Below, one piece after another: positions 1 through 64,000 of a stretch of 64,000 nt of DNA (its first letter is position 1; the number at the start of each line of letters is the position of its first letter). Made by a program: the position numbers and the translations under genes. Source of the stretch: an uncultured Paracoccaceae bacterium (GTDB taxonomy: Bacteria > Pseudomonadota > Alphaproteobacteria > Rhodobacterales > Rhodobacteraceae); assembly GCA_947494445.1 (NCBI GenBank), contig CANLVD010000013.1, positions 44,344 to 108,343 of the forward strand, given 5' to 3'. The notes beneath the pieces are model-generated. The model was given only the letters and a program-made list of their open reading frames with translations. It ran no database searches and was not told where the DNA came from.

Positions 1-262
1 TATCCAGTCCAAGGCCTGAACCTGAGTTTTCACTGTTCACGCCATTAATCAAAGCCACATCTTCGACAGTGTTGATCTTTCCCAGAATGACCAAATCATC
101 GTAGTCATTGGTTCCCGAATTGCTATTCAACTCAAGGATCACTCTTGCCAGTTCATCGTCGGGACTTCCAAGAGGACCGTCGATTGGACCAATAACAGAT
201 GCGCTTGCGGAAACTGCAAGGCCAGTCGCCATAGCAATCCCCAAAGCCAATTTCTTAATCAT
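1..262 (-). CDS. Secreted protein of unknown function, N-terminal part only
   Basis: Reading leftward from an ATG at 262, the frame stays open to the window edge (87 codons). A G-rich ribosome binding site (five Gs) lies just upstream of the ATG. The first 22 residues are a clear signal peptide: MIKK, then a hydrophobic stretch, ending ASASAS. The mature part is acidic and rich in Asp, Ser, Gly and Asn (it contains GPIDGPLGSPDDEL). It is probably exported to the periplasm or outside. No family can be named from this fragment; secreted Roseobacter proteins with a C-terminal sorting signal often begin like this, but the C-terminus is not in the window. Confidence 0.6.
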   Translation of the reverse strand, partial: MIKKLALGIAMATGLAVSASASVIGPIDGPLGSPDDELARVILELNSNSGTNDYDDLVILGKINTVEDVALINGVNSENSGSGLGLD

Positions 263-506
263 TTGTTACCCCCGTAACTTCGCCAAACACAAACATGGCG
301 ATATAAAAAAATGAGACCCTTCTAAAAAGGTCCACCCACCTGAGCAATTTCGCACTTTTGTCACATTATGTCAAAAATTTGCTGCAACGCGAAACTGTGC
401 CATTCCAACACGTTAACCTTCCCCTAGGACAAATTAATATTCTGGTGCATCTGGGCCACGCTCCTGTACCCTATCCGCAGGTATAGACCACAGTGGAGAT
501 TTTCTG

Positions 507-2084
507 ATGATTCGAACTCGTATTGCCCTAGCGGCATCCGTGCTGGCAATGAGCGCTGGCGCTGCTCTGGCAGACTACAGCCTGACCATCCTGCATACCA
601 ATGACTTTCATGCACGTTTCGAGCCGATCTCGAAATACGACGGGCCCTGCTCGTCCGAGGACAACACCGAAGGCAAGTGCTTTGGCGGAACGGCGCGTCT
701 GGCGACAGCGGTTGCCGATGCGCGCGCACGCTCGAACAACTCGATCCTTGTTGACGGTGGTGACCAGTTCCAGGGAACCCTGTTTTACACCTACTACAAG
801 GGCCGCATGGCTGCCGAGATGATGAACCGTCTTGGCTATGACGGGATGACCGTGGGCAACCATGAATTTGACGACGGACCGCAGGTGATGCGCGGCTTCA
901 TGGACACGCTGCGCTTCCCGATCCTGATGTCGAATGCCGATGTCTCGGCCGAGCCTGCGCTGGCCGGTGTCCTGCAGAAATCAATCGTGATCGAGCGCGG
1001 TGGTGAAAAGCTCGGCCTGATCGGCCTGACGCCAGAGGACACGGACGAGCTGGCAAGTCCGGGCCCGAACGTGACCTTCACCAGCCCGGTTCTGGCCGTG
1101 AGGGCAGAAGTGGCCAAGCTGGAAGCCATGGGTGTTAACAAGATCATCGTGCTCAGCCATTCGGGCTACGGTGTTGACCAGCAGGTGGCAGCGGAAGTGC
1201 CCGGCGTTGACGTAATCGTCGGCGGTCATACCAACACGCTTCTGTCCAACACCAATGATCGCGCGGAAGGCCCCTACCCGACCATGGTCGGCACGACGGC
1301 CATCGTTTCGGCCTATGCGTACGGCAAATTGCTGGGCGAGCTGAACGTAACCTTTGACGACAATGGGGTCATCACGGAAGCCACAGGTGAGCCACTGGTC
1401 ATGGACGCAAGCGTAGCAGAGGATGAGGGCGTTGTGAACCGCATCTCGACCCTCGCGCTGCCACTGGAAGAGATCCGCTCCGAGATCGTGGCCGATGCGG
1501 CTGCGGCGATCGAGGGTGACCGGTCGGTCTGCCGGGCCATGGAATGTTCCATGGGCAATCTGGTGGCCGATGCGATGCTGGCACGTGTAAAGGATCAGGG
1601 CATTGATCTGGCGATTGCAAATGCAGGCGGCATCCGTGCCTCCATCGACGCAGGCGAAGTGACCATGGGCGAAGTGCTGACCGTGCTGCCGTTCCAGAAC
1701 ACGCTGTCGACCTTCCAGATGAAAGGTGCGGGCATTGTTGCCGCTCTTGAAAACGGTGTGAGCCAGGTCGAAGACGGCGCAGGTCGCTTCCCTCAGGTGG
1801 CTGGCATGACCTTCACATGGGACAGCAAGGCAGAGCCCGGTTCGCGTATCGTTGATGTGATGATCGCAAAAGACGGCGGCTTTGTAGCACTTGATCCAGC
1901 GGCCACATACGGCGTTGTGTCCAACAACTACGTGCGTGGTGGCGGCGATGGCTACAAGATGTTCGCGACCGACAGCATGAACGTCTATGACTACGGTCCG
2001 GGCCTTGAAGTCGTGGTGGCCGAGTATCTGGCCGCTGCCGGGCCTTACAAGCCATACACGGATGGTCGCATCACCTCCAAGTAA
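507..2084 (+). CDS. Periplasmic 5'-nucleotidase / bifunctional metallophosphatase
   Basis: 525 aa. A signal peptide (MIRTRIALAA to ALA, about residues 1-22) is followed by a calcineurin-like metallophosphatase domain with the family blocks HTNDFHARFEP, DGGDQFQGT, GNHEFDDG and GGHTNT, which carry the two-metal ligands. The second half is the 5'-nucleotidase C-terminal substrate domain (NAGGIRASI, VLPFQNTL, NNYVRGGGDGY). It should hydrolyse nucleotides such as 5'-AMP or UDP-sugars in the periplasm to salvage nucleoside and phosphate. Length matches the UshA/NutA family. A GGAG site precedes the ATG. A strong hairpin follows at 2107. The exact substrate cannot be read from sequence. Confidence 0.9.
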   Translation: MIRTRIALAASVLAMSAGAALADYSLTILHTNDFHARFEPISKYDGPCSSEDNTEGKCFGGTARLATAVADARARSNNSILVDGGDQFQGTLFYTYYKGRMAAEMMNRLGYDGMTVGNHEFDDGPQVMRGFMDTLRFPILMSNADVSAEPALAGVLQKSIVIERGGEKLGLIGLTPEDTDELASPGPNVTFTSPVLAVRAEVAKLEAMGVNKIIVLSHSGYGVDQQVAAEVPGVDVIVGGHTNTLLSNTNDRAEGPYPTMVGTTAIVSAYAYGKLLGELNVTFDDNGVITEATGEPLVMDASVAEDEGVVNRISTLALPLEEIRSEIVADAAAAIEGDRSVCRAMECSMGNLVADAMLARVKDQGIDLAIANAGGIRASIDAGEVTMGEVLTVLPFQNTLSTFQMKGAGIVAALENGVSQVEDGAGRFPQVAGMTFTWDSKAEPGSRIVDVMIAKDGGFVALDPAATYGVVSNNYVRGGGDGYKMFATDSMNVYDYGPGLEVVVAEYLAAAGPYKPYTDGRITSK

Positions 2085-2106
2085 GCGACATACGTCCCGC
2101 GATCTG

Positions 2107-2135
2107 AAAGGCCCGGCATCCGTCGGGCCTTTTGC
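2107..2135 (+). terminator. Rho-independent terminator after the nucleotidase gene
   Basis: Perfect 9-bp stem aaaggcccg / cgggccttt (2107-2115 with 2124-2132) with an 8-nt loop and a short T-rich tail, 22 bp after the nucleotidase stop codon. Confidence 0.8.
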
Positions 2136-2170
2136 TTGTGATGGGGCGCACAATCTGCTGGACTGCGCCC

Positions 2171-2851
2171 ATGTGTGGAAGATTTGCCTTGACCCTGCCC
2201 AAAGAGGCAATGGCCCAGCTGTTTGACGCTGTGCCTGACAAGCTGAACGACCCGGTCGAGCCGCGCTACAACATCTGCCCAACACAGGAGGTCGTGTCGG
2301 TGGTGTCCCATGAGGGCGCGCGGCATCTGGTGCCAATGCGCTGGGGGTTCATTCCGCGGTGGTACAAGAAGCCCGCTGACGGGCCGCTTCTGATCAATGC
2401 ACGCGCCGAGACCATAGCCGAAAAACCCGCGTTTCGCGATGCGTGCCGCAAGCGTCGCTGTCTGATCCCGGCCTCGGGCTTTTACGAATGGACCGCCAAG
2501 GCCGAGAAGGGAAAGGAGCCGTGGTTCATCGCGCCCCGCACCAACCGCCCGCTGGTTTTTGCGGGCGTTTGGCAAAGCTGGCAGGCCGATGCCGACAGCC
2601 CGCGCCTGATCACATGCGCCATTGTCACCACGGCAGCCAATGAGACGCTTGCGCCCATCCATCACCGCATGCCGGTTACCATTGCGCCTGAAGATTATGG
2701 TCTGTGGCTGGGCGAGGGTGACGGCAAGGCCGCAAGCCTGATGCGCCCCGCCGAGGACAGTTTCCTGTCTGCTCACAGGGTCGACACTGCTGTTAACAGC
2801 AACCGCGTTGACGCACCGGATTTGATTGAGCCGCTGGACGCCGAGAGCTAG
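2171..2851 (+). CDS. yedK: SOS response-associated peptidase (SRAP / YedK / HMCES family)
   Basis: 226 aa. The family protects abasic sites in single-stranded DNA by forming a covalent thiazolidine link through Cys2. The start is set by this: only the ATG at 2171 gives MCGRFAL with Cys at position 2, as the mechanism needs; an in-frame start further upstream would bury it. Other hallmarks are NARAET, the CLIPASGFYEW block and the IHHRMP block with the catalytic His. No LexA-type box was recognised upstream, so SOS control is not shown here. Confidence 0.93.
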   Translation: MCGRFALTLPKEAMAQLFDAVPDKLNDPVEPRYNICPTQEVVSVVSHEGARHLVPMRWGFIPRWYKKPADGPLLINARAETIAEKPAFRDACRKRRCLIPASGFYEWTAKAEKGKEPWFIAPRTNRPLVFAGVWQSWQADADSPRLITCAIVTTAANETLAPIHHRMPVTIAPEDYGLWLGEGDGKAASLMRPAEDSFLSAHRVDTAVNSNRVDAPDLIEPLDAES

Positions 2852-2923
2852 GCCCCGCGCAAAACCACGCCATTTGTGATAGACTGTCCCGACAATTCAT
2901 TTTCATGTCGTGGGGATAGAATA

Positions 2924-4036
2924 ATGATTTTTGTCAAACATACTCCGTCAAAACAAACCAATGCCAGCTGGCCCGTGATCACGAGCAAAGCCGAAAACAC
3001 TGCCGCTTACTGGCCTGCTGACCGGTTGCGCGCGCTGGACAAGAACATTGTCCGGGATACACGTCATCTGCGCGAGATGCTGGAACAGGTGCCTGATGGC
3101 CAGCCGCTGGCGCCTCATGCGCTCCATGCCAAATACAGCGGGCGGGAGCGGGTGCTGGGCTGCGACTTGCGAGCCTCCCAGCGGCTGACGCAGGAGGGCA
3201 ATCGCCGGATTGACCGTATGCGCCAGAGGCTGGTGACCGAATACCTCATCACCGATGTGCCGGGGCAGACGACCCAAGTTGACTTGACTGTGCATGTGGA
3301 CACGCTGTCGGATGCGGATCAGGCTTTCGGGTTCAAGGGGTCTTTCGCCAATGCACAGTGCTCGGTTCGGGTGAAATTGCCCGATGGATCAATCAAGACC
3401 GTCGCGTCGAAAACTGAATCGCGCGTGCGGGCCGCCGATGCCGTGGGTGCAGGCGGCGGGCTTCAGGCAGGTCCCGTTGGGGGCAGTGCCAGCGCGTCGG
3501 TTCCAAACATGGCCCCGGACGGTCCTGATGATGACCCAAAGACCGAGATCTTCAGCTTCGAGGTGACCAAATTTCCCGCCCGCATTCAATTGCGCTCGAA
3601 CTTTCGGCTGAATGCGGTGAATTTCGCGGACTTCAATCTGGCGATCTCAAGAGCATTTGTGGATCACGAACTGACGATCACGCAGGGCAATCTCGTGTTC
3701 CAGAAGGACTTTGCCCAATACAGTCTTGAGACCGAACCTGACCCGCATGGTGGGGCGATCTCCGGCGGGACCATCACCAACCCGGTTGGCGAGCAACCGC
3801 CCGTAGGCTTTGTACCCGCAGGCGGGACGCCCGAGCGCGAAGTGGACAAGGGTGAAACCCTGCCAAGCCCCGGCGGCGTGCGGATTGCGCGACTGGTCGA
3901 CACACCATCGCCCGAGTTGGAAACAGCCCTTGCGGCACTCAACGCCAATCCTGAATTGTTCGGAAGAAATCTTGCACGCGCAATAGAAGAGGGCGAGATG
4001 CCGCTGGAACTGGCAAGAGAGCTGTTTGAGAGTTAA
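2924..4036 (+). CDS. Protein of unknown function, 370 aa
   Basis: Not recognised. Start chosen at the ATG at 2924, which has a GGGG ribosome binding site; an in-frame ATG at 2876 lacks one. No signal peptide or membrane segment is visible, so it is probably cytoplasmic. The N-terminal third is basic and helical; the middle (about residues 125-290) looks beta-rich and is interrupted by a Gly/Ala/Ser-rich and Pro/Asp-rich linker; the C-terminus is a short acidic helix. Codon use matches the neighbours. It stands alone between an SRAP gene and a convergent acetyltransferase gene. Confidence 0.7.
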   Translation: MIFVKHTPSKQTNASWPVITSKAENTAAYWPADRLRALDKNIVRDTRHLREMLEQVPDGQPLAPHALHAKYSGRERVLGCDLRASQRLTQEGNRRIDRMRQRLVTEYLITDVPGQTTQVDLTVHVDTLSDADQAFGFKGSFANAQCSVRVKLPDGSIKTVASKTESRVRAADAVGAGGGLQAGPVGGSASASVPNMAPDGPDDDPKTEIFSFEVTKFPARIQLRSNFRLNAVNFADFNLAISRAFVDHELTITQGNLVFQKDFAQYSLETEPDPHGGAISGGTITNPVGEQPPVGFVPAGGTPEREVDKGETLPSPGGVRIARLVDTPSPELETALAALNANPELFGRNLARAIEEGEMPLELARELFES

Positions 4037-4206
4037 TTTGTGACCAATTTCAATACCTTGTGGAAGATATGGGGTGTTTTCTCATTTCTTCCACAACATG
4101 GTGATTTGGATAAAATTCACGATATGGTCTTTCAGAGGCCACTTTTGCGCCACAATCCAAGGCGAAATTATACATGCGTACAGGGGGGCAAAGCGTAGAG
4201 TAACGA

Positions 4207-4235
4207 GTAGGGTGTAACCCTTGTACGCACCCTAC
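4207..4235. terminator. Inverted repeat between convergent genes, possible terminator
   Basis: Perfect 8-bp inverted repeat GTAGGGTG / CACCCTAC (4207-4214 with 4228-4235), 13-nt loop, placed in the 203-bp gap where the 370-aa gene and the convergent acetyltransferase end. There is no clear T-run on either strand, so terminator function is an inference from position. The rest of the gap is AT-rich with no gene. Confidence 0.45.
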
Positions 4236-4239
4236 CCCA

Positions 4240-4791
4240 TCAAGTTAAGCCCCGAGCGACAGCAGCCGAACCGGTCACGATCTGACCCGCGCCCACGTCT
4301 TTTGTCACCACCGATCCTGCACCGACAATCGCGCCCCGTCCGATGGTAACGCCGGGCAAGAGAATGGCCGCGCCGCCGATCCAAACCTCGTCTTCAATCG
4401 TTATCGGATGGGCGCGCTCCAGCCCTGCCTTGCGTTTGATCGGATCCCTGTGATGCTCGGCACAGTAGATCTGTATATGGGGTCCAAGCAGGACATCAGA
4501 TCCGATGCGCACAGGCGCTGTATCCAGTATGGTGCAGCCTGTGTTCATATAGACCCGGTCGCCAAGGTGGATGTTGTGTCCATAGGCGCAATGGAACGGT
4601 GCTTCCAGAAAGACATCCTGCCCCAGTGTGCCGAAGAGTGCCGCAAGTTTTGGCCCCAGCGCTCCGCGCAACCCCGGTGCAAGCGTTCGATGTTCGTGAA
4701 CCGCCTCGCGGGCTGTGGCGCGCAGGACTTCAAGCTCGGGCGCAAGGCAGGTGTACCAGTCGCCTGCCTCCATCTTGTCGCGTTCCGTCAC
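4240..4791 (-). CDS. Sugar O-acetyltransferase (maltose/galactoside acetyltransferase, NodL/Maa type)
   Basis: 183 aa. Transfers acetyl from acetyl-CoA to a sugar hydroxyl. A short Mac domain (TERDKMEAGDWY) is followed by left-handed beta-helix hexapeptide repeats (from about residue 75), with the catalytic His region YCAEHHRDP and the C-terminal GAGSVVTKDV turn. The GTG at 4791 is taken as start because it has a GAGGGAGGG site just upstream and places the Mac domain at the N-terminus, as in the family. In-frame ATGs at 4863 and 4890 would add an atypical extension and crowd the divergent transporter gene. Sugar specificity is unknown. Confidence 0.85.
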   Translation of the reverse strand: MTERDKMEAGDWYTCLAPELEVLRATAREAVHEHRTLAPGLRGALGPKLAALFGTLGQDVFLEAPFHCAYGHNIHLGDRVYMNTGCTILDTAPVRIGSDVLLGPHIQIYCAEHHRDPIKRKAGLERAHPITIEDEVWIGGAAILLPGVTIGRGAIVGAGSVVTKDVGAGQIVTGSAAVARGLT

Positions 4792-4888
4792 CTGCTGCCC
4801 TCCCTCTGCAATGCGGCTATGCAAAGGCTGCCCCTGCACAAGCCGGTCAATCAGCGCTAGCATACAGGCGAATGTCCGGAAGTCTTCC

Positions 4889-5815
4889 ATGAACCCGCTG
4901 CGTGCCATAGGCCTGAAGGTCCTGTCTGTTGCCATTTTCATGGCGATGGCATCCTGCATCAAGGCTGCTGCCGCGCTTGGCGTACCGCCCGGACAGGCAG
5001 TTTTCTTCCGTTCGGCCTTTGCGATCCCTGTCATCATTCTGTGGTTGCTTTGGCAGCATGATCTGGCCCACGGGCTTGAGACCAAACACCCGATGGGCCA
5101 TCTGTGGCGCGGGCTGGTGGGTGGCACGGCCATGGCACTTGGGTTCACCTCGCTGGGGCTGCTGCCCCTGCCAGAAGTCACTGCGATCGGCTATGCTGCC
5201 CCGATCCTGATCGTGATCTTTGCTGCGATGTTTCTGGGCGAAGAAGTGCGGATATTCCGTCTGACCGCCGTTTTGGTGGGCATGATCGGCGTGGTGATCG
5301 TGCTGTCCCCGCGCCTGTCGGTGGACAGCCTTGACGGAGTGACCGGCTGGCAGGCCTTCGGGGCGCTCACAGCACTCATGGGCGCGGTGTTCATGGCGCT
5401 TGCGCAAGTCTTTGTGCGCAAACTGGTCGCAACAGAAACGACCGCAGCCATCGTCTTCTACTTTTCAATCACCACGACAGTTCTGTCGCTCTTCTCCATT
5501 CCCTTCGGCTGGATCTGGCCCGGCACGCTGGGCGTGCTGCTGCTCATTGCCTCCGGCCTTTTGGGAGGCATCGCGCAGATCGTGCTGACAAACAGTTATC
5601 GCTATGCGCCGACCTCCGTCATTGCGCCGTTTGAGTATTCCTCGATGATCATGGCACTGGCCATCGGGTATGTGGTGTTTGACGAGGTGCCAACAGCGAC
5701 CATGATCGCGGGTGCCGGGCTGATTGTGACTGCGGGTCTGTTCATCATCTGGCGCGAGAACCGGCTGGGACTGGAGCGTGGCAAGGCACGGCGTGCGGTG
5801 ACACCTCAGGGTTGA
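4889..5815 (+). CDS. DMT/EamA-family membrane transporter
   Basis: 308 aa with about ten hydrophobic segments arranged as two EamA repeats; a duplicated glycine/proline pattern is visible in each half (PLPEVTAIGYAAPI and APTSVIAPFEYS). Such inner-membrane proteins usually export metabolites or amino acids. The ATG at 4889 begins MNPLRAIGLKVLS, the usual short cytoplasmic start; a longer frame upstream is only the shadow of the acetyltransferase gene on the other strand. Transcribed divergently from that gene across a 97-bp gap. Substrate unknown. Confidence 0.85.
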   Translation: MNPLRAIGLKVLSVAIFMAMASCIKAAAALGVPPGQAVFFRSAFAIPVIILWLLWQHDLAHGLETKHPMGHLWRGLVGGTAMALGFTSLGLLPLPEVTAIGYAAPILIVIFAAMFLGEEVRIFRLTAVLVGMIGVVIVLSPRLSVDSLDGVTGWQAFGALTALMGAVFMALAQVFVRKLVATETTAAIVFYFSITTTVLSLFSIPFGWIWPGTLGVLLLIASGLLGGIAQIVLTNSYRYAPTSVIAPFEYSSMIMALAIGYVVFDEVPTATMIAGAGLIVTAGLFIIWRENRLGLERGKARRAVTPQG

Positions 5816-5846
5816 CGACCGCACGGCTGCGCGCCATGAAGCGGCC

Positions 5847-6182
5847 ATGGTGATATACAAGATATTCCGGGCAGGCGAACACGCCGACTTTGCATCTGCT
5901 GGCCGCACTTTGGGTGCGCCGATTGATCTGAGCGACGGCTATATCCATTTTTCAACCGCTGAGCAGGCAGCCGAAACTGCGGCCAAACACTTTGCCGGTG
6001 AGACGGGTTTGAAACTGCTGGCGCTTGAGGCCGACACGCTTGGCGAAGCACTGGTCTGGGAGCCGTCACGCGGTGGCGCATTGTTCCCCCATCTCTACCG
6101 CGAAATGACAACCGATGATGTGCTCTGGACGCGCGATCTGCTTTTTGACGGCACGCGTCACATCTTTCCGGAGATGTCGTGA
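5847..6182 (+). CDS. DUF952 family protein
   Basis: 111 aa. The pattern YKIF, then [17 protein letters not shown], then LFPHLYRE identifies the DUF952 family, a small fold sometimes mislabelled as glutathione S-transferase. Biochemical function is not established. It overlaps the following pyrD by 4 bp (GTGA), a coupling commonly seen in alphaproteobacteria, so the two are probably co-translated. No signal peptide or membrane segment. Confidence 0.85.
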
Positions 6183-7249
6183 AGCGCGCTCTTGAACGGC
6201 TGGGACTGCCGGTATTGCGCAGCTTTGATCCAGAGACAGCCCATGGACTGGCCCTGAAGGCATTGCAAATAGGACTGACCCCGGGTGGTGGTCCGGTGAC
6301 GTCAAAGCGGCTGAAAGTGCAACTGGCGGGGCTCGACTTGCCCAATCCGATCGGTCTGGCCGCTGGTTTTGACAAAAACGCGTCCGCCGTTGTGCCCCTT
6401 CTGCAAACAGGTTTCGGCTTTATCGAGGTGGGTGCCGCAACGCCGCGCCCGCAGCCGGGCAATCCCAAGCCACGGCTTTTCCGGCTTGGTGAGGACGGTG
6501 CCGTGATCAACCGCTTTGGGTTCAACAATGAGGGGATGGAGGCGATATGTGCGCGTCTTCAGAACCGCCCTGCATCCGGGATCGTCGGGCTCAACCTCGG
6601 GGCCAACAAGGACAGCGCCGATCGGGCTGCGGACTTTGCAACTGTTTTGCGACGCGCAGCCAAACATGTTGATTTCGCAACTGTCAACGTCTCCTCCCCC
6701 AACACCGAAAAGCTGCGGGACTTGCAGGGGCGTGAGGCTTTGGCGGCCCTGTTGAAAGGTGTGCAGGATTCGAACGCGACGGGCCTGCCGGTCTTTTTGA
6801 AAATAGCACCTGACCTGGATGATGCGGGGCTTGATGATATCGCCCATGTGGCGTTGGACGCAAATTTGGCTGGCGTGATTGCGACCAACACGACCCTCAG
6901 CCGAAGCGGGTTGACCAGTGCACACAAGAGCGAAGCGGGCGGGCTGTCTGGCGCACCATTGTTCGAGCGCTCGACGATCGTTCTGGCACGCCTTGCCGAT
7001 CGTTTGGACGGGCAGATGCCACTGATCGGCGTTGGCGGTGTTGCAAGTGCCGAGCAGGTTTATCACAAGATCAGGGCCGGTGCGCAGGCCGTGCAGCTCT
7101 ATTCAGCTTTGGTTTATGCGGGCATTTCTCTGGCCGCAGACATCGCGCGTGGCCTTGATGATCTGCTGAAGGCCGATGGTTTTGCGAATGTGCAAGCGGC
7201 CGTGGGGCTGGATCAGGCCGACTGGGCATCCCGCTCGATGCCGGGATAG
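6179..7249 (+). CDS. pyrD: Dihydroorotate dehydrogenase (quinone), class 2
   Basis: 356 aa. Oxidises dihydroorotate to orotate with a quinone as acceptor, the fourth step of pyrimidine synthesis, at the inner face of the cytoplasmic membrane. Seen: an N-terminal amphipathic extension typical of class 2 (residues 1-45), AAGFDKNA, the [22 protein letters not shown] block, [10 protein letters not shown], the catalytic Ser region VNVSSPNT, and the FMN phosphate loop GVGGVAS. The GTG start overlaps the DUF952 stop. The last 37 bp overlap the convergent MATE gene. Confidence 0.95.
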
Positions 7250-8526
7250 CGCAAGGCAAGCGTGATGCCGCGGGCAATGAAAAACAGCAGCAAGGCCGCC
7301 CACAATCCGTGATTGCCGAACAGGGGCATCAGGAGCCAGACAAGCGCAAAGTAGATCGGGGTGGAGATCAGCATGGCATTGCGCATGTCGCGGCCGCGTG
7401 TGGCACCGATGAAGATCCCGTCCAGCATCCAGGCTGCTACGCCAACAATCGGGGCCGCGACCATCCATGGCAGGTAGGCGCGCGCCTCAAGCCGGACATC
7501 GGGTGCCGTGGTCATGATATCGATCAGGGCCGCGCCGCCCAGTGCAAAACCAATGGCCATGGCGGTACAGATGATCACCCCCCATTTTGAGGTCAGAACC
7601 ACGGAGCGTCTGACGCCAGCAACGGAGCGCGCACCAATGGCCTGTCCGATCAATGCTTCTGCCGCAAAGGCAAACCCGTCCATTGCATAGGCCGTGATGT
7701 GCATGAACTGCACAAGGATCTGATTGGCAGCAAGGGTGACGTCACCCAGATCAGCACCGAAGAAAAGAAATGAGACAAAGGCCGCTTCCAGTAGGATCGA
7801 GCGGATCATGATGTCGGTGTTCAGGGCAGCCATGCGGCGCAGTTTCACGCGGTCAAATATCCGCGGCCAGTCACGCCATTGGTCGCCGCGAAACGCCTCC
7901 CGACAGAACCACAGGGCAACTGCCACGCCGCTCCACTCGGCGATCAGGGTGGCGATGGCGACGCCTTCGACACCCCAGCCGAATTGCAGCACGAAAATCA
8001 GATCCAGAACGATGTTCAGTCCGTTCATCCAGACCTGAATGATCAGCACAGCACGTGTACGTTCCAGTGCGATCAGCCATCCGGTTAGCGCATAGATTGC
8101 AATCGCCCCGGGCGCGCCCCAGACGCGGATTGTCAGGTAGTCACGGGCAAGGCTTTCGACCTCGACAGAGGCAGGAGAGACCTGAAAGGCGGCCCAGAAG
8201 ACAGGCACCTGCAACAGGATGAAGACCACTCCGGCGGCAGCTGCGATCATCAAGGCGCGCATCAGGATGGCACCGGTTTCGGCCACGTCGCGGGCACCAT
8301 GGGCCTGGGCCACCAGACCGGCTGTGCCCATGCGCAGGAAGCCGAAGATCCAGTAGATCGCCGTCAAGATGATCGCGCCGATGCCGACCGCGCCAATCGG
8401 TGCAGCCTCCCCCAACTGGCCGACAACGCCGGTGTCCACAGCGCCGAGGATCGGGACGGTTGCATTGGACAAAACGATCGGCAGGGCGATGGTCAGAACG
8501 CGCCTGTCGTTGATCGCCTCAGCCAT
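7213..8526 (-). CDS. MATE family efflux transporter (DinF-like)
   Basis: 437 aa, about twelve membrane segments in two homologous halves, with the MATE/DinF pattern ([20 protein letters not shown] near the start, [19 protein letters not shown] in the second half). Exports drugs or metabolites by sodium or proton antiport across the inner membrane. It is the last gene of a three-gene leftward unit with two thioesterases, overlapping the upstream one by 8 bp, and ends inside the 3' end of the convergent pyrD. The cargo is not known. Confidence 0.9.
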
Positions 8527-9028
8527 CGGGTTGCGGCATCAGGAAATGGCCTGTGGCTTGCGCGAAAAGGCGGCTGCGATTGTCCTGCCACGCCTCAACA
8601 TGAACAGATGCATATCGCCTGCCCGAGCGGTTGACGCGCGCGCGCGCGTAAGCATCGCGCGGCAGGCCGGAACGCAGATAGTCGATGGTGAAATCGATGG
8701 TTTTGGGCAAGGGTGGAAACTCTCCGGCCTCAATGGCTGCGGCTTCCGGACCGCCGCCTTCCATCCGATCCCACAGGGTTGACCAAGTCAGCTCGATCAC
8801 CGCCGTGATCTCAAGAAAGGATCCCGTGACCCCACCGTGCAACGCAGGCAATGCGGGGTTTCCGATCAGCTTTTCGTCAAAGGGCAGCCGGGCGGTCAAC
8901 TCATCCCCCATCCGCTCGAACCGAATGTCGAGATAGGACAGGTAGGGAATGGATGCAGTGAGTTTTTCCAAAGCCGCGTCGCGGCGTTGTTTGATGACCT
9001 GGACCGGTTCGGGCTTGCCGCGGTTCAT
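8519..9028 (-). CDS. PaaI-like hotdog thioesterase
   Basis: 169 aa, single hotdog domain. The region NPALPALHGGVTGSFLEITA matches the PaaI/acyl-CoA thioesterase pattern (HGG followed by the long central helix), and TIDFTIDYLRSGLPRD the core strands. It should hydrolyse an acyl-CoA or aryl-CoA thioester in the cytoplasm. It overlaps a second thioesterase gene by 4 bp upstream and the MATE gene by 8 bp downstream. The paired arrangement suggests a heteromeric or sequential role, which is inference. Confidence 0.85.
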   Translation of the reverse strand: MNRGKPEPVQVIKQRRDAALEKLTASIPYLSYLDIRFERMGDELTARLPFDEKLIGNPALPALHGGVTGSFLEITAVIELTWSTLWDRMEGGGPEAAAIEAGEFPPLPKTIDFTIDYLRSGLPRDAYARARVNRSGRRYASVHVEAWQDNRSRLFAQATGHFLMPQPDG

Positions 9029-9468
9029 GATGACCTCCCCTTGGCCGAGGACATCACTGTAAAGGCCCCGTTTGCCGCAGCAACAGGGCGGTCCTTGTCA
9101 TCGGTATAGGCAATGGCGCGCACGAACGCGACGGAGCGGGTCACGCGGTAACATTCGGCCTGCGCATAGAGATCACGCTCAGGCTCGGCCGCGCGCATGT
9201 AATCGATCCGCAGATCCAGCGTGGCTGTTGCAGCGCCAACTTCAGGATGAGCCATCACGCTGGCACCGGCGCAGGTATCAAGCAGGGCGGTCACGACACC
9301 ACCTGCCAGAACACCGGTTTTGGGATCGCCAACAAAGCGCGCGTCATAGGCCAGTTTCATGGTCGCGATGCCTGCGGAGATTTCGACCATCTCCATACCC
9401 AGAGCGCGGGAATGGGGAATCGCCTCGATGAATTGCTGGGCAATCCGGGCTTTCTGCTGATCATCCAT
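9025..9468 (-). CDS. PaaI-like hotdog thioesterase, first gene of the unit
   Basis: 147 aa, one hotdog domain with the PaaI motif region DPKTGVLAGGVVTALLDTCAG and DLRIDYMRAAEP. The usual HGG is replaced by LAGG, as in some family members. It opens the leftward thioesterase-thioesterase-MATE unit and faces the MerR regulator gene across a 160-bp gap holding two operator-like sites, so both transcripts could share control by that regulator. Confidence 0.85.
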   Translation of the reverse strand: MDDQQKARIAQQFIEAIPHSRALGMEMVEISAGIATMKLAYDARFVGDPKTGVLAGGVVTALLDTCAGASVMAHPEVGAATATLDLRIDYMRAAEPERDLYAQAECYRVTRSVAFVRAIAYTDDKDRPVAAANGAFTVMSSAKGRSS

Positions 9469-9541
9469 AAGCGACTCTTACCATGGCAAGGCGTCCAGTG
9501 GAATTCCGAAACCACTGAGATCACCGGAAAATTTACCATAG

Positions 9542-9557
9542 TTGACGCTCACGTAAT
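9542..9557. promoter_or_regulatory. Candidate MerR operator, site 1
   Basis: 16-bp imperfect dyad ttgacgctcacgtaat in the gap between the thioesterase unit and the MerR gene. It matches site 2 at 11 of 16 positions, including TTGACG and ACGT. The shape TTnACG..ACGTnA resembles sites described for LiuR-type MerR regulators of branched-chain and fatty acid catabolism. Binding is inferred. Confidence 0.5.
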
Positions 9558-9569
9558 ATTGTCTTGAAG

Positions 9570-9585
9570 TTGACGTGCACGTCAT
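9570..9585. promoter_or_regulatory. Candidate MerR operator, site 2 (perfect palindrome core)
   Basis: The 14-bp core tgacgtgcacgtca (9571-9584) is a perfect palindrome. It lies 28 bp from site 1, close to an integral number of helical turns, and 45 bp before the MerR start codon. Position and symmetry suggest an autoregulatory operator. Confidence 0.55.
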
Positions 9586-9628
9586 GTAATTACTGCTGGC
9601 AATATAACGTCACTCTTACGAGGCCATC

Positions 9629-10027
9629 ATGACCGATACCGGATATTCGATCGGGGAAATGTGCAAAGAATTTCAAGTCACGCCCCGGACTTTGCGTTTT
9701 TACGAAGCCAAGGAACTGCTGTTCCCCGTGCGCATTGGACAGAAACGTCTGTTCACCAAGCGCGACCGGGCCCGGCTGAAGCTGATCCTGCGCGGGAAAC
9801 GCTTTGGGTTCTCTCTTGAAGAGATCCGCCAGCTTCTCAATCTTTATGATCTGGGTGACCAGCAGGTAACCCAAATGGCGCGGACTTACGAACTTGGCCT
9901 TGAGCGACTGAAAGCCATGGAAGACCAGCGCGATGAGTTGAACTCTGCCATCAACGACCTCAAGGAACAGCTTGTGTGGGGAGAGGATTTCCTCGCCTCC
10001 AAAGGCGTCAAACTGGCCGCAGAATAA
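9629..10027 (+). CDS. MerR-family transcriptional regulator of the acyl-CoA degradation locus
   Basis: 132 aa. N-terminal MerR winged helix-turn-helix (YSIGEMCKEFQVTPRTLRFYE, residues 6-27; RLFTKRDRARLKLIL wing) followed by a dimerisation coiled coil (about residues 80-115). No cysteine cluster for metal sensing is present, so it is not a metal or redox MerR; it fits the subgroup near fatty-acid and branched-chain acid genes (LiuR-like). It lies 21 bp upstream of an acyl-CoA dehydrogenase gene and has two dyad sites in front of it. The ligand would be an acyl-CoA by analogy. Confidence 0.85.
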   Translation: MTDTGYSIGEMCKEFQVTPRTLRFYEAKELLFPVRIGQKRLFTKRDRARLKLILRGKRFGFSLEEIRQLLNLYDLGDQQVTQMARTYELGLERLKAMEDQRDELNSAINDLKEQLVWGEDFLASKGVKLAAE

Positions 10028-10048
10028 CCCCCAATACCGGAGACAAAA

Positions 10049-11827
10049 ATGCCGATCTACAACCCGCCAACCAAGGACCTGCATTTCGTTCTGCACGACA
10101 CGCTGAAAGTGTCGGAAAAATCCACGCCCGGCTATGATGAGCTGGACGCGGATTTCACCTCTGCCATTCTTGAAGAAGCCGGCAAGATCGCACGCGATGT
10201 GCTGGCGCCATTGAATGTCGTGGGTGATACCGAGGGCTGTCATCTGGAAAACGGTGTCGTGCGCACGCCCAAGGGCTTCAAGGACGCTTTTGACACCCTG
10301 CGCGAAGGCGGCTGGACCGGGTTGGATTGTGATCCGGAATTTGGCGGGCAGGGCATGCCTTACGTTCTGCAAACAGCCGTGGGTGAGATGCATTCAGGGG
10401 CCAACATGGCGCTCAACATGTATCCGGGCCTGACCCATGGGGCCTATTCGGCCATCCATGCCCATGGCTCCCAGGCTCTCAAGGAGATCTATCTGCCCAA
10501 GATGGTGACCTGCGAGTGGACCGGAACGATGAACCTGACCGAGCCTCATTGCGGCACCGATCTTGGCCTTCTGCGCACCAAGGCTGAACCGCAGGGTGAT
10601 GGCAGCTACAAGGTGACCGGTCAGAAGATCTTCATCTCTGCCGGTGAGCATGACATGGCCGAAAACATCATCCATCTGGTGCTGGCCAAGATCCCCGGCG
10701 GGCCAGAAGGCGTGAAGGGCATCTCGCTTTTCATCGTACCGAAGTTTCTAGTCAATGACGACGGCTCGCTCGGTCAGCGCAATGCGCTGTCTTGCGGTAA
10801 GATCGAAGAGAAGATGGGCATCCACGGCAACTCGACCTGCGTTATGAACTATGACGGTGCGACCGGTTATCTGGTGGGCGACGAGCACAAGGGTCTGCGC
10901 GCGATGTTCACGATGATGAACGAGGCGCGGATCGGCGTTGGCCTGCAAGGCTACGCACAGGCCGAGGCCGCCTATCAGAACGCTGTTGTTTATGCCAAGG
11001 ACCGGCTGCAGGGCCGCGATGTGACGGGCACGAAAAACCCAGATGGTCCGGCTGATCCGCTGCTGGTGCACCCCGATGTGCGCCGTTCGCTGATGGATCA
11101 GAAAAGCTTCGTCGAAGGTGCACGTGCCTTTGTTCTGTGGAGCGCCACGCTGATCGATGCACATGTTCGCGGCGAGGACGAAGACGCGCACGGCCTGATC
11201 TCGCTGATGACGCCTGTGGTCAAAGGCTTCCTGACCGACAAGGGTTTCGAGATGTCCGTGCAGGCCCAGCAGCTTTATGGCGGGCATGGCTATATCGAGG
11301 AATGGGGCATGTCCCAATTCACCCGTGATGCCCGGATCGCGATGATTTACGAGGGTGCGAACGGCGTGCAGGCACTGGATCTGGTCGGGCGCAAGCTGGC
11401 GCAAGACGGCGGCAAGCATGTCATGGCATTCTTTGATCTGGTCAAGACCTTCATCAAGGAAAACGACGGCAATGAAGCGCTGAAAACTGGTTTCCTTGAG
11501 CCCCTGAAGGCGGCCTCAAAGGATCTTCAGGCCGCTGGCATGTTCTTCATGCAGAACGGGATGAAGAACCCCAATGCGGCGCTGTCCGGCTCGACCGATT
11601 TCATGCATCTTTTCGGCCATGTCTGCCTTGGTCTGATGTGGGCACAAATGGCAAAAGCGGCGATGGAAGCACTGGACGCCGGTGCCGAAGACCGCGACTT
11701 CATGGACGCAAAGATCGCCACCGGTCGTTACTACATGGCGCGCCAACTGCCCGCCACGACCATGCATCTGGCCCGGATCAACTCTGGTGCCGATCCGGTT
11801 ATGGCGCTTGCGGATGAGGCCTTTTGA
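10049..11827 (+). CDS. Acyl-CoA dehydrogenase with C-terminal extension (DmdC-like)
   Basis: 592 aa, longer than classical acyl-CoA dehydrogenases (about 380-400). The N-terminal [17 protein letters not shown], the FAD-binding [19 protein letters not shown] and [10 protein letters not shown], the [10 protein letters not shown] block, and a roughly 100-aa C-terminal domain match the long FadE/DmdC group. It should introduce a 2,3-double bond into an acyl-CoA using FAD and pass electrons to ETF. DmdC enzymes act on methylmercaptopropionyl-CoA from DMSP; fatty acyl-CoA is the alternative and sequence alone does not decide. First structural gene after the MerR regulator. Confidence 0.88.
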
Positions 11828-11848
11828 GGCCAGCCTTTGAAAGACCCT

Positions 11849-11877
11849 GTCCGGTCCCGTCACCTGCGGGACCGGAC
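11849..11877 (+). terminator. Strong hairpin after the long acyl-CoA dehydrogenase gene
   Basis: Perfect 11-bp stem GTCCGGTCCCG / CGGGACCGGAC (11849-11859 with 11867-11877), 7-nt loop, 22 bp after the stop codon. No T-run follows, so it may act as a partial terminator or mRNA stabiliser before the following gene. Confidence 0.55.
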
Positions 11878-11901
11878 CAAGACAATCCGGGAGAGTGGCG
11901 C

Positions 11902-12357
11902 GTGAAAGACGGCTGGGGAGAGATCGACGCCTTTGAAGGCTCCTGCCAATGCGGGGCCTGCAAATACGGTGTCGCGGCAGGCGAGGCGCTCCAGACGGTT
12001 TGCCACTGCCGGATGTGCCAGCGCGCGACCGGAAATGCCTTTGCCCCGCTGGTCGCCGTCAAATCCGATACTGTGACCTGGACGGGGTATGCCAAGACCT
12101 ATGCGTCGTCCAACGTGGCGGAACGCGGGTTCTGTGATGAATGCGGCACGCCCCTGTTCTACCGCCGCAGAAACTGCGACGAGATTGAATTCATGGTGGG
12201 CACGATCAACACCGATTTCACCTACACCCCCGTCCGCAACCACGGCATCGAAAGCCGCACCGGCTGGATACTGGGACTGGCCGGGGTGGCCGAGCGCGAG
12301 ACGTTCTTCTCGGACGGTGAGACAGTGACCAGCCATCAGTATGATCACGGAGGCTAG
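11902..12357 (+). CDS. GFA family protein (glutathione-dependent formaldehyde-activating-like, CENP-V fold)
   Basis: 151 aa. Zinc-binding Cys pattern CQCGACKYG, then CHCRMCQRATG and later CDECGTPLF, which are the GFA signature. The family folds around zinc; for most members the reaction is unproved. The GTG at 11902 is preferred as start because a GGGAGAG site precedes it and the first zinc Cys follows about 15 residues later; an upstream in-frame ATG would run through the hairpin at 11849. Probably cytoplasmic. Confidence 0.85.
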   Translation: MKDGWGEIDAFEGSCQCGACKYGVAAGEALQTVCHCRMCQRATGNAFAPLVAVKSDTVTWTGYAKTYASSNVAERGFCDECGTPLFYRRRNCDEIEFMVGTINTDFTYTPVRNHGIESRTGWILGLAGVAERETFFSDGETVTSHQYDHGG

Positions 12358-12363
12358 AGCGCT

Positions 12364-12606
12364 ATGTTTCGACTGTTTCTATTGGTGGTAGCACTTGGTG
12401 GTGGACTTGCCATGATGCATGAACGCTCGGTCAAGGACCTCAAGGCGGTGTGCGGGGCATTTGCCTCCATGGAAGCCTCGGCACCTGCCCAGATCTTTTC
12501 GCGCCTTGGCGGTGAAATAGATCTGGCCGAGATCACGGAAATCCGCGAGCGCTGCGCCAAGACGCAGTATCACATCGGCATGTTCTTCGCGGAAGACACG
12601 CCATGA
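12364..12606 (+). CDS. Small protein with N-terminal membrane segment, unknown function
   Basis: 80 aa, begins 6 bp after the GFA gene stop. Residues 2-17 (FRLFLLVVALGGGLAM) are hydrophobic, a signal anchor or signal peptide; the rest is a soluble, mixed-charge helical region with two cysteines (CGAF and RCAK) that could pair if periplasmic. Codon use is like the neighbours. No family recognised. Confidence 0.55.
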   Translation: MFRLFLLVVALGGGLAMMHERSVKDLKAVCGAFASMEASAPAQIFSRLGGEIDLAEITEIRERCAKTQYHIGMFFAEDTP

Positions 12607-12614
12607 CGAGATCC

Positions 12615-13163
12615 CTATGGCAAGAGCCCGGTAAGCAGATGCAGGTTGAAGAGCCATGCAAAGAGCCAGCCGAGCGTGACGGAGACATAGATCAGCCCGG
12701 TCGCCGTGCCGTGGCAGATGATGTCGCGTTTCGGTCCGGGTCTTTGCAGGAAGGAAGCGCTGTGCGCACCAAGCTCGACCTCGATCCGGCGGGCGCGGCT
12801 GATCAGGGCATTGTACAATTCGTCATTGCGCATGTCGTAGATCCACAGACCGATGGAAATCAGAAGGCCGAGGCTGGTCACAAGCTGGCCGACGATGGTG
12901 CTCAGAAGGTTCAGTTTACTCGGATCGACAAAGACGAAAATGGCGACCGTGACGAGCGGCAACATGGTCAGCAGCTTGAAGCGTACATCGTGGAGCGAAC
13001 GCCAGTTGGCGTTGACCTCGCCATAAAGCGCAAGCAGGATCGTGACCTGTTCATTGCTCGGATCGCCAGCCACGGGTTTGAGAACGCGTGTCGCCGCATC
13101 AAAGGCAAGGCCAGTGCGGTCCTTGAAGGCCTGATCGCCTTCCTGTCCGGCAGTGTCAGTCAT
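12615..13163 (-). CDS. Integral membrane protein of unknown function, 182 aa
   Basis: Start at 13163 is supported by an AGGAGAGG site; the frame is open further upstream but without support. A hydrophilic N-terminal region (about 60 aa) is followed by two close hydrophobic segments (LLTMLPLVTVAIFVFV and TSLGLLISIGLWIYDM), a cytoplasmic helix with ARRIEVELG, and one more hydrophobic segment near the C-terminus. This layout resembles small multimeric membrane proteins of the RipA type, but the similarity is weak. Convergent with the 80-aa gene and divergent from the acyl-CoA dehydrogenase gene. Confidence 0.7.
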   Translation of the reverse strand: MTDTAGQEGDQAFKDRTGLAFDAATRVLKPVAGDPSNEQVTILLALYGEVNANWRSLHDVRFKLLTMLPLVTVAIFVFVDPSKLNLLSTIVGQLVTSLGLLISIGLWIYDMRNDELYNALISRARRIEVELGAHSASFLQRPGPKRDIICHGTATGLIYVSVTLGWLFAWLFNLHLLTGLLP

Positions 13164-13267
13164 TCCCCTCTCCTGATCCCCCTGCCCCTGCACTTTAGCC
13201 CAGCTTGTCCCACACGCCAAAGCGGCTTTGTCACACACGGCCATACTCAATTTGCGGAGCGTCACAC

Positions 13268-14422
13268 ATGACCTTTCCCCTGCTGAAATCCGACTGGATG
13301 ACCGACGAGCATCAGATGCTTGAGGACATGACCACACAGTTCCTGCAGGAACGCTGGGTGCCAAAGGCCGAGACATGGCGCAAACAGGGTGAGATGGATC
13401 GCGAGATCTGGAATGAGGCGGGCGAGATGGGCCTGCTTTGTGCGTCCATCCCCGAGGAATACGGCGGCGCAGGCGGCGATTTCGGCCATGAAAGCGTGAT
13501 CTACATGGCGTCCGGGCGTGAAAATCTGGCCTCTTGGGGCAACCCGATCCATTCCGGCATCGTGGCCCATTACATCCTTGAATACGGCACCGAAGACCAG
13601 AAACAGCGCTGGTTGCCGAAGATGGCAACAGGCGAATTGGTGGCGGCACTGGCGATGTCGGAACCGTCCGCCGGGTCCGACGTGCAGCGCCTGAAAACCA
13701 AGGCGATCAAGGATGGCAACGCCTACCGGTTGTCTGGGCAGAAAACCTTCATCACCAATGGCCAGCATGCTGATCTGGTGTTGGTGGCCTGCAAGACCGA
13801 CCCCAAGGAAGGCGCCAAGGGCATGTCGCTGATGATGGTCGAGACCGCAGGTGCCGAAGGCTTCACACGCGGGCGCAACCTCGACAAGGTGGGGCTGAAG
13901 GCAGCTGACACGTCCGAGTTGTTTTTCGACAATGTCGAGATCCCGCCCGAAAACCTGCTGGGCAGTGACGAGGGTCAGGGCTTTTATCAGATGATGGAGC
14001 AACTGCCACAGGAACGCCTGACGATTGCGGCGGGTGCGATTGGTGCGATGGAAGGTGCGGTCACACGCACCATCGAGTATTGCAAGGAACGGGAGGCCTT
14101 TGGCGGGCCGCTGACGCAGTTCCAGAATACCCGCTTCAAACTGGCCGAATGCAAGACCATCACCACGGCTGCCCGTGCGTTTTTTGATACCTGCCTCAGC
14201 GCTCATCTGCGCGGAGAGATGACTGTCGAACTGGGCGCCATGATCAAATACTGGACCACGGACATGCAGTGTCAGGTGCTGGATGAATGCCTGCAACTTC
14301 ACGGCGGTTATGGCTTCATGATGGAATACCCCGTGGCAGAGATGTGGACCGATGCGCGGGTTCAGCGGATTTATGGCGGCACCAACGAGATCATGAAAGA
14401 ACTGATCGGGAGGTCGCTGTGA
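13268..14422 (+). CDS. Acyl-CoA dehydrogenase (classical length)
   Basis: 384 aa. FAD-dependent 2,3-dehydrogenation of an acyl-CoA, electrons going to ETF. Signature blocks: [14 protein letters not shown] (FAD contact), KTFITNG, and [35 protein letters not shown] near the C-terminus with the RI.GGTNEIM signature. ATG at 13268 follows a GGAG site. First of a tight run: the next gene overlaps its stop by 4 bp (GTGA). Long-chain or branched substrates are possible; chain length is not readable from sequence. Confidence 0.9.
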
Positions 14423-14640
14423 GCAAACGTCTGCCTCTGCCTAAGCGCTTTTCGGCATCTCTGACCGAGCCCGCCTACGACCGGTTGCGCGGCCTGAACG
14501 AGCGGTATCATCTGTCCAACAACTACTTGCTGACAGTGCTGTTGGAAAACCTCGACCGGTTTGCCGATGAGGACAAGCTTGCAGCCTGTTTTGATGAGTT
14601 CATCGCGGAATACGGCGCGCCTCAGAAAGGGATGACATGA
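14419..14640 (+). CDS. Small protein, possible ribbon-helix-helix type, unknown function
   Basis: 73 aa with GTG start overlapping the preceding acyl-CoA dehydrogenase stop (GTGA) behind a GGGAGG site. The stretch [29 protein letters not shown] is shaped like a ribbon-helix-helix strand plus two helices, which would make it a small DNA-binding or regulatory protein; this is inference from pattern only. It overlaps the following GST gene by 4 bp, so it is firmly inside the operon. The coupling and codon use argue that it is real. Confidence 0.65.
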
Positions 14641-15266
14641 CCTACCAGCTTCACTGTTTTGCGCAATCGGGCAACGCCTACAAGGCTGCCCTGATGCTGG
14701 AGCTTTGCGGGGCTGACTGGCAGCCTGTCTTCGTCGATTTCTTTAAGGGTGAGGCACGCTCGGACGACTATCGTGCAATCAACGAAATGGCTGAAGTGCC
14801 AACGCTCACCCATGGCGATGTGCGACTGACTCAATCGGGCGTGATCCTCGACTATCTGTCGCGCGAAATGGGCCAGTTTCAACCCGCATCCGAGGCAGAC
14901 AGGCTGGAAGTTCTGCGCTGGACCTTGTGGGACAATCACAAGCTGACTGCCAACATTGCGACCAGTCGGTTCATGCAGCTGTTCCTGCCTGAAAAACATC
15001 GCAATGCTGATGTCATCGGCTTTCTGATGGGTCGGGCAAAGGCTGCAATGGGTGTGCTTGAGGCGCGTCTTGAGGGGCGCGATTGGCTGGTGGGTGATGC
15101 CATGACCACGGCTGATCTGTCCTGCATTGGCTACATGTATTTTCTGGATGAGATCGATGTGACACCTGGCCCGAATACAGCCGCCTGGATGGACCGCATC
15201 AAGGGCCTGCCTGGCTGGAAGCATCCTTACGATTTGATGCCCGGCCACCCGTTGGAGCGTTCATGA
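14637..15266 (+). CDS. Glutathione S-transferase family protein
   Basis: 209 aa. N-terminal thioredoxin-like domain (YQLHCFAQSGNAYKAALMLE, with EVPTL and TQSGVILDYL for glutathione gamma-glutamyl binding) and C-terminal helical domain (about residues 85-205). A Ser-Gly-Asn at positions 10-12 is the likely glutathione-activating site. Role in this operon may be detoxification of reactive acyl or enoyl intermediates, which is inference. Overlaps both neighbours by 4 bp. Confidence 0.88.
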   Translation: MTYQLHCFAQSGNAYKAALMLELCGADWQPVFVDFFKGEARSDDYRAINEMAEVPTLTHGDVRLTQSGVILDYLSREMGQFQPASEADRLEVLRWTLWDNHKLTANIATSRFMQLFLPEKHRNADVIGFLMGRAKAAMGVLEARLEGRDWLVGDAMTTADLSCIGYMYFLDEIDVTPGPNTAAWMDRIKGLPGWKHPYDLMPGHPLERS

Positions 15267-15607
15267 CATGGTCCGATCTGTTCATGATGGTCGGCACGCT
15301 TTGCGGTGTGGCAGCGCTTGCGCTGAACCACGCCGAAGTGGCACGCCCAGACCCGATGGGCGGGCCATTGCCAAAGCGGCTGAACGAGATGCTGGTCAAT
15401 CTGCTTGCCGGTCTGGCACTGGTGATGATCGCGGTCATGGCGCTTTACATGCGTGGCGCGGTCCTGCCTGTTTCGGTTGGTTTGCTGGCATATCTCGGCT
15501 ATCGCCGGGCCGCCAGACTGACCCTGATCCCCTTTTACAAGTTCAAATTCCCACTCACCGGAACAGCCTTGGCAGCCGCCATAGCCTTCTGGCTGGGTGC
15601 CCTATGA
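15263..15607 (+). CDS. Small membrane protein of unknown function
   Basis: 114 aa, three or four hydrophobic segments (MVGTLCGVAALAL, MLVNLLAGLALVMIAVMALYM, VLPVSVGLLAYLGY, GTALAAAIAFWLGAL). Starts 4 bp inside the GST gene stop. No charged or catalytic motif seen. Likely inner membrane; function unknown. Confidence 0.65.
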   Translation: MTWSDLFMMVGTLCGVAALALNHAEVARPDPMGGPLPKRLNEMLVNLLAGLALVMIAVMALYMRGAVLPVSVGLLAYLGYRRAARLTLIPFYKFKFPLTGTALAAAIAFWLGAL

Positions 15608-15626
15608 TGAAAGGAGCCCTCCCCCT

Positions 15627-16838
15627 ATGACCGAGGCTTATATTTACGATGCGATCCGGTCGCCGCGCGGCAAAGGCCGCAAGGACGGATCATTGCACGA
15701 GGTCACAGCCGTCCGGCTGTCGGCAGATGTGCTCAATGCGCTCAAGGACCGCAACAATCTTGAGGGCCACGCCGTCGAGGATGTGGTCTGGGGAAACGTG
15801 ACCCAAGTGATGGAACAAGGCGGCTGTCTGGCGCGCTCTGCGGTGCTACTGTCCGATCTGGACGAGCGGATCCCGGGCCTTGCCATCAACCGCTTTTGTG
15901 CATCCGGTATGGAGGCCGTCAATCTGGTGGCCAATCAGGTCAAGGGTGGCGCTGGTCAGGCCTATATCGCGGGTGGTGTCGAGATGATGGGCCGGGTTGC
16001 CATGGGTGCGGATGGGGCCGCGATTGCGGTTGACCCTGAACTGGCCATGAAGACGTATTTTGTCCCGCAAGGCATCTCGGCTGACATCATCGCGACCGAG
16101 TATGGCTTTTCGCGCGACGATGCGGATGCTTATGCGATGGAAAGCCAGCGTCGTGCGGCAGCGGCTTGGGAAGACAAGCGCTTTGCCAACTCTGTCATTC
16201 AGATCAAAGACCGCAATGGCCTGCCCATTCTGGATCATGACGAGTACATGCGTCCGGGCACCGACATGCAGTCACTCGGCGGTCTGAAACCTGCGTTCAA
16301 GGACATGGGCGAAGTGATGCCGGGCTTTGATAAGGTCGCCCAGATCAAATACCCCCATCTTGAGACAATCAACCACATCCACCATGCAGGCAACTCGTCC
16401 GGGATCGTGGATGGTGCGGCGGCTCTGCTGATTGGCACCAAGGAATTCGGTGAAAAGCACGGTCTGACCCCGCGCGCCCGGATCAAGGCCACCGCCAAAA
16501 TCGGCACCGACCCCACGATCATGCTGACCGGGCCTGTACCCGTTACGGAAAAGATCCTCGCCGACACGGGAATGAGCATCTCGGACATCGACCTCTTTGA
16601 AGTCAATGAGGCTTTTGCTTCAGTTGTATTGAGATTCATGCAGGCCTTTGATGTCGATCATGATAAGGTCAACGTGAACGGCGGCGCGATTGCCATGGGC
16701 CATCCCTTGGGAGCCACAGGCGCAATGATTATCGGCACGGCACTTGATGAGCTGGAACGCTCTGGCAAAGGCACCGCTCTTGCCACCTTGTGTGTGGCCT
16801 CTGGCATGGGGGCTGCAACAATAATCGAGCGAGTGTGA
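15627..16838 (+). CDS. fadA: Acetyl-CoA C-acyltransferase (thiolase)
   Basis: 403 aa. Cleaves 3-ketoacyl-CoA with CoA to acetyl-CoA and a shortened acyl-CoA, the last beta-oxidation step. Catalytic residues are visible: Cys91 in [10 protein letters not shown], His359 in [15 protein letters not shown], and Cys389 in [13 protein letters not shown] at 15627 is chosen over an in-frame ATG at 15597 inside the previous gene because AAGGAG precedes it. Pairs with the FadJ-like protein encoded 0.5 kb downstream, so the substrate is probably long or medium-chain rather than acetoacetyl-CoA. Confidence 0.93.
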
Positions 16839-16841
16839 CAT

Positions 16842-17318
16842 ATGGAAGATGCCGCGATCAGACAGAAGGTTTTCGACTTTCTTCTGGATATGAGCCACTG
16901 GTTCACATCCAAGGATCGCGGCTCTCCTGCGGTGCATTACGCCTCTCCGGTTGTGCTGATCAAAGCGAATGAAACCACCATTTTCCACGATACCGAGGCT
17001 TTTCAAGCCTATCCCAACGAGGGTTACAAGCGGGTCATGGCCATCGGTGGACGCACTCTTTTGCCCGAGATCGAACGGCTCCAGCTGTTCACGCCCGGCA
17101 TCACAATGGTTGATGTCAAATGGCACATTCTGGGCGAGAACGGCCGTGAGATCGGGTTTTACTGGGTCACTTATGGCCTGCGTGAAGAGCCTGATGGCTA
17201 CCGGATCGCCGTGCACATCTCTCATAACGCAACCGAGGTGATCAGCCAGCTTTTGGAAGATCCAGATGCTGGAAAAAAACCCGAACATCTGGCGGAAAGC
17301 CGCCCGATCCCTCTGTAA
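16842..17318 (+). CDS. Unknown protein with SnoaL/NTF2-like pattern
   Basis: 158 aa, begins 3 bp after the thiolase stop. Helix-rich N-terminus, then a beta-rich region with [10 protein letters not shown] and [20 protein letters not shown], suggesting a cone-shaped NTF2-like fold; no catalytic set can be assigned. Its place between thiolase and FadJ suggests an accessory role in acyl-CoA breakdown or an unrelated small-ligand function. Confidence that it is a gene is high, function unknown. Confidence 0.7.
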
Positions 17319-17347
17319 GATATACTGTCCAAGAAGGACCTGAAGAC

Positions 17348-19543
17348 ATGACGAATTTCACCTATTCCACGGACGCAAATGGCGTCGCCACCATTTCCTG
17401 GGATCAGCCAGGAACCAGCATGAATGTCATGACCCGCGAAGGTTTTGGCGAATTTGATGGGTTGATCCGCAAGGCTCAGGCCGATGAGGCCGTCAAGGGC
17501 ATCATCGTGACCTCGGCCAAGAAGGATTTCGCAGGTGGCATGGACTTGAACGTGCTGGCCGCGATCCGAGAGGAGGCAGGCGACAATCCTGCCCAGGCGC
17601 TTTTCGACTTCACCATGTCCGGGCACCACATCCTGCGCAATGTCGAGCGTGGCAACATGGACCCGAAGACCAACAAGGGCGGCAAACCGGTTGCCTTTGT
17701 CAGTCCTGGCACCTGTGCAGGCATCGGCACGGAAATCGCACTGGCCTGTCACCGCCGCTTCATGGTCGACAACCCAAAGGCAAAGATCGGTTTGCCTGAA
17801 ATCCTGGTTGGCCTCTTCCCCGGTGGCGGTGGCACTACACGCTTTTCGCGCATGGTCGGTGCCATGGCGGCCTCTCCGGTCTTGCTGGAAGGCAGAATGC
17901 TGGCACCTGCCAAGGCAAAAGCAGCCGGTCTGGTAGATGAGGTGGTGGCAGCCGATGATCTGTTGGCACGGGCAAAGGAATGGATCCTGTCGGCCACGGA
18001 TGCGGACATCATCAAGCCTTGGGATGCAAAGGGCTACAAGATGCCCGGCGGCGCGCCCTATCACCCGGCTGGGTTCATGACATTCGTCGGTGCATCCGCA
18101 ATGGTCCATGGCAAGACCCAAGGCGTCTATCCGGCGGCCAAGGCAATGCTGTCAGCGATTTATGAGGGCGCGTTGGTTCCCTTCGACACTGCCATCACGA
18201 TCGAGGCGCGCTGGTTCACATCTGTTCTGCTGAACCCGTCATCCTCGGCCATGATCCGTTCGCTCTTCATCAACAAGGGCGCGCTGGAGAAAGGCGCCGT
18301 CCGCCCCGATGTGGCTGATCAAAGCGTCAAGAAAGTCGGCATTCTGGGCGCGGGCATGATGGGTGCGGGCATTGCCTATGTCTCGGCTCTGGCTGGCATC
18401 GAAGTCGTGCTGATCGACCGCGATCAGGAAAGTGCAGACAAGGGGCTGGGCTTCATTACCGGGCTTCTGGATGAAGGCATGAAACGTAAGAAAGTGACCG
18501 AAGAGAAGAAAGCCGCGATCCTGAGCGCCGTTGTGGCGACGAACGATTACAGCAAGCTTCAGGGCTGCGATCTGATTGTCGAGGCGGTGTTTGAGGATCC
18601 GGGTCTGAAAGCCTCCGTCACCCAGATGGCCGAGGCAGAACTGGCCGAGGATGCAATTTTCGCAACCAATACCTCGACCCTGCCGATCTCGGATCTGGCG
18701 AAAGCCTCGCGCAATGCGACAAACTATATCGGTATCCATTTCTTTTCACCCGTGCACAAGATGAACCTTGTCGAGATCATCAAGGGCAAGGAAACGGGCG
18801 ACGTGGCCGTGGCCAAGGCGCTAGATTTCGTGCGCCAGATCCGCAAGACGCCAATCGTGGTCAACGATGCCCGCTTCTTCTATGCCAACCGCTGCATCAT
18901 TCCCTACATCAACGAGGGTCTGCGCATGGTCAAAGAGGGTGTTGAGCCCGCGATGATCGAAAATGCAGCCAAGCAACTGGGGATGCCGCTGGGACCTTTG
19001 CAGTTGAATGACGAAACCTCAATCGATCTGGGTGTGAAAATCGCAAAGGCAACCAAAGCGGCCCTCGGAAATGCCTATGACGGGACGGCCGATGAAGTGA
19101 TCTTCAAACTCTTTGACGAAGGACGGCTTGGCCGCAAATCCAATGCTGGCTTCTATGACTATGATGACAAGGGCAAGCGCACCGGTCTGTGGCAGGGCCT
19201 GCGGGACAATTGGGGTGGGGAGGCAGATGTCGCGCTGGAAGACGTGAAGATGCGTCTGGCCATGGCACAGGTGCTGGAAGCCGTCCGGGCATTGGAAGAG
19301 GATGTGCTGATGGACATCCGCGAAGGCGATGTCGGCGCGATCCTGGGCTGGGGCTTCATGCCATGGTCAGGCGGACCATTCTCCTGGCTGGATATTCTTG
19401 GCTCCGGCCGGGCCGTGGACATCTGTGCTGATCTGGAAGCACGGTTTGGCGCGCGGTTCGCCGCCCCGCAATTGCTAAAGGACATGGGTGGGGCCGGCGA
19501 AAGTTTCTACGGGCGCTTCGCCGCTGACGCGGAAGCTGCCTGA
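17348..19543 (+). CDS. fadJ: 3-hydroxyacyl-CoA dehydrogenase / enoyl-CoA hydratase (FadJ/FadB alpha subunit)
   Basis: 731 aa multifunctional protein. The N-terminal crotonase domain (residues 1-200) hydrates enoyl-CoA, with GTCAGIGTEIALAC and the LPEILVGLFPGGGGT block. The NAD domain from about residue 330 has GILGAGMMGAG and oxidises the 3-hydroxyacyl-CoA; then come the HFFSPVHKMNLVE block and the C-terminal 3HCDH domains. Together with the thiolase it completes a beta-oxidation cycle. Starts 29 bp after the previous gene behind GAAGGACC. It ends just before a hairpin shared with the opposite gene. Confidence 0.95.
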   Translation: MTNFTYSTDANGVATISWDQPGTSMNVMTREGFGEFDGLIRKAQADEAVKGIIVTSAKKDFAGGMDLNVLAAIREEAGDNPAQALFDFTMSGHHILRNVERGNMDPKTNKGGKPVAFVSPGTCAGIGTEIALACHRRFMVDNPKAKIGLPEILVGLFPGGGGTTRFSRMVGAMAASPVLLEGRMLAPAKAKAAGLVDEVVAADDLLARAKEWILSATDADIIKPWDAKGYKMPGGAPYHPAGFMTFVGASAMVHGKTQGVYPAAKAMLSAIYEGALVPFDTAITIEARWFTSVLLNPSSSAMIRSLFINKGALEKGAVRPDVADQSVKKVGILGAGMMGAGIAYVSALAGIEVVLIDRDQESADKGLGFITGLLDEGMKRKKVTEEKKAAILSAVVATNDYSKLQGCDLIVEAVFEDPGLKASVTQMAEAELAEDAIFATNTSTLPISDLAKASRNATNYIGIHFFSPVHKMNLVEIIKGKETGDVAVAKALDFVRQIRKTPIVVNDARFFYANRCIIPYINEGLRMVKEGVEPAMIENAAKQLGMPLGPLQLNDETSIDLGVKIAKATKAALGNAYDGTADEVIFKLFDEGRLGRKSNAGFYDYDDKGKRTGLWQGLRDNWGGEADVALEDVKMRLAMAQVLEAVRALEEDVLMDIREGDVGAILGWGFMPWSGGPFSWLDILGSGRAVDICADLEARFGARFAAPQLLKDMGGAGESFYGRFAADAEAA

Positions 19544-19547
19544 TCAT

Positions 19548-19581
19548 GAAAAAGCCGCGCAGCGCTGACGCGCTGCGCGGC
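19548..19581 (-). terminator. Terminator of the glx-glnT operon (bidirectional hairpin)
   Basis: Perfect 11-bp stem GCCGCGCAGCG / CGCTGCGCGGC (19554-19564 with 19571-19581), 6-nt loop. Read on the minus strand it is followed by a T5 run, so it best serves the leftward glnT transcript; it probably also stops fadJ readthrough. Confidence 0.8.
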
Positions 19582-19665
19582 GTCCGGCGGGGATATTAGT
19601 CCAAGAAGTGGGTTGGTGTTGCGGTCAAACTCCAACCCAGTGCTTTTCGATTTTCCAAGAAATAC

Positions 19666-20973
19666 TCAGACGTCGAGTGTATTGATACGCTCCCACTCTG
19701 AGAAATGGGTGGCATAGGAATTCCACTCACTGTACTTCAGCTTGAGGAAAGCCGCAGAAAACTCAGTTCCCAACGCAGCCTTGAGCGCCTTGTCCTTGTC
19801 AAACAGGCGCAAAGCATCAAGCAGGTTCAGTGGCAGTTTCGGCGCACCGCGCACCTTGTGGCCTTCAGCATACATATCGATGTCATAGCGTTTTCCGGGA
19901 TCGGCCTGCTGTTCCATCCCGCTCAGACCGGCCGCAATGATCACAGCCTGCAGAAGGTAGGGGTTTGTGGCCCCGTCTGGCAGGCGCAGCTCGAACCGGC
20001 CCGGGCCCGGCACGCGGACCATATGTGTGCGGTTGTTGCCAGTCCAGGTGACCGTGTTGGGCGCCCAAGTGGCGCCTGATGTGGTGCGGGGCGCGTTGAT
20101 CCGTTTGTAGGAATTCACAGTCGGGTTGGTGATCGCAGTCATTGCGGTTGCGTGCTTCATGATCCCGCCAAGGAATGTCCGGCCCTCAGCCGACAGTCCC
20201 AGTTCCATGGCGTCATCGGCAAACTCGTTGCGACTGCCGGTTGGATCCCAAACAGAGATATGGGCGTGGCACCCGTTGCCGGTCAGGCCCTCGATCGGTT
20301 TGGGCATGAACGTCGCGCGCAGACCATGTTTCTCGGCCACGGATTTGACCATGAACTTGAAGAAGGAATGCTTGTCGGCCGTGGCCAGCGCGTCATCGAA
20401 TTCGAAGTTCATCTCGAACTGACCGTTCGCGTCTTCATGGTCGTTCTGGTACGGGCCCCACCCCAGTTCCAGCATATAGTCACAGATCTCGGCGATCACG
20501 TCATACCGCCGCATCACCGCCTGCTGGTCGTAGCAGGGCTTTTCCGCGATATCCTGAGGATCCGAGATCTGCGTGCCATCGGGGTGCAACAGGAAAAATT
20601 CCGCCTCGATCCCGGTTTTCACCCGCAAGCCTGCCTCGGCTGCGCGCGCGACCTGACGTCTGAGCACATTGCGCGGGGCCTGATCAACCTCGGCCCCTTC
20701 CATCACGCAATTGCTGGCAACCCAGGCCACTTCGGGTTTCCAGGGCAACTGGATCACCGATGACGGATCAGGCACGGCCAGCATATCGGCGTAGGCCGGT
20801 GTCATATCAAGCCATGTGGCAAATCCTGCAAATCCCGCGCCGTCTTCCTGCATCTCGGCAATGGCCTGCGCTGGCACCAGTTTGGCTCGCTGCGCCCCAA
20901 AGAGGTCGGTGAACGAGATCATGAAGTATTTGACGCCGTGGTCCTTGGCGAAAGCTGCGAGATTTGTGGTCAT
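19666..20973 (-). CDS. glnT: Glutamine synthetase-like ligase (GlnT type III / gamma-glutamylmethylamide synthetase-like)
   Basis: 435 aa. Glutamine-synthetase fold: TGIEAEFFLL (metal ligands), DHEDANGQFEMNF, GNGCHAHIS and RVPGPGRFELRLPDGATNPY. It ligates ammonia or an amine to glutamate with ATP. It closes the operon after glxB-glxC-glxD. In rhizobia that set is called GlnT/GlxBCD; in methylamine users the same order is mgsABC with GmaS, which makes gamma-glutamylmethylamide. No key residue separating the two could be judged by eye. A T-tailed hairpin follows at 19548-19581. Confidence 0.85.
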   Translation of the reverse strand: MTTNLAAFAKDHGVKYFMISFTDLFGAQRAKLVPAQAIAEMQEDGAGFAGFATWLDMTPAYADMLAVPDPSSVIQLPWKPEVAWVASNCVMEGAEVDQAPRNVLRRQVARAAEAGLRVKTGIEAEFFLLHPDGTQISDPQDIAEKPCYDQQAVMRRYDVIAEICDYMLELGWGPYQNDHEDANGQFEMNFEFDDALATADKHSFFKFMVKSVAEKHGLRATFMPKPIEGLTGNGCHAHISVWDPTGSRNEFADDAMELGLSAEGRTFLGGIMKHATAMTAITNPTVNSYKRINAPRTTSGATWAPNTVTWTGNNRTHMVRVPGPGRFELRLPDGATNPYLLQAVIIAAGLSGMEQQADPGKRYDIDMYAEGHKVRGAPKLPLNLLDALRLFDKDKALKAALGTEFSAAFLKLKYSEWNSYATHFSEWERINTLDV

Positions 20974-21057
20974 GGTCCGAAGGTCCTCATTGTCCTGTTT
21001 GGTTGCATTGAACCTGCAAAGCCCTTTGGGTGAAAGGTGTTTTTGCCAGCAATCCGA

Positions 21058-22392
21058 TCAGTATCCAACCTGTCCGGGGATCCAGTTGGTGCCCGACAGG
21101 GGCACTTGTGCCATGGCGGCGGCTTCCACAGTCAAAGCGCAGAGATCTTCGGGCTCAAGATTGTGGATGTGGCTCTTGCCGCAAGCACGTGCCAGGGTTT
21201 GTGCCTCCAGCGTCATCACCTTGAGATAATTGTTCAGCCTGCGCCCACCTTCCACAGGGTCAAGCCGGGCGGCAAGCACCGGGTCCTGAGTGGTTATGCC
21301 GGCAGGGTCCCTGCCTTCATGCCAGTCATCATAGGCACCTGCCGTTGTGCCAAGCGCCTGGTATTCATCCTCCCAACGGGGATCATTGTCACCCAGTGCG
21401 ATCAGGGCCGCTGTGCCGATGGCAACCGCGTCAGCACCGAGGGCAATCGCCTTTGCGACATCCGCACCGGTGCGGATCCCGCCCGAGACGATCAGCTGGA
21501 CCTCACGGTGCATGCCTTGATCCTGCAAGGCCTGAACCGCAGGCCGGATACAGGCAAGCGTCGGCTGTCCAACATGCTCGATGAAGACGTCCTGTGTGGC
21601 AGCCGTGCCGCCCTGCATGCCGTCCAGAACCACCACATCAGCACCGGCTTTCACGGCCAGTGTGGTGTCGAAATAGGGTCGTGCACCCCCCACTTTGATG
21701 TAGATCGGCACTTTCCAGCCCGTGATCTCACGCAATTCCAGGATCTTGATTTCCAGATCATCGGGGCCGGTCCAGTCAGGGTGACGACAGGCAGAGCGCT
21801 GGTCGATGCCTTTGGGCAGATTGCGCATCTCGGCCACGCGGTCCGAGATCTTCTGGCCCAGCAGCATGCCGCCACCGCCCGGTTTTGCCCCTTGTCCGAC
21901 CACGATCTCAATCGCATCCGCGCGGCGCAGGTCATCGGGGTTCATGCCATAGCGTGACGGGAGGTACTGATAGACCAGCTTGTTGGAGTGGCCCCGTTCC
22001 TCCGGCGTCATACCACCGTCCCCTGTGGTGGTTGATGTACCTGCGAGCGTGGCGCCGCGGCCCAGCGCTTCCTTGGCCTGACCCGAAAGCGCTCCGAAGC
22101 TCATGCCCGCAATGGTGATCGGGATGTCCAGCTCGATGGGGTTTTCGGCAAACCTTGTGCCAAGGGTCACGTTGGTGTCGCACCGCTCGCGATAGCCTTC
22201 AAGCGGGTAACGAGACATCGATGCGCCCAGAAACAGAAGGTCATCAAAATGCGGAACCTTGCGTTTCGCTCCTCCCCCGCGAATGTCATAAATGCCTGTG
22301 GCGGCAGCCCTGCGGATTTCTGCGTTGATCGATTGCGAAAAGGTCGAAGACTGGATCGAGGCGGTCATGGGCGGGTTGTGCTTGTTCATCAA
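21058..22392 (-). CDS. glxD: FMN-binding glutamate synthase-like protein (GlxD / MgsC)
   Basis: 444 aa. Resembles the FMN and 3Fe-4S domain of the large subunit of glutamate synthase: ITIAGMSFGALSGQAKEAL, TGDGGMTPEER, VGQGAKPGGGGMLLGQK, IYIKVGGARPYFDT and SGGIRTGADVAKAIALGADA, the last being the flavin phosphate site. With GlxB (amidotransferase) and GlxC it would form a split glutamate synthase relative; in methylotrophs this complex is N-methylglutamate synthase. Starts 9 bp after glxC. Confidence 0.88.
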   Translation of the reverse strand: MMNKHNPPMTASIQSSTFSQSINAEIRRAAATGIYDIRGGGAKRKVPHFDDLLFLGASMSRYPLEGYRERCDTNVTLGTRFAENPIELDIPITIAGMSFGALSGQAKEALGRGATLAGTSTTTGDGGMTPEERGHSNKLVYQYLPSRYGMNPDDLRRADAIEIVVGQGAKPGGGGMLLGQKISDRVAEMRNLPKGIDQRSACRHPDWTGPDDLEIKILELREITGWKVPIYIKVGGARPYFDTTLAVKAGADVVVLDGMQGGTAATQDVFIEHVGQPTLACIRPAVQALQDQGMHREVQLIVSGGIRTGADVAKAIALGADAVAIGTAALIALGDNDPRWEDEYQALGTTAGAYDDWHEGRDPAGITTQDPVLAARLDPVEGGRRLNNYLKVMTLEAQTLARACGKSHIHNLEPEDLCALTVEAAAMAQVPLSGTNWIPGQVGY

Positions 22393-22401
22393 ACCTGGCC
22401 C

Positions 22402-23079
22402 TCAATACGCATTGTCGATGTTGAAATTATACAGTTGCCGGGCCGAGCCGTAGCGACGGAACTCTTCTGGCTTGGCATCAACGCCACCGCGTTCCAGCAG
22501 ATCTGCCAGAAGGCTCAGATGCTCGGGGCGCATCTCTTTCTCGATGCAATCAGCCCCCAGCGATTTGACCGAACCGCGCACGAACAGACGCGCCTCGTAA
22601 ATGGAATCGCCAAGTGCATCGCCTGCATCGCCGCAGACCACCAGATTGCCCGATTGCGCCATGAACGCAGACATGTGGCCGACATTGCCATGGACCACGA
22701 TGTCGATCCCCTTCATCGAGATGCCGCAGCGCGAAGATGCATTGCCCTTGATCACCAGCGTGCCGCCATGTCCCGTGGCACCTGCATATTGGCTGGCATC
22801 TCCCTCGATCACCACGAGACCAGACATCATGTTCTCGGCCACGCCCGGGCCAGCAGAACCGTCGACCGTGATCTTGGCCTGCTTGTTCATGCCCGCGCAG
22901 TAATAACCGGTGGAACCGCGCACCGTCACTTCAATCGGAGCATCCAGCCCGACGGCAATCGCGTGTGCGCCACGCGCGTTCACGACCTCCCATGCGGTTT
23001 GATTGGTGGCCATCTGCTGGGCCTGAAGGGTCTTGTTCAGGCCGCGCAGGCCTTCGGCTTCAAGGTCGACTACCTGCAT
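22402..23079 (-). CDS. glxC: GlxC-type beta-helix subunit (glutamate synthase C-terminal domain; MgsB)
   Basis: 225 aa. Gly-rich right-handed beta-helix of the GXGXG type found at the C-terminus of glutamate synthase large subunits; the repeated pattern is seen in GSTGYYCAGMN, GSAGPGVAENM, GDASQYAG, GNASSRCG and GNVGHMSAF. Structural and channelling subunit of the split enzyme. Two bases separate it from the glxB stop (TGA, TC, ATG), implying translational coupling. Confidence 0.88.
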   Translation of the reverse strand: MQVVDLEAEGLRGLNKTLQAQQMATNQTAWEVVNARGAHAIAVGLDAPIEVTVRGSTGYYCAGMNKQAKITVDGSAGPGVAENMMSGLVVIEGDASQYAGATGHGGTLVIKGNASSRCGISMKGIDIVVHGNVGHMSAFMAQSGNLVVCGDAGDALGDSIYEARLFVRGSVKSLGADCIEKEMRPEHLSLLADLLERGGVDAKPEEFRRYGSARQLYNFNIDNAY

Positions 23080-23081
23080 GA

Positions 23082-23972
23082 TCAGTGGCTCCAGAAGTAA
23101 ACGGTTGCGGGCTCGGGTTCCCAGACCTTTGCGGCCTCGATGCCCGGCAGGCTGACAAGGGCGCGGTATTCGGACCCGAAAGCCACGTATTGATCGGTTT
23201 CAGCCAGAACGGCGGGTTTGCAGGCAATCGGATCGCGCAGCACGCCAAAGCCATCCTTGGTGCCAACCAGAAAAGTGTAGAAGCCATCCAGATCGTGCAG
23301 GCCCTGTTCCAGAGCATCACCCAGACTGGCGCCCTGATCCATGCGCCAGCTGAGATAGGCGGCTGCGACTTCGGTATCGTTCTGGGTCTCGAACTCCATG
23401 CCTTCGCGGCGCAGTTTTCGGCGCAGCTGGTTGTGATTGGACAGCGATCCGTTGTGGACCAGACACTGATCAGCACCGGTCGAAAACGGGTGGGCGCCCA
23501 TGGTCGTCACTGCCGATTCCGTGGCCATGCGGGTGTGCCCGATCCCGTGGGTGCCGGACATGGACGCCAGATCGAAACGGGATGCGACCTCGCTTGGCAA
23601 CCCAACCTCCTTGTAGATCTCGATGCGCTCACCCCGGCTCATGATGCGGATGTTCGGGCGAAGTTCCCGCACGTGATCGCGCGCCTCAGACAGATCGGAT
23701 TTCGGCACAGTCAGAACCGCATGGGTGTCCCGCACCACGAGCGCAGGTGTTTTGCCCAGCTTTGACCCAAGAGCCTCGGCCAGCCCGGCGAAATCCTGCG
23801 CGGGGTCCGCCGATTGCAAGGTCAGCTTCGCCGCGTCCTGCTTGCCATAAACCGCGATGCCTGCGCTGTCGGGACCACGATCCGTCATGGTGATCAGCAT
23901 GTCGCCGAGCATCGCACCCAACTCAGGTTCCAACGCCTGATCCTTCAGGAACAGACCAACAATTCCACACAT
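23082..23972 (-). CDS. glxB: Class II glutamine amidotransferase (GlxB / MgsA)
   Basis: 296 aa. Releases ammonia from glutamine for the partner subunits. Start set at 23972 because it yields MCGIVGLF, placing the nucleophile Cys at position 2 as in all Ntn-type amidotransferases; the longer frame would hide it. A GGGGTTGAG site precedes the start. Other blocks: RGPDSAGIAVYG, GIGHTRMATES, HPFSTGADQCLVHNGSLSNH and the aspartate of NDTEVAAAYL. First gene of the glxBCD-glnT group, 86 bp after the XRE-cupin regulator gene and just behind a 15-bp palindrome. Confidence 0.9.
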   Translation of the reverse strand: MCGIVGLFLKDQALEPELGAMLGDMLITMTDRGPDSAGIAVYGKQDAAKLTLQSADPAQDFAGLAEALGSKLGKTPALVVRDTHAVLTVPKSDLSEARDHVRELRPNIRIMSRGERIEIYKEVGLPSEVASRFDLASMSGTHGIGHTRMATESAVTTMGAHPFSTGADQCLVHNGSLSNHNQLRRKLRREGMEFETQNDTEVAAAYLSWRMDQGASLGDALEQGLHDLDGFYTFLVGTKDGFGVLRDPIACKPAVLAETDQYVAFGSEYRALVSLPGIEAAKVWEPEPATVYFWSH

Positions 23973-24044
23973 CTCAACCCCCGAAAAAACGTCCCACGGC
24001 AGGCCTAGCACAGCCGCTCAACTCTTTCAACTGAGAGATATTTT

Positions 24045-24059
24045 ATTCCTGACAGGAAT
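24045..24059. promoter_or_regulatory. 15-bp palindrome upstream of glxB, candidate operator
   Basis: ATTCCTG-A-CAGGAAT is a perfect odd-length palindrome that touches the stop codon of the XRE-cupin regulator gene and sits 73 bp before the glxB start, in an AT-rich stretch. It is the best candidate site for the adjacent regulator. Inference from position and symmetry. Confidence 0.5.
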
Positions 24060-24682
24060 TATTGAGGATAGGAGATCACCGACAGGTATCTTGCAGGCAG
24101 AACAATCAGGTCTTCGGGACCATGCGGTGCATCCGCGTCGAAATAGAGAGTATCTCCCGGTCTCAGGTGATGCACGGTCGCGCCATGGCGATAGCCGACT
24201 TCGCCCTCCAGCATGTAGATCATCTCGATCCCGTCGTGCTGGAACGTCGGGAACACATCGGATGTCTCGGTCAGCGTGATCAGATAGGGCTCGACGATCA
24301 CACCCGATGCATTTGCGCCAATGTGGCCCAGAAGATTGTACTGGTGACCGGCACGGGTTCCTGCACGCTCCAGTTCCACACCCTCTCCGGCACGTGTATG
24401 AACGGCTTCCCGATGCTCTTCAAAGCCCCGGAAAAATGCGGTGAGCGGAACCCTGAGCGCATGGGCAAGGGTTTGCAAGGTGGTCAGCGAAGGCGAGGTC
24501 AGCCCGTTCTCGATCTTTGAGAGCATGCCGACCGACAGCCCACTTGCAGCAGACAGATCAGCCACTGTGATGTCCTGTTGCTTGCGAAAGCCCCGCACCG
24601 CGCGACCGATGGCCACTTCCAGTACCTTCTCGCGCATTTCCGTTTCAAGATGGGGGTTTTGGGTCAGGCGATTGGGGCTCAT
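24059..24682 (-). CDS. XRE-family regulator with C-terminal cupin domain
   Basis: 207 aa. N-terminal helix-turn-helix (FRKQQDITVADLSAASGLSVGMLSKIENG, about residues 30-60) joined to a cupin sensor (about residues 120-205: FQHDGIEMIYMLEGEVGYRHG and HLRPGDTLYFDADAPHG). Such proteins sense small amines, amino acids or similar ligands and control adjacent catabolic operons. The neighbouring glxBCD-glnT operon and the palindrome at 24045 suggest that target. Start is uncertain: ATG at 24682 has no clear ribosome site, and an in-frame upstream ATG would run into the transporter gene. Confidence 0.85.
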   Translation of the reverse strand: MSPNRLTQNPHLETEMREKVLEVAIGRAVRGFRKQQDITVADLSAASGLSVGMLSKIENGLTSPSLTTLQTLAHALRVPLTAFFRGFEEHREAVHTRAGEGVELERAGTRAGHQYNLLGHIGANASGVIVEPYLITLTETSDVFPTFQHDGIEMIYMLEGEVGYRHGATVHHLRPGDTLYFDADAPHGPEDLIVLPARYLSVISYPQ

Positions 24683-24713
24683 GGGCTGGGGTCCATTCTC
24701 TGTGACCTCCCCA

Positions 24714-25622
24714 TTACTGCACAACCGCCCGGTCTTGGCCAGTACGTCCCGACACGGCAACGATCACCCCGGAGATGATGATCAGCGACAGGCCCAAGGC
24801 ATCACGGATGCCCAGTGTTGTGCCAAACAGAACCCACGCCCAGATGGCTGCAAACACCAGAAAGCTGTACTCGAAGACAGTCAGAAAAGTGGTTTCAGCG
24901 GACTGATAGCCACGGGTCAGGAAGAACACGGCAATCAGGGAAAACACGGCCTGAAACAGCACAATCAACATAAGTTGGCTGGTGATCGGTTGCCAGCCCA
25001 TGCTCAGGAAGCCCTCTCCTGTTCCCACCCATGTGGTCACGATCACTCCCAACAGTCCCACCAGACCCATCGTGCAGAAAAATGCGAACAGCAGGCTGGT
25101 CGTGGCCTCTTCTGCGCAAAGCCTGCGCGTGACCATCGTGTTCATTGCATAAAGTGCGCCAGCGGCGACCGGCATCAGGGTCACAGCGGTGACAGTCTGG
25201 CTTTCGACACGCAGCATGATCAGCACGCCTGCGAAGCCCAGCAAAACCGCACTCCACCTGCGTGGCCCGACAGGCACGCGAAATCCGATGGCCGAGAAGA
25301 TCAAAACAAACAATGGTGCTGTGAAGAGCCCCGCCCCGACCTGCGCGATCGGCATCAAGGGCAGTGCCCCGAAGTAGAGCATCATCGAACCTGACAAAAG
25401 CGTGGTGCGGATGGCCACCGCCTGCCACCGCTTTGGTTTCAGCCGCAATCCAAAGAAAAGCGTGACAACCAGCAACATCGGAACCGCCAAAGCCGTGCGC
25501 ATCGCATGGAACTGCCAAAGCCCTGCGTCTTGCGCTACCAACCCCATAAGGTTGTCGACACAGCCGATGATCGCCATTCCACCGACGATCATAGACGCCC
25601 CTTTGGCAATCTGATGATCCAT
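24714..25622 (-). CDS. DMT/EamA-family membrane transporter
   Basis: 302 aa, about ten membrane segments in two EamA repeats (MQFHAMRTALAVPM-like first half, AETTFLTVFEYSFLVFAAIWAWVLFG in the second). Probably an exporter of a small metabolite at the inner membrane. It lies 31 bp upstream of the XRE-cupin gene on the same strand, so the two may be co-transcribed and linked to the amine or amino-acid metabolism of the glx genes. Substrate unknown. It is only distantly similar to the other DMT gene at 4889. Confidence 0.85.
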   Translation of the reverse strand: MDHQIAKGASMIVGGMAIIGCVDNLMGLVAQDAGLWQFHAMRTALAVPMLLVVTLFFGLRLKPKRWQAVAIRTTLLSGSMMLYFGALPLMPIAQVGAGLFTAPLFVLIFSAIGFRVPVGPRRWSAVLLGFAGVLIMLRVESQTVTAVTLMPVAAGALYAMNTMVTRRLCAEEATTSLLFAFFCTMGLVGLLGVIVTTWVGTGEGFLSMGWQPITSQLMLIVLFQAVFSLIAVFFLTRGYQSAETTFLTVFEYSFLVFAAIWAWVLFGTTLGIRDALGLSLIIISGVIVAVSGRTGQDRAVVQ

Positions 25623-25745
25623 CGGCCCATTTGACGCGCGCGGCCCCGACGGTCAAGCGCGTTTGCTCTTTCTTTCAGGCTGGCACCTGATATCGTCCCG
25701 GGTCAAACACGGTCGATACAGGCCCGCACGACAGGGGAGAGATAT

Positions 25746-27365
25746 ATGCACAATCTGATGCAGGACTGGCCGCTTCTGACAAGCTCGATCATTGATCATG
25801 CCGCTCGTTACCATCCCAACAGACAGGTCATCACCCGGTCTGTGGAAGGACCGATTGTCGAAAGCAACTACGCACAAATCCGTGACAAGGCCCTGCGTGT
25901 GGCCCAGGGCCTGCATCGTCTGGGTCTGGGACGCGGCGATGCTGTGGGGGTGATGGCCTGGAACACCGGCCGGCACATGGAAATCTGGTACGGCGCTCCG
26001 GGTGCGGGTGCGGCCCTTCACACGCTCAACCCACGGCTTTTTGCCGATCAACTGGTCTACATCATCAATCACGCTGAAGACAAAGCACTGTTCATCGATC
26101 TTGATCTTGTACCGGTCATTGAGGCGATTGCCGACAAGCTCCCCTTGGTTCGCCACTACATCGTCATGACTGACGCAGCCCACATGCCGGAAACCAGTTT
26201 GGATGTGTTGTGCTACGAGGAGTGGGTTGCTGGACAGGATGGCGACTTCTCATGGGTTCAGGTAGACGAACGCGATGCCTGCGGGATCTGCTACACATCA
26301 GGGACAACCGGCAATCCAAAGGGTGTGGTCTACACACATCGCTCCAACGTGCTCCATGCCATGGCAGAAGTGCAGCCCGATATGCTGGGGCTGAGCTCCT
26401 CTGAAAGGGTCATGCCCGTTGTGCCGCTTTTTCATGCAAATGGCTGGTCCATCGGCTATTCGGCTCCGCTGACCGGGGCCTCCATGGTGATGCCCGGGCG
26501 CGATCTGACCCCTGCTGCCCTGTTTGAGATGCTGGAACTTGGCGTATCGCTCACGGCTGCCGTACCGACGATCTGGCTGCTGCTGCTGCAATATCTTGAA
26601 GCCGAGGCAAAGTCGCTCAGCACGCTCAAACGCGTGGTTATCGGCGGTTCTTCCTGCCCACGTGCAGTGATCGAGACGTTCCAGCAAAAATATGGCGTAC
26701 AGGTGCTTCACGCCTGGGGCATGACCGAGATGTCGCCTCTGGGCACGGTCTGCTCCTTCAAGCCCGAGGTTCTGGAAATGGATACGGACGCCCGGGTCGA
26801 CGTGCAGGAAACCACTGGCCATCCGCCCTTCTCGGTCGATCTGAAGATCACAGATGACGAGGGCGCTGAACTGCCTTGGGACGGACAGGCACAAGGCAAG
26901 CTCTGGGCACGCGGCCCGGCAGTTGTCGGGCGCTACCTCAAGGCAGACGAGCTTGCAACCGTGGACGGCTGGTTCGACACCGGAGATGTCGCGACAATCG
27001 ATCCAAACGGATATATGGCAATCACCGATCGCTCCAAGGATGTCATCAAATCAGGCGGAGAATGGATTTCGTCCATCGAGTTGGAAAATGCAGCCATTGC
27101 GCACCCGGATGTGTCCGAGGCCGCGGCCGTCGGCGTGCCCCACCCAAAATGGGACGAACGCCCGGTTCTGATCATCGTCAGGAAAGCAGGATGCGACCCT
27201 TCTGCCCAGTCCATTCTGGATCTTGTCGCAAAGGGGTTTGCCAAATGGCAGGTGCCCGATGACGTGATCTTCATGGACGAGATCCCTCATACGGCGACCG
27301 GCAAAATCTCGAAACTGCAGTTGCGTCAGGTTCTCAAGGATCAGGGCTATCAACTGCCCGGCTGA
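25746..27365 (+). CDS. AMP-binding acyl-CoA ligase (FadD/DmdB-like)
   Basis: 539 aa. Activates a carboxylic acid through an acyl-adenylate to its CoA thioester. Seen: ATP-loop YTSGTTGNPKGV, GGSSCP, the adenine-binding WGMTEMSP, the GWFDTGDVATID core, DRSKDVIKSGGEWISS hinge, and the terminal catalytic Lys in PHTATGKISK. Length and flow resemble the DmdB group (methylmercaptopropionate-CoA ligase) and medium-chain acyl-CoA ligases; substrate is undecided. ATG follows GGGGAGAG. Divergent from the DMT-glx unit. Confidence 0.9.
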   Translation: MHNLMQDWPLLTSSIIDHAARYHPNRQVITRSVEGPIVESNYAQIRDKALRVAQGLHRLGLGRGDAVGVMAWNTGRHMEIWYGAPGAGAALHTLNPRLFADQLVYIINHAEDKALFIDLDLVPVIEAIADKLPLVRHYIVMTDAAHMPETSLDVLCYEEWVAGQDGDFSWVQVDERDACGICYTSGTTGNPKGVVYTHRSNVLHAMAEVQPDMLGLSSSERVMPVVPLFHANGWSIGYSAPLTGASMVMPGRDLTPAALFEMLELGVSLTAAVPTIWLLLLQYLEAEAKSLSTLKRVVIGGSSCPRAVIETFQQKYGVQVLHAWGMTEMSPLGTVCSFKPEVLEMDTDARVDVQETTGHPPFSVDLKITDDEGAELPWDGQAQGKLWARGPAVVGRYLKADELATVDGWFDTGDVATIDPNGYMAITDRSKDVIKSGGEWISSIELENAAIAHPDVSEAAAVGVPHPKWDERPVLIIVRKAGCDPSAQSILDLVAKGFAKWQVPDDVIFMDEIPHTATGKISKLQLRQVLKDQGYQLPG

Positions 27366-27401
27366 GCCACCCCTCCCGACTGCCAGGACCAAAATCATCC
27401 G

Positions 27402-28259
27402 ATGACAGCTTTGTCGAAATACGAAGTGCTTGAGGCAAGCGCCCAGTGGCGTGCATCGCCCGAGGCGGACCACCGCGAAGTTCTGCTGTCCTTTGGCAAG
27501 ACCACGTTGGTGATCTCGGACTTCAACGAGGCCCCGCTTACCCATTGGTCGCTGATGGCCACACACCAGATCGCGCAGGGTCAACAAGGTGCAGCAGTAT
27601 TTGCCGCCGATGATGACGGGCATGAGACGCTGGAGGTGACCGACCCGCTGATGATCGAGGCGATCACGGCCATCTCGGATGCCTCGAGACGCGGGAAATC
27701 AGGCAGCAACCGGCGCTGGCCCTTGCGTCTGCTCGCCGTAGCGATGCTGGCTGGGATGCTGCTCTGGCAGGGACCGGGGCTTTTGCGGCAACAGGCACGC
27801 GCCCTGATCACCGGCGAACATGCGGTTCTGCTGTCAGATCGTATTCTGGCCCGTTTGCCACAGGCCTGCACCACACCCGATGGCTCGCGTGCTCTCCAAG
27901 CGCTGTTGCCGGGTGTTCCGATACGCATTCTGCCACTGGATCAATCCGCCGCCAACCGCTTGCCTGACGGGCGCATTCTGCTGTCCAATACCGATCTTGT
28001 TGAGACTGGCAGCGACGCAGCTGATGTCTTGTCCAAACTCTCCGCCGCGCAGACAGCTCCGGACGTTCTGACCCGGTGGAGCCGATCTGCGCCCCTGAGC
28101 GACATCATCAACCTCCTGCGGGCAGGCGCGCTCTCCCCGGATCAGGTCTCAGCACTTGCGGAGATTGCAACAACAGGCCCGGCGTCACCGTCGACAGACA
28201 CGGTTGCCGGCATCACCGATCAGCAATGGGTCGCCCTGCAAGGCATTTGTGATCGCTGA
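27402..28259 (+). CDS. Single-span membrane protein of unknown function
   Basis: 285 aa. A cytoplasmic N-terminal region (about residues 1-105) ends in a basic stretch (RRGKSGSNRRWPLR), then one membrane segment (LLAVAMLAGMLLWQGPGLL) and a periplasmic C-terminal domain. In that domain the line NRLPDGRILLSNTDLVE followed by AADVLSKL resembles the M48 metalloprotease stretch around the strand before the HExxH helix, but no HExxH is present. It could be an inactive relative; weak evidence. Lies 36 bp after the acyl-CoA ligase gene. Confidence 0.65.
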   Translation: MTALSKYEVLEASAQWRASPEADHREVLLSFGKTTLVISDFNEAPLTHWSLMATHQIAQGQQGAAVFAADDDGHETLEVTDPLMIEAITAISDASRRGKSGSNRRWPLRLLAVAMLAGMLLWQGPGLLRQQARALITGEHAVLLSDRILARLPQACTTPDGSRALQALLPGVPIRILPLDQSAANRLPDGRILLSNTDLVETGSDAADVLSKLSAAQTAPDVLTRWSRSAPLSDIINLLRAGALSPDQVSALAEIATTGPASPSTDTVAGITDQQWVALQGICDR

Positions 28260-28293
28260 AGGCCAAGCACACCAACACTTTCGAATTTCAAAT

Positions 28294-28312
28294 AAATACT
28301 CCCGCCGGAGGC
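28294..28312. repeat. Intergenic repeat, copy 1 (19 bp, with 51564-51582)
   Basis: aaatactcccgccggaggc occurs identically here and at 51564. The centre CTCC-CGCC-GGAG can form a small hairpin. It lies in the 93-bp gap between convergent genes. Probably a dispersed intergenic element of this lineage. Confidence 0.6.
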
Positions 28313-28352
28313 GCAGGTTTCCGCACGCGCAGACCCCGGTTGGCGCCCGCTG

Positions 28353-29033
28353 TCAAATAGCCTCAAGCCGCCCATCGACCAGACGCAATCTTCGGTCCAT
28401 GCGTGCTGCAAGCTCAGGGTTGTGGGTTGCAACAATTGCCGCAAGACCGGTATCCCGCACCAAAACCATCATTGCCTCGAACACGACGTCCGATGTGCCG
28501 GGATCAAGATTTCCCGTTGGCTCGTCTGCCAGCAGAATATCCGGTGAATTTGCCATGGCCCGACAGAAGGCAACGCGTTGCTGTTCGCCGCCTGACAACT
28601 CAGCCGGGCGGTGATTGATCCGGTGACCCAGCCCAACGCTTTTCAGCAGTTCATCCGCCCGTGCACCGGCTACGCCAAGCGCCACGCCGGCTGCGCGCTG
28701 CGGCAGGATCACGTTGTCACGTGCCGTGAATTCCGGCAGCAGGTGGTGAAACTGGTAGATGAAGCCGATCCTGTCGCGCCTAAGGGCCGTGCGCCTGTGG
28801 TCACGTGCTGAATGAGCCTCTTCTCCTCCGACAATCACACGCCCCTCACTGGCACTTTCCAGCAGACCCGCGATGTGCAGCATCGTTGATTTTCCTGCGC
28901 CCGATGGCGCCTCAAGGGCCACGACTTCACCGGCCTGCAGTGACAGTGACACGTCGTGCAGAACCTGCACCTCATTGGGCGCGCCCTGATTATAGGCCTT
29001 GCTCACCCCGTCCAGCCTGAGGACCTCACTCAT
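28353..29033 (-). CDS. lolD: Lipoprotein-releasing ABC transporter ATP-binding protein
   Basis: 226 aa. Walker A APSGAGKST, the ABC signature LSGGEQQRVAFCRA, Walker B ILLADEPTGNLD, and the His switch ATHNPELA. LolD powers release of outer-membrane lipoproteins from the inner membrane to LolA. Overlaps the permease gene by 8 bp and is the last gene of the proS-lolC/E-lolD group. Confidence 0.93.
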   Translation of the reverse strand: MSEVLRLDGVSKAYNQGAPNEVQVLHDVSLSLQAGEVVALEAPSGAGKSTMLHIAGLLESASEGRVIVGGEEAHSARDHRRTALRRDRIGFIYQFHHLLPEFTARDNVILPQRAAGVALGVAGARADELLKSVGLGHRINHRPAELSGGEQQRVAFCRAMANSPDILLADEPTGNLDPGTSDVVFEAMMVLVRDTGLAAIVATHNPELAARMDRRLRLVDGRLEAI

Positions 29034-30312
29034 AGCGCAACGCCTCGACCGGGTTCAGGCGCGCCGCCCTGCGGGCCGGGAAATACGTGATCGTGAAGGA
29101 CAGACCCAGCGACAGGGCCATGGCCGAGAAGACATCGCCCCATTCCAGCTTCGCGGGCAATGCCGACAGATAGCGCACGGATGGATCCCATGCATCCCCG
29201 CCCAGCATCCAGTTGACCGCGTTGAAGATCGGATCGATGTAGATCGCAAACAGGCATCCCGTGACCACGCCGATCACCGTACCCGCAACCCCGATACTTG
29301 CGCCGCAAATGAAGAATATCCGCAGGATCGAACCTTCGCTCAGCCCCATGGTGCGCAGGATCCCGATATCACGCCCCTTGTTCTTGACCAGCATGATCAG
29401 GCCCGAAACGATGTTGAGCGTCGCCACCATCACGAGGATCGACAGGATGATGAACATAATGTTGTCCTCCATCTTGAGCGCACGCAGGAAAGACCCAGAT
29501 GCCTCCTGCCAGGTCCAGACAAAATGCGGGAACCCCGCGGCCACGGCGATGTCACCGCCGGTCTGGATCACCTTTTCGGGGTCCTCCACGAAAATCTCCA
29601 GCTCCGTGACCGTATCTTCATGGTTGAAGAAATCCTGCGCTTCAGCCAGTGGCATGTAGACCCTCGTGCTGTCGATGTCATAGCGACCGACCTGAAAGAT
29701 ATAGACGATCTCATAGGCGTTGACGCGTGGGCTGGTGCCAAAGGCCGTCTGTACACCATCGGGCGAAATCAGCGTGATCACATCGCCCAAAGCCAACCCC
29801 AGTGAGCGGGCAAGTCCCGATCCAATGGCCACCCCTTCATCAAAGCGGTCAAGATCACCCAGGGCCTGTTCAGGCTCGACGATCAGAGGAATGGTTCGGA
29901 CATCCTCAAGCCGTTCGCCAAAGACCTGCACGCCGGCATTGGCAGTGTCGGACGAGGCCATGACCTGCGCCTTGACCAGAGGTGCTGCACGGGTGACACC
30001 GGGCACGGCAAGGATCTGCTCGACCAGTGCATCATAGTCCTTGATGCTGCGGTCAACGAAGCCGAACTCATCCTGCACACCTTGGGAATAGACCGTGGCA
30101 TGGGCATTTGCCCCCAGGATCGTGGCCACGAACTCCGCCCGAAAGCCTGAGCGGACAGCCAGCGTTGCGATCAGGGCAAACACCGCCAGTGACACGCCGA
30201 CGAGCGAGATCACCGACATCACCGAGACCCCGCCCTCACGCTTGCGGGCCTTCAGATAGGCCCAGGCGATCTGCCATTCAAAGGCTGCAAATGGAGCAGT
30301 GCGATCAGCCAC
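29026..30312 (-). CDS. lolC: Lipoprotein-releasing ABC transporter permease (LolC/LolE family)
   Basis: 428 aa. N-terminal membrane segment after WAYLKARKREGGVSVMSVISLVGV, a large periplasmic domain (about residues 50-280), then three membrane segments at the C-terminus with the FtsX-type pattern (LVKNKGRDIGILRTMGLSEGSI, FPARRAARLNPVEALRYE). One permease gene is present rather than separate lolC and lolE, as is usual in alphaproteobacteria, so it probably works as a homodimer. It follows proS by 82 bp. Confidence 0.92.
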   Translation of the reverse strand: MADRTAPFAAFEWQIAWAYLKARKREGGVSVMSVISLVGVSLAVFALIATLAVRSGFRAEFVATILGANAHATVYSQGVQDEFGFVDRSIKDYDALVEQILAVPGVTRAAPLVKAQVMASSDTANAGVQVFGERLEDVRTIPLIVEPEQALGDLDRFDEGVAIGSGLARSLGLALGDVITLISPDGVQTAFGTSPRVNAYEIVYIFQVGRYDIDSTRVYMPLAEAQDFFNHEDTVTELEIFVEDPEKVIQTGGDIAVAAGFPHFVWTWQEASGSFLRALKMEDNIMFIILSILVMVATLNIVSGLIMLVKNKGRDIGILRTMGLSEGSILRIFFICGASIGVAGTVIGVVTGCLFAIYIDPIFNAVNWMLGGDAWDPSVRYLSALPAKLEWGDVFSAMALSLGLSFTITYFPARRAARLNPVEALRYE

Positions 30313-30394
30313 ATGCGCCTCCCCGACAGGGGCGCGTCATGGGGGGCTCGATGCCCCGCAGGGCGCGATCTCCCTTGCGGGCCATGCGCATGTC

Positions 30395-31732
30395 TCAAAC
30401 ACCCTTGTAGATCTGTGCGATCCGGTCGATGGCAGCTTCGGGTGACATATTTTCGCTATCGCCAGTGCGTCGTGAGGTGACTTCGACCACCCCGTTTTTC
30501 AACCCGCGCGGGCCGACGGTGATCCGCCATGGGAGACCAATCAGATCCATGGTTGCGAATTTTGCGCCCGCGCGTTCCTCCCGGTCGTCATAAAGCGGCT
30601 CAAGCCCGCGTGCCATCAGCCCTTTGTAAAGCTGGTCACAGGCCGCATCCGCATCCGTATCACCCTGCTTGAGATTGACGATCCCTGCGTGGAACGGTGT
30701 CACCCCTTCAGGCCAGATGATCCCGTTGTCATCGTGGCTCGCCTCGATGATCGCACCGATAAGACGCGACACACCGATGCCGTGCGAACCCATGTGGACC
30801 GGCACCCGATCACCGCTTTCGGTCACGACCTCGGCCTTCATTGCATCGGAATACTTGGTGCCGAAATAGAAGATCTGCCCGACTTCGATCCCGCGCGATG
30901 TCATGCGCCGCTCTTCCGGAACCGCATCGAACAGGGCTGCGTCATGCGTCTCGTCAGTGCGCGCATATGGCGTCGTCCATGTCTCATAGATCGACTGCAA
31001 ACCATCCACATCGCCGAAATCCACCTCCCGGTCCCCGAACGACAGGTCTGTAACGGCGCGGTCATAGAAGACCTCGCTTTCACCTGTGTCTGCCAGCACC
31101 AGAAACTCATGGGTGTAGTCCCCGCCAATCGGCCCGCCATCGGCACGCATCGGGATCGCCTTCAGCCCCATCCGTTCATACGTGCGCAGGTAGCTTACGA
31201 AATGGCGGTTGTAGGCGTGCAGCGCGTCTTCCTTGGTCAGGTCGAAGTTATAGCCGTCTTTCATGAAGAACTCGCGCCCGCGCATCACGCCAAAGCGCGG
31301 GCGGATCTCGTCGCGGAACTTCCACTGGATGTGGTACAGAGTCAGCGGAAGATCCTTGTAGGACTTGACAGAGTTACGGAAAATATCGGTGATCAACTCC
31401 TCATTGGTAGGGCCATAGAGCATGTCCCGACCGTGACGATCCGTGATCCGCAGCATCTCCTGTCCATAGTCGTCATAGCGCCCGCTTTCACGCCAGAGAT
31501 CGGCTGACTGCAAGGTCGGCATCAGCATAGGGTGGTGACCGGCCCGGATCTGTTCTTCGTGCACGATCGTTTCAAGCTTGCGCAAAATCTTGAAGCCCAT
31601 GGGCAGCCAGGAATAGATCCCGGCACTGGCCTGCCGGATCAATCCAGCCCTGAGCATCAACCGGTGCGAGGCGATCTGTGCCTCCGACGGGGTTTCCTTG
31701 AGGATCGGCAGAAAATAGGTGCTCAGACGCAT
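30395..31732 (-). CDS. proS: Prolyl-tRNA synthetase, short alphaproteobacterial type
   Basis: 445 aa. Charges tRNA-Pro with proline. Class II motifs seen: motif 2 region [27 protein letters not shown] and motif 3 [15 protein letters not shown], plus the C-terminal anticodon domain ([22 protein letters not shown] onward). At 445 aa it lacks the roughly 180-aa editing insertion of the E. coli enzyme, the known alphaproteobacterial form. Starts the proS-lol group. Confidence 0.96.
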
Positions 31733-31930
31733 TGCGGCTCTCGTTCAATTCCGGGTCAGATCGATCTTGGCATCGACGCTAAACGTCTAATCCATGGGGC
31801 TGATACACGCAATGCCACGCGACCTATGCAAGGCTTGCAATGCCGCTATGAACGTGATTAATGTCTCTCAGCGCGGCGCAACGACGCAGGCGCAATAAAA
31901 AGGGGTAATCCCAAGTCTCGGGAGGAGATT

Positions 31931-31955
31931 TTCGGCCTGCACTGCGCAGGCCGAA
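31931..31955 (-). terminator. Hairpin in the gap downstream of the Ppx/GppA gene
   Basis: Perfect 10-bp stem TTCGGCCTGC / GCAGGCCGAA with a 5-nt loop, 42 bp beyond the Ppx/GppA stop codon. There is no long T-run, so it is a probable rather than certain terminator. The rest of the 264-bp gap (31733-31996) holds the proS promoter region and no gene I can support. Confidence 0.5.
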
Positions 31956-31996
31956 TTCAATTTAGGCCCTGATTTCTGTCAGAATGTTTCCAAAAA

Positions 31997-33523
31997 TCAA
32001 CGCGTTGACCCAAGGTCTTGAGGCTTCAACACAAGTTCCGCCTGCAAATCAAGCCGCGATGCCAGTGACTGCAACCTTTTGGTGATCGCGTCTCCGCCAA
32101 GCTCGCTTGCCGTATCGTGGAGCGTGAGAATCAAGGTGCCATCACGTGCTTCAATCGGCGCTTTGTCCAGAATGTTGCGCGCCCCGCCCGAGATCATCGC
32201 TCCCAGCCGCATCGCCTTGCCCAAAGCCTCGGCCTGAGAGACCCGCTCGGCGCTGAGCAGACCCAGAATTTCTGACGGAAAACTCCAACCATGCGAAGCG
32301 GATTTGTAGCGGTTCGCGAGCGCCAGTCCCAGAAACACGCGCCCCTCGTGATCCAGACCGCTCAGATTTGCACGTGTTACCGTCTCAAAACACATCTCCG
32401 CGCGGTAATCTGGATGTGCACGCCATGTGATATCGTGCAAACGGCAGGCTGCGTGAACCAAACGCAATTCACCCTTGGGCGTCTGGCTCAGCAGCGGGGT
32501 CAGCCATTCAAACAACTGATCGCCAAATCCCGGTGCCCGTGCTTCACCGCTTTCAATCTGGCGCGTGGCCTCAAGCAATGGGTCTTTCTTGATCAGCTTC
32601 TCGGACATCGCCTCGTAAAGCACGCCCTCCCGAATGCCATAGCTTGAGACCGAGATGCTTGCCGGTTGCAGCTCTGTCAGCAATCGCGTCATGACGCGGG
32701 CCGCAATGGGCACCAGAGACAATCGTGCCTGAGAACTGCCGGTAAGCGGCTGCAGAACCTCCGGCGTCTGATCCATCACCCAGTTTGCGGTCTCCGTCAG
32801 GTTTTCAGGTGTCATCCGGTATTCATGCAGAACCTTGAGCGGGTAGGATCGCCGCTCCATGTCGATGCGCGCCAGAGCCCGCCATGAGCCCCCCACCAGA
32901 TACAGCTTGCGCGGGCCTGTTCCGATGGCTTTTACCAGTTTCCGAACCCGTGCCTTGATTTCAGCCTCAAGGTCCTTACCACTGAGAGATTCCAGCAATA
33001 GAGGGCCCAACGGGGAGGTCAGACAATCACCAATCACGCCGCCGCGGATCGATGCCAATTCCATGGATGCACCACCAATGTCGCAGACAATCCCGTCGGC
33101 GCGTGGCCAACCGAGCAGCACGCCTTGTGCTGACAACTGCGCCTCACGCGGGCCGGTCGCCACATCCAGAACAAGCCCGGTGGATTGCTCAACCTCAGCA
33201 CAAAACTCCGGACCGTCCGTGGCATCTCGAACCGCCGCAGTTGCCACACATTGCACGGTTTCCACGTTCATCAGACGCAACAGGCGGGAGAACCGCTTGA
33301 GGGCGATCATCGCCATCTTGCGCCCCTCAGGGTTCAGGATGCCGCTGGTCTGCAACCCGGCCCCCAATCCGCACAGGACCTTCTCGTTGAAGAAATATGC
33401 AGGAGCGCGTGAGACCCCGTCAAAGACCACAAGACGGACGGAGTTTGACCCGACATCGACCACGCCCACCTTTTTCATCAGCCGGGTGCGCATCGCTTTC
33501 TTGCTGGCCTGGTCGTCTAGCAT
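31997..33523 (-). CDS. ppx: Ppx/GppA family exopolyphosphatase
   Basis: 508 aa. Actin-like ATPase fold: GVVDVGSNSVRLVVFDG (phosphate 1), IVCDIGGASMELA (phosphate 2) and a glycine block YLVGGSWRALARID; a C-terminal HD-like helical region follows (HAACRLHDITWRAHPDYRAE). Degrades polyphosphate from the end or hydrolyses pppGpp. It lies 86 bp downstream of ppk on the same strand, a classic synthesis/degradation pair. The start is taken at 33523; MRTRLMKK ten residues later is an alternative. Confidence 0.9.
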   Translation of the reverse strand: MLDDQASKKAMRTRLMKKVGVVDVGSNSVRLVVFDGVSRAPAYFFNEKVLCGLGAGLQTSGILNPEGRKMAMIALKRFSRLLRLMNVETVQCVATAAVRDATDGPEFCAEVEQSTGLVLDVATGPREAQLSAQGVLLGWPRADGIVCDIGGASMELASIRGGVIGDCLTSPLGPLLLESLSGKDLEAEIKARVRKLVKAIGTGPRKLYLVGGSWRALARIDMERRSYPLKVLHEYRMTPENLTETANWVMDQTPEVLQPLTGSSQARLSLVPIAARVMTRLLTELQPASISVSSYGIREGVLYEAMSEKLIKKDPLLEATRQIESGEARAPGFGDQLFEWLTPLLSQTPKGELRLVHAACRLHDITWRAHPDYRAEMCFETVTRANLSGLDHEGRVFLGLALANRYKSASHGWSFPSEILGLLSAERVSQAEALGKAMRLGAMISGGARNILDKAPIEARDGTLILTLHDTASELGGDAITKRLQSLASRLDLQAELVLKPQDLGSTR

Positions 33524-33609
33524 GTGGCGATGCGCGTTGTATTCTCAGCAGACGTCACACCCTGTCCCCCGTTGGTCACACCAGCACTCTGCCCAAGGGC
33601 TGTGCGGAG

Positions 33610-35829
33610 TCAATCGTGAGAATGCACCAAAGCTGGTACGTCATTGGTACCTGCCCGCCCGCGACCCGACATGGACGGGTTTTCCATGAAGAAACGATGG
33701 CAGGAAAACAGCCGCGACCGGTCCTCGGCCGAATGCCGCAGATAGCTGCCATCGGCCTGTAAAACCCAGCTTTGTGACTGGTCTGCTAGGTTTGCCGCCA
33801 TGATCTGGTCGACAATCTGGGCATGCACTGTGGGGTTGGTGATCTCGACAAGTGTCTCGACCCGGCGATTGAGATTGCGCCCCATCCAGTCAGCCGAAGA
33901 AATGTAGACCCGCGCCTGCGTTGACGGCAAACCGTGGCCATTTCCAAAACAAACGATTCGAGAATGTTCAAGGAAACGGCCGATGACCGATTTGACACGG
34001 ATGTTATCGGAAAGTCCCTTCACGCCGGGGCGCACTCCGCAAATGCCGCGCACCACCATATCGACCTTCACACCCGCCTGCGAGGCCGCGTAAAGCGCAT
34101 CAATCACCTCTGCATCGATGACAGAGTTGCATTTGACCCAGACGGCTGCCGGACGGCCTGCGTGTGCATGGGCGATCTCGCCTTCCAGCCCTTCAAGAAT
34201 ACGCTGCTTGAGGAAATGCGGAGAGATCGCGAGGTTTTCCAGACTGTCGGGCTTCACATAGCCCGAGACATAGTTGAACACGCGATTGGCATCGCGCCCC
34301 AGGGCCGCATCACAGGTGAAAAACGACAGATCAGTATAGAAGCTGGCCGTGATCGGGTGATAGTTGCCGGTCCCGAAATGGGTGTAGGTGACAAGTTGGT
34401 CGCCCTCACGCCGCACTACAGCAGAAATCTTTGCATGGGTTTTCCAGTCCATGAAGCCATAGACCACCTGCGCGCCTGCCCGTTCCAGACGACGGGACTG
34501 GCGGATGTTTGCGGCCTCATCAAAGCGCGCTTTCAACTCAACCAATGCGGTGACCGATTTGCCTTCTTCTGCCGCCTCGCACAAAGCCGACACGATGGGG
34601 CTGTCCGCAGACGTGCGATAAAGCGTTTGCTTGATGGCCAGCACATTGGGATCCCGCGCGGCCTGTTGCAGAAACCGGACCACGATGTTGAACGTCTCGT
34701 AGGGGTGATGCAGCAGCATATCTTTTTGGCGGATGGCTGCGAAAATGTCGCCTTCGAAATCCTGCACACGTTCCGGGACGCGAGGGGTAAAATGTGGCCA
34801 GAGCAGATCATGCCGGTCGCTTTTGGTCAGCTCCGAAAGGTCAGCAATGCCGATGATCCCGTTGATCATGACGATCTCGTCTTTGGAGACATCCATCTCT
34901 TCGGCGATGATCTCTCTCAGACCGTCAGGTGCATTGGCCGACATCTTGAGGCGGATCACTTCTCCGCGGCGGCGGCGTTTGAGTGCTGTTTCAAATTCGC
35001 GCACCAGATCTTCGGCCTCTTCCTCGACCTCCAGATCACTGTCGCGCAGGACACGGAAAGCACAGCTGCCTTCGATCTCGTAACCGGGAAACAACCGGGA
35101 CATGAACGCCTTGAGCAGGTCTTCAAGCGCCAGATAGCGCCGTTCGCCCTTGGCGCCGTCATCAATCCTGATGAAACGATCAATCTGACCGGGGACGGGC
35201 AACAGCGCATCAAGACGCGAGCCATCCGCAGTGCGCTTCAATTCCAGCGCCAGAGCAAAGCCCTCGTTCGAGATGAAGGGAAACGGGTGCGCGGGATCGA
35301 TGGCAAGCGGTGTGAGGATCGGAAAGACCTGATCCATGAACACAGTCTCAAGCGCCAGCATATCGGCCTTGGTCAGATCATCGGGCGCGATCAGCAAAAT
35401 GCCTTCGGCTTCCATCTCGCGCTGCAGTTCCTCCCAGCAGCTTTGCTGGCGCAACATCAACGCGCGGGCGTCCGCATCGATCTGTTCCAACTGCTCGGAC
35501 GGGGTCAACCCATCGGCAGAGGGCCGTGTGACACCTTCTCGCAGAAGCCCGCGCAGACCGGCCACCCGCACGGAGTAAAACTCGTCAAGGTTCGAGCCCG
35601 AGATTGACAGGTAGCGCACCCGCTCCAGGAGCGGCACCGACGGGTTCTCAGCCTCACCCAGCACGCGCCAGTTGAAAGCAAGCCAGGACAGTTCGCGGTT
35701 GAAGAACCGCATTGGTCCGGCCGGATCGAAACCGGCGGGCTCTCGCGCTTCGGGCCATGCTCCGTTGAGAAAATCTGCATCGGTCATGGGAGAGATCTTC
35801 AGATCTTCCGCAACTGCTTCACGCCCCAT
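33610..35829 (-). CDS. ppk: Polyphosphate kinase 1
   Basis: 739 aa. Builds polyphosphate from ATP through a phosphohistidine. Family blocks: FFNRELSWLAFNWRVL (N domain), VALVELKARFDEAANI, the phosphohistidine region KTHAKISAVVRR with THFGTGNYH, and LEHSRIVCFGNGHG. The ATG at 35829 has a GGGAGGGG site and lies inside the end of the hda gene (11-bp overlap), so the two are coupled. Second-last gene of the unit permease-hda-ppk-ppx. Confidence 0.95.
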   Translation of the reverse strand: MGREAVAEDLKISPMTDADFLNGAWPEAREPAGFDPAGPMRFFNRELSWLAFNWRVLGEAENPSVPLLERVRYLSISGSNLDEFYSVRVAGLRGLLREGVTRPSADGLTPSEQLEQIDADARALMLRQQSCWEELQREMEAEGILLIAPDDLTKADMLALETVFMDQVFPILTPLAIDPAHPFPFISNEGFALALELKRTADGSRLDALLPVPGQIDRFIRIDDGAKGERRYLALEDLLKAFMSRLFPGYEIEGSCAFRVLRDSDLEVEEEAEDLVREFETALKRRRRGEVIRLKMSANAPDGLREIIAEEMDVSKDEIVMINGIIGIADLSELTKSDRHDLLWPHFTPRVPERVQDFEGDIFAAIRQKDMLLHHPYETFNIVVRFLQQAARDPNVLAIKQTLYRTSADSPIVSALCEAAEEGKSVTALVELKARFDEAANIRQSRRLERAGAQVVYGFMDWKTHAKISAVVRREGDQLVTYTHFGTGNYHPITASFYTDLSFFTCDAALGRDANRVFNYVSGYVKPDSLENLAISPHFLKQRILEGLEGEIAHAHAGRPAAVWVKCNSVIDAEVIDALYAASQAGVKVDMVVRGICGVRPGVKGLSDNIRVKSVIGRFLEHSRIVCFGNGHGLPSTQARVYISSADWMGRNLNRRVETLVEITNPTVHAQIVDQIMAANLADQSQSWVLQADGSYLRHSAEDRSRLFSCHRFFMENPSMSGRGRAGTNDVPALVHSHD

Positions 35830-36496
35830 CAAATGCCCCTCCCAACACGTCCACAGCCAAAGCCCGGTTCAGCTTTCGATGTTTCGTCAACGCCGCCTTG
35901 TCCAGCCTGTCGACGATGTCGCGCACCGCCCCGCCCGACCGGTCAATGCGCGTCACGAGAAACGAGACCAGATCCGGTGTGGCCTGCAATTGCCGATCAT
36001 CAAATTGTTTGACGAGCATACCAGCAATCAGGGCATCATCGGGTTGATCCAACGCAATTGTGGTCGCGCCCTCAAGCCGCGAGATCAGGTCCGGCAAGGA
36101 CAGTCCCCAATCCTTGATCTGACCGCGTCCCGTCATCATCAGTGGCAGACGCGCCTCCCGCAGGCGATTGTGCAGATGAAACAACGCACGTTCAGCGTTT
36201 GGACCTGATTGATGAAGCTGATGCAGGTCCTCGACAACTGTGGCACAGGTGTCGGTGGCAGCGTCCAACTGAGCGGGCGTGATCATCTGCCCGCCACTCT
36301 GCTCGGCAAACACACAGGCCAGATGTGTCTTGCCAGCCCCTTCCGCTCCGGTAACCAGAAGCTTGCCCTCGGGCCAGGATTGCCAGCGATCCACCATGCC
36401 GATGGCCAGCGCATTTGCGTCAGAGACCAGAAACGCCTCACGCCCCAAGGCCGGTCGGACCGGCAGATCAAACACCAGTTGCTTTTCCATGCCCAT
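35819..36496 (-). CDS. hda: DnaA-like regulatory protein Hda (HdaA)
   Basis: 225 aa. Homologous to the DnaA AAA+ domain: P-loop TGAEGAGKTHLA, ISRLEGATTIALDQPDD and a C-terminal helical lid. The N-terminal QLVFDLP (residues 6-12) is a beta-clamp binding motif, as needed for regulatory inactivation of DnaA after initiation. No DNA-binding domain IV is present. Overlaps ppk downstream by 11 bp and shares one base with the permease gene stop upstream. In alphaproteobacteria the protein limits replication initiation. Confidence 0.9.
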   Translation of the reverse strand: MGMEKQLVFDLPVRPALGREAFLVSDANALAIGMVDRWQSWPEGKLLVTGAEGAGKTHLACVFAEQSGGQMITPAQLDAATDTCATVVEDLHQLHQSGPNAERALFHLHNRLREARLPLMMTGRGQIKDWGLSLPDLISRLEGATTIALDQPDDALIAGMLVKQFDDRQLQATPDLVSFLVTRIDRSGGAVRDIVDRLDKAALTKHRKLNRALAVDVLGGAFDGA

Positions 36497-37584
36497 CAGC
36501 CGTCAGCCTTGGGCTGTGGTCCCTGATACAGCCTGCCCGATCGATACTGCTCCAGCGCGAACCGGGTCATGACGCCAATCAGTGCGGCAACCGGCACCGC
36601 GATCAGCAGACCGACGAAGCCGAAGATCGAGCCGAAAACCGACAGAGCGAGCATCAGCCAGACCGGGTGCAGCCCGACGGATCCGCCCACAAGCATTGGC
36701 GTCAGCACATTGCCCTCGACCATCTGACCGACCACAAAGATCACCGCCACCACGCCGATCAGGATGGGTTGATCCCAGAACTGGAACAGCGCCAGCCCCA
36801 CAGAAAGCGTGCCGCCGATGATCGAGCCGACAAAAGGAATGAAAGAGATCAGGCCGGCAAAAAAGCCGACGATCAGGCCAAACTGCAGGCCGACCAGCAC
36901 CAGACCGATGGAATAGAACGCCCCCAGAATGGCACAGACCGACAATTGCCCACGCACGAAATTGCCCAGCATGCTGTCCATTTCACCGGCCAGTTTGCGG
37001 ATCACTGGCGCATGCTCACGCGGCAGCAGATCATCGATGCGCGCGATCATACGGTCCCAGTCCATCAGCAGATAGAAAGCCACAACCGGTGCGACGACAG
37101 CCAGGATCAGAAAGTCGATCACAGCCAGTGAGGATGACAACAGTGTGTTGGCCAGCGCCAGTCCGCCGCTTTTGAGGCTGTCCTGCATGGACGCCAACAG
37201 GTTGCGCAACCACGACCCTTCCTGAAAAAGGTCGGTGAACCGGTTTCCGAACCGGCTTTCGAGCTGCGCAAAATACTCGGGCGCCTTTTCAATCAACCCT
37301 TGGGTCTGGACGACAAGAAGTTGAACCTGAGATATCAGAAGCGGGATGACGATCAGCATCAGCGCGATGAAGATGATCAACATCACCAAGGTCACGATGA
37401 TCGTCGCGAGCACCCGTGAACAGCCCCATTCCTCAAGCCTGTCGGCCACGGGGTCCAGAAAATAGGCAATCCCCGCTCCGACCACAAAAGGCAGCAACGT
37501 ATTGCCCAGAAACCAGACTGCTGCCACGAAAATAACCGCGGCAACGCCCCAGTAACTGACCTGTTCCTTGACGCTGAGACCCAT
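36496..37584 (-). CDS. AI-2E/PerM family transporter
   Basis: 362 aa, about eight membrane segments in the PerM/YdgG pattern: N-terminal double span, a long amphipathic middle region, then a block with FVGSIIGGTLSVGLALFQ and GNVLTPMLVGGSVGLHPVWLMLAL. Start at 37584 is supported by an AGGAAG site; the longer frame is unsupported. Proposed functions in the family include transport of AI-2 or sodium/proton exchange, none assignable here. First gene of the unit leading into hda, ppk and ppx. Confidence 0.88.
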   Translation of the reverse strand: MGLSVKEQVSYWGVAAVIFVAAVWFLGNTLLPFVVGAGIAYFLDPVADRLEEWGCSRVLATIIVTLVMLIIFIALMLIVIPLLISQVQLLVVQTQGLIEKAPEYFAQLESRFGNRFTDLFQEGSWLRNLLASMQDSLKSGGLALANTLLSSSLAVIDFLILAVVAPVVAFYLLMDWDRMIARIDDLLPREHAPVIRKLAGEMDSMLGNFVRGQLSVCAILGAFYSIGLVLVGLQFGLIVGFFAGLISFIPFVGSIIGGTLSVGLALFQFWDQPILIGVVAVIFVVGQMVEGNVLTPMLVGGSVGLHPVWLMLALSVFGSIFGFVGLLIAVPVAALIGVMTRFALEQYRSGRLYQGPQPKADG

Positions 37585-37736
37585 GTGAACTTCCTGAAAA
37601 ACAATACACAACACATGGCAAATGTGCAGGCCGGTTGCAAGCGACCCTGCCGTGATCGGCCTGTATTGGCTGGCCAAGCACGCGGGAATCGTGGCAATCC
37701 GCAAAACAGACAAATCAAACAGAGGGGTTTTTGAAA

Positions 37737-38294
37737 ATGTCTATCGTGAAACGGGGAATGACGGGCGCACCTGTCAAACGGCTGCAGGAAGCTTTGGGTG
37801 TGGGAGCCGATGGCATTTTCGGTCCGGGCACGGAGAAAGCGCTGAAATCCTACCAGAGTGACAATGGGCTGGCAGCGGATGGCATCGCAGGGCCGGATAC
37901 CTTTACCGCCATGGGTCTGCACGAGCTGGTTCTGCTGCGCCAGGGCTCTCGCGGGGCGACCGTCAAGAAAATGCAGGAAGCGCTTGGCATCGGTGCAGAT
38001 GGCATCTTCGGCCCGGGCACACGCAAGGCCGTCGTGGCTTTTCAAGAGGCAAATGGCCTTGCAGCCGATGGCATGTGTGGTCCACTGACCTTGGCTGCTA
38101 TGGACGACTTCAAAAGCACCTTCACCCAAGATACGCTTGCCAAGGCTGAAGTGACCCCAGAGGAGGAAGCGACGTTCGAGGCAGAGCCAATGCCTCAGAT
38201 CTCCGGTGTGGAATTCGTATCTGCCGCCGAAGCCGAACCTGAGCCTGCACCCAAGAAATCCCTTTGGGGTCGGGTCAAAGGCTGGTGGAGCTGA
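37737..38294 (+). CDS. Protein with two peptidoglycan-binding (PGB_1) domains
   Basis: 185 aa. Two tandem PG_binding_1 repeats (about residues 3-60 and 66-125), each with the VKR/K-LQEALG-GADGIFGPGT-KA-FQ-NGLAADG pattern. An acidic linker (EAEPEPAP) and a short C-terminal SLWGRVKGWWS tail follow. No signal peptide is seen, which is odd for a protein expected to touch the cell wall; export could occur by another route or it may act inside. A GAGGGG site precedes the ATG. Divergent from the permease gene. Confidence 0.88.
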   Translation: MSIVKRGMTGAPVKRLQEALGVGADGIFGPGTEKALKSYQSDNGLAADGIAGPDTFTAMGLHELVLLRQGSRGATVKKMQEALGIGADGIFGPGTRKAVVAFQEANGLAADGMCGPLTLAAMDDFKSTFTQDTLAKAEVTPEEEATFEAEPMPQISGVEFVSAAEAEPEPAPKKSLWGRVKGWWS

Positions 38295-38300
38295 GCGCTT

Positions 38301-39074
38301 TTACGTGAACTGTTCCCGGATCAGCCGCTCTTCCAGACCGTGACCGGGATCGAACAACAGTCGGTGAGCCACCTTTGGCTCGCTGGCGATCTCAACCGAG
38401 ATCACATCCTGCACTTCGCCACTGTCCGCACTGGCATTGACAGGCCTCTTTTCGGACTCGAGCACATCGAACTGGACCCGCGCGCTTTTCGGTAGCAAGG
38501 CCCCGCGCCAGCGTCTCGGCCGAAAGGCAGCCATTGCTGTCAGGGTCAGGACGCCCGCGCCAATGGGCACGATCGGGCCATGGGCTGAATAGTTATAGGC
38601 CGTGGACCCCGCAGGCGTAGCCACCAGTGCCCCATCACAGACCAGTTCGTCCAGCCGCACCCGACCATCAATGCTGATGCGCAGCTTTGCCGCCTGCGCA
38701 TGTGCGCGCAAAAGCGAGACCTCGTTGATGGCAAGTGCGGTTTCCGTTGATCCGTCCCGGCGCGTCGCGGTCATGATCAGCGGATTGATCACCGCTTCTT
38801 CCGCCGCGAGCAGGCGTTCGGGCAGGCCGTCCTGTTCGAAATCATTCATCAGGAATCCGACAGTGCCGCGGTTCATCCCATAGACCGGCAGATCAAGCTC
38901 CCGGCTGTCATGCAGGGTGGACAACATGAAGCCATCGCCACCTAGGGCCACGATGACGTCCGCCTGATCCATGTCGGACTGACCGTAAACAGCCGTAAGC
39001 GACGCGATGGATGCCTGCGCTTCAGGGGCCTGCGACGCCACAAATCTAATGTTGTCCAATGCCTTGCCTGCCAT
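38301..39074 (-). CDS. nadK: NAD kinase
   Basis: 257 aa. Phosphorylates NAD to NADP with ATP or polyphosphate. GGDG is in VIVALGGDGFMLSTLHD, the NE/D region is in ALAINEVSLLRA, and the glycine block is in TPAGSTAYNYSAHGPIVPIGAG. ATG at 39074 has AGGTGG upstream and gives the usual length; the longer frame is not needed. Lies convergent with the PG-binding gene, 6 bp away, and close to the polyphosphate genes. Confidence 0.94.
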   Translation of the reverse strand: MAGKALDNIRFVASQAPEAQASIASLTAVYGQSDMDQADVIVALGGDGFMLSTLHDSRELDLPVYGMNRGTVGFLMNDFEQDGLPERLLAAEEAVINPLIMTATRRDGSTETALAINEVSLLRAHAQAAKLRISIDGRVRLDELVCDGALVATPAGSTAYNYSAHGPIVPIGAGVLTLTAMAAFRPRRWRGALLPKSARVQFDVLESEKRPVNASADSGEVQDVISVEIASEPKVAHRLLFDPGHGLEERLIREQFT

Positions 39075-39306
39075 ACCGGTTTCCACCTGACTTTGGACAG
39101 TAGAACGCCAGAGCCGCTCTGCAAACCGGTTTTCATCCCAAAGTCTGTGTCGCAAGACGCCATTTGGCAAACTATCTGGACACCAAAAGGATGCCAAACC
39201 CGCCGCTTGCCCTATATCATGCGTCGGTTTGACCGGTTTATCAGGTCAATGGGTCGGATAAAGAACCCACCATACGAGGAACGCCCGGCGACAGAGGAGC
39301 CTGACC

Positions 39307-40602
39307 ATGAAAGATTTGAACACCAACCCCGGCTTTTTCACCGAAAGCCTCGCGTCCAGAGATCCGGACCTGTTCAAGGCCGTGTCCGACGAGTTGACCC
39401 GTCAGCGCGACGAGATCGAGCTGATCGCATCCGAGAACATCGTCTCGGCCGCCGTGATGGAGGCTCAGGGCTCCGTCATGACCAACAAATACGCCGAAGG
39501 CTATTCTGGACGGCGCTACTATGGCGGCTGTCAGTATGTCGATGTGGCCGAGGATCTGGCGATCGAGCGGATCTGCAAGTTGTTTGACTGCAAATTTGCC
39601 AACGTGCAGCCAAACTCAGGCTCTCAGGCCAATCAGGCGGTGTTCATGTCGCTTCTCCAGCCCGGTGATACGTTTCTGGCCATGGACCTTGCCTCGGGCG
39701 GTCACCTGACCCATGGAGCGAAGCCAAACCAGTCGGGCAAGTGGTTCAACCCAGTGCATTACGGTGTGCGCAAGCAGGACCAGCGGATCGATTACGATCA
39801 GGTGGCCGAGCTTGCCAAGGAGCATCAGCCGAAACTGATCATTGCCGGCGGTTCCGCCGTGCCGCGTCAGATCGACTTCAAGAAGTTCCGTGAAATCGCC
39901 GACAGCGTCGGCGCTTACCTGATGGTGGATATGGCGCATTTTGCCGGTCTCGTGGCTGGAAAACAGCACCCCAACCCGCTGGACTATGCAGATGTTGCAA
40001 CCTCAACCACACACAAGACCCTGCGCGGTCCGCGTGGTGGGATCATCCTGACCAATGACGAGGCGCTGGCCAAGAAATTCAACTCGGCGATTTTCCCCGG
40101 CATTCAGGGCGGCCCCCTGATGCATGTGATCGCAGCCAAGGCCGTGGCATTTGGCGAAGCATTGCGCCCCGAGTTCGTGGCCTATCAGGAGCAGGTCGTC
40201 AAAAACGCGAAGGCACTTGGTGACGCGCTGATGAAGGGCGGGCTTGATCTGGTCACCGGCGGCACCGACACCCATGTCATGCTGGTCGACCTGCGCCCCA
40301 AAGGCGTGAAAGGCAACGACACCGAAAAGGCTTTGGGCCGTGCCCACATCACAACAAACAAGAACGGCATCCCGTTTGACCCGGAGAAGCCGATGGTCAC
40401 CTCCGGCATCCGTCTGGGAACACCCGCTGGCACGACTCGCGGGTTTGGCGAGGCCGAGTTCACCCAGATCGGCGAGTTGATCGTTGAGGTCGTGGATGGT
40501 CTGGCCGCAAATGGTGCCGACGGCAACTCCAGCGTGGAAGAAACGGTGAAGGCCAAGGTGCAGGCACTCTGCGACCGCTTCCCGATCTATCCCAACCTGT
40601 AA
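39307..40602 (+). CDS. glyA: Serine hydroxymethyltransferase
   Basis: 431 aa. PLP enzyme interconverting serine plus tetrahydrofolate with glycine plus methylene-tetrahydrofolate. PLP lysine Lys237 is in [37 protein letters not shown] and [15 protein letters not shown] are also seen. An AGAGGAG site precedes the ATG. The 232-bp upstream gap was searched for a glycine riboswitch; none was recognised. A GC-rich hairpin follows at 40617. Confidence 0.97.
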
Positions 40603-40613
40603 GTTTTAACGCG

Positions 40614-40640
40614 TTTCCCCCGGCTTCGGCCGGGGGGATG
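40614..40640 (+). terminator. UUCG-tetraloop hairpin after glyA
   Basis: CCCCCGGC-TTCG-GCCGGGGG (40617-40636), 8-bp perfect stem with a stable tetraloop, 14 bp after the glyA stop and 5 bp before the convergent lipoprotein gene stop. No T-run on either strand; placement favours a shared terminator. Confidence 0.65.
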
Positions 40641-40641
40641 A

Positions 40642-41445
40642 TCAGTTCTTGGTGGTCAGATACCGCCCCTGAACCTGAAGACCAGCACTGTTTGACAGAC
40701 CAAGAACGCCACCGATCTCAGCCGCATCAGGACCAAATGTCTGACCGACATGACGAACTGTCGCGACGTTGTTCGATGTCACCGCCAGCGAGCCTGTCAC
40801 CGACGCGGTACCACCTGTAAACTCACCCTGAGCATTGATTGCCGAGCCGGTTATCAGGATCGTAGCCGCGTTAGAGACATTGGTGACAGATCCCCCGTCA
40901 TCGCGCGTCCCGTTCAATCCATTCAGGGTCACGCTGGCTGTGCCACCAGACGCACCGAAATTTGCCGTTACTGAAGCATTTCCTGATAGTTCATAGAGGG
41001 CGGCGGTATCATTGATCGTGACTGTGGATGCTCCGGAGTAATTCGCCGTTGTGTCTGTCGGCAGATTGCCAGAGCCGGTCACGACACCGATGACACCGAT
41101 CTGACCTGCATCGTCAAACACGCGCGCGTAGACCGCGCCAGCCGATTTACTGAGGGTCACAACCCCGCCTAACGTGGTCACTTGCGAGTAATCGGCATTC
41201 AGAGTGCCCGACAGATCGGTCTGTCCGGAAATGGACGTTGTGCTGTGGTTCAGCGTCCCTGAATCCCGTCCTGCACTGGTCAGGGAATTGAGACGCAACT
41301 CGCTCAACTGGCTTGGCGGCGCATCCATGCCGAGGTTTCCGAAGCTGCCGGGCAGGGTTGCACTTGAACCTCCACCTCCGCATGCCGCAAGTCCAAGCAG
41401 GCCCGCAACGGGTGCCAAAATGCGCATCACATCAGTCATAGTCAT
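40642..41445 (-). CDS. Slam/TbpB-like surface lipoprotein
   Basis: 267 aa. A type II signal (ILAPVAGLLGLAAC, lipidated Cys22) is followed by a Gly/Ser linker, then Ser/Thr/Asn-rich beta strands. The C-terminal line GQTFGPDAAEIGGVLG (about residues 234-249) matches the GPxAAExGGxFG hallmark of TbpB beta-barrel lobes and Slam-dependent lipoproteins. It may bind haem, a metal or a protein at the surface. It starts 8 bp after the matrixin stop, so the two form an operon. In-frame ATGs at 41439 and 41427 are alternatives. No Slam gene is in the window. Confidence 0.8.
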   Translation of the reverse strand: MTMTDVMRILAPVAGLLGLAACGGGGSSATLPGSFGNLGMDAPPSQLSELRLNSLTSAGRDSGTLNHSTTSISGQTDLSGTLNADYSQVTTLGGVVTLSKSAGAVYARVFDDAGQIGVIGVVTGSGNLPTDTTANYSGASTVTINDTAALYELSGNASVTANFGASGGTASVTLNGLNGTRDDGGSVTNVSNAATILITGSAINAQGEFTGGTASVTGSLAVTSNNVATVRHVGQTFGPDAAEIGGVLGLSNSAGLQVQGRYLTTKN

Positions 41446-41452
41446 ATTCCAG

Positions 41453-42877
41453 TCAGAGGATGAAGTCATTCGAGGACAGCTCATCAGGCAGTATGCCCTC
41501 GATCCGCAGTGAGTCCGCTCCATTGGTGAAGAGCGCATCATTGCCAGATTGTGAAAGACGGGCCTCGACCTGTGAGAAACTGGCGAAGTTGAAATCGCTC
41601 AGATCGATCTTGTCTACACCAACCTCGAAATCAGTGCCGACAATCCGCGACGAATGCGGGCTTGACCGGTTCACATCGATCTCACCGATATGGTCATTGC
41701 CTCCACCGCTTTGGAAGATGAAACGGTCGATCCCGCCACCGCCCTCAAGCAGATCGTTGCCCGCACCACCATTCAACACATCATTTCCGGCCAGCAGATT
41801 GCCGAAGGCATCGCCCACCAGCACGTCATCATCGCTGCCGCCGTTAAGCGTGTCATTGTTGTAACCGCCGAGCAGAAGGTCGTCACCGCTGCCGCCGTTC
41901 AATGTGTTGGTGCCGGAGAAGGCGGCAATTATGTCATCCCCGCCGTCTCCGGCCAGATTGTCATTGCCGATGGCGTCGACCAGAACATCGCGCCCATCGT
42001 TGCCATCAAGATTGTCGTTGCCGGTGCCGCCAGAGATGAAATCATCAGCTGAGCCGCCGGTCAGATCGTCATTGCCACCATAGCCGTAAAGCTGCACCGC
42101 AAAGCTTTTGTCGCTGTGGTCAAGCACATCGCGGCTGCCGGTGCCTGAAGTGGGTGTCGAAGGTGCAGGCGGCTCGGGCGGCTCATCGGGTGGGTCAGGC
42201 GGAGCGCCCACGGCGGGTCCGTACAATGCCTGAATTCCGGCAATGTCACCTTCTCCCAAATCCGGCGTACTCTTGCGGACAACACCGTTCATGATCTGCG
42301 AACTGTCGTTTACATGTCCCAGACCAATGGCATGGCCAATCTCGTGCAAGGCGACCTGATAAAACACACTATCAAGGGCTGCGTCGAGCCCACCATTTTC
42401 GTCGAAATCAGCCAGATCGAAGAAAACCTCGGCGGATGGGATGCGTCCGCCGCTGCGGATCGACCAGCTGGCCACACCGATGGTGCCGCCGGCGGTGCCG
42501 AGCTGGCTGGCCTGTGTGCCATCATCCCAATAGACGTCGATGTTGGCGTTCTGGTCATCGCTGACCTGAACAAAGTCGATGTTCGCAACCTCTTCCCAAC
42601 GAACAAAGGCCTGCTCTACCAGATCACGATAAGCAGACTGCCCGATGTAGTAGGCGCCCATGCCCGCGAAATTCCAGGTAACCGTTCCACCAGTCGTACC
42701 AAGTGACCCGCTGTCACCCCACTTTGCACCATGAAGCACGTAGGATGTGCTGGCTCCGGCTGAATCAGATCCATTTGCACCGGCACTGTCGCTCAGGCAA
42801 CCATCGCAGCAGCAGCCATGTGCGTGGCTGCCATGGGCATGCATTCCGTCATCATGCGCGTCTTCTAACTGCGCCAT
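41453..42877 (-). CDS. Matrixin-like zinc metalloprotease with RTX repeats
   Basis: 474 aa. Residues 178-188 carry HEIGHAIGLGH, the extended zinc motif of metzincin/matrixin proteases. A Pro-rich linker (PPDPPDEPPEPPAP) leads to RTX nonapeptides (GGSGDDLLLGG type, about residues 250-390) and a C-terminal stretch like type I secretion substrates. No Sec signal, so secretion is expected by a TolC-type system not in the window. The N-terminus is unusually rich in His and Cys (HAHGSHAHGCCCDGC, residues 13-27). ATG at 42877 follows GAGAGGAAAC. Confidence 0.88.
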   Translation of the reverse strand: MAQLEDAHDDGMHAHGSHAHGCCCDGCLSDSAGANGSDSAGASTSYVLHGAKWGDSGSLGTTGGTVTWNFAGMGAYYIGQSAYRDLVEQAFVRWEEVANIDFVQVSDDQNANIDVYWDDGTQASQLGTAGGTIGVASWSIRSGGRIPSAEVFFDLADFDENGGLDAALDSVFYQVALHEIGHAIGLGHVNDSSQIMNGVVRKSTPDLGEGDIAGIQALYGPAVGAPPDPPDEPPEPPAPSTPTSGTGSRDVLDHSDKSFAVQLYGYGGNDDLTGGSADDFISGGTGNDNLDGNDGRDVLVDAIGNDNLAGDGGDDIIAAFSGTNTLNGGSGDDLLLGGYNNDTLNGGSDDDVLVGDAFGNLLAGNDVLNGGAGNDLLEGGGGIDRFIFQSGGGNDHIGEIDVNRSSPHSSRIVGTDFEVGVDKIDLSDFNFASFSQVEARLSQSGNDALFTNGADSLRIEGILPDELSSNDFIL

Positions 42878-43007
42878 AAAGTTTCCTCTCACCAAGCCCA
42901 ATGCTTTCGCGTCAGGCCCCGGACACCGGTCCGCCCCCTGCCCTCTTTTCTATTCAGACCTGATTAACAATCAAGCCATCAAGTTGGTTAAGAAAGAATT
43001 GTGGCAA

Positions 43008-43889
43008 TTATAGGCGGTTAAACGCCGGGCGACGGGTCGGTTTGGGGCTGACATTGGGGATCAGCACGGAATAATTGCCCTCTTTTCCTGCCTCGAGCGA
43101 GGCTTTGCGCAGCACTTCGGTGGCCTCGGTCGCATTTTTCGGGAGGCTGCCACCTGACAGGGGTTTGTCGGCCCGTACGACAAAGGAATGCCGCGATTTG
43201 TTGACCACTTCGTGGAAAAGCGTGATGTCGCGTAGCGTAGGGTGCAATGCATCAAATAGGTAGAACAATGCGGAATTGCGCGCTGTCATGTGCATCGGCA
43301 CCACAGGCAATTCGTATTTTCTGGCCAGCATCGCCGCAGATGGCATCCATGGCCGCTCGAACAGGCGCAGGCCCTTGCGCTTTGCCAGACGACCGGATGG
43401 GAACAATACGCCCAAGCGACCCTCCTTGAAGGCATTGCCAGCATAGGTCAGGGTTTCGCGGTTGGACGAATGGGAACGCTTATCCTTGCGCCACTCCACC
43501 GGAGCAATGATCTGATCAAGCTGGGGCATCACACGGATTGCGTCACGATTGGCAAAGAAGAACAGGTCCGGCCTGATTTTTGCCAGCACCGACCACATGA
43601 TGATCCCGTCCGCAATTCCGGTTGGGTGGTTGCACACGATCATGGCAGGACCCGAGCGCGGGATGTGTTCCAGCCCAGTCACATCGACATTCTTTGCAAT
43701 CATCAGAGCCAGTTCGTCCATCAACTCAGGCGCTGGCAAGGGTGATATCCGCTCTCCGATTCTGATGGTTCTGTCATAGCCGAGCATCAGGTGAAGAAGC
43801 CCGCGAATAACACGAATATGGCCACCGCGCCTATATAGCCACGGCGCGCGCTCTTCGATCAGCGGATCAACCCTCTCTCTCATGAACAC
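43008..43889 (-). CDS. Lysophospholipid / phosphate acyltransferase-like protein
   Basis: 293 aa. PlsC-type domain: the acyltransferase catalytic line is CNHPTGIADGIIMW, an HxxxxxD variant with five residues between His and Asp rather than the common four. The other blocks are FANRDAIRVMP and GVLFPSGRLAKRKGLRLFERPWMPSAA, the last matching the substrate-binding EGTRS-type region. It probably acylates a phospholipid or ornithine lipid precursor at the inner membrane. Lies 130 bp downstream of the matrixin-lipoprotein promoter region on the same strand. Confidence 0.8.
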   Translation of the reverse strand: MFMRERVDPLIEERAPWLYRRGGHIRVIRGLLHLMLGYDRTIRIGERISPLPAPELMDELALMIAKNVDVTGLEHIPRSGPAMIVCNHPTGIADGIIMWSVLAKIRPDLFFFANRDAIRVMPQLDQIIAPVEWRKDKRSHSSNRETLTYAGNAFKEGRLGVLFPSGRLAKRKGLRLFERPWMPSAAMLARKYELPVVPMHMTARNSALFYLFDALHPTLRDITLFHEVVNKSRHSFVVRADKPLSGGSLPKNATEATEVLRKASLEAGKEGNYSVLIPNVSPKPTRRPAFNRL

Positions 43890-43988
43890 GACCTATATCC
43901 GTCAGATTGCAGTTCTATGACAGTGCCCCGGCAGGATACCAAAATTGACTGGTGACGCAATATTAAGCAGTTTCACCCTCGGCGGAAC

Positions 43989-44648
43989 TCAGCCAATGGG
44001 GGGTACGTAAAACGCCTTTTTGTAAATATGCGCATCCCCGTCACGTTCAATGGCTCGCTGATATGCGGTGCGGGATCTCAACCGGTCCAGATAGTCGGAG
44101 ACCGCAGGCATTTCATCAAGGGTGATAAAGCGCGTGGCAATGTCCACCGAATACCCCATGGCCGTATCAACGCCAGAAAACCCAGTTTCCAGCATGTAGT
44201 CGTGATCAGACAAAACCTGTTCCAGCACCCCTACCGCCTTGGCCAGCCGTTTTGCCTCCAGTTGCATCAGCAAGGGCGACCTGTCAGCGTCGTCATAGAT
44301 GACGATATGCTGCTGGGTGAGGTTTGCGCCATGCACAGCTATCGTCTCGGCATAGTGCAGCCATTGGAGCCAATCTGCCCGCTCCGGATTTCCCGGTGCG
44401 CGCCAGAGCGCGGGCGCACGGGTTTCGCAAAGATACTCGCAGATCGCTCCTGTCTCGAACATTTTCCGGCCATCGATTTCAAGCGCCGGAACTCTGCCCA
44501 AGGGGTGTTTTGCCAGATACTCAGGAGCGCGCAGGTTCTTGCCGAACGGATGCACGACAAGTTCAAAATCAAGCCCGATTTCATGCAGCAACCAAAGGCT
44601 GCGAAACGACCGGGCCTGTGTAGCATGGTGAAGAACGATCCCGCTCAA
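43989..44648 (-). CDS. Glutathione S-transferase family protein
   Basis: 219 aa. Thioredoxin-like N-terminal domain (LHHATQARSFRSLWLLHEIGL, RVPALEIDG, ETGAICEYL) and helical C-terminal domain. The start is uncertain: the family N-terminus begins just after a TTG at 44648 that overlaps the TetR stop (TTGA), and there is no better ATG. Coupling to the TetR gene suggests the repressor controls it. Likely detoxification role; substrate unknown. Confidence 0.8.
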   Translation of the reverse strand: MSGIVLHHATQARSFRSLWLLHEIGLDFELVVHPFGKNLRAPEYLAKHPLGRVPALEIDGRKMFETGAICEYLCETRAPALWRAPGNPERADWLQWLHYAETIAVHGANLTQQHIVIYDDADRSPLLMQLEAKRLAKAVGVLEQVLSDHDYMLETGFSGVDTAMGYSVDIATRFITLDEMPAVSDYLDRLRSRTAYQRAIERDGDAHIYKKAFYVPPIG

Positions 44649-45241
44649 GCCGCACCGACCATAGAAAAGATAAGGCCTCTGTATTCCTGTGCGATTCTGT
44701 CCGGCGTCAGACGACCATCTTCGCGATACCATGTCGTCACACCCGTCAGCATCGCAATCGCGGCCAAAGTGGTGACCCGCAGATCGTCAATCCGAAACGC
44801 GGCTTCTGTGCGTCCATCCGACAGAATGGCCTCAAGTTCGCGCTCGTATTGTCTGCGCAGATCCTCGACCTTTCGAAATCCATCCTGATCGAGGTTGCGC
44901 AATTCCATATAAGCAATGAACACCTCATCCACGCGGGTCAGGTGGTAATGGATGTGAAACTCGACAAAGGCTTCAAGCCGCTCTGCGGGATCGGAAGACA
45001 GGCTCGATCGACGGTCGGCCCAAGCCTTAAGCAGTGCCTCCAGATGGGAGCACATCAAGTCTTGCAACAGGCTTTGCTTGTCGGGCGTGTAAAGGTAAAG
45101 CGCGCCGGCCTGAACGCCAACTTCGCGCGCAATCTGGCGCATCGAAACGGCAGCGTAGCCATGTTCGGCAAACAGGCGAAGTGCGGCGTCTCGCAAGTCG
45201 CGCGCGGTTTTCTGCCCGTCAGAGCCGGACTTTCGGGCCAT
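44645..45241 (-). CDS. TetR-family transcriptional repressor
   Basis: 198 aa. N-terminal helix-turn-helix (LRLFAEHGYAAVSMRQIAREVGVQAGALYLYTPDKQSLLQDLM, about residues 22-65), then a helical ligand-binding domain. Co-transcribed with the GST gene whose start overlaps its stop. An 18-bp dyad 28 bp upstream of the start codon is the likely autoregulatory operator, shared with the divergent cytochrome genes. Ligand unknown. Confidence 0.88.
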   Translation of the reverse strand: MARKSGSDGQKTARDLRDAALRLFAEHGYAAVSMRQIAREVGVQAGALYLYTPDKQSLLQDLMCSHLEALLKAWADRRSSLSSDPAERLEAFVEFHIHYHLTRVDEVFIAYMELRNLDQDGFRKVEDLRRQYERELEAILSDGRTEAAFRIDDLRVTTLAAIAMLTGVTTWYREDGRLTPDRIAQEYRGLIFSMVGAA

Positions 45242-45268
45242 GATCCATCCCTTGGTTTTCTATTTTTG

Positions 45269-45286
45269 TAAATGAACGTCCGTTTA
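45269..45286. promoter_or_regulatory. Candidate TetR operator
   Basis: TAAATGAAC-GTCCGTTTA, an 18-bp dyad with 7 of 9 matching arm positions, lying 28 bp before the TetR start codon and 108 bp before the divergent cytochrome gene. Shape and place fit a TetR-family operator. Inferred. Confidence 0.5.
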
Positions 45287-45393
45287 ATGGACAGCCAAAA
45301 ACATATTCTCGTGACAATGGACTTGCATTGCTTGACCCCAGGACAGATCCGCCTATCGTTTTTCTCACCAACTCCAACAGGGATCTTTTCGAC

Positions 45394-45846
45394 ATGAAAC
45401 GAATTTCTTTTCTCGCTCCTGTGTCCATTGCCGTCATTTCTGCCCTGTCCACTGCAAGTTTCGCAGGCGGGCATTTGCCTTACGAGAAACGTCAGGCTGC
45501 CATGAAAACCGTGGGCGCCAGCACCAAAACGCTGAGCGGTTACGCCAAAGGCACTGCGCCTTATGACGCAGCCGGCGCGACGGCTGCATTCACAGCCATG
45601 CAGAACGCCGTTGCCAATCTTGGCGAGATGTTCCCGGAAGGCTCCGAGGCCGACAAGTCCGAAGCCGGACCAAAAATCTGGTCAGATCCAGCCGGTTTTG
45701 ATGCAGCCATTGTCAAGTTTCAAAACGACATCGCTGCTGCAGTTGCCGCAGCACCGGCCAGCAAGGACGCCTTCATGCCGGTCTTTGGCCAGGTGGCCGG
45801 AAACTGCAAGGCCTGTCACGAGGGATATCGCGTCAAAAAGAACTGA
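45394..45846 (+). CDS. Cytochrome c' / c556-type haem protein
   Basis: 150 aa. Signal peptide MKRISFLAPV to ASFA (residues 1-24), then four-helix pattern and a single C-terminal CKACH haem site, the class II cytochrome c layout. Periplasmic electron carrier or small-gas binding protein. ATG at 45394 gives the intact signal peptide. It shares one base with the next cytochrome gene (TGATG), so the two are coupled. Confidence 0.9.
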   Translation: MKRISFLAPVSIAVISALSTASFAGGHLPYEKRQAAMKTVGASTKTLSGYAKGTAPYDAAGATAAFTAMQNAVANLGEMFPEGSEADKSEAGPKIWSDPAGFDAAIVKFQNDIAAAVAAAPASKDAFMPVFGQVAGNCKACHEGYRVKKN

Positions 45847-46766
45847 TGACCGGGTTTCTCAAACGCTGGGCACCCAGAGCCGCGCTTGTGGTGGCCATCG
45901 GCGTGGGCGTCGGGCTGTTCATCACGAGGTCTGACCAGTTGGCTGCGTCCGACCTGCCGGACCATCAGCCTGACCTGCAAAACGGTCAGGCTGTTTTCAT
46001 CGCGGGCGGCTGCGCCTCGTGCCATGCTGATGCGCAGGCAAAGGGGGAGGACAAGCTGATCCTCGCAGGCGGGCAGGAACTGCATTCGGATTTCGGCACA
46101 TTTGTTGTGCCCAATATCAGCCCGGACCTTCAAACGGGCATCGGCGACTGGACCATGGCGCAATTCGTCTCAGCCATGCAACTGGGCACGCGACCCGATG
46201 GTGCACACTATTATCCTGCCTTTCCGTTCGGCTCCTATGCCAAGATGGATGTCCGGGACGTGATGGATCTGCGGGCCTATCTGGATACTCTGCCCGTCTC
46301 GCAAAATGATGCCGGGCCGAACCGCCTGAACTTCCCGTTTTCGATCCGACGTGCCGCGGGTGTCTGGAAGTTTCTCTATCTATCGCCAGCGCCCGTGTTG
46401 GCCGAGGTCAATGATGCTCAACTGGAACGTGGCCGGTATCTGGTCGAAGGGCCGGGACATTGTGCGGAGTGTCATACATCGCGCACGCTTCTTGGCGGTT
46501 TGCGCCATGAAGCCTGGCTTGCAGGTGCTCCGAACCCCGACGGCAAGGGTCGCATTCCCAACATCACCCCGTCTGACGCTGGCATCGGCAGTTGGGTGGT
46601 CGAGGACATTGCCTATTATCTGGAAAGCGGGTTCACGCCGGAATTCGACAGCGTTGGTGGGTCTATGGTCAAGGTCGTTGAGAACACGAGCCAGATGACA
46701 CCAGAGGATCGTTTGGCGATTGCGGCATATCTCAAAGCGATCCCGGCTCTGCCTACCGCGCCTTGA
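45846..46766 (+). CDS. Membrane-anchored dihaem cytochrome c
   Basis: 306 aa. N-terminal anchor (AALVVAIGVGVGLFI), then two class I haem domains with CASCH (about residue 57) and CAECH (about residue 209), each with a distal Met region (YAKMDV, SMVKVVE). Resembles cytochrome subunits of membrane dehydrogenases. No dehydrogenase gene is next to it; it may pass electrons from a periplasmic donor, with the c' type protein as partner. Last 14 bp overlap the convergent kinase gene. Confidence 0.88.
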   Translation: MTGFLKRWAPRAALVVAIGVGVGLFITRSDQLAASDLPDHQPDLQNGQAVFIAGGCASCHADAQAKGEDKLILAGGQELHSDFGTFVVPNISPDLQTGIGDWTMAQFVSAMQLGTRPDGAHYYPAFPFGSYAKMDVRDVMDLRAYLDTLPVSQNDAGPNRLNFPFSIRRAAGVWKFLYLSPAPVLAEVNDAQLERGRYLVEGPGHCAECHTSRTLLGGLRHEAWLAGAPNPDGKGRIPNITPSDAGIGSWVVEDIAYYLESGFTPEFDSVGGSMVKVVENTSQMTPEDRLAIAAYLKAIPALPTAP

Positions 46767-47730
46767 GCACTGGCTTCAGGCGCCCGCGGCACAGTCTGAA
46801 AAGTCGTTGAATCTTGCGCCCGCGCGGGTCCGTGCCGCGTGCAACACGGGTCAGCAAGCCACTGAACAACCGGGTTCCCGACACAAGCCGCATGTCCGGC
46901 GTCGGCTCTGGCAGAGGGCCATAACCGGCCTCGAACGCTGCTTGCAGCTTCGGTCGATAGCCGTGTGACGTTGATCGATAGGTCAGGTCCGAACGGAACC
47001 CACGACGCAGAACATCTGACATCAGCACATCAACATCCCAGATCGCTGGGCCTTTCTGCAGGTTTGAGAAATCCAGCATGCTCAGACCTCCTTGGCGCGA
47101 CAGAAAGTTTCCCAAATGCGCATCGCCATGCAGCAGTACATGATCCACAGGCTGCTTCGGCCAATGCGACCACAGCAGCAACAGGTCAAGGCGCAACTGG
47201 TCCATTGGCCGGGGCAGATCGCGCGTCGCTTCAATCATGTTCAGCATGCCGGTCATGTCAGGAACCAGCGCTTCCCGTCCACCATAGTCGTGGATTGCAC
47301 GAAGCGTCTGTCCGGCCTGTTTCAGAAACGCAAGAACCGGCTCTTGTGCCTTGTGCCCGTTCAGAAGATCACGTCCGGTGCGCCCGTCCAGAAAATCCAT
47401 CAGAACACCGCCCTTGCGCGGGAAGACATGACGAATTTGCGGAACCGAGAAGACGTCGCCACCGCCGGCAATTTCAAACATCTTGCGGTGTTTCCAGACC
47501 TCTGCGCGCAGTGTCTCGACCGATATGCCGGGCCCAAAGAGTTTCAGCGCATAGGGCCTGTCTTCTGCATCGAAACGGTAAAGTGCCACCCATTGATCAG
47601 GCACCTCAGCCGGCCGCAACCTGACAAGCGTTTGCGGCGCATCGAGCAATTCGGCATATCCTGCGGCGTCGAATGAGTGCAAAACGCCCTCAAGCGCAGC
47701 TGTGACCGCCGTCGTTTCAGGCTTTGTCAA
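46753..47730 (-). CDS. Phosphotransferase / aminoglycoside kinase-like protein
   Basis: 325 aa. Protein-kinase-like fold: catalytic loop HGDAHLGNFLS and metal site MLDFSNL, with LMDFLDG earlier, as in APH/choline kinase-like proteins. Substrate unknown; possibilities include a small alcohol or lipid sugar. The start is a TTG at 47730 that overlaps the 3' end of phaC by 14 bp, without a strong ribosome site, so the true start may differ. Coupled to phaC. Confidence 0.78.
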   Translation of the reverse strand: MTKPETTAVTAALEGVLHSFDAAGYAELLDAPQTLVRLRPAEVPDQWVALYRFDAEDRPYALKLFGPGISVETLRAEVWKHRKMFEIAGGGDVFSVPQIRHVFPRKGGVLMDFLDGRTGRDLLNGHKAQEPVLAFLKQAGQTLRAIHDYGGREALVPDMTGMLNMIEATRDLPRPMDQLRLDLLLLWSHWPKQPVDHVLLHGDAHLGNFLSRQGGLSMLDFSNLQKGPAIWDVDVLMSDVLRRGFRSDLTYRSTSHGYRPKLQAAFEAGYGPLPEPTPDMRLVSGTRLFSGLLTRVARGTDPRGRKIQRLFRLCRGRLKPVLKAR

Positions 47731-49531
47731 ACCGAAGCTTCACATAAGAACCGGGCGCGGGCTCAATCTGTCCAAGCTTGGCACCGGGTTTGCGCGCCTT
47801 GATCTTGCGCCCAGATTGCCCTGCCAGCCATGCGTCCCAATCGACCCACCAGCTTCCCGGTGTTTCTTGCGCGCCTTCCAGCCAGCCCTCCATGGTCTCG
47901 GATGACAAATCATCATTGGTCCAGAACTGATATTTGCCCGCAGCCGGTGGGTTGACCACGCCTGCTATGTGACCCGAGCCGGACAGAACAAAACGCAGCT
48001 TGGCCCCTGTCATCATCCGCGCGCCCCGATAAACCGACGATGCAGGCGCGATGTGGTCTTCCCGCGTGGCCACGTGGTAGACTGGGACCTTGATGTGAGA
48101 AAGCGTGATCGGCTCATCCAGCACTTCAAGATCACCCTTGGCGTAGACGTTCTTGTCGTAGAATGTTTCCAGATAGAAATGGTGCACCTTGGCAGGCATC
48201 GATGTGCTGTCGGCATTCCAGTAGAGCAGATCAAACGGAAACGGATCCTTGCCCAGCATGTAATTGTTCACGACGTAGGACCAGATCAGATCGCTTGAGC
48301 GCAGCATGTTGAAGGCAGACGCCATTTTCTGGGCTGGCAGATAACCCTGCTCCATCTCGTCATCGACGGCCCGGATCGTATGATCATCGACAAAGACCTG
48401 CAACTCGCCCGCGTCCGAGAACTCAAGCTGGGCGGTGAAGAACGTGGCCGAGGCGACCCGCTTGTCGCGTTTCTTGCCCAGATAGGACAGAAGCGTGCCG
48501 GTCAACGTGCCACCGATGCAGTAGGAGGCCAGATGCAGAGATTTCTGCCCGGTCTCTTCCAGCACCTTGTCGATCGCAGTCAAGGCACCCTTGGTCAGAA
48601 AGCTGTCCCACGTCTCGTCCTTCTGGGCCGCGCCGGGATTGACCCAGGAGATCATGAAGACCGTGTAACCCTGACCCACCAGCCATTTGACCATCGATTT
48701 CTTCTGGTTGAGGTCGAGCACATAGTATTTGTTGATCCAGGGTGGAATGAACAGGATCGGCTTGGAATAGACCGTATCGGTGCTTGGCGCATATTGGATC
48801 AACTGCAGAATGTCATTCTGGAAAACCACCTCGCCCGGTGTGATGGCCATGTCACGGCCAACCTCGAAGGCGTCCATATCGGTCTGCCGGATCAGAAGCT
48901 GGCCCTTGCCGCGCTCCATATCCTCCAACATCATTTTCAGTCCCTTGACCAGATTTGCACCCCGGCTCTCAAGCGTGGCTTCCAGCACTTCCGGGTTGGT
49001 CGAGAAGAAATTGGCCGGGTTCATCGCCTCTACCATGGTGCGGGTATAGAATTCGGCCTTCTTGCGGGTGCGCGGGTCCATATCCCCTTCACCGACTGTG
49101 TGGACCGTGTGATTAATCCAGCCTGCGGTCAGCAGATAGGACTGCTTGAGGTAGTCAAAAGCCGCGTTCTCCGTCCAGTCCTTGTGGGCAAAACGCTTTG
49201 AGGCCTTCTCGGCAAAGGCAGGGGTTTCAACTTCATGTGTGGCCTCACCACCAAGCCACTTCATTGTCGCCTGTTTCCACAGATCAGCCTGTGCACTCCA
49301 CAGTTCGACCGTGGCATGCGCCATCTCGCGCGGGTGGTCCATCAATGTGCGTGTCAGTCCCGACATGGCCGGGATGGAGTTCAGCGGATCAACCTGTCCC
49401 ACACCCCCGTCCTGAGATTGTGCCGAGAGATAAAGCGCCCAAATCTTCTGGCTCAATTCGGCCGCTTGCGCCATATTGGCGGCAAGCTCTGTGCTCTGGT
49501 CCATCAAACTGGCATCAATGTGATCTGTCAC
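47717..49531 (-). CDS. phaC: Class I polyhydroxyalkanoate synthase
   Basis: 604 aa. Polymerises 3-hydroxyacyl-CoA into storage granules. Lipase-like box SYCIGGT with catalytic Cys338; the Gly usually at the first position is Ser here. The catalytic Asp and His are expected in REDHIAP and GSGHIAG. The PHA-synthase N-terminal domain is also seen. The GTG at 49531 has GGAGGG in front and gives the family length; the longer frame is rejected. Divergent from a small lipoprotein gene. It can draw substrate from the beta-oxidation genes in this window. Confidence 0.93.
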   Translation of the reverse strand: MTDHIDASLMDQSTELAANMAQAAELSQKIWALYLSAQSQDGGVGQVDPLNSIPAMSGLTRTLMDHPREMAHATVELWSAQADLWKQATMKWLGGEATHEVETPAFAEKASKRFAHKDWTENAAFDYLKQSYLLTAGWINHTVHTVGEGDMDPRTRKKAEFYTRTMVEAMNPANFFSTNPEVLEATLESRGANLVKGLKMMLEDMERGKGQLLIRQTDMDAFEVGRDMAITPGEVVFQNDILQLIQYAPSTDTVYSKPILFIPPWINKYYVLDLNQKKSMVKWLVGQGYTVFMISWVNPGAAQKDETWDSFLTKGALTAIDKVLEETGQKSLHLASYCIGGTLTGTLLSYLGKKRDKRVASATFFTAQLEFSDAGELQVFVDDHTIRAVDDEMEQGYLPAQKMASAFNMLRSSDLIWSYVVNNYMLGKDPFPFDLLYWNADSTSMPAKVHHFYLETFYDKNVYAKGDLEVLDEPITLSHIKVPVYHVATREDHIAPASSVYRGARMMTGAKLRFVLSGSGHIAGVVNPPAAGKYQFWTNDDLSSETMEGWLEGAQETPGSWWVDWDAWLAGQSGRKIKARKPGAKLGQIEPAPGSYVKLRFDKA

Positions 49532-49546
49532 CTGCAACCCTCCACG

Positions 49547-49903
49547 ATGCGCTCCGGCGCAGCCCTTCCTAAAAGGATAGGCCATCTGCTGGCAATTGTC
49601 ATTCGTGCAAGGCTGGTATGTGCCTCTGTCCTGCTTGTTTCCGGGTGTGCCTTGCAAATCGATCCAGCGATCTACGACCAACCCGAAATGGCCGCGTCCG
49701 AGGCGCCCTGGCCTGAGTTGCGCGATCTGGCGGAATTCCGCACTGGCATCAGGACGCCCAGCCAGACACGCGAGGTTGAACAAGCAACAAGGGACAGTCT
49801 GGACGCGCGCATCGCAGGTCTGCGCTCACGCGCCGAAGCCATGTCCGCTCCGGTTCTGACCGCAGCCGACCGGCAACGCCTGTCAGGCGCGACTCGGCGC
49901 TAA
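49547..49903 (+). CDS. Small putative lipoprotein, unknown function
   Basis: 118 aa. N-terminal basic and hydrophobic segment with a lipobox VLLVSGC (Cys about residue 33), then a Glu/Arg-rich, probably helical domain. Start at the ATG 49547 is tentative since the ribosome site is weak. Divergent from phaC by 15 bp. No family recognised. Confidence 0.55.
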   Translation: MRSGAALPKRIGHLLAIVIRARLVCASVLLVSGCALQIDPAIYDQPEMAASEAPWPELRDLAEFRTGIRTPSQTREVEQATRDSLDARIAGLRSRAEAMSAPVLTAADRQRLSGATRR

Positions 49904-49970
49904 CAAGCCCTCGCCAAAGGCAGGACGCCGACATATAAGCAGGCTAATTTCCGCAAGAGACACCAAAGCC

Positions 49971-51206
49971 ATGACCGAAGAATTCTACCGCATCAAACGC
50001 CTGCCCCCTTACGTCTTTGCCGAGGTGAACCGCCTGAAGGCCAAATTTCGATCCGAGGGCATGGACATCATCGACTTCGGCATGGGCAACCCGGATATGG
50101 ACACGCCGTCGCATATCGTTGAAAAACTGGTGGAGACGGTGCGCAAGCCAAGAACCCATCGGTATTCGTCCTCCAAAGGCATTCCGGGGCTGCGCAAGGC
50201 GCAAGCTGGCTATTATGCGCGACGTTTCGGCGTGAAGCTCGACCCCGAGACCGAGATCATCGCGACACTGGGCTCCAAGGAAGGTCTAGCCAACCTCGCC
50301 ATGGCGATCACCGCGCCGGGCGATGTGATGCTGGTGCCAAACCCGTCCTATCCGATCCACCCCTATGGCTTCATGATCGCAGGCGGAACCTTGCGCCATA
50401 TCCAGACGCTGAAGGACGGTAAATTCGACCCTGAAGCCTACATGCAAAGCCTGGACCGCGCCGTGACCCATTCGGTTCCGAAACCGGTCGCTTTGGTCGT
50501 CAGCTTCCCGTCCAACCCGACCTCGCAACTGGCTGATCTGGATTTCTACGCGGAACTGGTCCGGTTTGCCAAAAAACACCACATCTGGGTTCTGTCCGAT
50601 CTGGCTTATTCCGAGATCTACTTCGACGGCAATCCGCCGCCATCGGTGCTGCAAATCGATGGTGCGAAAGACTGTTCGGTGGAGTTCACGTCACTCTCTA
50701 AAACATTCGCTATGCCCGGCTGGCGCATGGGCTTTGCCGTGGGCAATGAACGTCTGATCGGGGCGTTGACGCGGATCAAATCCTATCTCGACTACGGTGC
50801 GTTCACACCCGTGCAGGTGGCAGCCGCTACCGCCCTGAACGGGCCCGAAGATTGCATTGACGAGATCCGCCAGATCTACAAATCCCGCCGCGACGTGCTG
50901 GTGGAAACTTTTGGCCGGGCCGGCTTTGTTGTCCCCCCCCCACCTGCCACCATGTTCGCCTGGGCCCCGATCCCGCCGGCCTTTGCCTCCATGGGCTCCA
51001 TGGCCTTCTCGAAGATGCTGCTTGAGGAGGCCGAGGTTGCAGTCTCACCCGGTGTCGGCTTTGGTGAATACGGCGAGGGCTACGTTCGTCTTGGACTGGT
51101 CGAGAACGAGCACCGGATCCGGCAGGCAGCCCGCAACATCAAGCGCCTGATGTCGGATACACAAAACATGCTGTCCAAGCACAACCCGGCCAATCAGAAT
51201 GGATGA
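49971..51206 (+). CDS. Class I/II PLP aminotransferase (AlaC/DapL-like)
   Basis: 411 aa. PLP Lys244 is in SLSKTFAMPGWRMG; the Asn and Asp/Tyr sites lie in FPSNPTSQLADL and VLSDLAYSEIYFDG. It transfers an amino group, most likely to pyruvate or an aspartate-family acceptor. It lies upstream of homoserine dehydrogenase, which suggests a role in alanine or aspartate-family amino acid synthesis. Codons for a proline run contain a C9 tract (50933-50941), prone to slippage. It overlaps the next gene by 8 bp. Confidence 0.9.
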   Translation: MTEEFYRIKRLPPYVFAEVNRLKAKFRSEGMDIIDFGMGNPDMDTPSHIVEKLVETVRKPRTHRYSSSKGIPGLRKAQAGYYARRFGVKLDPETEIIATLGSKEGLANLAMAITAPGDVMLVPNPSYPIHPYGFMIAGGTLRHIQTLKDGKFDPEAYMQSLDRAVTHSVPKPVALVVSFPSNPTSQLADLDFYAELVRFAKKHHIWVLSDLAYSEIYFDGNPPPSVLQIDGAKDCSVEFTSLSKTFAMPGWRMGFAVGNERLIGALTRIKSYLDYGAFTPVQVAAATALNGPEDCIDEIRQIYKSRRDVLVETFGRAGFVVPPPPATMFAWAPIPPAFASMGSMAFSKMLLEEAEVAVSPGVGFGEYGEGYVRLGLVENEHRIRQAARNIKRLMSDTQNMLSKHNPANQNG

Positions 51207-51522
51207 GTGGGACTGGGACACCCAGCAGAACGAGACTGCCGCGACCGTACATCATCTGAACACAGAACAATCCGTCGCCCTTGGTGGCGCAATCACACTG
51301 GAAATCCAGTTGGTGGCAACTGACACTGCGGACAGGGGTGCGTTGCTCAAGGCTCTCAAGATGTTCGGCTATGTAGCACAGGAAACGGATGACGAAATCG
51401 AAGTGAGCGTGCCCGACATCACCTTCACCTTTGATGACATCTGGCTGCATGAGGAACGCGTCACCAAAATCGCGCTCCCCCGCGGATACCACCCTGATGG
51501 CTGGGGGTTCTGGGAGCCCTGA
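51199..51522 (+). CDS. Small acidic protein, possible RraB-like
   Basis: 107 aa, highly acidic at the start (MDEWDWDTQ). The sequence ends GYHPDGWGFWEP, which loosely recalls the DGWG end of RraB-type RNase E inhibitors; the similarity is too weak to name it. Overlaps the aminotransferase gene by 8 bp, so it is translationally coupled. Cytoplasmic; no signal or membrane segment. Confidence 0.65.
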   Translation: MDEWDWDTQQNETAATVHHLNTEQSVALGGAITLEIQLVATDTADRGALLKALKMFGYVAQETDDEIEVSVPDITFTFDDIWLHEERVTKIALPRGYHPDGWGFWEP

Positions 51523-51563
51523 TCGGTCAGGCATCCGAGCAAATCCTGTTTCGATTTTCCCTC

Positions 51564-51582
51564 AAATACTCCCGCCGGAGGC
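51564..51582. repeat. Intergenic repeat, copy 2 (19 bp, with 28294-28312)
   Basis: Identical 19-bp aaatactcccgccggaggc with a CTCC/GGAG hairpin, in the 152-bp gap before hom. Copy 1 lies at 28294. The rest of the gap is the hom promoter region. Confidence 0.6.
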
Positions 51583-51674
51583 ATCCGACATCTTCCAGGC
51601 AGGACCTGCCCTTGCACGGCCAGCGCAAACCGCCTAACAGGGCGGGCAAGAATTTTGCCATAAGGGGATGGAAC

Positions 51675-52961
51675 ATGACACAACCGCTTCGGATCGCGAT
51701 TGCCGGATTGGGCACCGTAGGCGCAGGCGTTGTGAAGATGCTCCAGACCCATGGCACCATGATCAATTCCCGCGCTGGACGCGCGGTGGAAATCGTGGCG
51801 GTCTCTGCCCGGTCGCGCTCCAAGGATCGCGGCGTCGATCTTGCGGCATTTGGCTGGGAAGACGACCCGGTTGCACTTGCCCGCCGCGATGACGTCGATC
51901 TGCTGATTGAGGTCATGGGCGGCGAAGACGGCCCGGCAAAGGCCTGTGTCGAGGCGGCTCTGTCTTCGGGCAAACATGTTGTCACTGCCAACAAGGCAAT
52001 GCTCGCCCATCACGGACAGGCCATGGCAGCACTGGCCGAAGCAAATGGCGTGGCCCTGCGCTTTGAGGCAGGCGTTGCAGGCGGCATCCCGATCGTCAAA
52101 GCGCTGACCGAAGGTCTGGCTGGCAATAAGATTACCCGTGTCATGGGCGTGATGAACGGCACCTGCAACTACATCCTGACAACGATGGAAGCGACTGGCG
52201 CGGATTATCTCGATGTCCTGCGCGATGCTCAGGCGCTGGGATATGCCGAAGCCGATCCTGCCTTTGACGTCGGCGGCACCGATGCCGCCCACAAGCTTGC
52301 CCTGCTCGCAGCAACAGCCTTTGGCACTCAGGTCAGCTTTGATGCGGTTGTGACACAGGGGATCGAACAGATTTCCCTACCCGACATTCATGCAGCCCGC
52401 GACATGGGATATCGCATCAAGCTTCTAGGCGTTGCCCAACGCAATCAGGACGGGCTTGAGCAGCGGATGCAACCCTGTCTGGTTCCATCTGACTCGCCTC
52501 TGGGCATGCTGGAAGGCGTGACCAACATGGTTCTCATCGAGGGCGATTTCATCGGTCAGACCGTCTATCAGGGCCCCGGTGCCGGCGAAGGCCCCACCGC
52601 ATCGGCCATTCTTGGCGATGTCGTCGATGTGGCACGCGGTCTGGTCATTCCGGCCTTTGGCCAGCCTTCCTCGGCGCTTTTGCCAGCGAAGGCCGCTTCG
52701 CCGGGCTCGGAAGGCGCATTCTATCTCAGACTTGAACTTGAAGACGCCCCCGGCACGCTGGCCCGCGTGGCCGAAGCGCTGGCGGAGCAGAGCGTGTCCA
52801 TCGACCGCATGCGCCAGTACAGCCACAATGGCAAGACAGCGCCGGTGCTGATCGTGACCCACAAAACCTCTCCTGCCCGGTTGCAATCCGCTCTTGATAC
52901 CATCGCCGCATTGTCGGTTTCCCACGCACCGCCCGTGGCCCTGCGGATAGAGGACGTTTGA
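51675..52961 (+). CDS. hom: Homoserine dehydrogenase
   Basis: 428 aa. Reduces aspartate semialdehyde to homoserine for threonine and methionine synthesis. NAD(P) motif GLGTVGAG at the N-terminus, catalytic domain with GVMNGTCNYIL and EADPAFDVGGTDAAHKLA, and a C-terminal ACT domain (from about residue 350: DAPGTLARVAEALAEQSVSID) for threonine feedback. ATG at 51675 is preferred over an upstream in-frame ATG at 51612 since AAGGGG precedes it. Confidence 0.96.
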   Translation: MTQPLRIAIAGLGTVGAGVVKMLQTHGTMINSRAGRAVEIVAVSARSRSKDRGVDLAAFGWEDDPVALARRDDVDLLIEVMGGEDGPAKACVEAALSSGKHVVTANKAMLAHHGQAMAALAEANGVALRFEAGVAGGIPIVKALTEGLAGNKITRVMGVMNGTCNYILTTMEATGADYLDVLRDAQALGYAEADPAFDVGGTDAAHKLALLAATAFGTQVSFDAVVTQGIEQISLPDIHAARDMGYRIKLLGVAQRNQDGLEQRMQPCLVPSDSPLGMLEGVTNMVLIEGDFIGQTVYQGPGAGEGPTASAILGDVVDVARGLVIPAFGQPSSALLPAKAASPGSEGAFYLRLELEDAPGTLARVAEALAEQSVSIDRMRQYSHNGKTAPVLIVTHKTSPARLQSALDTIAALSVSHAPPVALRIEDV

Positions 52962-53055
52962 GCCTGTTCGCAAAATTCTTTCGCAAAAACACATTTTTCT
53001 GTCACAACTGACGGTCAAGAGATCGTCCAAGAGATCACTGTAAAAGGGGCACACC

Positions 53056-54024
53056 ATGCCGAAGACCGACCAGATCTATTCCGACCGCATGTTGTCATTG
53101 GGCCTTGCCCGGGTCTCGGAGGCTGCGGCCATTGCATCTGCAAGGCTGATCGGCAAGGGCGACGAGAAGGCAGCCGATCAGGCTGCTGTTGACGCAATGC
53201 GCAACCAGCTCAACATTCTCGACATCGCAGGCGTTGTGGTCATTGGTGAGGGCGAGCGCGACGAAGCACCCATGCTCTACATTGGCGAAGAGGTCGGAAC
53301 CGGCGATGGGCCGGGCGTGGACATCGCCCTTGATCCGCTGGAAGGCACGACGCTTACGGCCAAGGACATGCCCAACGCGCTGGCCGTGATTGCCATGGGG
53401 CCGCGCAATTCCATGCTGCATGCACCAGATGTCTATATGGACAAGCTCGCCATCGGACCGGGCTATCAGGAAGGGCTCGTCAATCTCGACATGACACCGA
53501 CCGAGCGGATCATCAGAATGGCAAATGCCAAGGGCTGCGCGCCCCAAGACGTCATGGTCTGCGTTCTGGAACGCCCCCGCCACGAGGCGCTGATCGAAGA
53601 AATCCGTTCCACCGGTGCACGCATTCGCCTGATCACCGATGGCGATGTTGCAGGTGTCATTCACTGTGCGGAATCAGCCAAGACGGGCATCGACATGTAC
53701 ATGGGTTCGGGTGGTGCGCCAGAGGGCGTTCTGGCCGCGGCTGCGATGAAATGCATGGGCGGACAGATCCAGGGCCGTCTGTTGTTCCGAAACGACGATG
53801 AACGGGGACGCGCCAAGAAGGCCGGGATCACCGATCTGGACAAGATCTACCGCCGCGATGACATGGTGACCGAAGACGTGATTTTCGCAGCCACAGGTGT
53901 CACCGATGGAAGCCTTGTGAGAGGCGCGCATCGTGATGGTGACTTCCTTGAGACCGAGACCATTCTGATGCGGTCCAAAACCGGGTCGGTTCGCCGTCTG
54001 ATCTATCGCCAGAACAACATCTGA
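53056..54024 (+). CDS. glpX: Fructose-1,6-bisphosphatase class II
   Basis: 322 aa. Removes the 1-phosphate of fructose-1,6-bisphosphate in gluconeogenesis. Metal and phosphate blocks: GEGERDEAPMLYIGE, GDGPGVDIALDPLEGTT and MGSGGAPEGVLAAAAMKC. It follows hom by 94 bp and shares one base with the small membrane protein gene that follows. The gap holds two TTCGCAAAA copies but no gene. Confidence 0.95.
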   Translation: MPKTDQIYSDRMLSLGLARVSEAAAIASARLIGKGDEKAADQAAVDAMRNQLNILDIAGVVVIGEGERDEAPMLYIGEEVGTGDGPGVDIALDPLEGTTLTAKDMPNALAVIAMGPRNSMLHAPDVYMDKLAIGPGYQEGLVNLDMTPTERIIRMANAKGCAPQDVMVCVLERPRHEALIEEIRSTGARIRLITDGDVAGVIHCAESAKTGIDMYMGSGGAPEGVLAAAAMKCMGGQIQGRLLFRNDDERGRAKKAGITDLDKIYRRDDMVTEDVIFAATGVTDGSLVRGAHRDGDFLETETILMRSKTGSVRRLIYRQNNI

Positions 54025-54347
54025 TGGTGCGTAAAGTCGGATATGGAGAGGACCCGGAGAGGCCTTCGGTCTCCTCCAATCTGACGGCCACGCCCGGACC
54101 AAGCAGCAAGCGGCAATGGTTCAAGCAAGCCTTGGGTCTGCTCATCATGCTGGTGATGCTGGGCTTCGGCCTGTCGCTGATTTTTACCGGTCTGGCCGAA
54201 GGTGATGGCCTGCAAGTGGCTTTTGCGATGGTCTGGTCGGTTCTGGCCATCACCATGATTGCCAAGGCTGTTCTGCGCAGACTGGGTCTGGTCTCGCGAG
54301 AGACACCCACTACAAAATCCCGATGGTCGCTCGATTCAGATGAGTGA
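54024..54347 (+). CDS. Small membrane protein of unknown function
   Basis: 107 aa. Hydrophilic N-terminal 30 residues, then two membrane segments (LGLLIMLVMLGFGLSLIFTGL and VAFAMVWSVLAITMIAKAVL) joined by a short loop. Starts at the last base of glpX and overlaps recJ by 8 bp, so it is in one coupled unit. No function assignable. Confidence 0.65.
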   Translation: MVRKVGYGEDPERPSVSSNLTATPGPSSKRQWFKQALGLLIMLVMLGFGLSLIFTGLAEGDGLQVAFAMVWSVLAITMIAKAVLRRLGLVSRETPTTKSRWSLDSDE

Positions 54348-56094
54348 CCCGACCTTTCTCGGCATTGAGCAATCAGTGACCGGACGGCGCTGGACCGGAC
54401 CCTCGCCCGAGGTCGAGCGTCACTCTGAGGCCATCACACAACTGACTGACTTGCCGCTGATCGTTGCCCGCGTTCTGGCCCGCTCGGGCGTCAGCCCTGA
54501 TGCGGCTCAGGAGTATCTGGCACCGTCCCTGCGCAGCACCATGCCCGATCCCAGATCCCTGCGGGATATGGAAGTGGCCGCCGGTCGGTTTCTGCAGGCA
54601 GTCAGGCACGGTCAGCCCATTGCAATTTTCGCCGACTATGACGTCGATGGCGGGTCATCGGCCGCCCTTCTTGTCAACTGGCTGCGCGCGCTTGCAAAGT
54701 CAGCGACGGTCTATGTGCCGGACCGGATCGATGAGGGGTATGGTCCCAATGATGAGGCCATGACGGCGCTGGCCAAGGCCCATGACCTGATTATCTGTGT
54801 GGATTGCGGAACCCTTAGCCACGGCCCGATTGCAGCCGCCAAATCTGCCGGGGCCGATGTGCTGGTGCTTGATCACCATCTGGGAGCCGAAACCCTGCCA
54901 CCCGCCGATGCTGTGGTCAATCCGAACCGGCAGGACGAGGATGGCGCGCTTGGCCACCTTTGTGCAGCTGGCGTTGTGTTCCTGTTTCTGGCCGAGGCCA
55001 ACCGGCAGATGCGCGACGACGGCGGCAAGCCCCCTGACCTTCTGTCGCTTCTTGACCTCGTGGCATTGGCCACAGTGGCCGATGTGGCCCCGTTGATCGG
55101 CTTCAACCGTGCCTTGGTGCGTCAGGGATTGACAGTAATGGCGCGCCGTACGCGCCCCGGTCTGGTGGCGCTTTCGGATGCGGCACAGCTGCGCTCGGCC
55201 CCCACGGCCTATCATCTTGGCTATCTGCTGGGACCACGGGTCAACGCTGGCGGGCGCATCGGTGCGGCTGATATGGGCGCGCGCCTTTTGTCCACTGATG
55301 ACCCGCATGAGGCCGCAGCACTGGCTGAAAAGCTCGACCACTTGAACCGCGAGCGGCGCGAGATCGAGGCTCAGGTCCTGGCTGACGCCATCGCACAGTC
55401 TGACGCGCGTGGCACTGACGGCCCGCTGGTCTGGGCCGCAGGTGAAGGCTGGCATCCCGGCGTCGTCGGCATCGTCGCGTCTCGTCTGAAGGAAGCATAC
55501 AACCGCCCCGCGATTGTCATCGGTCTGGACGGGGATGAGGGCAAGGGTTCGGGTCGCTCGGTGACCGGTATCGATCTGGGTGCATGTGTTGCGCGCTGCG
55601 CCAGTGAAGGTCTTTTGCTTAAAGGTGGCGGTCACAAGATGGCAGCCGGTCTGACGGTTGCAGCAGACCGGCTGGATGAGGCCATGGAGCGGCTGGGTGC
55701 GCTTCTGGGCAAACAGGGTGCCGCTGACCGAGGCCCCAAGGACCTTCGTCTTGACGGCGTGCTGGCCTGTGGTGCTGCCACACCTGATCTGATCACAGCG
55801 CTTGAGACAGCAGGCCCTTTCGGTGCAGGCGCTCCTGCCCCACGGATAGCCCTATCAGGCGTGCAGGTCACTTTTGCGAAACCCGCTGGTGAAAGCCACC
55901 TGAGGCTGACGTTGGGCGATGACACCGGACGCCTTGAAGCGATCTGTTTTCGTGCCTTCGAAGGCGAGCTGGGGAGTTTCCTCTCTTCCCGGCAGGGCCA
56001 GGCCATTTCGGTTGCCGGACGGTTGCAAATTGATGATTGGGGCGGACGTCTCAAAGCGAAACTGCAACTGGAAGATGCCGCCCCATCGGCTTGA
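54340..56094 (+). CDS. recJ: Single-stranded-DNA-specific exonuclease RecJ
   Basis: 584 aa. 5'-3' exonuclease in recombination and mismatch repair. DHH phosphoesterase blocks: IFADYDVDGGSSA, VDCGT, VLDHHLGAETLP, the DHHA1 glycine block GGGHKMAAG, and an OB-like C-terminal domain. ATG at 54340 is the usual N-terminus (MSDPTFLG); the longer frame is not needed. Last core gene before the tRNA and the mobile element. Confidence 0.95.
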   Translation: MSDPTFLGIEQSVTGRRWTGPSPEVERHSEAITQLTDLPLIVARVLARSGVSPDAAQEYLAPSLRSTMPDPRSLRDMEVAAGRFLQAVRHGQPIAIFADYDVDGGSSAALLVNWLRALAKSATVYVPDRIDEGYGPNDEAMTALAKAHDLIICVDCGTLSHGPIAAAKSAGADVLVLDHHLGAETLPPADAVVNPNRQDEDGALGHLCAAGVVFLFLAEANRQMRDDGGKPPDLLSLLDLVALATVADVAPLIGFNRALVRQGLTVMARRTRPGLVALSDAAQLRSAPTAYHLGYLLGPRVNAGGRIGAADMGARLLSTDDPHEAAALAEKLDHLNRERREIEAQVLADAIAQSDARGTDGPLVWAAGEGWHPGVVGIVASRLKEAYNRPAIVIGLDGDEGKGSGRSVTGIDLGACVARCASEGLLLKGGGHKMAAGLTVAADRLDEAMERLGALLGKQGAADRGPKDLRLDGVLACGAATPDLITALETAGPFGAGAPAPRIALSGVQVTFAKPAGESHLRLTLGDDTGRLEAICFRAFEGELGSFLSSRQGQAISVAGRLQIDDWGGRLKAKLQLEDAAPSA

Positions 56095-56125
56095 AACTTT
56101 TTGTCCAACCGGGCCGAAAACCCCC

Positions 56126-56154
56126 TTGCGCGTCCAGTCGTGATCCCATAAACA
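56126..56154 (+). promoter_or_regulatory. Sigma-70-type promoter of tRNA-Glu
   Basis: TTGCGC (56126-56131), 17-bp spacer, TAAACA (56149-56154), ending 20 bp before the tRNA 5' end. Inference from match to consensus and place. Confidence 0.5.
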
Positions 56155-56174
56155 CCCCGCTACGGAAGAAGAGT

Positions 56175-56250
56175 GCGCCCATCGTCTAGTGGTCTAGGAC
56201 GCCGCCCTTTCACGGCGGAAACACGGGTTCGAGTCCCGTTGGGCGTGCCA
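56175..56250 (+). tRNA. tRNA-Glu (anticodon UUC)
   Basis: 76 nt. Acceptor stem GCGCCCA / TGGGCGT, D-arm, anticodon stem CCGCC/GGCGG with loop CTTTCAC (anticodon TTC at 56209-56211), T-arm with GGTTCGAGTCC, and encoded CCA at 56248-56250. The first pair of the acceptor stem is G-U. The 3' end is the target of the mobile element to its right and is left intact. Confidence 0.96.
56228..56250 (+). other. Left attachment site (att) of the mobile element
   Basis: The T-arm and acceptor 3' half of tRNA-Glu (TTCGAGTCC... to CCA) are the usual core for tyrosine integrases. The integrase gene begins its stop 8 bp further right. The partner att copy is expected beyond 64000; none was seen inside the window. 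Exact core length cannot be set. Confidence 0.55.
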
Positions 56251-56257
56251 CTTCCAT

Positions 56258-57370
56258 TTATTTCTCCTTACCTCTCAATGGTTTACTGTCGATATTGTCC
56301 AACCTATTTGAAAGGTTGGACACATTCCGTTCCTGATTTGCACTTCGCAGCTTGGCAAAGCCGCTGTCAGTTAAGCGACTTTTGTCAGCCTTTTTTGTGT
56401 AGGTGGATGCCTGTTTTGTGTTGCTGTGGGCGAGATATGCAGCAATCTCATTCTCTGTCGCGCCTGCGTTGGCCAAGCGTGTAGCGCCTGCTTTTCGCAA
56501 ACAGTGTAGATGCCAGTGGTCCAATTTGGCCAATTTGCATTGATCCTTGAACCAGTTTGCCAATGTCGCAGGTTGATAACGCCGCCCCTTTCCATGAGTC
56601 AGGAAAAGCAAAGCATCTTTTGGCAACTGGTCGATCTCGGCTTTGAGTTCTGGCAAAATTGGAAGGGTTGTTCCTTCCCAAGTTTTGCCCCTCTTGTAGT
56701 CAAATCGCCCTGCCTTGATGTTCTGCCATCCCAGCCCACAAAGGTCCTGACGTGCTGCGCCTGTGTTCAGGATCAATTCAAGCGCTAGGCGAGCCTTAGA
56801 GCCGCTGTGGTGACACTCCCTGAACTGCTCTATCTCATGATCTGTAGCAGTGTGATAGCCATCAGGGTTTTCTTTGAAACGAGTTGCAAGACGTGCGGGA
56901 TTAACTGTTAGCAGTTCCAACCGAATTGCGTGGTTGAACAAAAGGGAAAGCAGTTTCTTGACCTTGTTCGCCGCAGACGGTCCCGACTTCTTGCCCATCA
57001 ACGCCTCAACGTGTTTCAGTTGAAAACGATTAAACGGCAGGTCGCCAACTTCGCCTTGAAGCCAAGCTATCTCAGCATCTTTGTTTAGTTTTGAGACTGC
57101 GGAAAGGTCTCGATACTTAGGCGACTGCCTGTAACTGTGGATCAGCCAATGAAAAGTACCAGGTTTGATCCTGTCAAACTTGGTCGCGCCGTCTGGACGT
57201 ATGCCAACGCAAGCTTTCTCATACTCAGAAACAAACTGTGCAGACCCGTAGTCGCCATGCAAATAGCAATCAATCATCCGACCATTGACGCGACGACGAA
57301 ACCGCCAACGACGCTTGCCATGACGATCTGGCGCACGAGACACGCCGGGAAAGGGGTTTCTTCGCCTCAT
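56258..57370 (-). CDS. int: Tyrosine recombinase / phage integrase
   Basis: 370 aa. N-terminal DNA-binding region rich in Arg (residues 1-35), a core-binding domain (SPKYRDLSAVSKLNKDAEI onward) and the catalytic domain: Arg in NTGAARQDLCGLGW, the HCLRKAGATRLAN box with His and Arg, then AHSNTKQASTYTKKAD with the second His and the nucleophile Tyr. Its 3' end is 8 bp from the tRNA-Glu CCA. It overlaps the small HTH gene by 4 bp, so it is the last gene of the leftward operon. Confidence 0.94.
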   Translation of the reverse strand: MRRRNPFPGVSRAPDRHGKRRWRFRRRVNGRMIDCYLHGDYGSAQFVSEYEKACVGIRPDGATKFDRIKPGTFHWLIHSYRQSPKYRDLSAVSKLNKDAEIAWLQGEVGDLPFNRFQLKHVEALMGKKSGPSAANKVKKLLSLLFNHAIRLELLTVNPARLATRFKENPDGYHTATDHEIEQFRECHHSGSKARLALELILNTGAARQDLCGLGWQNIKAGRFDYKRGKTWEGTTLPILPELKAEIDQLPKDALLFLTHGKGRRYQPATLANWFKDQCKLAKLDHWHLHCLRKAGATRLANAGATENEIAAYLAHSNTKQASTYTKKADKSRLTDSGFAKLRSANQERNVSNLSNRLDNIDSKPLRGKEK

Positions 57371-57612
57371 GGTGCCAACAACCTATCGCAAGGATTGTTT
57401 TGGCCATCAGCACTGTCAGTCGGCGCAACCAGTAAGGCTTCTTCAAGTTCGGATCTGATCCAGACTTTGACGCTACCCATAATCCTTGGAGCAGGCATTT
57501 GCCCCGTCTCAACCATTTGGAGAAAGTAGGACGCACTCACGCCAACATGTGCCGCCGCGTGGGCCTGCCTCATTGCTGCCGGTGCTGTGATAGGTTCAGT
57601 TCGCTTGCCCAT
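57367..57612 (-). CDS. Small AlpA/excisionase-like DNA-binding protein
   Basis: 81 aa. The helix-turn-helix region HVGVSASYFLQMVETGQMPAPRIMGSVKVWIRSELEEAL matches small AlpA/Xis-type proteins placed beside integrases, which direct excision. The start is supported by a strong AGGAGG site; the stop overlaps the integrase start by 4 bp. Direct evidence for excision activity is absent. Confidence 0.75.
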   Translation of the reverse strand: MGKRTEPITAPAAMRQAHAAAHVGVSASYFLQMVETGQMPAPRIMGSVKVWIRSELEEALLVAPTDSADGQNNPCDRLLAP

Positions 57613-57636
57613 ACTCGCCTCCTGTAAAATCTCGGC

Positions 57637-57672
57637 ACCTTTCCCTCAAAAGAGCGCGGGGAAGGGAAAGGT
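57637..57672. repeat. 10-bp inverted repeat upstream of the AlpA-like gene
   Basis: ACCTTTCCCT and AGGGAAAGGT (57637-57646 with 57663-57672), perfect arms with a 16-nt spacer, in the 145-bp gap between the capsid and AlpA-like genes. It could be a terminator, a processing site or an operator controlling the AlpA-int end of the operon. No gene lies in the gap. Confidence 0.5.
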
Positions 57673-57757
57673 TTGGATCAGGCTTGCCGAATAGCCTGTG
57701 ATTACCCCGCTGGCCGTTCTGGCGGACAAAACCAAATGGACGCCAGACCAGATTGCG

Positions 57758-59197
57758 TTAAGAAACTGGCGTCTTGTACCAGCTTGCAGTTTCGATAAAT
57801 TTCGCATCCACCGCCCAGATCAGACGCATTTCCATGCCCAGAGTTGACCATGCAGGGCGCGTCTCGACGCGTGGTGCGGACTGGCCTTCAAGGAAAGCAT
57901 GGCTTAGACCGTCAAACCGCGTTGGATCACCAACAAGATACCAAGCATCTTCTGGCAAGTTGGGTTCAACAATCAGTTGCAGCGTGTTCGAGTAAGGATT
58001 GATTTCATCAACCGTGGTCGCACTCAGTTCAGCCAAGACTTTTTGACCCGCACCTTCAAGCTCTGCCGGAACCAACAAGCCCCAAGGTTCAACCGAATAG
58101 AGCTGGCCCTGCGTGTCTTTTTGTTTGCGCATTGCCAACCGCGCCCGGTCAAGGCCCGTCACAGAAATTGCCACCGATGTGGTGGCAACATTGCCATGCG
58201 ATGAATGGAACATGGCCTGCCCATCGTTCATGGTTTGACCGTCACCGCCATTTGCCAAGATAGGCTCAAGTAGTACAGCCCGAAAACGCTCAATCGCCCC
58301 CCGCACCATTCTGTCGGACGCTTGCGTCAACAGATCAAGGCGGTCATTCTGAATGGCCCTGTTGGTGAGGTTAAAGCCTGCTCCAAAGTCTCTTGGCGTC
58401 GGCAGGTTCTCACCCTTTTCATCCATGGTCACGAATTTGATCTCACCGGCCTCACCGATCTCTTGAGGCATACCTGATGCAGAAAGCGCGATTGATTGAC
58501 CCTCGTGATAGGTATCACGCTCAACTTCACGGGATACCCGAACAAGGTCAGGCTCACGCTGATCAAATTGACGCGCAACAACGTTGGACATCGAGTCTGA
58601 TACGATGAGCGGAAAATCCGAAGTCGTATGGCCAGCCATTTGAACGGCTTGAGCCACATTAAATGGACGTTCGCCATTGGCTTTTGCGACGGCCATTGCA
58701 ACGTCGCCCAGCTTCATCCCAGCAAACTCACGACCAAGTGTCGGTTCGTGTTTTGGATCGAGACGCGCAGTCAGGCCATCAACCAACTTTGCCCGGAAGC
58801 CCGCGCCGTTTTCCCATGACCGACCTACACCAGTCAGACCGTGTGCGGTGGCGGGTCCGGGCGTATGTTCGACCGTGTCACCTTCCTTCTGCCACTCAAT
58901 AACGAACTTCTCATAAAGTAACTCGGAGAACGCATCTGCGCTGTCAGCCTTTGGATCGCTCACCGCAGCGGTAACCACTTCTGCCACTTTTTCTGGCGTC
59001 AGCCCCATGATCTTGGCCCCCTCCAACTTTGGAGCAACCTTTGCCAGAAAACCTTGCGCCTGCGAGGCCGGAAGCCCCCAAGAATGCAGTTTAGTGCTAA
59101 GCTGATCTGTCATTGTCTCCGAAAAACCAGCCTTTTGGCCTTCTTTGCGGACCACGGCCAAAAAACGGGCCGGGATTTGAGTGTTATCAAGCGGCAT
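57758..59197 (-). CDS. Phage major capsid protein (Mu gpT-like)
   Basis: 479 aa. The C-terminal half resembles Mu gpT-type major head subunits: QFDQREPDLVRVSREVERDTYHE, RGAIERFRAVLLEPILANGG, and the end DAWYLVGDPTRFDGLSHAFLEGQSAPRVETRPAW with a terminal aromatic stretch. The N-terminal 150 residues are helical and may serve as a scaffolding region. Starts behind an AAGGAG site and overlaps the protease gene by 11 bp. It should assemble a capsid with the upstream protease. Confidence 0.85.
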   Translation of the reverse strand: MPLDNTQIPARFLAVVRKEGQKAGFSETMTDQLSTKLHSWGLPASQAQGFLAKVAPKLEGAKIMGLTPEKVAEVVTAAVSDPKADSADAFSELLYEKFVIEWQKEGDTVEHTPGPATAHGLTGVGRSWENGAGFRAKLVDGLTARLDPKHEPTLGREFAGMKLGDVAMAVAKANGERPFNVAQAVQMAGHTTSDFPLIVSDSMSNVVARQFDQREPDLVRVSREVERDTYHEGQSIALSASGMPQEIGEAGEIKFVTMDEKGENLPTPRDFGAGFNLTNRAIQNDRLDLLTQASDRMVRGAIERFRAVLLEPILANGGDGQTMNDGQAMFHSSHGNVATTSVAISVTGLDRARLAMRKQKDTQGQLYSVEPWGLLVPAELEGAGQKVLAELSATTVDEINPYSNTLQLIVEPNLPEDAWYLVGDPTRFDGLSHAFLEGQSAPRVETRPAWSTLGMEMRLIWAVDAKFIETASWYKTPVS

Positions 59198-59813
59198 GTT
59201 TCCCGCTCCTTTTCTGCTCGTGTTTAGACGTATCGGACGCCCAGCCGTAGTCTTTGACCATGCGGATCAAGTGATCCGGGGCCGCTTTGAATTTGGTGTA
59301 ATTGAATTGAGCAATGGCGATGCTGTCAGCACCAGCCCCCTCAATCCGGTCAATGAAATTCAGCGCCAGCGCTTCTTCCGCTGTCAGCCAAGTTTCTTCA
59401 TGCATCCATGCCTTGATCAGTTCAAAACTGTTGCCGGTCGCATCCGCATAAGCCTTGGCATAAACATCACTCAGCTTGTCCAGCGTCTCAGCCGTGCCTC
59501 TGTGATCTGTGGCGGTTCCCATTGTGAAGCCGCTGGGGTCATGGATCATGAACATGGCCGATGGATGCATGACAATCTCAGCACCGCCCATGGCCAGAAG
59601 GCTTGCAGCAGATGCACACATGCCCTGAATGTTGATTGCGACACTGCCATGGCGCTGGATCTCGGCCAAGATTGCAGCACCCTCAAAAGCATCGCCACCG
59701 GGAGAATTCACAACAAGTGTTGCTTGATCCGGGTTCGCCAAAAGATGTGCGGACACGTCCCCTGCGGTGTTCGGTTGCTCACCAATAATGCCTGAGATTT
59801 GGAAAGCGGTCAT
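59187..59813 (-). CDS. ClpP-type head maturation protease
   Basis: 208 aa. ClpP/SppA fold: VVNSPGGDAFEGAAIL, the nucleophile Ser region MCASAASLLAMGG and the His region FMIHDPSGF, with EEALALNFIDRIEG near the C-terminus. It should process capsid or scaffold during head assembly. Overlaps the HTH gene upstream by 4 bp and the capsid gene by 11 bp. Confidence 0.88.
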   Translation of the reverse strand: MTAFQISGIIGEQPNTAGDVSAHLLANPDQATLVVNSPGGDAFEGAAILAEIQRHGSVAINIQGMCASAASLLAMGGAEIVMHPSAMFMIHDPSGFTMGTATDHRGTAETLDKLSDVYAKAYADATGNSFELIKAWMHEETWLTAEEALALNFIDRIEGAGADSIAIAQFNYTKFKAAPDHLIRMVKDYGWASDTSKHEQKRSGKHAA

Positions 59814-60403
59814 TCTTTATCACCTTGAACTGATCCAGCAACTTTGAATAGTTTGAAACCATCCATGACATAGCCAGCGGCCCGCGCTCGATCCTTGGCC
59901 CGGTCCAAGATAAATTGCATGGATTCTGTTTTGAAGTTGACGACGCCAAGCCGTTCAATCTTTGATCCGTCGCGAGCCTCAACCTTTGAGCCGTACTTCT
60001 CGACCGATTGTACAAGGGAATGTGCGATTTCATCTGGGGTGTGCAGTCCGCTATACGCGGCGTCACGAAAGCCTATTACCGGGTCTGTATGGCAGTCCCG
60101 GTAATAGACAAAGAATACTGAGCGAACATCCTTGCCAGCAATATAATCCGTCAGAAATCGATCAATGCAGGCAAGGCGGATTGCAGAACTGGCGGCTTTC
60201 AAGCTCATTCCACCGGCTTGAACTACAGACAGCAATTCATAGGCGAGCAAGTCACCGCCATCAAAGGACCTCTGCTTTCCCTCGCCTTTTTTCTGCTCAA
60301 CCGGAGCTTCTTCGAGGTGCAGTTGTCGCCTTATTGTATCGCGGTTCAGGCCAAGAATATTTGCAAATTCACTAACCCGAACCTGTCCACGCGCCTCTGA
60401 CAT
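59810..60403 (-). CDS. HTH DNA-binding protein, element-encoded
   Basis: 197 aa. N-terminal helix-turn-helix like MerR or terminase small subunits (VSEFANILGLNRDTIRRQLH, residues 10-29), a basic/Glu-rich linker (EQKKGEGKQRSFDGG), and a C-terminal region with VIGFRDAAYSGLHT. Starts after a hairpin-forming repeat and behind AGGAGGG. It might regulate the head genes that follow or recognise DNA for packaging; undecided. The stop overlaps the protease start by 4 bp. Confidence 0.7.
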   Translation of the reverse strand: MSEARGQVRVSEFANILGLNRDTIRRQLHLEEAPVEQKKGEGKQRSFDGGDLLAYELLSVVQAGGMSLKAASSAIRLACIDRFLTDYIAGKDVRSVFFVYYRDCHTDPVIGFRDAAYSGLHTPDEIAHSLVQSVEKYGSKVEARDGSKIERLGVVNFKTESMQFILDRAKDRARAAGYVMDGFKLFKVAGSVQGDKE

Positions 60404-60428
60404 GCCACCCTCCTAAGTGTGTCTTACA

Positions 60429-60455
60429 ACACCACACTAAAATAAAGTGTGGTGT
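60429..60455. repeat. 10-bp inverted repeat before the HTH gene, candidate operator
   Basis: ACACCACACT and AGTGTGGTGT (60429-60438 with 60446-60455), 7-nt AT spacer, in the 65-bp gap between the three small genes and the HTH gene. It sits 25 bp before that gene's start. A site for that HTH protein or an attenuator is likely; not proven. Confidence 0.55.
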
Positions 60456-60468
60456 GGTGCAACACATT

Positions 60469-60681
60469 TTAATTATTGAGCGTCGGCGAATTCGAACAAT
60501 CCAATGCTGAGGTCAGGTCATTGGTGAGGTTCTTCAAGGTGAGCACAATCGCGGCACAGCCTTCAAGCGCCTCCCGGCCACTTTCTTCATGCAGCAGAAA
60601 CAATGCATCGGCCAGACCGCTGATCTGGTTTGCGAGGGGTTGCAGGCCCTCTAGGTATTCACGCTGTTCATCGTCGGTCAT
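60469..60681 (-). CDS. Small helical protein, paralogue 3 of a tandem triplet
   Basis: 70 aa. Pattern QISGLADALFLLHEES then a gap then IVLTLKNLTNDLTSALD, which lines up with the two genes upstream. All-helical, acidic, no signal or membrane segment. Its start overlaps the previous gene's stop by 4 bp (ATGA). Function unknown; not a recognised family. Confidence 0.6.
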   Translation of the reverse strand: MTDDEQREYLEGLQPLANQISGLADALFLLHEESGREALEGCAAIVLTLKNLTNDLTSALDCSNSPTLNN

Positions 60682-60920
60682 TGGACTTCCTCCATTTCCT
60701 GTTGCGCCCTCAAAGCTTTAAAATATGCCTTGGTCCGTTGGCCCTGCGCTGCCTCAAGATCGTTGGCAAGTTGGGCGGTCAAATGCTTGAGAACCCAAAG
60801 CATCGATGTGATCGCGTTGGCCTCACTGCCTTGAAAGTTGTCGTTGTCGAGCGTGCAAAGCCCCTCAACCATTCCGGCAATGTAAACAGCCTGTGTTTCT
60901 GGATCTGGCTTGAGGGTCAT
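60678..60920 (-). CDS. Small helical protein, paralogue 2 of a tandem triplet
   Basis: 80 aa. Pattern YIAGMVEGLCTLDNDN then a gap then SMLWVLKHLTAQLANDLEAAQ lines up with its neighbours at the same spacing. All-helical with a Glu/Gln-rich C-terminus. Both ends overlap adjacent genes by 4 bp, so it is co-translated. Function unknown. Confidence 0.6.
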   Translation of the reverse strand: MTLKPDPETQAVYIAGMVEGLCTLDNDNFQGSEANAITSMLWVLKHLTAQLANDLEAAQGQRTKAYFKALRAQQEMEEVQ

Positions 60921-61246
60921 GATTGCGCCCTCTTTAGCTGGCTTTCCAAAGTTTCGAGCGCATCAATGTGGGCAACCGACAAAGGACGGAGAACGGTCAG
61001 GATAGCAAGCAAAGCATCCAAGCTGATCTCATGCGTTTCACCCAGTGCGGCGCGCTCAAACACGCACAAAGCATCTATGAGGCCAGAAATCTGGTAGGCG
61101 CACGAGACTTCTGCAGCCAAGATTTTCTGCTCCTCAGGCGCATCACTGTTCAGGGTGGTCTTGGCAAGATGTGACCTAATTTCCCCAAGGATCGGATCAT
61201 CAGACAAAACGGTATTGTTCGCCAAAACGGCGTTTGCATTGCTCAT
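60917..61246 (-). CDS. Small helical protein, paralogue 1 of a tandem triplet
   Basis: 109 aa. A less ordered N-terminal 45 residues precede the shared core QISGLIDALCVFERAALG, gap, then LLAILTVLRPLSVAHIDALE. It is the first gene of the leftward operon, behind a GGAGAAC site and the promoter at 61282-61310, divergent from the XRE repressor. Function unknown. Confidence 0.6.
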   Translation of the reverse strand: MSNANAVLANNTVLSDDPILGEIRSHLAKTTLNSDAPEEQKILAAEVSCAYQISGLIDALCVFERAALGETHEISLDALLAILTVLRPLSVAHIDALETLESQLKRAQS

Positions 61247-61281
61247 TGCTATGTTCTCCAGTTATGGTAATTGTAACGATG

Positions 61282-61310
61282 TTATTATTCCAACACCTAC
61301 ACACCGTCAA
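61282..61310 (-). promoter_or_regulatory. Candidate leftward promoter of the element operon
   Basis: On the minus strand TTGACG (61310-61305), 17-bp spacer, TAATAA (61287-61282), about 35 bp upstream of the first small gene start. It lies in the AT-rich gap beside the divergent XRE repressor, a fitting place for repressor control. Inference. Confidence 0.5.
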
Positions 61311-61335
61311 CATAAATTATAACATGGTTGCAAAA

Positions 61336-61557
61336 ATGAACCCAGCGCAATGTAAAATGGCTCGTGCTGCTCTTGGTTTGGGCGTTCGAGAACTGGCCAA
61401 CATCTCAGGGGTATCGCAAGGAACAATCTCAAGACTTGAGCGTGGTGAAGACTTGAAACTCACCACAATATTCATCATCCAATCAGTCCTCGAAGGTGAG
61501 GGGATAATCTTTATACCGGAGAATGGTGGTGGGGCTGGTGTGAGGTTGAGGAAATAG
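61336..61557 (+). CDS. XRE-family repressor of the element
   Basis: 73 aa. MNPAQCKMARAALGLGVRELANISGVSQGTISRLERG is the common phage-type helix-turn-helix N-terminus; the tail has EGIIFIPENGGGAGVRLRK. Start at 61336 is chosen by that family pattern; an ATG at 61324 is in frame. Divergent from the leftward operon over about 90 bp. Likely represses that operon; no ribosome site is obvious, so it may be leaderless or weakly translated. Confidence 0.8.
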   Translation: MNPAQCKMARAALGLGVRELANISGVSQGTISRLERGEDLKLTTIFIIQSVLEGEGIIFIPENGGGAGVRLRK

Positions 61558-61559
61558 AA

Positions 61560-61790
61560 ATGGAAATCGAAGAACTGGAAGACCAGATTCAATCTCTTGA
61601 GTCCGAAGTCGCCTTCTTAAGGGATCAAATCAATTCCCAAAGCAATTTCGTAGCCGAGTTACTTGGAAGGCTTGCCCATGAAAACGGTATCGCAAAGGAT
61701 TTAGGGATGCCAAATGACCCGCCATTGACGGGTCACTATGAGCAGCACCTAGAAATTATCCTGAGTTATAATCGTGGAGCGAACCTATAG
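61560..61790 (+). CDS. Small coiled-coil protein beside the repressor
   Basis: 76 aa. The first 35 residues (MEIEELEDQIQSLESEVAFLRDQI) form a heptad coiled coil rich in Glu/Leu; the rest is hydrophilic. Starts 3 bp after the repressor stop, so it is co-transcribed. It could dimerise, modify the repressor or act on other proteins; unknown. Its last 6 bp overlap the convergent antirepressor gene. Confidence 0.6.
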   Translation: MEIEELEDQIQSLESEVAFLRDQINSQSNFVAELLGRLAHENGIAKDLGMPNDPPLTGHYEQHLEIILSYNRGANL

Positions 61791-62603
61791 CAGATGGTTT
61801 GCTCCTGCTTTGGGAAGGAGGAATGGCAAATACGGAAGCGCTGCCGGGTCACGCGTATTGAAATAACGCTCGGCATGGTCTGGAATCCATACGTCATCAA
61901 CGTATTCCATAAACAGCGCAGCCAACGCACGTGGATACATTCGAACTTCACCCTCCCACTCGTCGGTCTTGTGTTTGTAGAAAGAATACTCCCCACAAAC
62001 ATTCGGATGATTTTCATTCAACCATTTTGCGAATAGCTGCCCAACACTTCCGTCAGGACGAATTTGAACGCCATTCGGGGCCCGATCCGCCATCGTATGG
62101 CCAACCATTTCCAGACGCCCCCAAAGTCGGTACGCCAGCTCATTGATCACCGAAAAATGCGTGGACGGCACTCGATCCCAATTTTCATTGAAGCGTTTAA
62201 TGAATGCTGGAACCTTACCATTATACGACCCAGTCTTTCGGATCGATGGAAGCACCTCTGACGTAATCCACTTCTTGAACCGCTTTGCCTCCGGCTTATC
62301 TGATCGCAGGATCGCACTGTAGAGTCCCGATTCATTGATTATAGTTACGCTCTGTTTGCCACCAAGGGTGTCAATCTGAATGACACCCTTTTCATCATCA
62401 TCTAAGCGACTGGAAATACTACGTGAATTCTTCACGCCAAGACGAATTGCGACATCCGAAAGGAAAAACCAAGGCTCTCCTTTTCTATCCACGACGCGAA
62501 AGTCATCACGGTCTTCATATTCGAACACCTGCATCGTAAACTGCATGGCCATAACGTTTGCCGCTTGCCTTCTCTCAAGGCTGACTGGTCCAAGATTACT
62601 CAC
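61785..62603 (-). CDS. BRO-N domain antirepressor
   Basis: 272 aa. N-terminal BRO-N domain: GEPWFFLSDVAIRLGVKNSRSI, GVIQIDTLGGKQSVTIINESGLYSAILRSDKPEAKRFKKWITSEVLPSIRKTG. The C-terminal half (about residues 130-272) is of unknown type. Phage antirepressors with this domain counter a repressor to trigger lytic or excision genes. Starts at a GTG behind AAAGGGG. Convergent with the repressor unit. Confidence 0.85.
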   Translation of the reverse strand: MSNLGPVSLERRQAANVMAMQFTMQVFEYEDRDDFRVVDRKGEPWFFLSDVAIRLGVKNSRSISSRLDDDEKGVIQIDTLGGKQSVTIINESGLYSAILRSDKPEAKRFKKWITSEVLPSIRKTGSYNGKVPAFIKRFNENWDRVPSTHFSVINELAYRLWGRLEMVGHTMADRAPNGVQIRPDGSVGQLFAKWLNENHPNVCGEYSFYKHKTDEWEGEVRMYPRALAALFMEYVDDVWIPDHAERYFNTRDPAALPYLPFLLPKAGANHLL

Positions 62604-62822
62604 TGCATTTCCCCTTTCCGGGATTGCTGCGCGACAACGAAGACCTTGACTGAGCCAGATTCGTGAGGCTAGACATCAGTCATTGGGAGGTTCTGCGTGA
62701 CCGCGCGGTTTCCGATTTCGCCGGGACACAATCACCACAAAAGTGTCCCGGCACCCAATCTCTGAAACTTATTCGATTCATCGCTTGTGAGTCTAGCCCA
62801 ATGTACGCGGTTCGTTCCGCTG
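62604..62822. other. Structured non-coding gap between antirepressor and terminase small subunit genes
   Basis: No credible gene. Contains a perfect 10-bp hairpin GCCGGGACAC / GTGTCCCGGC (62720-62729 with 62743-62752) and two crossing long-range pairs: GGCTAGAC (62667) with GTCTAGCC (62791), and CATTGGG (62681) with CCCAATG (62797). It could hold a cos/pac packaging site, a small RNA or operators. Inference. Confidence 0.4.
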
Positions 62823-62825
62823 CCT

Positions 62826-63323
62826 TTATGTTTCAATTCCCACCAGTACCTGCAAATCAGTGTCGCTCAACTCTTGCAACGCATCCCTGACATCAGCCTC
62901 CAACACCGCGCCAATTTGGTCCATTGTCCGATCAACGCACCGTGGTGCCGCCTTGGACGGCAGTGAAAGCAATCTAGCCCTAACTCGCGAGAATGCACCG
63001 ATCACAGCGGCATCAACGTCAGATCGCTCTAGGAGACTCCCTGCGGCTTTCTCAGCGGCCATTTCCGCCAGACGGGCCTCAGCCTCCAATTTGCGCTTTC
63101 GGGCGTCCTCGACCGTCCCAGAGTCTCCACGGGTGTTTTTTGTGTCCCTCTCCCGAAGCCAACCAACCACAACAGCCAGGTCAAACACGTAGGACTTCCC
63201 AGCCCTGCCCGGTGCACTGTCAAACGGAAGGCCCGCCTGAATGTACCGATCAAGGGTCTGTGTAGTGATATCCAGCATCTTGGCCAGTTGGGCTTTGTTC
63301 ATCTTCCTGCTTAACTCGGTCAT
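62826..63323 (-). CDS. Terminase small subunit, Nu1-like
   Basis: 165 aa. N-terminal winged helix (MNKAQLAKMLDITTQTLDRYIQAGLPFDSAP) with PGRAGKSYVFDLAVVVGWLRER, then a long coiled coil (DARKRKLEAEARLAEMAAEKAAGSLLERSDV) and a helical end, the layout of Nu1-type DNA-packaging proteins. It would recognise the packaging site. ATG at 63323 has a better ribosome site than the GTG at 63329. No large subunit gene is next to it. Confidence 0.82.
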   Translation of the reverse strand: MTELSRKMNKAQLAKMLDITTQTLDRYIQAGLPFDSAPGRAGKSYVFDLAVVVGWLRERDTKNTRGDSGTVEDARKRKLEAEARLAEMAAEKAAGSLLERSDVDAAVIGAFSRVRARLLSLPSKAAPRCVDRTMDQIGAVLEADVRDALQELSDTDLQVLVGIET

Positions 63324-63374
63324 AGACACTTACCTTTCTGGTTTCAGTCTCTAGAAAAATAATGGGGTCGCGAA

Positions 63375-63590
63375 TTACCCACGATGCAGACCCTTTGGAA
63401 GGACCCGATATGGTTGGGGGAACACATCAAGACGTTCAAAAAAGTTTCTCAATTCAAAGACAATTGACCTTTGAAAAAACAAAAGCTCCGAAGCATGATC
63501 GTGACCATTGTCAAGCAAATGGGTAAAGGTTGCTATCACCTTCCAAACAGCTTTTGAGGTGCACCCTTCAACCGACCCTAAGATGCCCAT
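63375..63590 (-). CDS. Small protein of unknown function, coupled to the next gene
   Basis: 71 aa. Its ATG overlaps the upstream stop as TAATG and is preceded by GGGGAG. Pattern KVIATFTHLLDNGHDHASELLF is helical; no family recognised. The start coupling favours a real gene, but composition does not settle it. Confidence 0.45.
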   Translation of the reverse strand: MGILGSVEGCTSKAVWKVIATFTHLLDNGHDHASELLFFQRSIVFELRNFFERLDVFPQPYRVLPKGLHRG

Positions 63591-63838
63591 TAGGCACTCC
63601 CCGCAGGCTTACCGACCGCCCAAGCGCGGTCATGGCTTGGCAGGATCTCACAGCGCTCAGCAGCGCCCCTGCATCGCTCAGCCGCAACCTTACCACCGTA
63701 TGCGGCTGCAATCTCACCAATGGCTGTAGCGTGCGCGCAGCTCAGAACAATCTGTGGCTTGATGCCCAACCGGATCAGTTCTTCCATGACGCCTTGGATT
63801 GCCAAACGTGCTGTTTCGATTTGATATTCGTCAGTCAT
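63590..63838 (-). CDS. Small protein of unknown function
   Basis: 82 aa. Starts at 63838 behind GGAG, 5 bp after the 44-aa frame stop. Helical N-terminus (YQIETARLAIQGVMEELIRLGIKPQIV) and a Gly/Ala-rich end with two Cys (ERCRGAAERCE). Ends in TAATG shared with the next gene. Unrecognised. Confidence 0.55.
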   Translation of the reverse strand: MTDEYQIETARLAIQGVMEELIRLGIKPQIVLSCAHATAIGEIAAAYGGKVAAERCRGAAERCEILPSHDRAWAVGKPAGSA

Positions 63839-63843
63839 AAGTC

Positions 63844-63978
63844 TCATCTCCAATTCAGAGCCGGGTTACCGTCACAAACGTCACCCCCCTTAAGGGGGGT
63901 GTGACAACTGTGACGCTGGATTAACCGTGTCACTGCCGTCACTTGTGACGCTTTGTGACGCTTGTGACGGGTGTTCAT
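63844..63978 (-). CDS. 44-aa basic small protein spanning the hexamer repeats, doubtful
   Basis: Starts MNTRHKRHK behind GGAGGG and overlaps the preceding stop as ATGA. The coding runs over repeated CGTCAC/GTGACG hexamers, giving RHK and CH repeats. It may be real, or a by-product of a non-coding repeat array (see the repeat at 63870). Confidence 0.35.
   Translation of the reverse strand: MNTRHKRHKASQVTAVTRLIQRHSCHTPLKGGDVCDGNPALNWR
63870..63969. repeat. Cluster of GTGACG/CGTCAC hexamers with a 20-bp palindrome (iteron-like)
   Basis: CGTCAC at 63870, 63879 and 63937; GTGACG at 63910, 63945, 63955 and 63964: seven copies in 100 bp, the last three spaced 10 and 9 bp. A perfect 20-bp palindrome CACCCCCCTTAAGGGGGGTG lies at 63882-63901. 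It looks like a replication origin or binding array for an element protein. Inferred. Confidence 0.55.
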
Positions 63979-64000
63979 TCCTCGACCCTCCAAGCAAAAT
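63975..64000 (-). CDS. C-terminal end of a gene entering from the right edge
   Basis: Only seven residues, FAWRVEE and a stop, are visible, overlapping the next start as ATGA. A replication protein such as a primase would be typical here, but these residues cannot identify it. Confidence 0.3.

Follow-up and report, generated by a model that had tools for sequence, protein, structure and literature searches.

The window, the whole stretch of 64,000 nucleotides that was analyzed, carries at its right-hand end the left part, and most, of an integrated mobile element, and the contig ends exactly at window position 64000. A tRNA-Glu (ttc) gene (ARAGORN; 56175–56250, plus strand) is the integration site, with the 20-bp attL core at 56236–56255 (plus strand). 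Beside it lie, all on the minus strand, a tyrosine integrase of 370 aa (56258–57370; PF00589 E 7.3e-17, phrog_1 E 8.4e-36) and an AlpA-like regulator or excisionase of 81 aa (57367–57612), which had zero matches in Pfam and was matched in PHROGs by a transcriptional regulator (phrog_25900, E 2.1e-8) and an excisionase (phrog_66, E 1.5e-4). Next is a major capsid protein of 479 aa with a helical, scaffold-like N-terminal domain (57758–59197; PF25209 Phage_capsid_4 E 1.9e-28, PF10124 Mu-like gpT E 1.4e-7, phrog_4523 E 1.1e-68), whose gene overlaps by 11 bp with that of a ClpP-type prohead protease of 208 aa (59187–59813; PF00574 E 4.5e-25, phrog_94 E 5.3e-55). The adjoining MerR-like HTH protein (197 aa, 59810–60403) matched PF13411 at E 0.0017, under the cut-off, and a protein search with it returned itself as the sole match; it has a homologue in G343 (28%, E 4e-23), and its place beside the protease is kept in relatives.

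The control region follows. Three small minus-strand proteins precede the repressor: one of 70 aa (60469–60681) with homologues in G037 and G303 (35–37%, E 2e-5 and 2e-7), one of 80 aa (60678–60920) and one of 109 aa (60917–61246). The latter two are 81% identical, and 98% identical over 95 aa, respectively, to proteins of a second element in the same genome, the C3 element, which sits at a tRNA-Cys and has its right end on contig C6. The HTH_3 repressor (61336–61557, plus strand; PF01381 E 5.5e-7) is placed at 74 aa by comparison with relatives, within an open reading frame that runs from 61234, and is followed by a 76-aa protein, probably a coiled coil (61560–61790, plus strand), whose weak Pfam matches were all under the cut-off. 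On the minus strand are a Bro-N antirepressor with a BstA-like C-terminal part (61785–62603; PF02498 E 1.8e-23, phrog_6287 E 9.5e-19, PADLOC BstA E 1.3e-9), a Nu1-type small terminase of 167 aa (62826–63329; phrog_57 E 8.8e-31, our own profile E 3.2e-21, Pfam Nu1 E 4.4e-6 at 26.8 bits against a cut-off of 30) and an 87-aa protein (63590–63853) with a G037 homologue at the matching place (41% over 82 aa, E 2e-10). The last 142 bp (63859–64000, plus strand) are shared with contig C3 at 99%, and the final 77 bp, which are identical, mark the assembly break. An earlier note, made from the sequence alone, had named the tRNA end, integrase, AlpA-like gene, gpT-type capsid, protease, repressor, antirepressor and small terminase and had seen no gene for a portal, large terminase or tail between them, and the ARAGORN, Pfam, PHROGs and profile searches bear this out.

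The same note had proposed looking to the right for a second copy of the tRNA-Glu 3' end, and one was found on contig C16 as an exact 20-bp copy of attL (G000:C16:68769-68788, minus strand), 373 bp from the end of that contig. An exact 20-bp match is expected by chance about 8e-6 times in the genome (2 x 4.36 Mb / 4^20), and the open reading frames beyond attR on C16 read as glycogen genes. A 13-bp core with one mismatch allowed matched 16 places (a reversed control pattern matched 13), with exact matches at attL and C16 alone, and a 23-bp core with up to two mismatches allowed matched attL only. The sequence found 3' of tRNA-Glu in a genome of the same genus (G001) is absent from the window's own genome. 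The sequenced parts comprise 7.77 kb in the window, a 1.17-kb repeat shared with C3, which we infer to be part of the element, and 0.37 kb on C16; the gap between the end of the C3 repeat and the end of C16 would be about 1 kb, judging from G037, where the genes flanking the equivalent gap are separated by one 306-aa gene only. With the shared repeat and a gap of this presumed length, the distance from attL to attR probably comes to about 10 kb.

Four close relatives are bounded by att repeats, at 7.9, 8.8, 9.0 and 10.0 kb, in tRNA-Pro, tRNA-Arg and tmRNA genes, and integrase, capsid and ClpP-type protease are kept in all four. These repeats are weak by themselves (13 bp in L117, 14 bp in L098, 10 bp in G037); the G037 repeat occupies the same position in tmRNA as the G303 core of 13 bp, and the integrase of G303 is 86% identical. 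No boundaries were found for the G343 element, and in G051 the family is represented by a chimeric remnant of 3 kb. The protease-capsid-integrase order, described beforehand as uncommon, in fact recurs in relatives. Six further elements, two of which have a tape-measure-type gene, and one 10.7-kb plasmid likewise encode a capsid and a protease, with neither portal nor large terminase detected. Altogether eleven elements besides the window's show this combination, and in 12 of 12 the capsid stays with the protease. The contig scan yielded 46 relatives with a capsid alignment as the query and none with a single capsid protein, while the best 80 of 301 matches in IMG/VR had at most 34% identity to the window capsid. 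IMG/VR also holds portal-bearing contigs of 10–14 kb.

Families of portal, large terminase, tail or lysis proteins were detected neither in the element's window part (Pfam, with lambda-type portal and GpA profiles; about 1 kb of the element is unread) nor among the 125 open reading frames of the window and the four close relatives (Pfam, all 20 families), and Pfam found no connector or HNH gene in the window part of the element. As the PHROGs scan of the 125 frames gave the best 25 of 76 families, the absence claim is drawn from Pfam and the profiles. Lambda-type portal and GpA terminase profiles matched in 0 of 11 elements scanned, against four of four controls, which were the sequences they had been trained on; the profiles cover one portal family and one terminase family, and in the C3 element they missed a portal and a large terminase that Pfam detected. 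A profile search of the window's own genome returned neither a lambda-type portal nor a GpA terminase, so a helper of that kind must be external; both genes are present elsewhere in five of seven host genomes. Roseovarius autotrophicus SHN287, which carries the 7.9-kb element, has seven lambda-type portal matches in other places.

These results speak against an ordinary prophage of about 35 kb or more with full tail, lysis, portal and terminase genes, which the earlier note had left as an alternative: the right att site was found, a size of about 10 kb is indicated and no such genes were detected in the four relatives of 7.9–10.0 kb. A variant in which an ordinary prophage or a full capsid-forming phage-inducible chromosomal island (cf-PICI) keeps its missing genes inside the unread gap is very improbable. 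The sequence from the C3 repeat to the C16 end is indeed unread, as are C25–C33 (215–1463 bp) and part of C24, and a portal of another family does occur in the C3 element, but C25–C33 total only 7.1 kb, the assembly is rated 99.98% complete, the single 306-aa gene fills the equivalent place in G037 and no lambda-type portal or GpA terminase lies anywhere in the readable assembly.

The capsid model built on an alignment of 89 sequences reached a pLDDT of 91.7 with HK97-type matches, superseding a poor model from five sequences (pLDDT 51), and the Ser, His and Asp columns of the protease are intact in eight of eight sequences. In the capsid tree the window clade (n=9, support 100) contains zero detected portals, whereas its nearest relatives outside mostly adjoin lambda-type portals and GpA terminases, and well supported branches force at least five label changes. 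With dN/dS of 0.2–0.5 for the capsid and 0.19–0.37 for the protease, both genes are under purifying selection. This bears on whether the element is instead the remnant of a decaying prophage or cf-PICI that lost its portal, large terminase and tail genes. The G051 remnant shows that decay happens in the family, and the multiple origins in the capsid tree could each be a loss; nevertheless, purifying selection, the recurrence of one gene set with intact frames and att sites across several genera, and 60 proteins of the window capsid's clade in a protein collection make decay an improbable account.

That the element is a phage satellite is well supported. Since its read part has a shell and protease without a ring, large motor or tail, it likely borrows these from a helper virus. 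We consider it about an even chance that this is an integrated satellite of about 10 kb with its own shell, protease and small terminase, whose shell is built on the portal of a helper phage. Under this model, the helper would lift repression, perhaps via the antirepressor; the integrase and AlpA-like protein would then cut the element out of tRNA-Glu, and it would be copied by replication genes on the right side. The helper's lambda-type portal would serve as the base for a shell that the satellite's capsid protein and protease assemble and mature, with the helical N-terminal domain as a possible built-in scaffold. The satellite's Nu1-type small terminase would steer the GpA-type large terminase of the helper towards satellite DNA, and the helper would supply the tail. 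The steering step cannot be general, because a small terminase was clear, by profile, in only four of 11 elements scanned. Alternatively, capsid and protease might merely poison the assembly of incoming phages, as a defence island moved by the integrase. The BstA-like part of the antirepressor would suit such interference, as would the capsid homologue Ccm of SaPIbov5, described in passages of PMC5052747 as strongly cutting helper phage titre by itself; it is improbable all the same, as intact att sites, together with the small terminase and replication genes, better fit a packaged element, and PADLOC, run on five window proteins, matched no defence model except through the antirepressor.

To our knowledge, known satellites either remodel the helper's shell or, as cf-PICIs do, supply the entire head. 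One that encodes a shell and protease and no portal or motor would stand between both types and suggest a path linking them. Tentatively, at somewhat less than even probability, the shell-only elements form a new satellite class that steals portal, motor and tail, with several origins in Proteobacteria and once as a plasmid; if so, the joint between portal and shell would be an exchangeable interface, at which a satellite shell meets another phage's vertex. Whether a shell can grow on another virus's portal, and what decides the match, thereby become testable questions of assembly. Searches based on portal and large-terminase markers may miss such elements, as these markers are missing from them: the best 80 IMG/VR matches stop at 34% identity, while the protein collection has 60 members of the window capsid's clade. 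A literature search of titles and abstract openings returned no satellite described with capsid and protease and without a portal.

Among known systems, passages on cf-PICIs describe, as here, an integrase, an AlpA-like gene, their own capsid and protease and a small terminase (PMC10690885, PMC12409344, PMC10803314, PMC11389934). The cf-PICIs have no tail genes and take tails from a helper; in the window part of the element Pfam detected no tail family. They are also described with a portal, connectors, a large terminase and HNH (PMC10690885), none of which was detected in the window element, and with a mean size of 14 kb against the roughly 10 kb estimated here. The suggestion of a cf-PICI-type satellite thus stands as to the satellite, whereas membership of the cf-PICIs as defined is not supported. 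The C3 element shares control-region DNA with the window's (483 bp at 93.8%) and the DNA before an AAA_25 gene, but its head genes are a cf-PICI-like set from a different family, comprising a portal, an S78 protease, an HK97 capsid, an HNH gene, a large terminase and a gp6 connector. Where PICIs and SaPIs encode a small terminase themselves, this is likewise thought to redirect the helper's large terminase, but in the passages of PMC12597102 these islands reshape the helper capsid through scaffold-type proteins and have no shell gene of their own. PICMI, outlined in PMC10803314 with integrase, AlpA, a DUF3987/DUF5906 primase and Fis and without capsid genes, was rejected as a match: the window element carries capsid genes, and Pfam found no DUF3987, DUF5906 or Fis among the scanned window proteins. 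Plasmid RHOAph of Rhodovastum atsumiense (NZ_OW485609.1, 10,690 bp) encodes a DUF3987 replication protein, a protease/capsid fusion and one gene with a weak head-closure match, and similarly has neither portal nor large terminase annotated or detected by profile; it differs in being maintained as a plasmid, which encodes ParA and a toxin-antitoxin pair, and in a capsid outside the window clade (28% identity).

The nearest tested precedent is Ccm of SaPIbov5. As set out in passages of PMC6893505 and PMC5052747, SaPIbov5 and the other cos SaPIs that carry Ccm resemble the window element as integrated islands encoding a capsid homologue of the HK97 fold whose N-terminal domain is helical, and the Ccm-type SaPI obtains portal and large terminase, neither detected in the window element, from its helper. 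Ccm is no substitute for the helper's capsid protein (PMC5052747), which it needs in order to enter small shells, and the window capsid too might join a helper capsid in a mixed, smaller shell, a role for which its predicted helical domain could be usable. We regard such remodelling as possible, at around one chance in four, given that SaPIbov5 too encodes a capsid homologue and has neither a portal nor a large terminase to go with it. Against it, a pure remodeller would not need the protease that lies beside the capsid in all 12 elements, Ccm and the helper capsid protein it works with share only 19–23% identity, and the window's own genome has no second capsid of the window's family. The window element is set apart from SaPIbov5, for which these passages mention no protease, by a capsid and protease kept together, by its place in Alphaproteobacteria and by a head of the lambda-family type.

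The capsid-bearing DNA at the right end of the window belongs to a genuine integrated element of satellite type, some 10 kb long (a size that is partly inferred), with relatives in several genera. Its named genes, which include all those listed in the earlier note, fall within 56236-64000. The first block beyond tRNA-Glu, on the minus strand, encodes an integrase, an AlpA-like regulator, the capsid protein, a ClpP-type protease and an HTH protein resembling MerR, followed by three small genes. Next on the plus strand come the repressor and a protein of 76 aa, and the last block in the window, again on the minus strand, holds a Bro-N antirepressor (61785-62603), the small terminase of Nu1 type and a protein of 87 aa. 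In its C-terminal part the antirepressor has matches to BstA, a phage-defence family (phrog_6287, E 9.5e-19; PADLOC, E 1.3e-9). G+C content is 51.5% in the element versus 59.6% in 10 kb of left flank.

The window covers C13:44344-108343 of a 4.36-Mb genome in 33 contigs, rated 99.98% complete, and contig C13 ends at window position 64000. Its final 77 bp are identical to an internal stretch of contig C3, and because contigs C23 and C24 likewise overlap by 77 bp, the end of C13 is read as an assembly break at a repeat. The 1,171 bp following this repeat on C3 include an AAA_25 gene for replication and probably also belong to the element. The second copy of the tRNA-Glu att sequence, which the earlier note had proposed to seek to the right, was located on contig C16: attL (56236-56255) and attR (minus strand of C16:68769-68788), which lies 373 bp short of the end of that contig, are identical over 20 bp. 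From their translations, the ORFs past attR are probably pgm, malQ, glgX, glgA and glgC. The end of C16 holds the start of a gene matching the last gene of the related element in G037 (41% over 90 aa, E 3e-12), where a single 306-aa gene separates that last gene from the AAA_25 gene. Element size is thus about 10.3 kb, comprising 7.77, 1.17 and 0.37 kb plus an unread gap of inferred length, roughly 1 kb.

Some capsid relative is present in 97 of 394 family genomes, and a whole close relative in five of the 97, own genome included, the other four at 46-53% identity. When a further set of 390 genomes was drawn from the order, some of them already in the first set, no additional whole close relative came up. 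Four close relatives are bounded by direct repeats, in Roseovarius autotrophicus (L083; tRNA-Pro, 50-bp direct repeat, 7.9 kb), Xinfangfangia pollutisoli (L085; tRNA-Arg, 45-bp direct repeat, 8.8 kb), G303 (tmRNA, 13-bp direct repeat, 9.03 kb) and Rhabdonatronobacter sediminivivens (G037, locus L090; tmRNA, 10-bp direct repeat in the position that the G303 repeat occupies, 9.96 kb). All four share the order HTH protein, protease, capsid, integrase; in L083, G+C is equal for element (64.6%) and flank (64.7%). A sixth genome among the 97, G051, has only a fragment, a 3-kb remnant (L044:13009-16149) flanked by 48-bp tRNA-Cys repeats, in which a primase-like part and the capsid's last 112 residues form one ORF.

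Six-frame ORFs of 100 aa or more from the window part and these four relatives, 125 in all, were searched against Pfam, after removal of the genes already identified as integrase, protease, capsid, small terminase or Bro-N and of two ORFs that ran over the edge of a locus, the AlpA-like gene in G303 being one. The search matched 20 families, and no portal, large terminase, tail or lysis family was among them. Two profiles, one made from 79 portals of lambda type and the other from 71 large terminases of GpA type, were searched unfiltered in six frames; they matched 0/11 elements (the window part, the four relatives, and L091, L097, L098, L114, L117 and L189), nor did they match plasmid RHOAph or the incomplete loci L082, L084, L086 and L087. 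The same profiles matched 4/4 controls, which were members of training loci; outside the training set, the portal profile matched 6/6 portal-bearing loci and the terminase profile 4/6, two short loci being unmatched. Each profile covers one family, and the portal and large terminase of a second island of the same genome, on C3, were missed by the profiles and found by Pfam. The absence of portal, large terminase and tail genes remarked on in the earlier note, and of lysis genes, holds for the window part of the element and the four relatives by Pfam, with the profiles agreeing for portal and terminase. A clear small terminase occurs in 4/11 elements (window, L090, L098, L117), and the match in G303 is weak (E 1e-4).

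The ClpP-type protease gene adjoins the capsid gene in the window, L083, L085, G303 and L090; the protease is fused, as ClpP-type, in L097, L098 and L189 and, as S78-type, in L091, L114, L117 and RHOAph, so that capsid and protease occur together in 12/12 elements without a detected portal. In a Natronohydrobacter MAG (L082:925-2961), protease and capsid of the window's clade form one 678-aa ORF, where the window has two overlapping ORFs. The protease Ser, His and Asp columns, whose roles we assume from ClpP, are conserved in 8/8 sequences. Values of dN/dS, rough since synonymous sites are near saturation, were 0.19-0.37 for the protease and 0.2-0.5 for the capsid (pairs above 45% identity; three more pairs saturated). 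A capsid model from 89 sequences (pLDDT 91.7) shows an HK97-type fold along with a helical domain at the N terminus (10-104) and a linker modelled at low confidence (111-124), and Foldseek matched this model to phage, satellite and encapsulin shells (probability 1.00; TM-scores 0.3-0.4 by query, up to 0.6 by target). In the protein search (7,997 candidates scored, 122 passed), 60 of the best 120 scored 397-834 bits, the window's own included, with the next score at 270; seven of the 60 are at least 600 aa long.

Among 98 loci of at least 7 kb, a lambda-type portal lies within 3 kb of the capsid gene in 81, farther in one and nowhere in 16, several of the last being short or cut contigs. In a quick-method tree of 99 capsid rows with SH-aLRT support only, the window's clade (n=9, support 100) comprises six capsid-only rows and three of unknown context, with a portal detected in none. 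Seven changes are needed to account for the capsid-only label (12 rows), and well supported branches force at least five of them; since L117, L091, L114 and L097 sit on long branches, any count of origins is provisional. Six further capsid-only elements have repeats: L091 (28 bp, 11.5 kb), L097 (51 bp, 11.2 kb), L189 (45 bp, 11.9 kb), L098 (14 bp, 10.2 kb), L114 (18 bp, 10.7 kb) and L117 (13 bp, weak, 9.6 kb). These elements have 97 ORFs of 150 aa or more, of which 87 (all but six capsids and four integrases) were scanned with Pfam; no portal and no large terminase came up. Tape-measure-type proteins (PF10145) were matched at L091:5591-8353 (minus strand, E 3e-29) and L189:4257-6302 (plus strand, E 2e-36), so these two have genes believed to govern the size of head and tail; L114 has a weak tail-repeat match (E 2.4e-4, below its cut-off). 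Tail-type genes thus occur among those elements, and "shell-only" strictly describes the window's clade. The 10.7-kb plasmid RHOAph of Rhodovastum atsumiense (L282; NZ_OW485609.1, 1-10690) encodes DUF3987, ParA, a toxin-antitoxin pair and a capsid fused with a protease; no portal or large terminase is annotated on it or matched by profile.

The second island of the window's genome (L004:1192-11260 on C3, and L231 at the end of C6) lies at tRNA-Cys with a 45-bp att core and encodes a portal, S78 protease, HK97 capsid, HNH, large terminase, connector and AAA_25, while the parts read show no tail gene. With the window's element it has 483 bp in common at 93.8%, plus the 77-bp break repeat. Directly past its right att, L231:4501-9528 holds another integrase and, farther along, a 920-aa ORF whose translation resembles a type I restriction subunit, which points to islands in tandem.

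As for helpers, lambda-type portal and GpA terminase genes occur elsewhere in 5/7 genomes bearing such elements, a co-occurrence that is suggestive only, as it lacks a background rate for this family; the control of the same search was positive in 3/14 well-known genomes. Neither gene was found elsewhere in the window's genome or G343. The capsid is matched by 104 of 50,697 phage records, at no more than 30.2% identity among the 15 matches listed, and Rhodobacter phages such as RcMamaDuck (41.8 kb) carry a head of this type together with portal and terminases.

We favor an own shell over a mixed one, mainly because the protease is conserved with the capsid. The preferred reading, at about even odds, is that the satellite would build its own shell on a portal stolen from a helper. 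In PMC10690885, cf-PICIs are described as encoding capsid protein, protease, portal, connectors, both terminases and HNH, with only tails taken from elsewhere, and PMC12409344 gives a similar account. By these descriptions, the window's element shares capsid, protease and small terminase with cf-PICIs, whereas portal, connectors, large terminase and HNH were not found in it, and it is therefore not classed among them. The earlier proposal of a satellite, possibly a cf-PICI, is well supported in its first part, given an element of some 10 kb without detected portal, large terminase or tail genes, and unsupported in its second. The nearest precedent of a capsid homologue in a satellite is Ccm of SaPIbov5, with which the helper's capsid protein is still needed (PMC6893505; PMC5052747). 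The window's element is a new variant, intermediate between Ccm-type islands and cf-PICIs.
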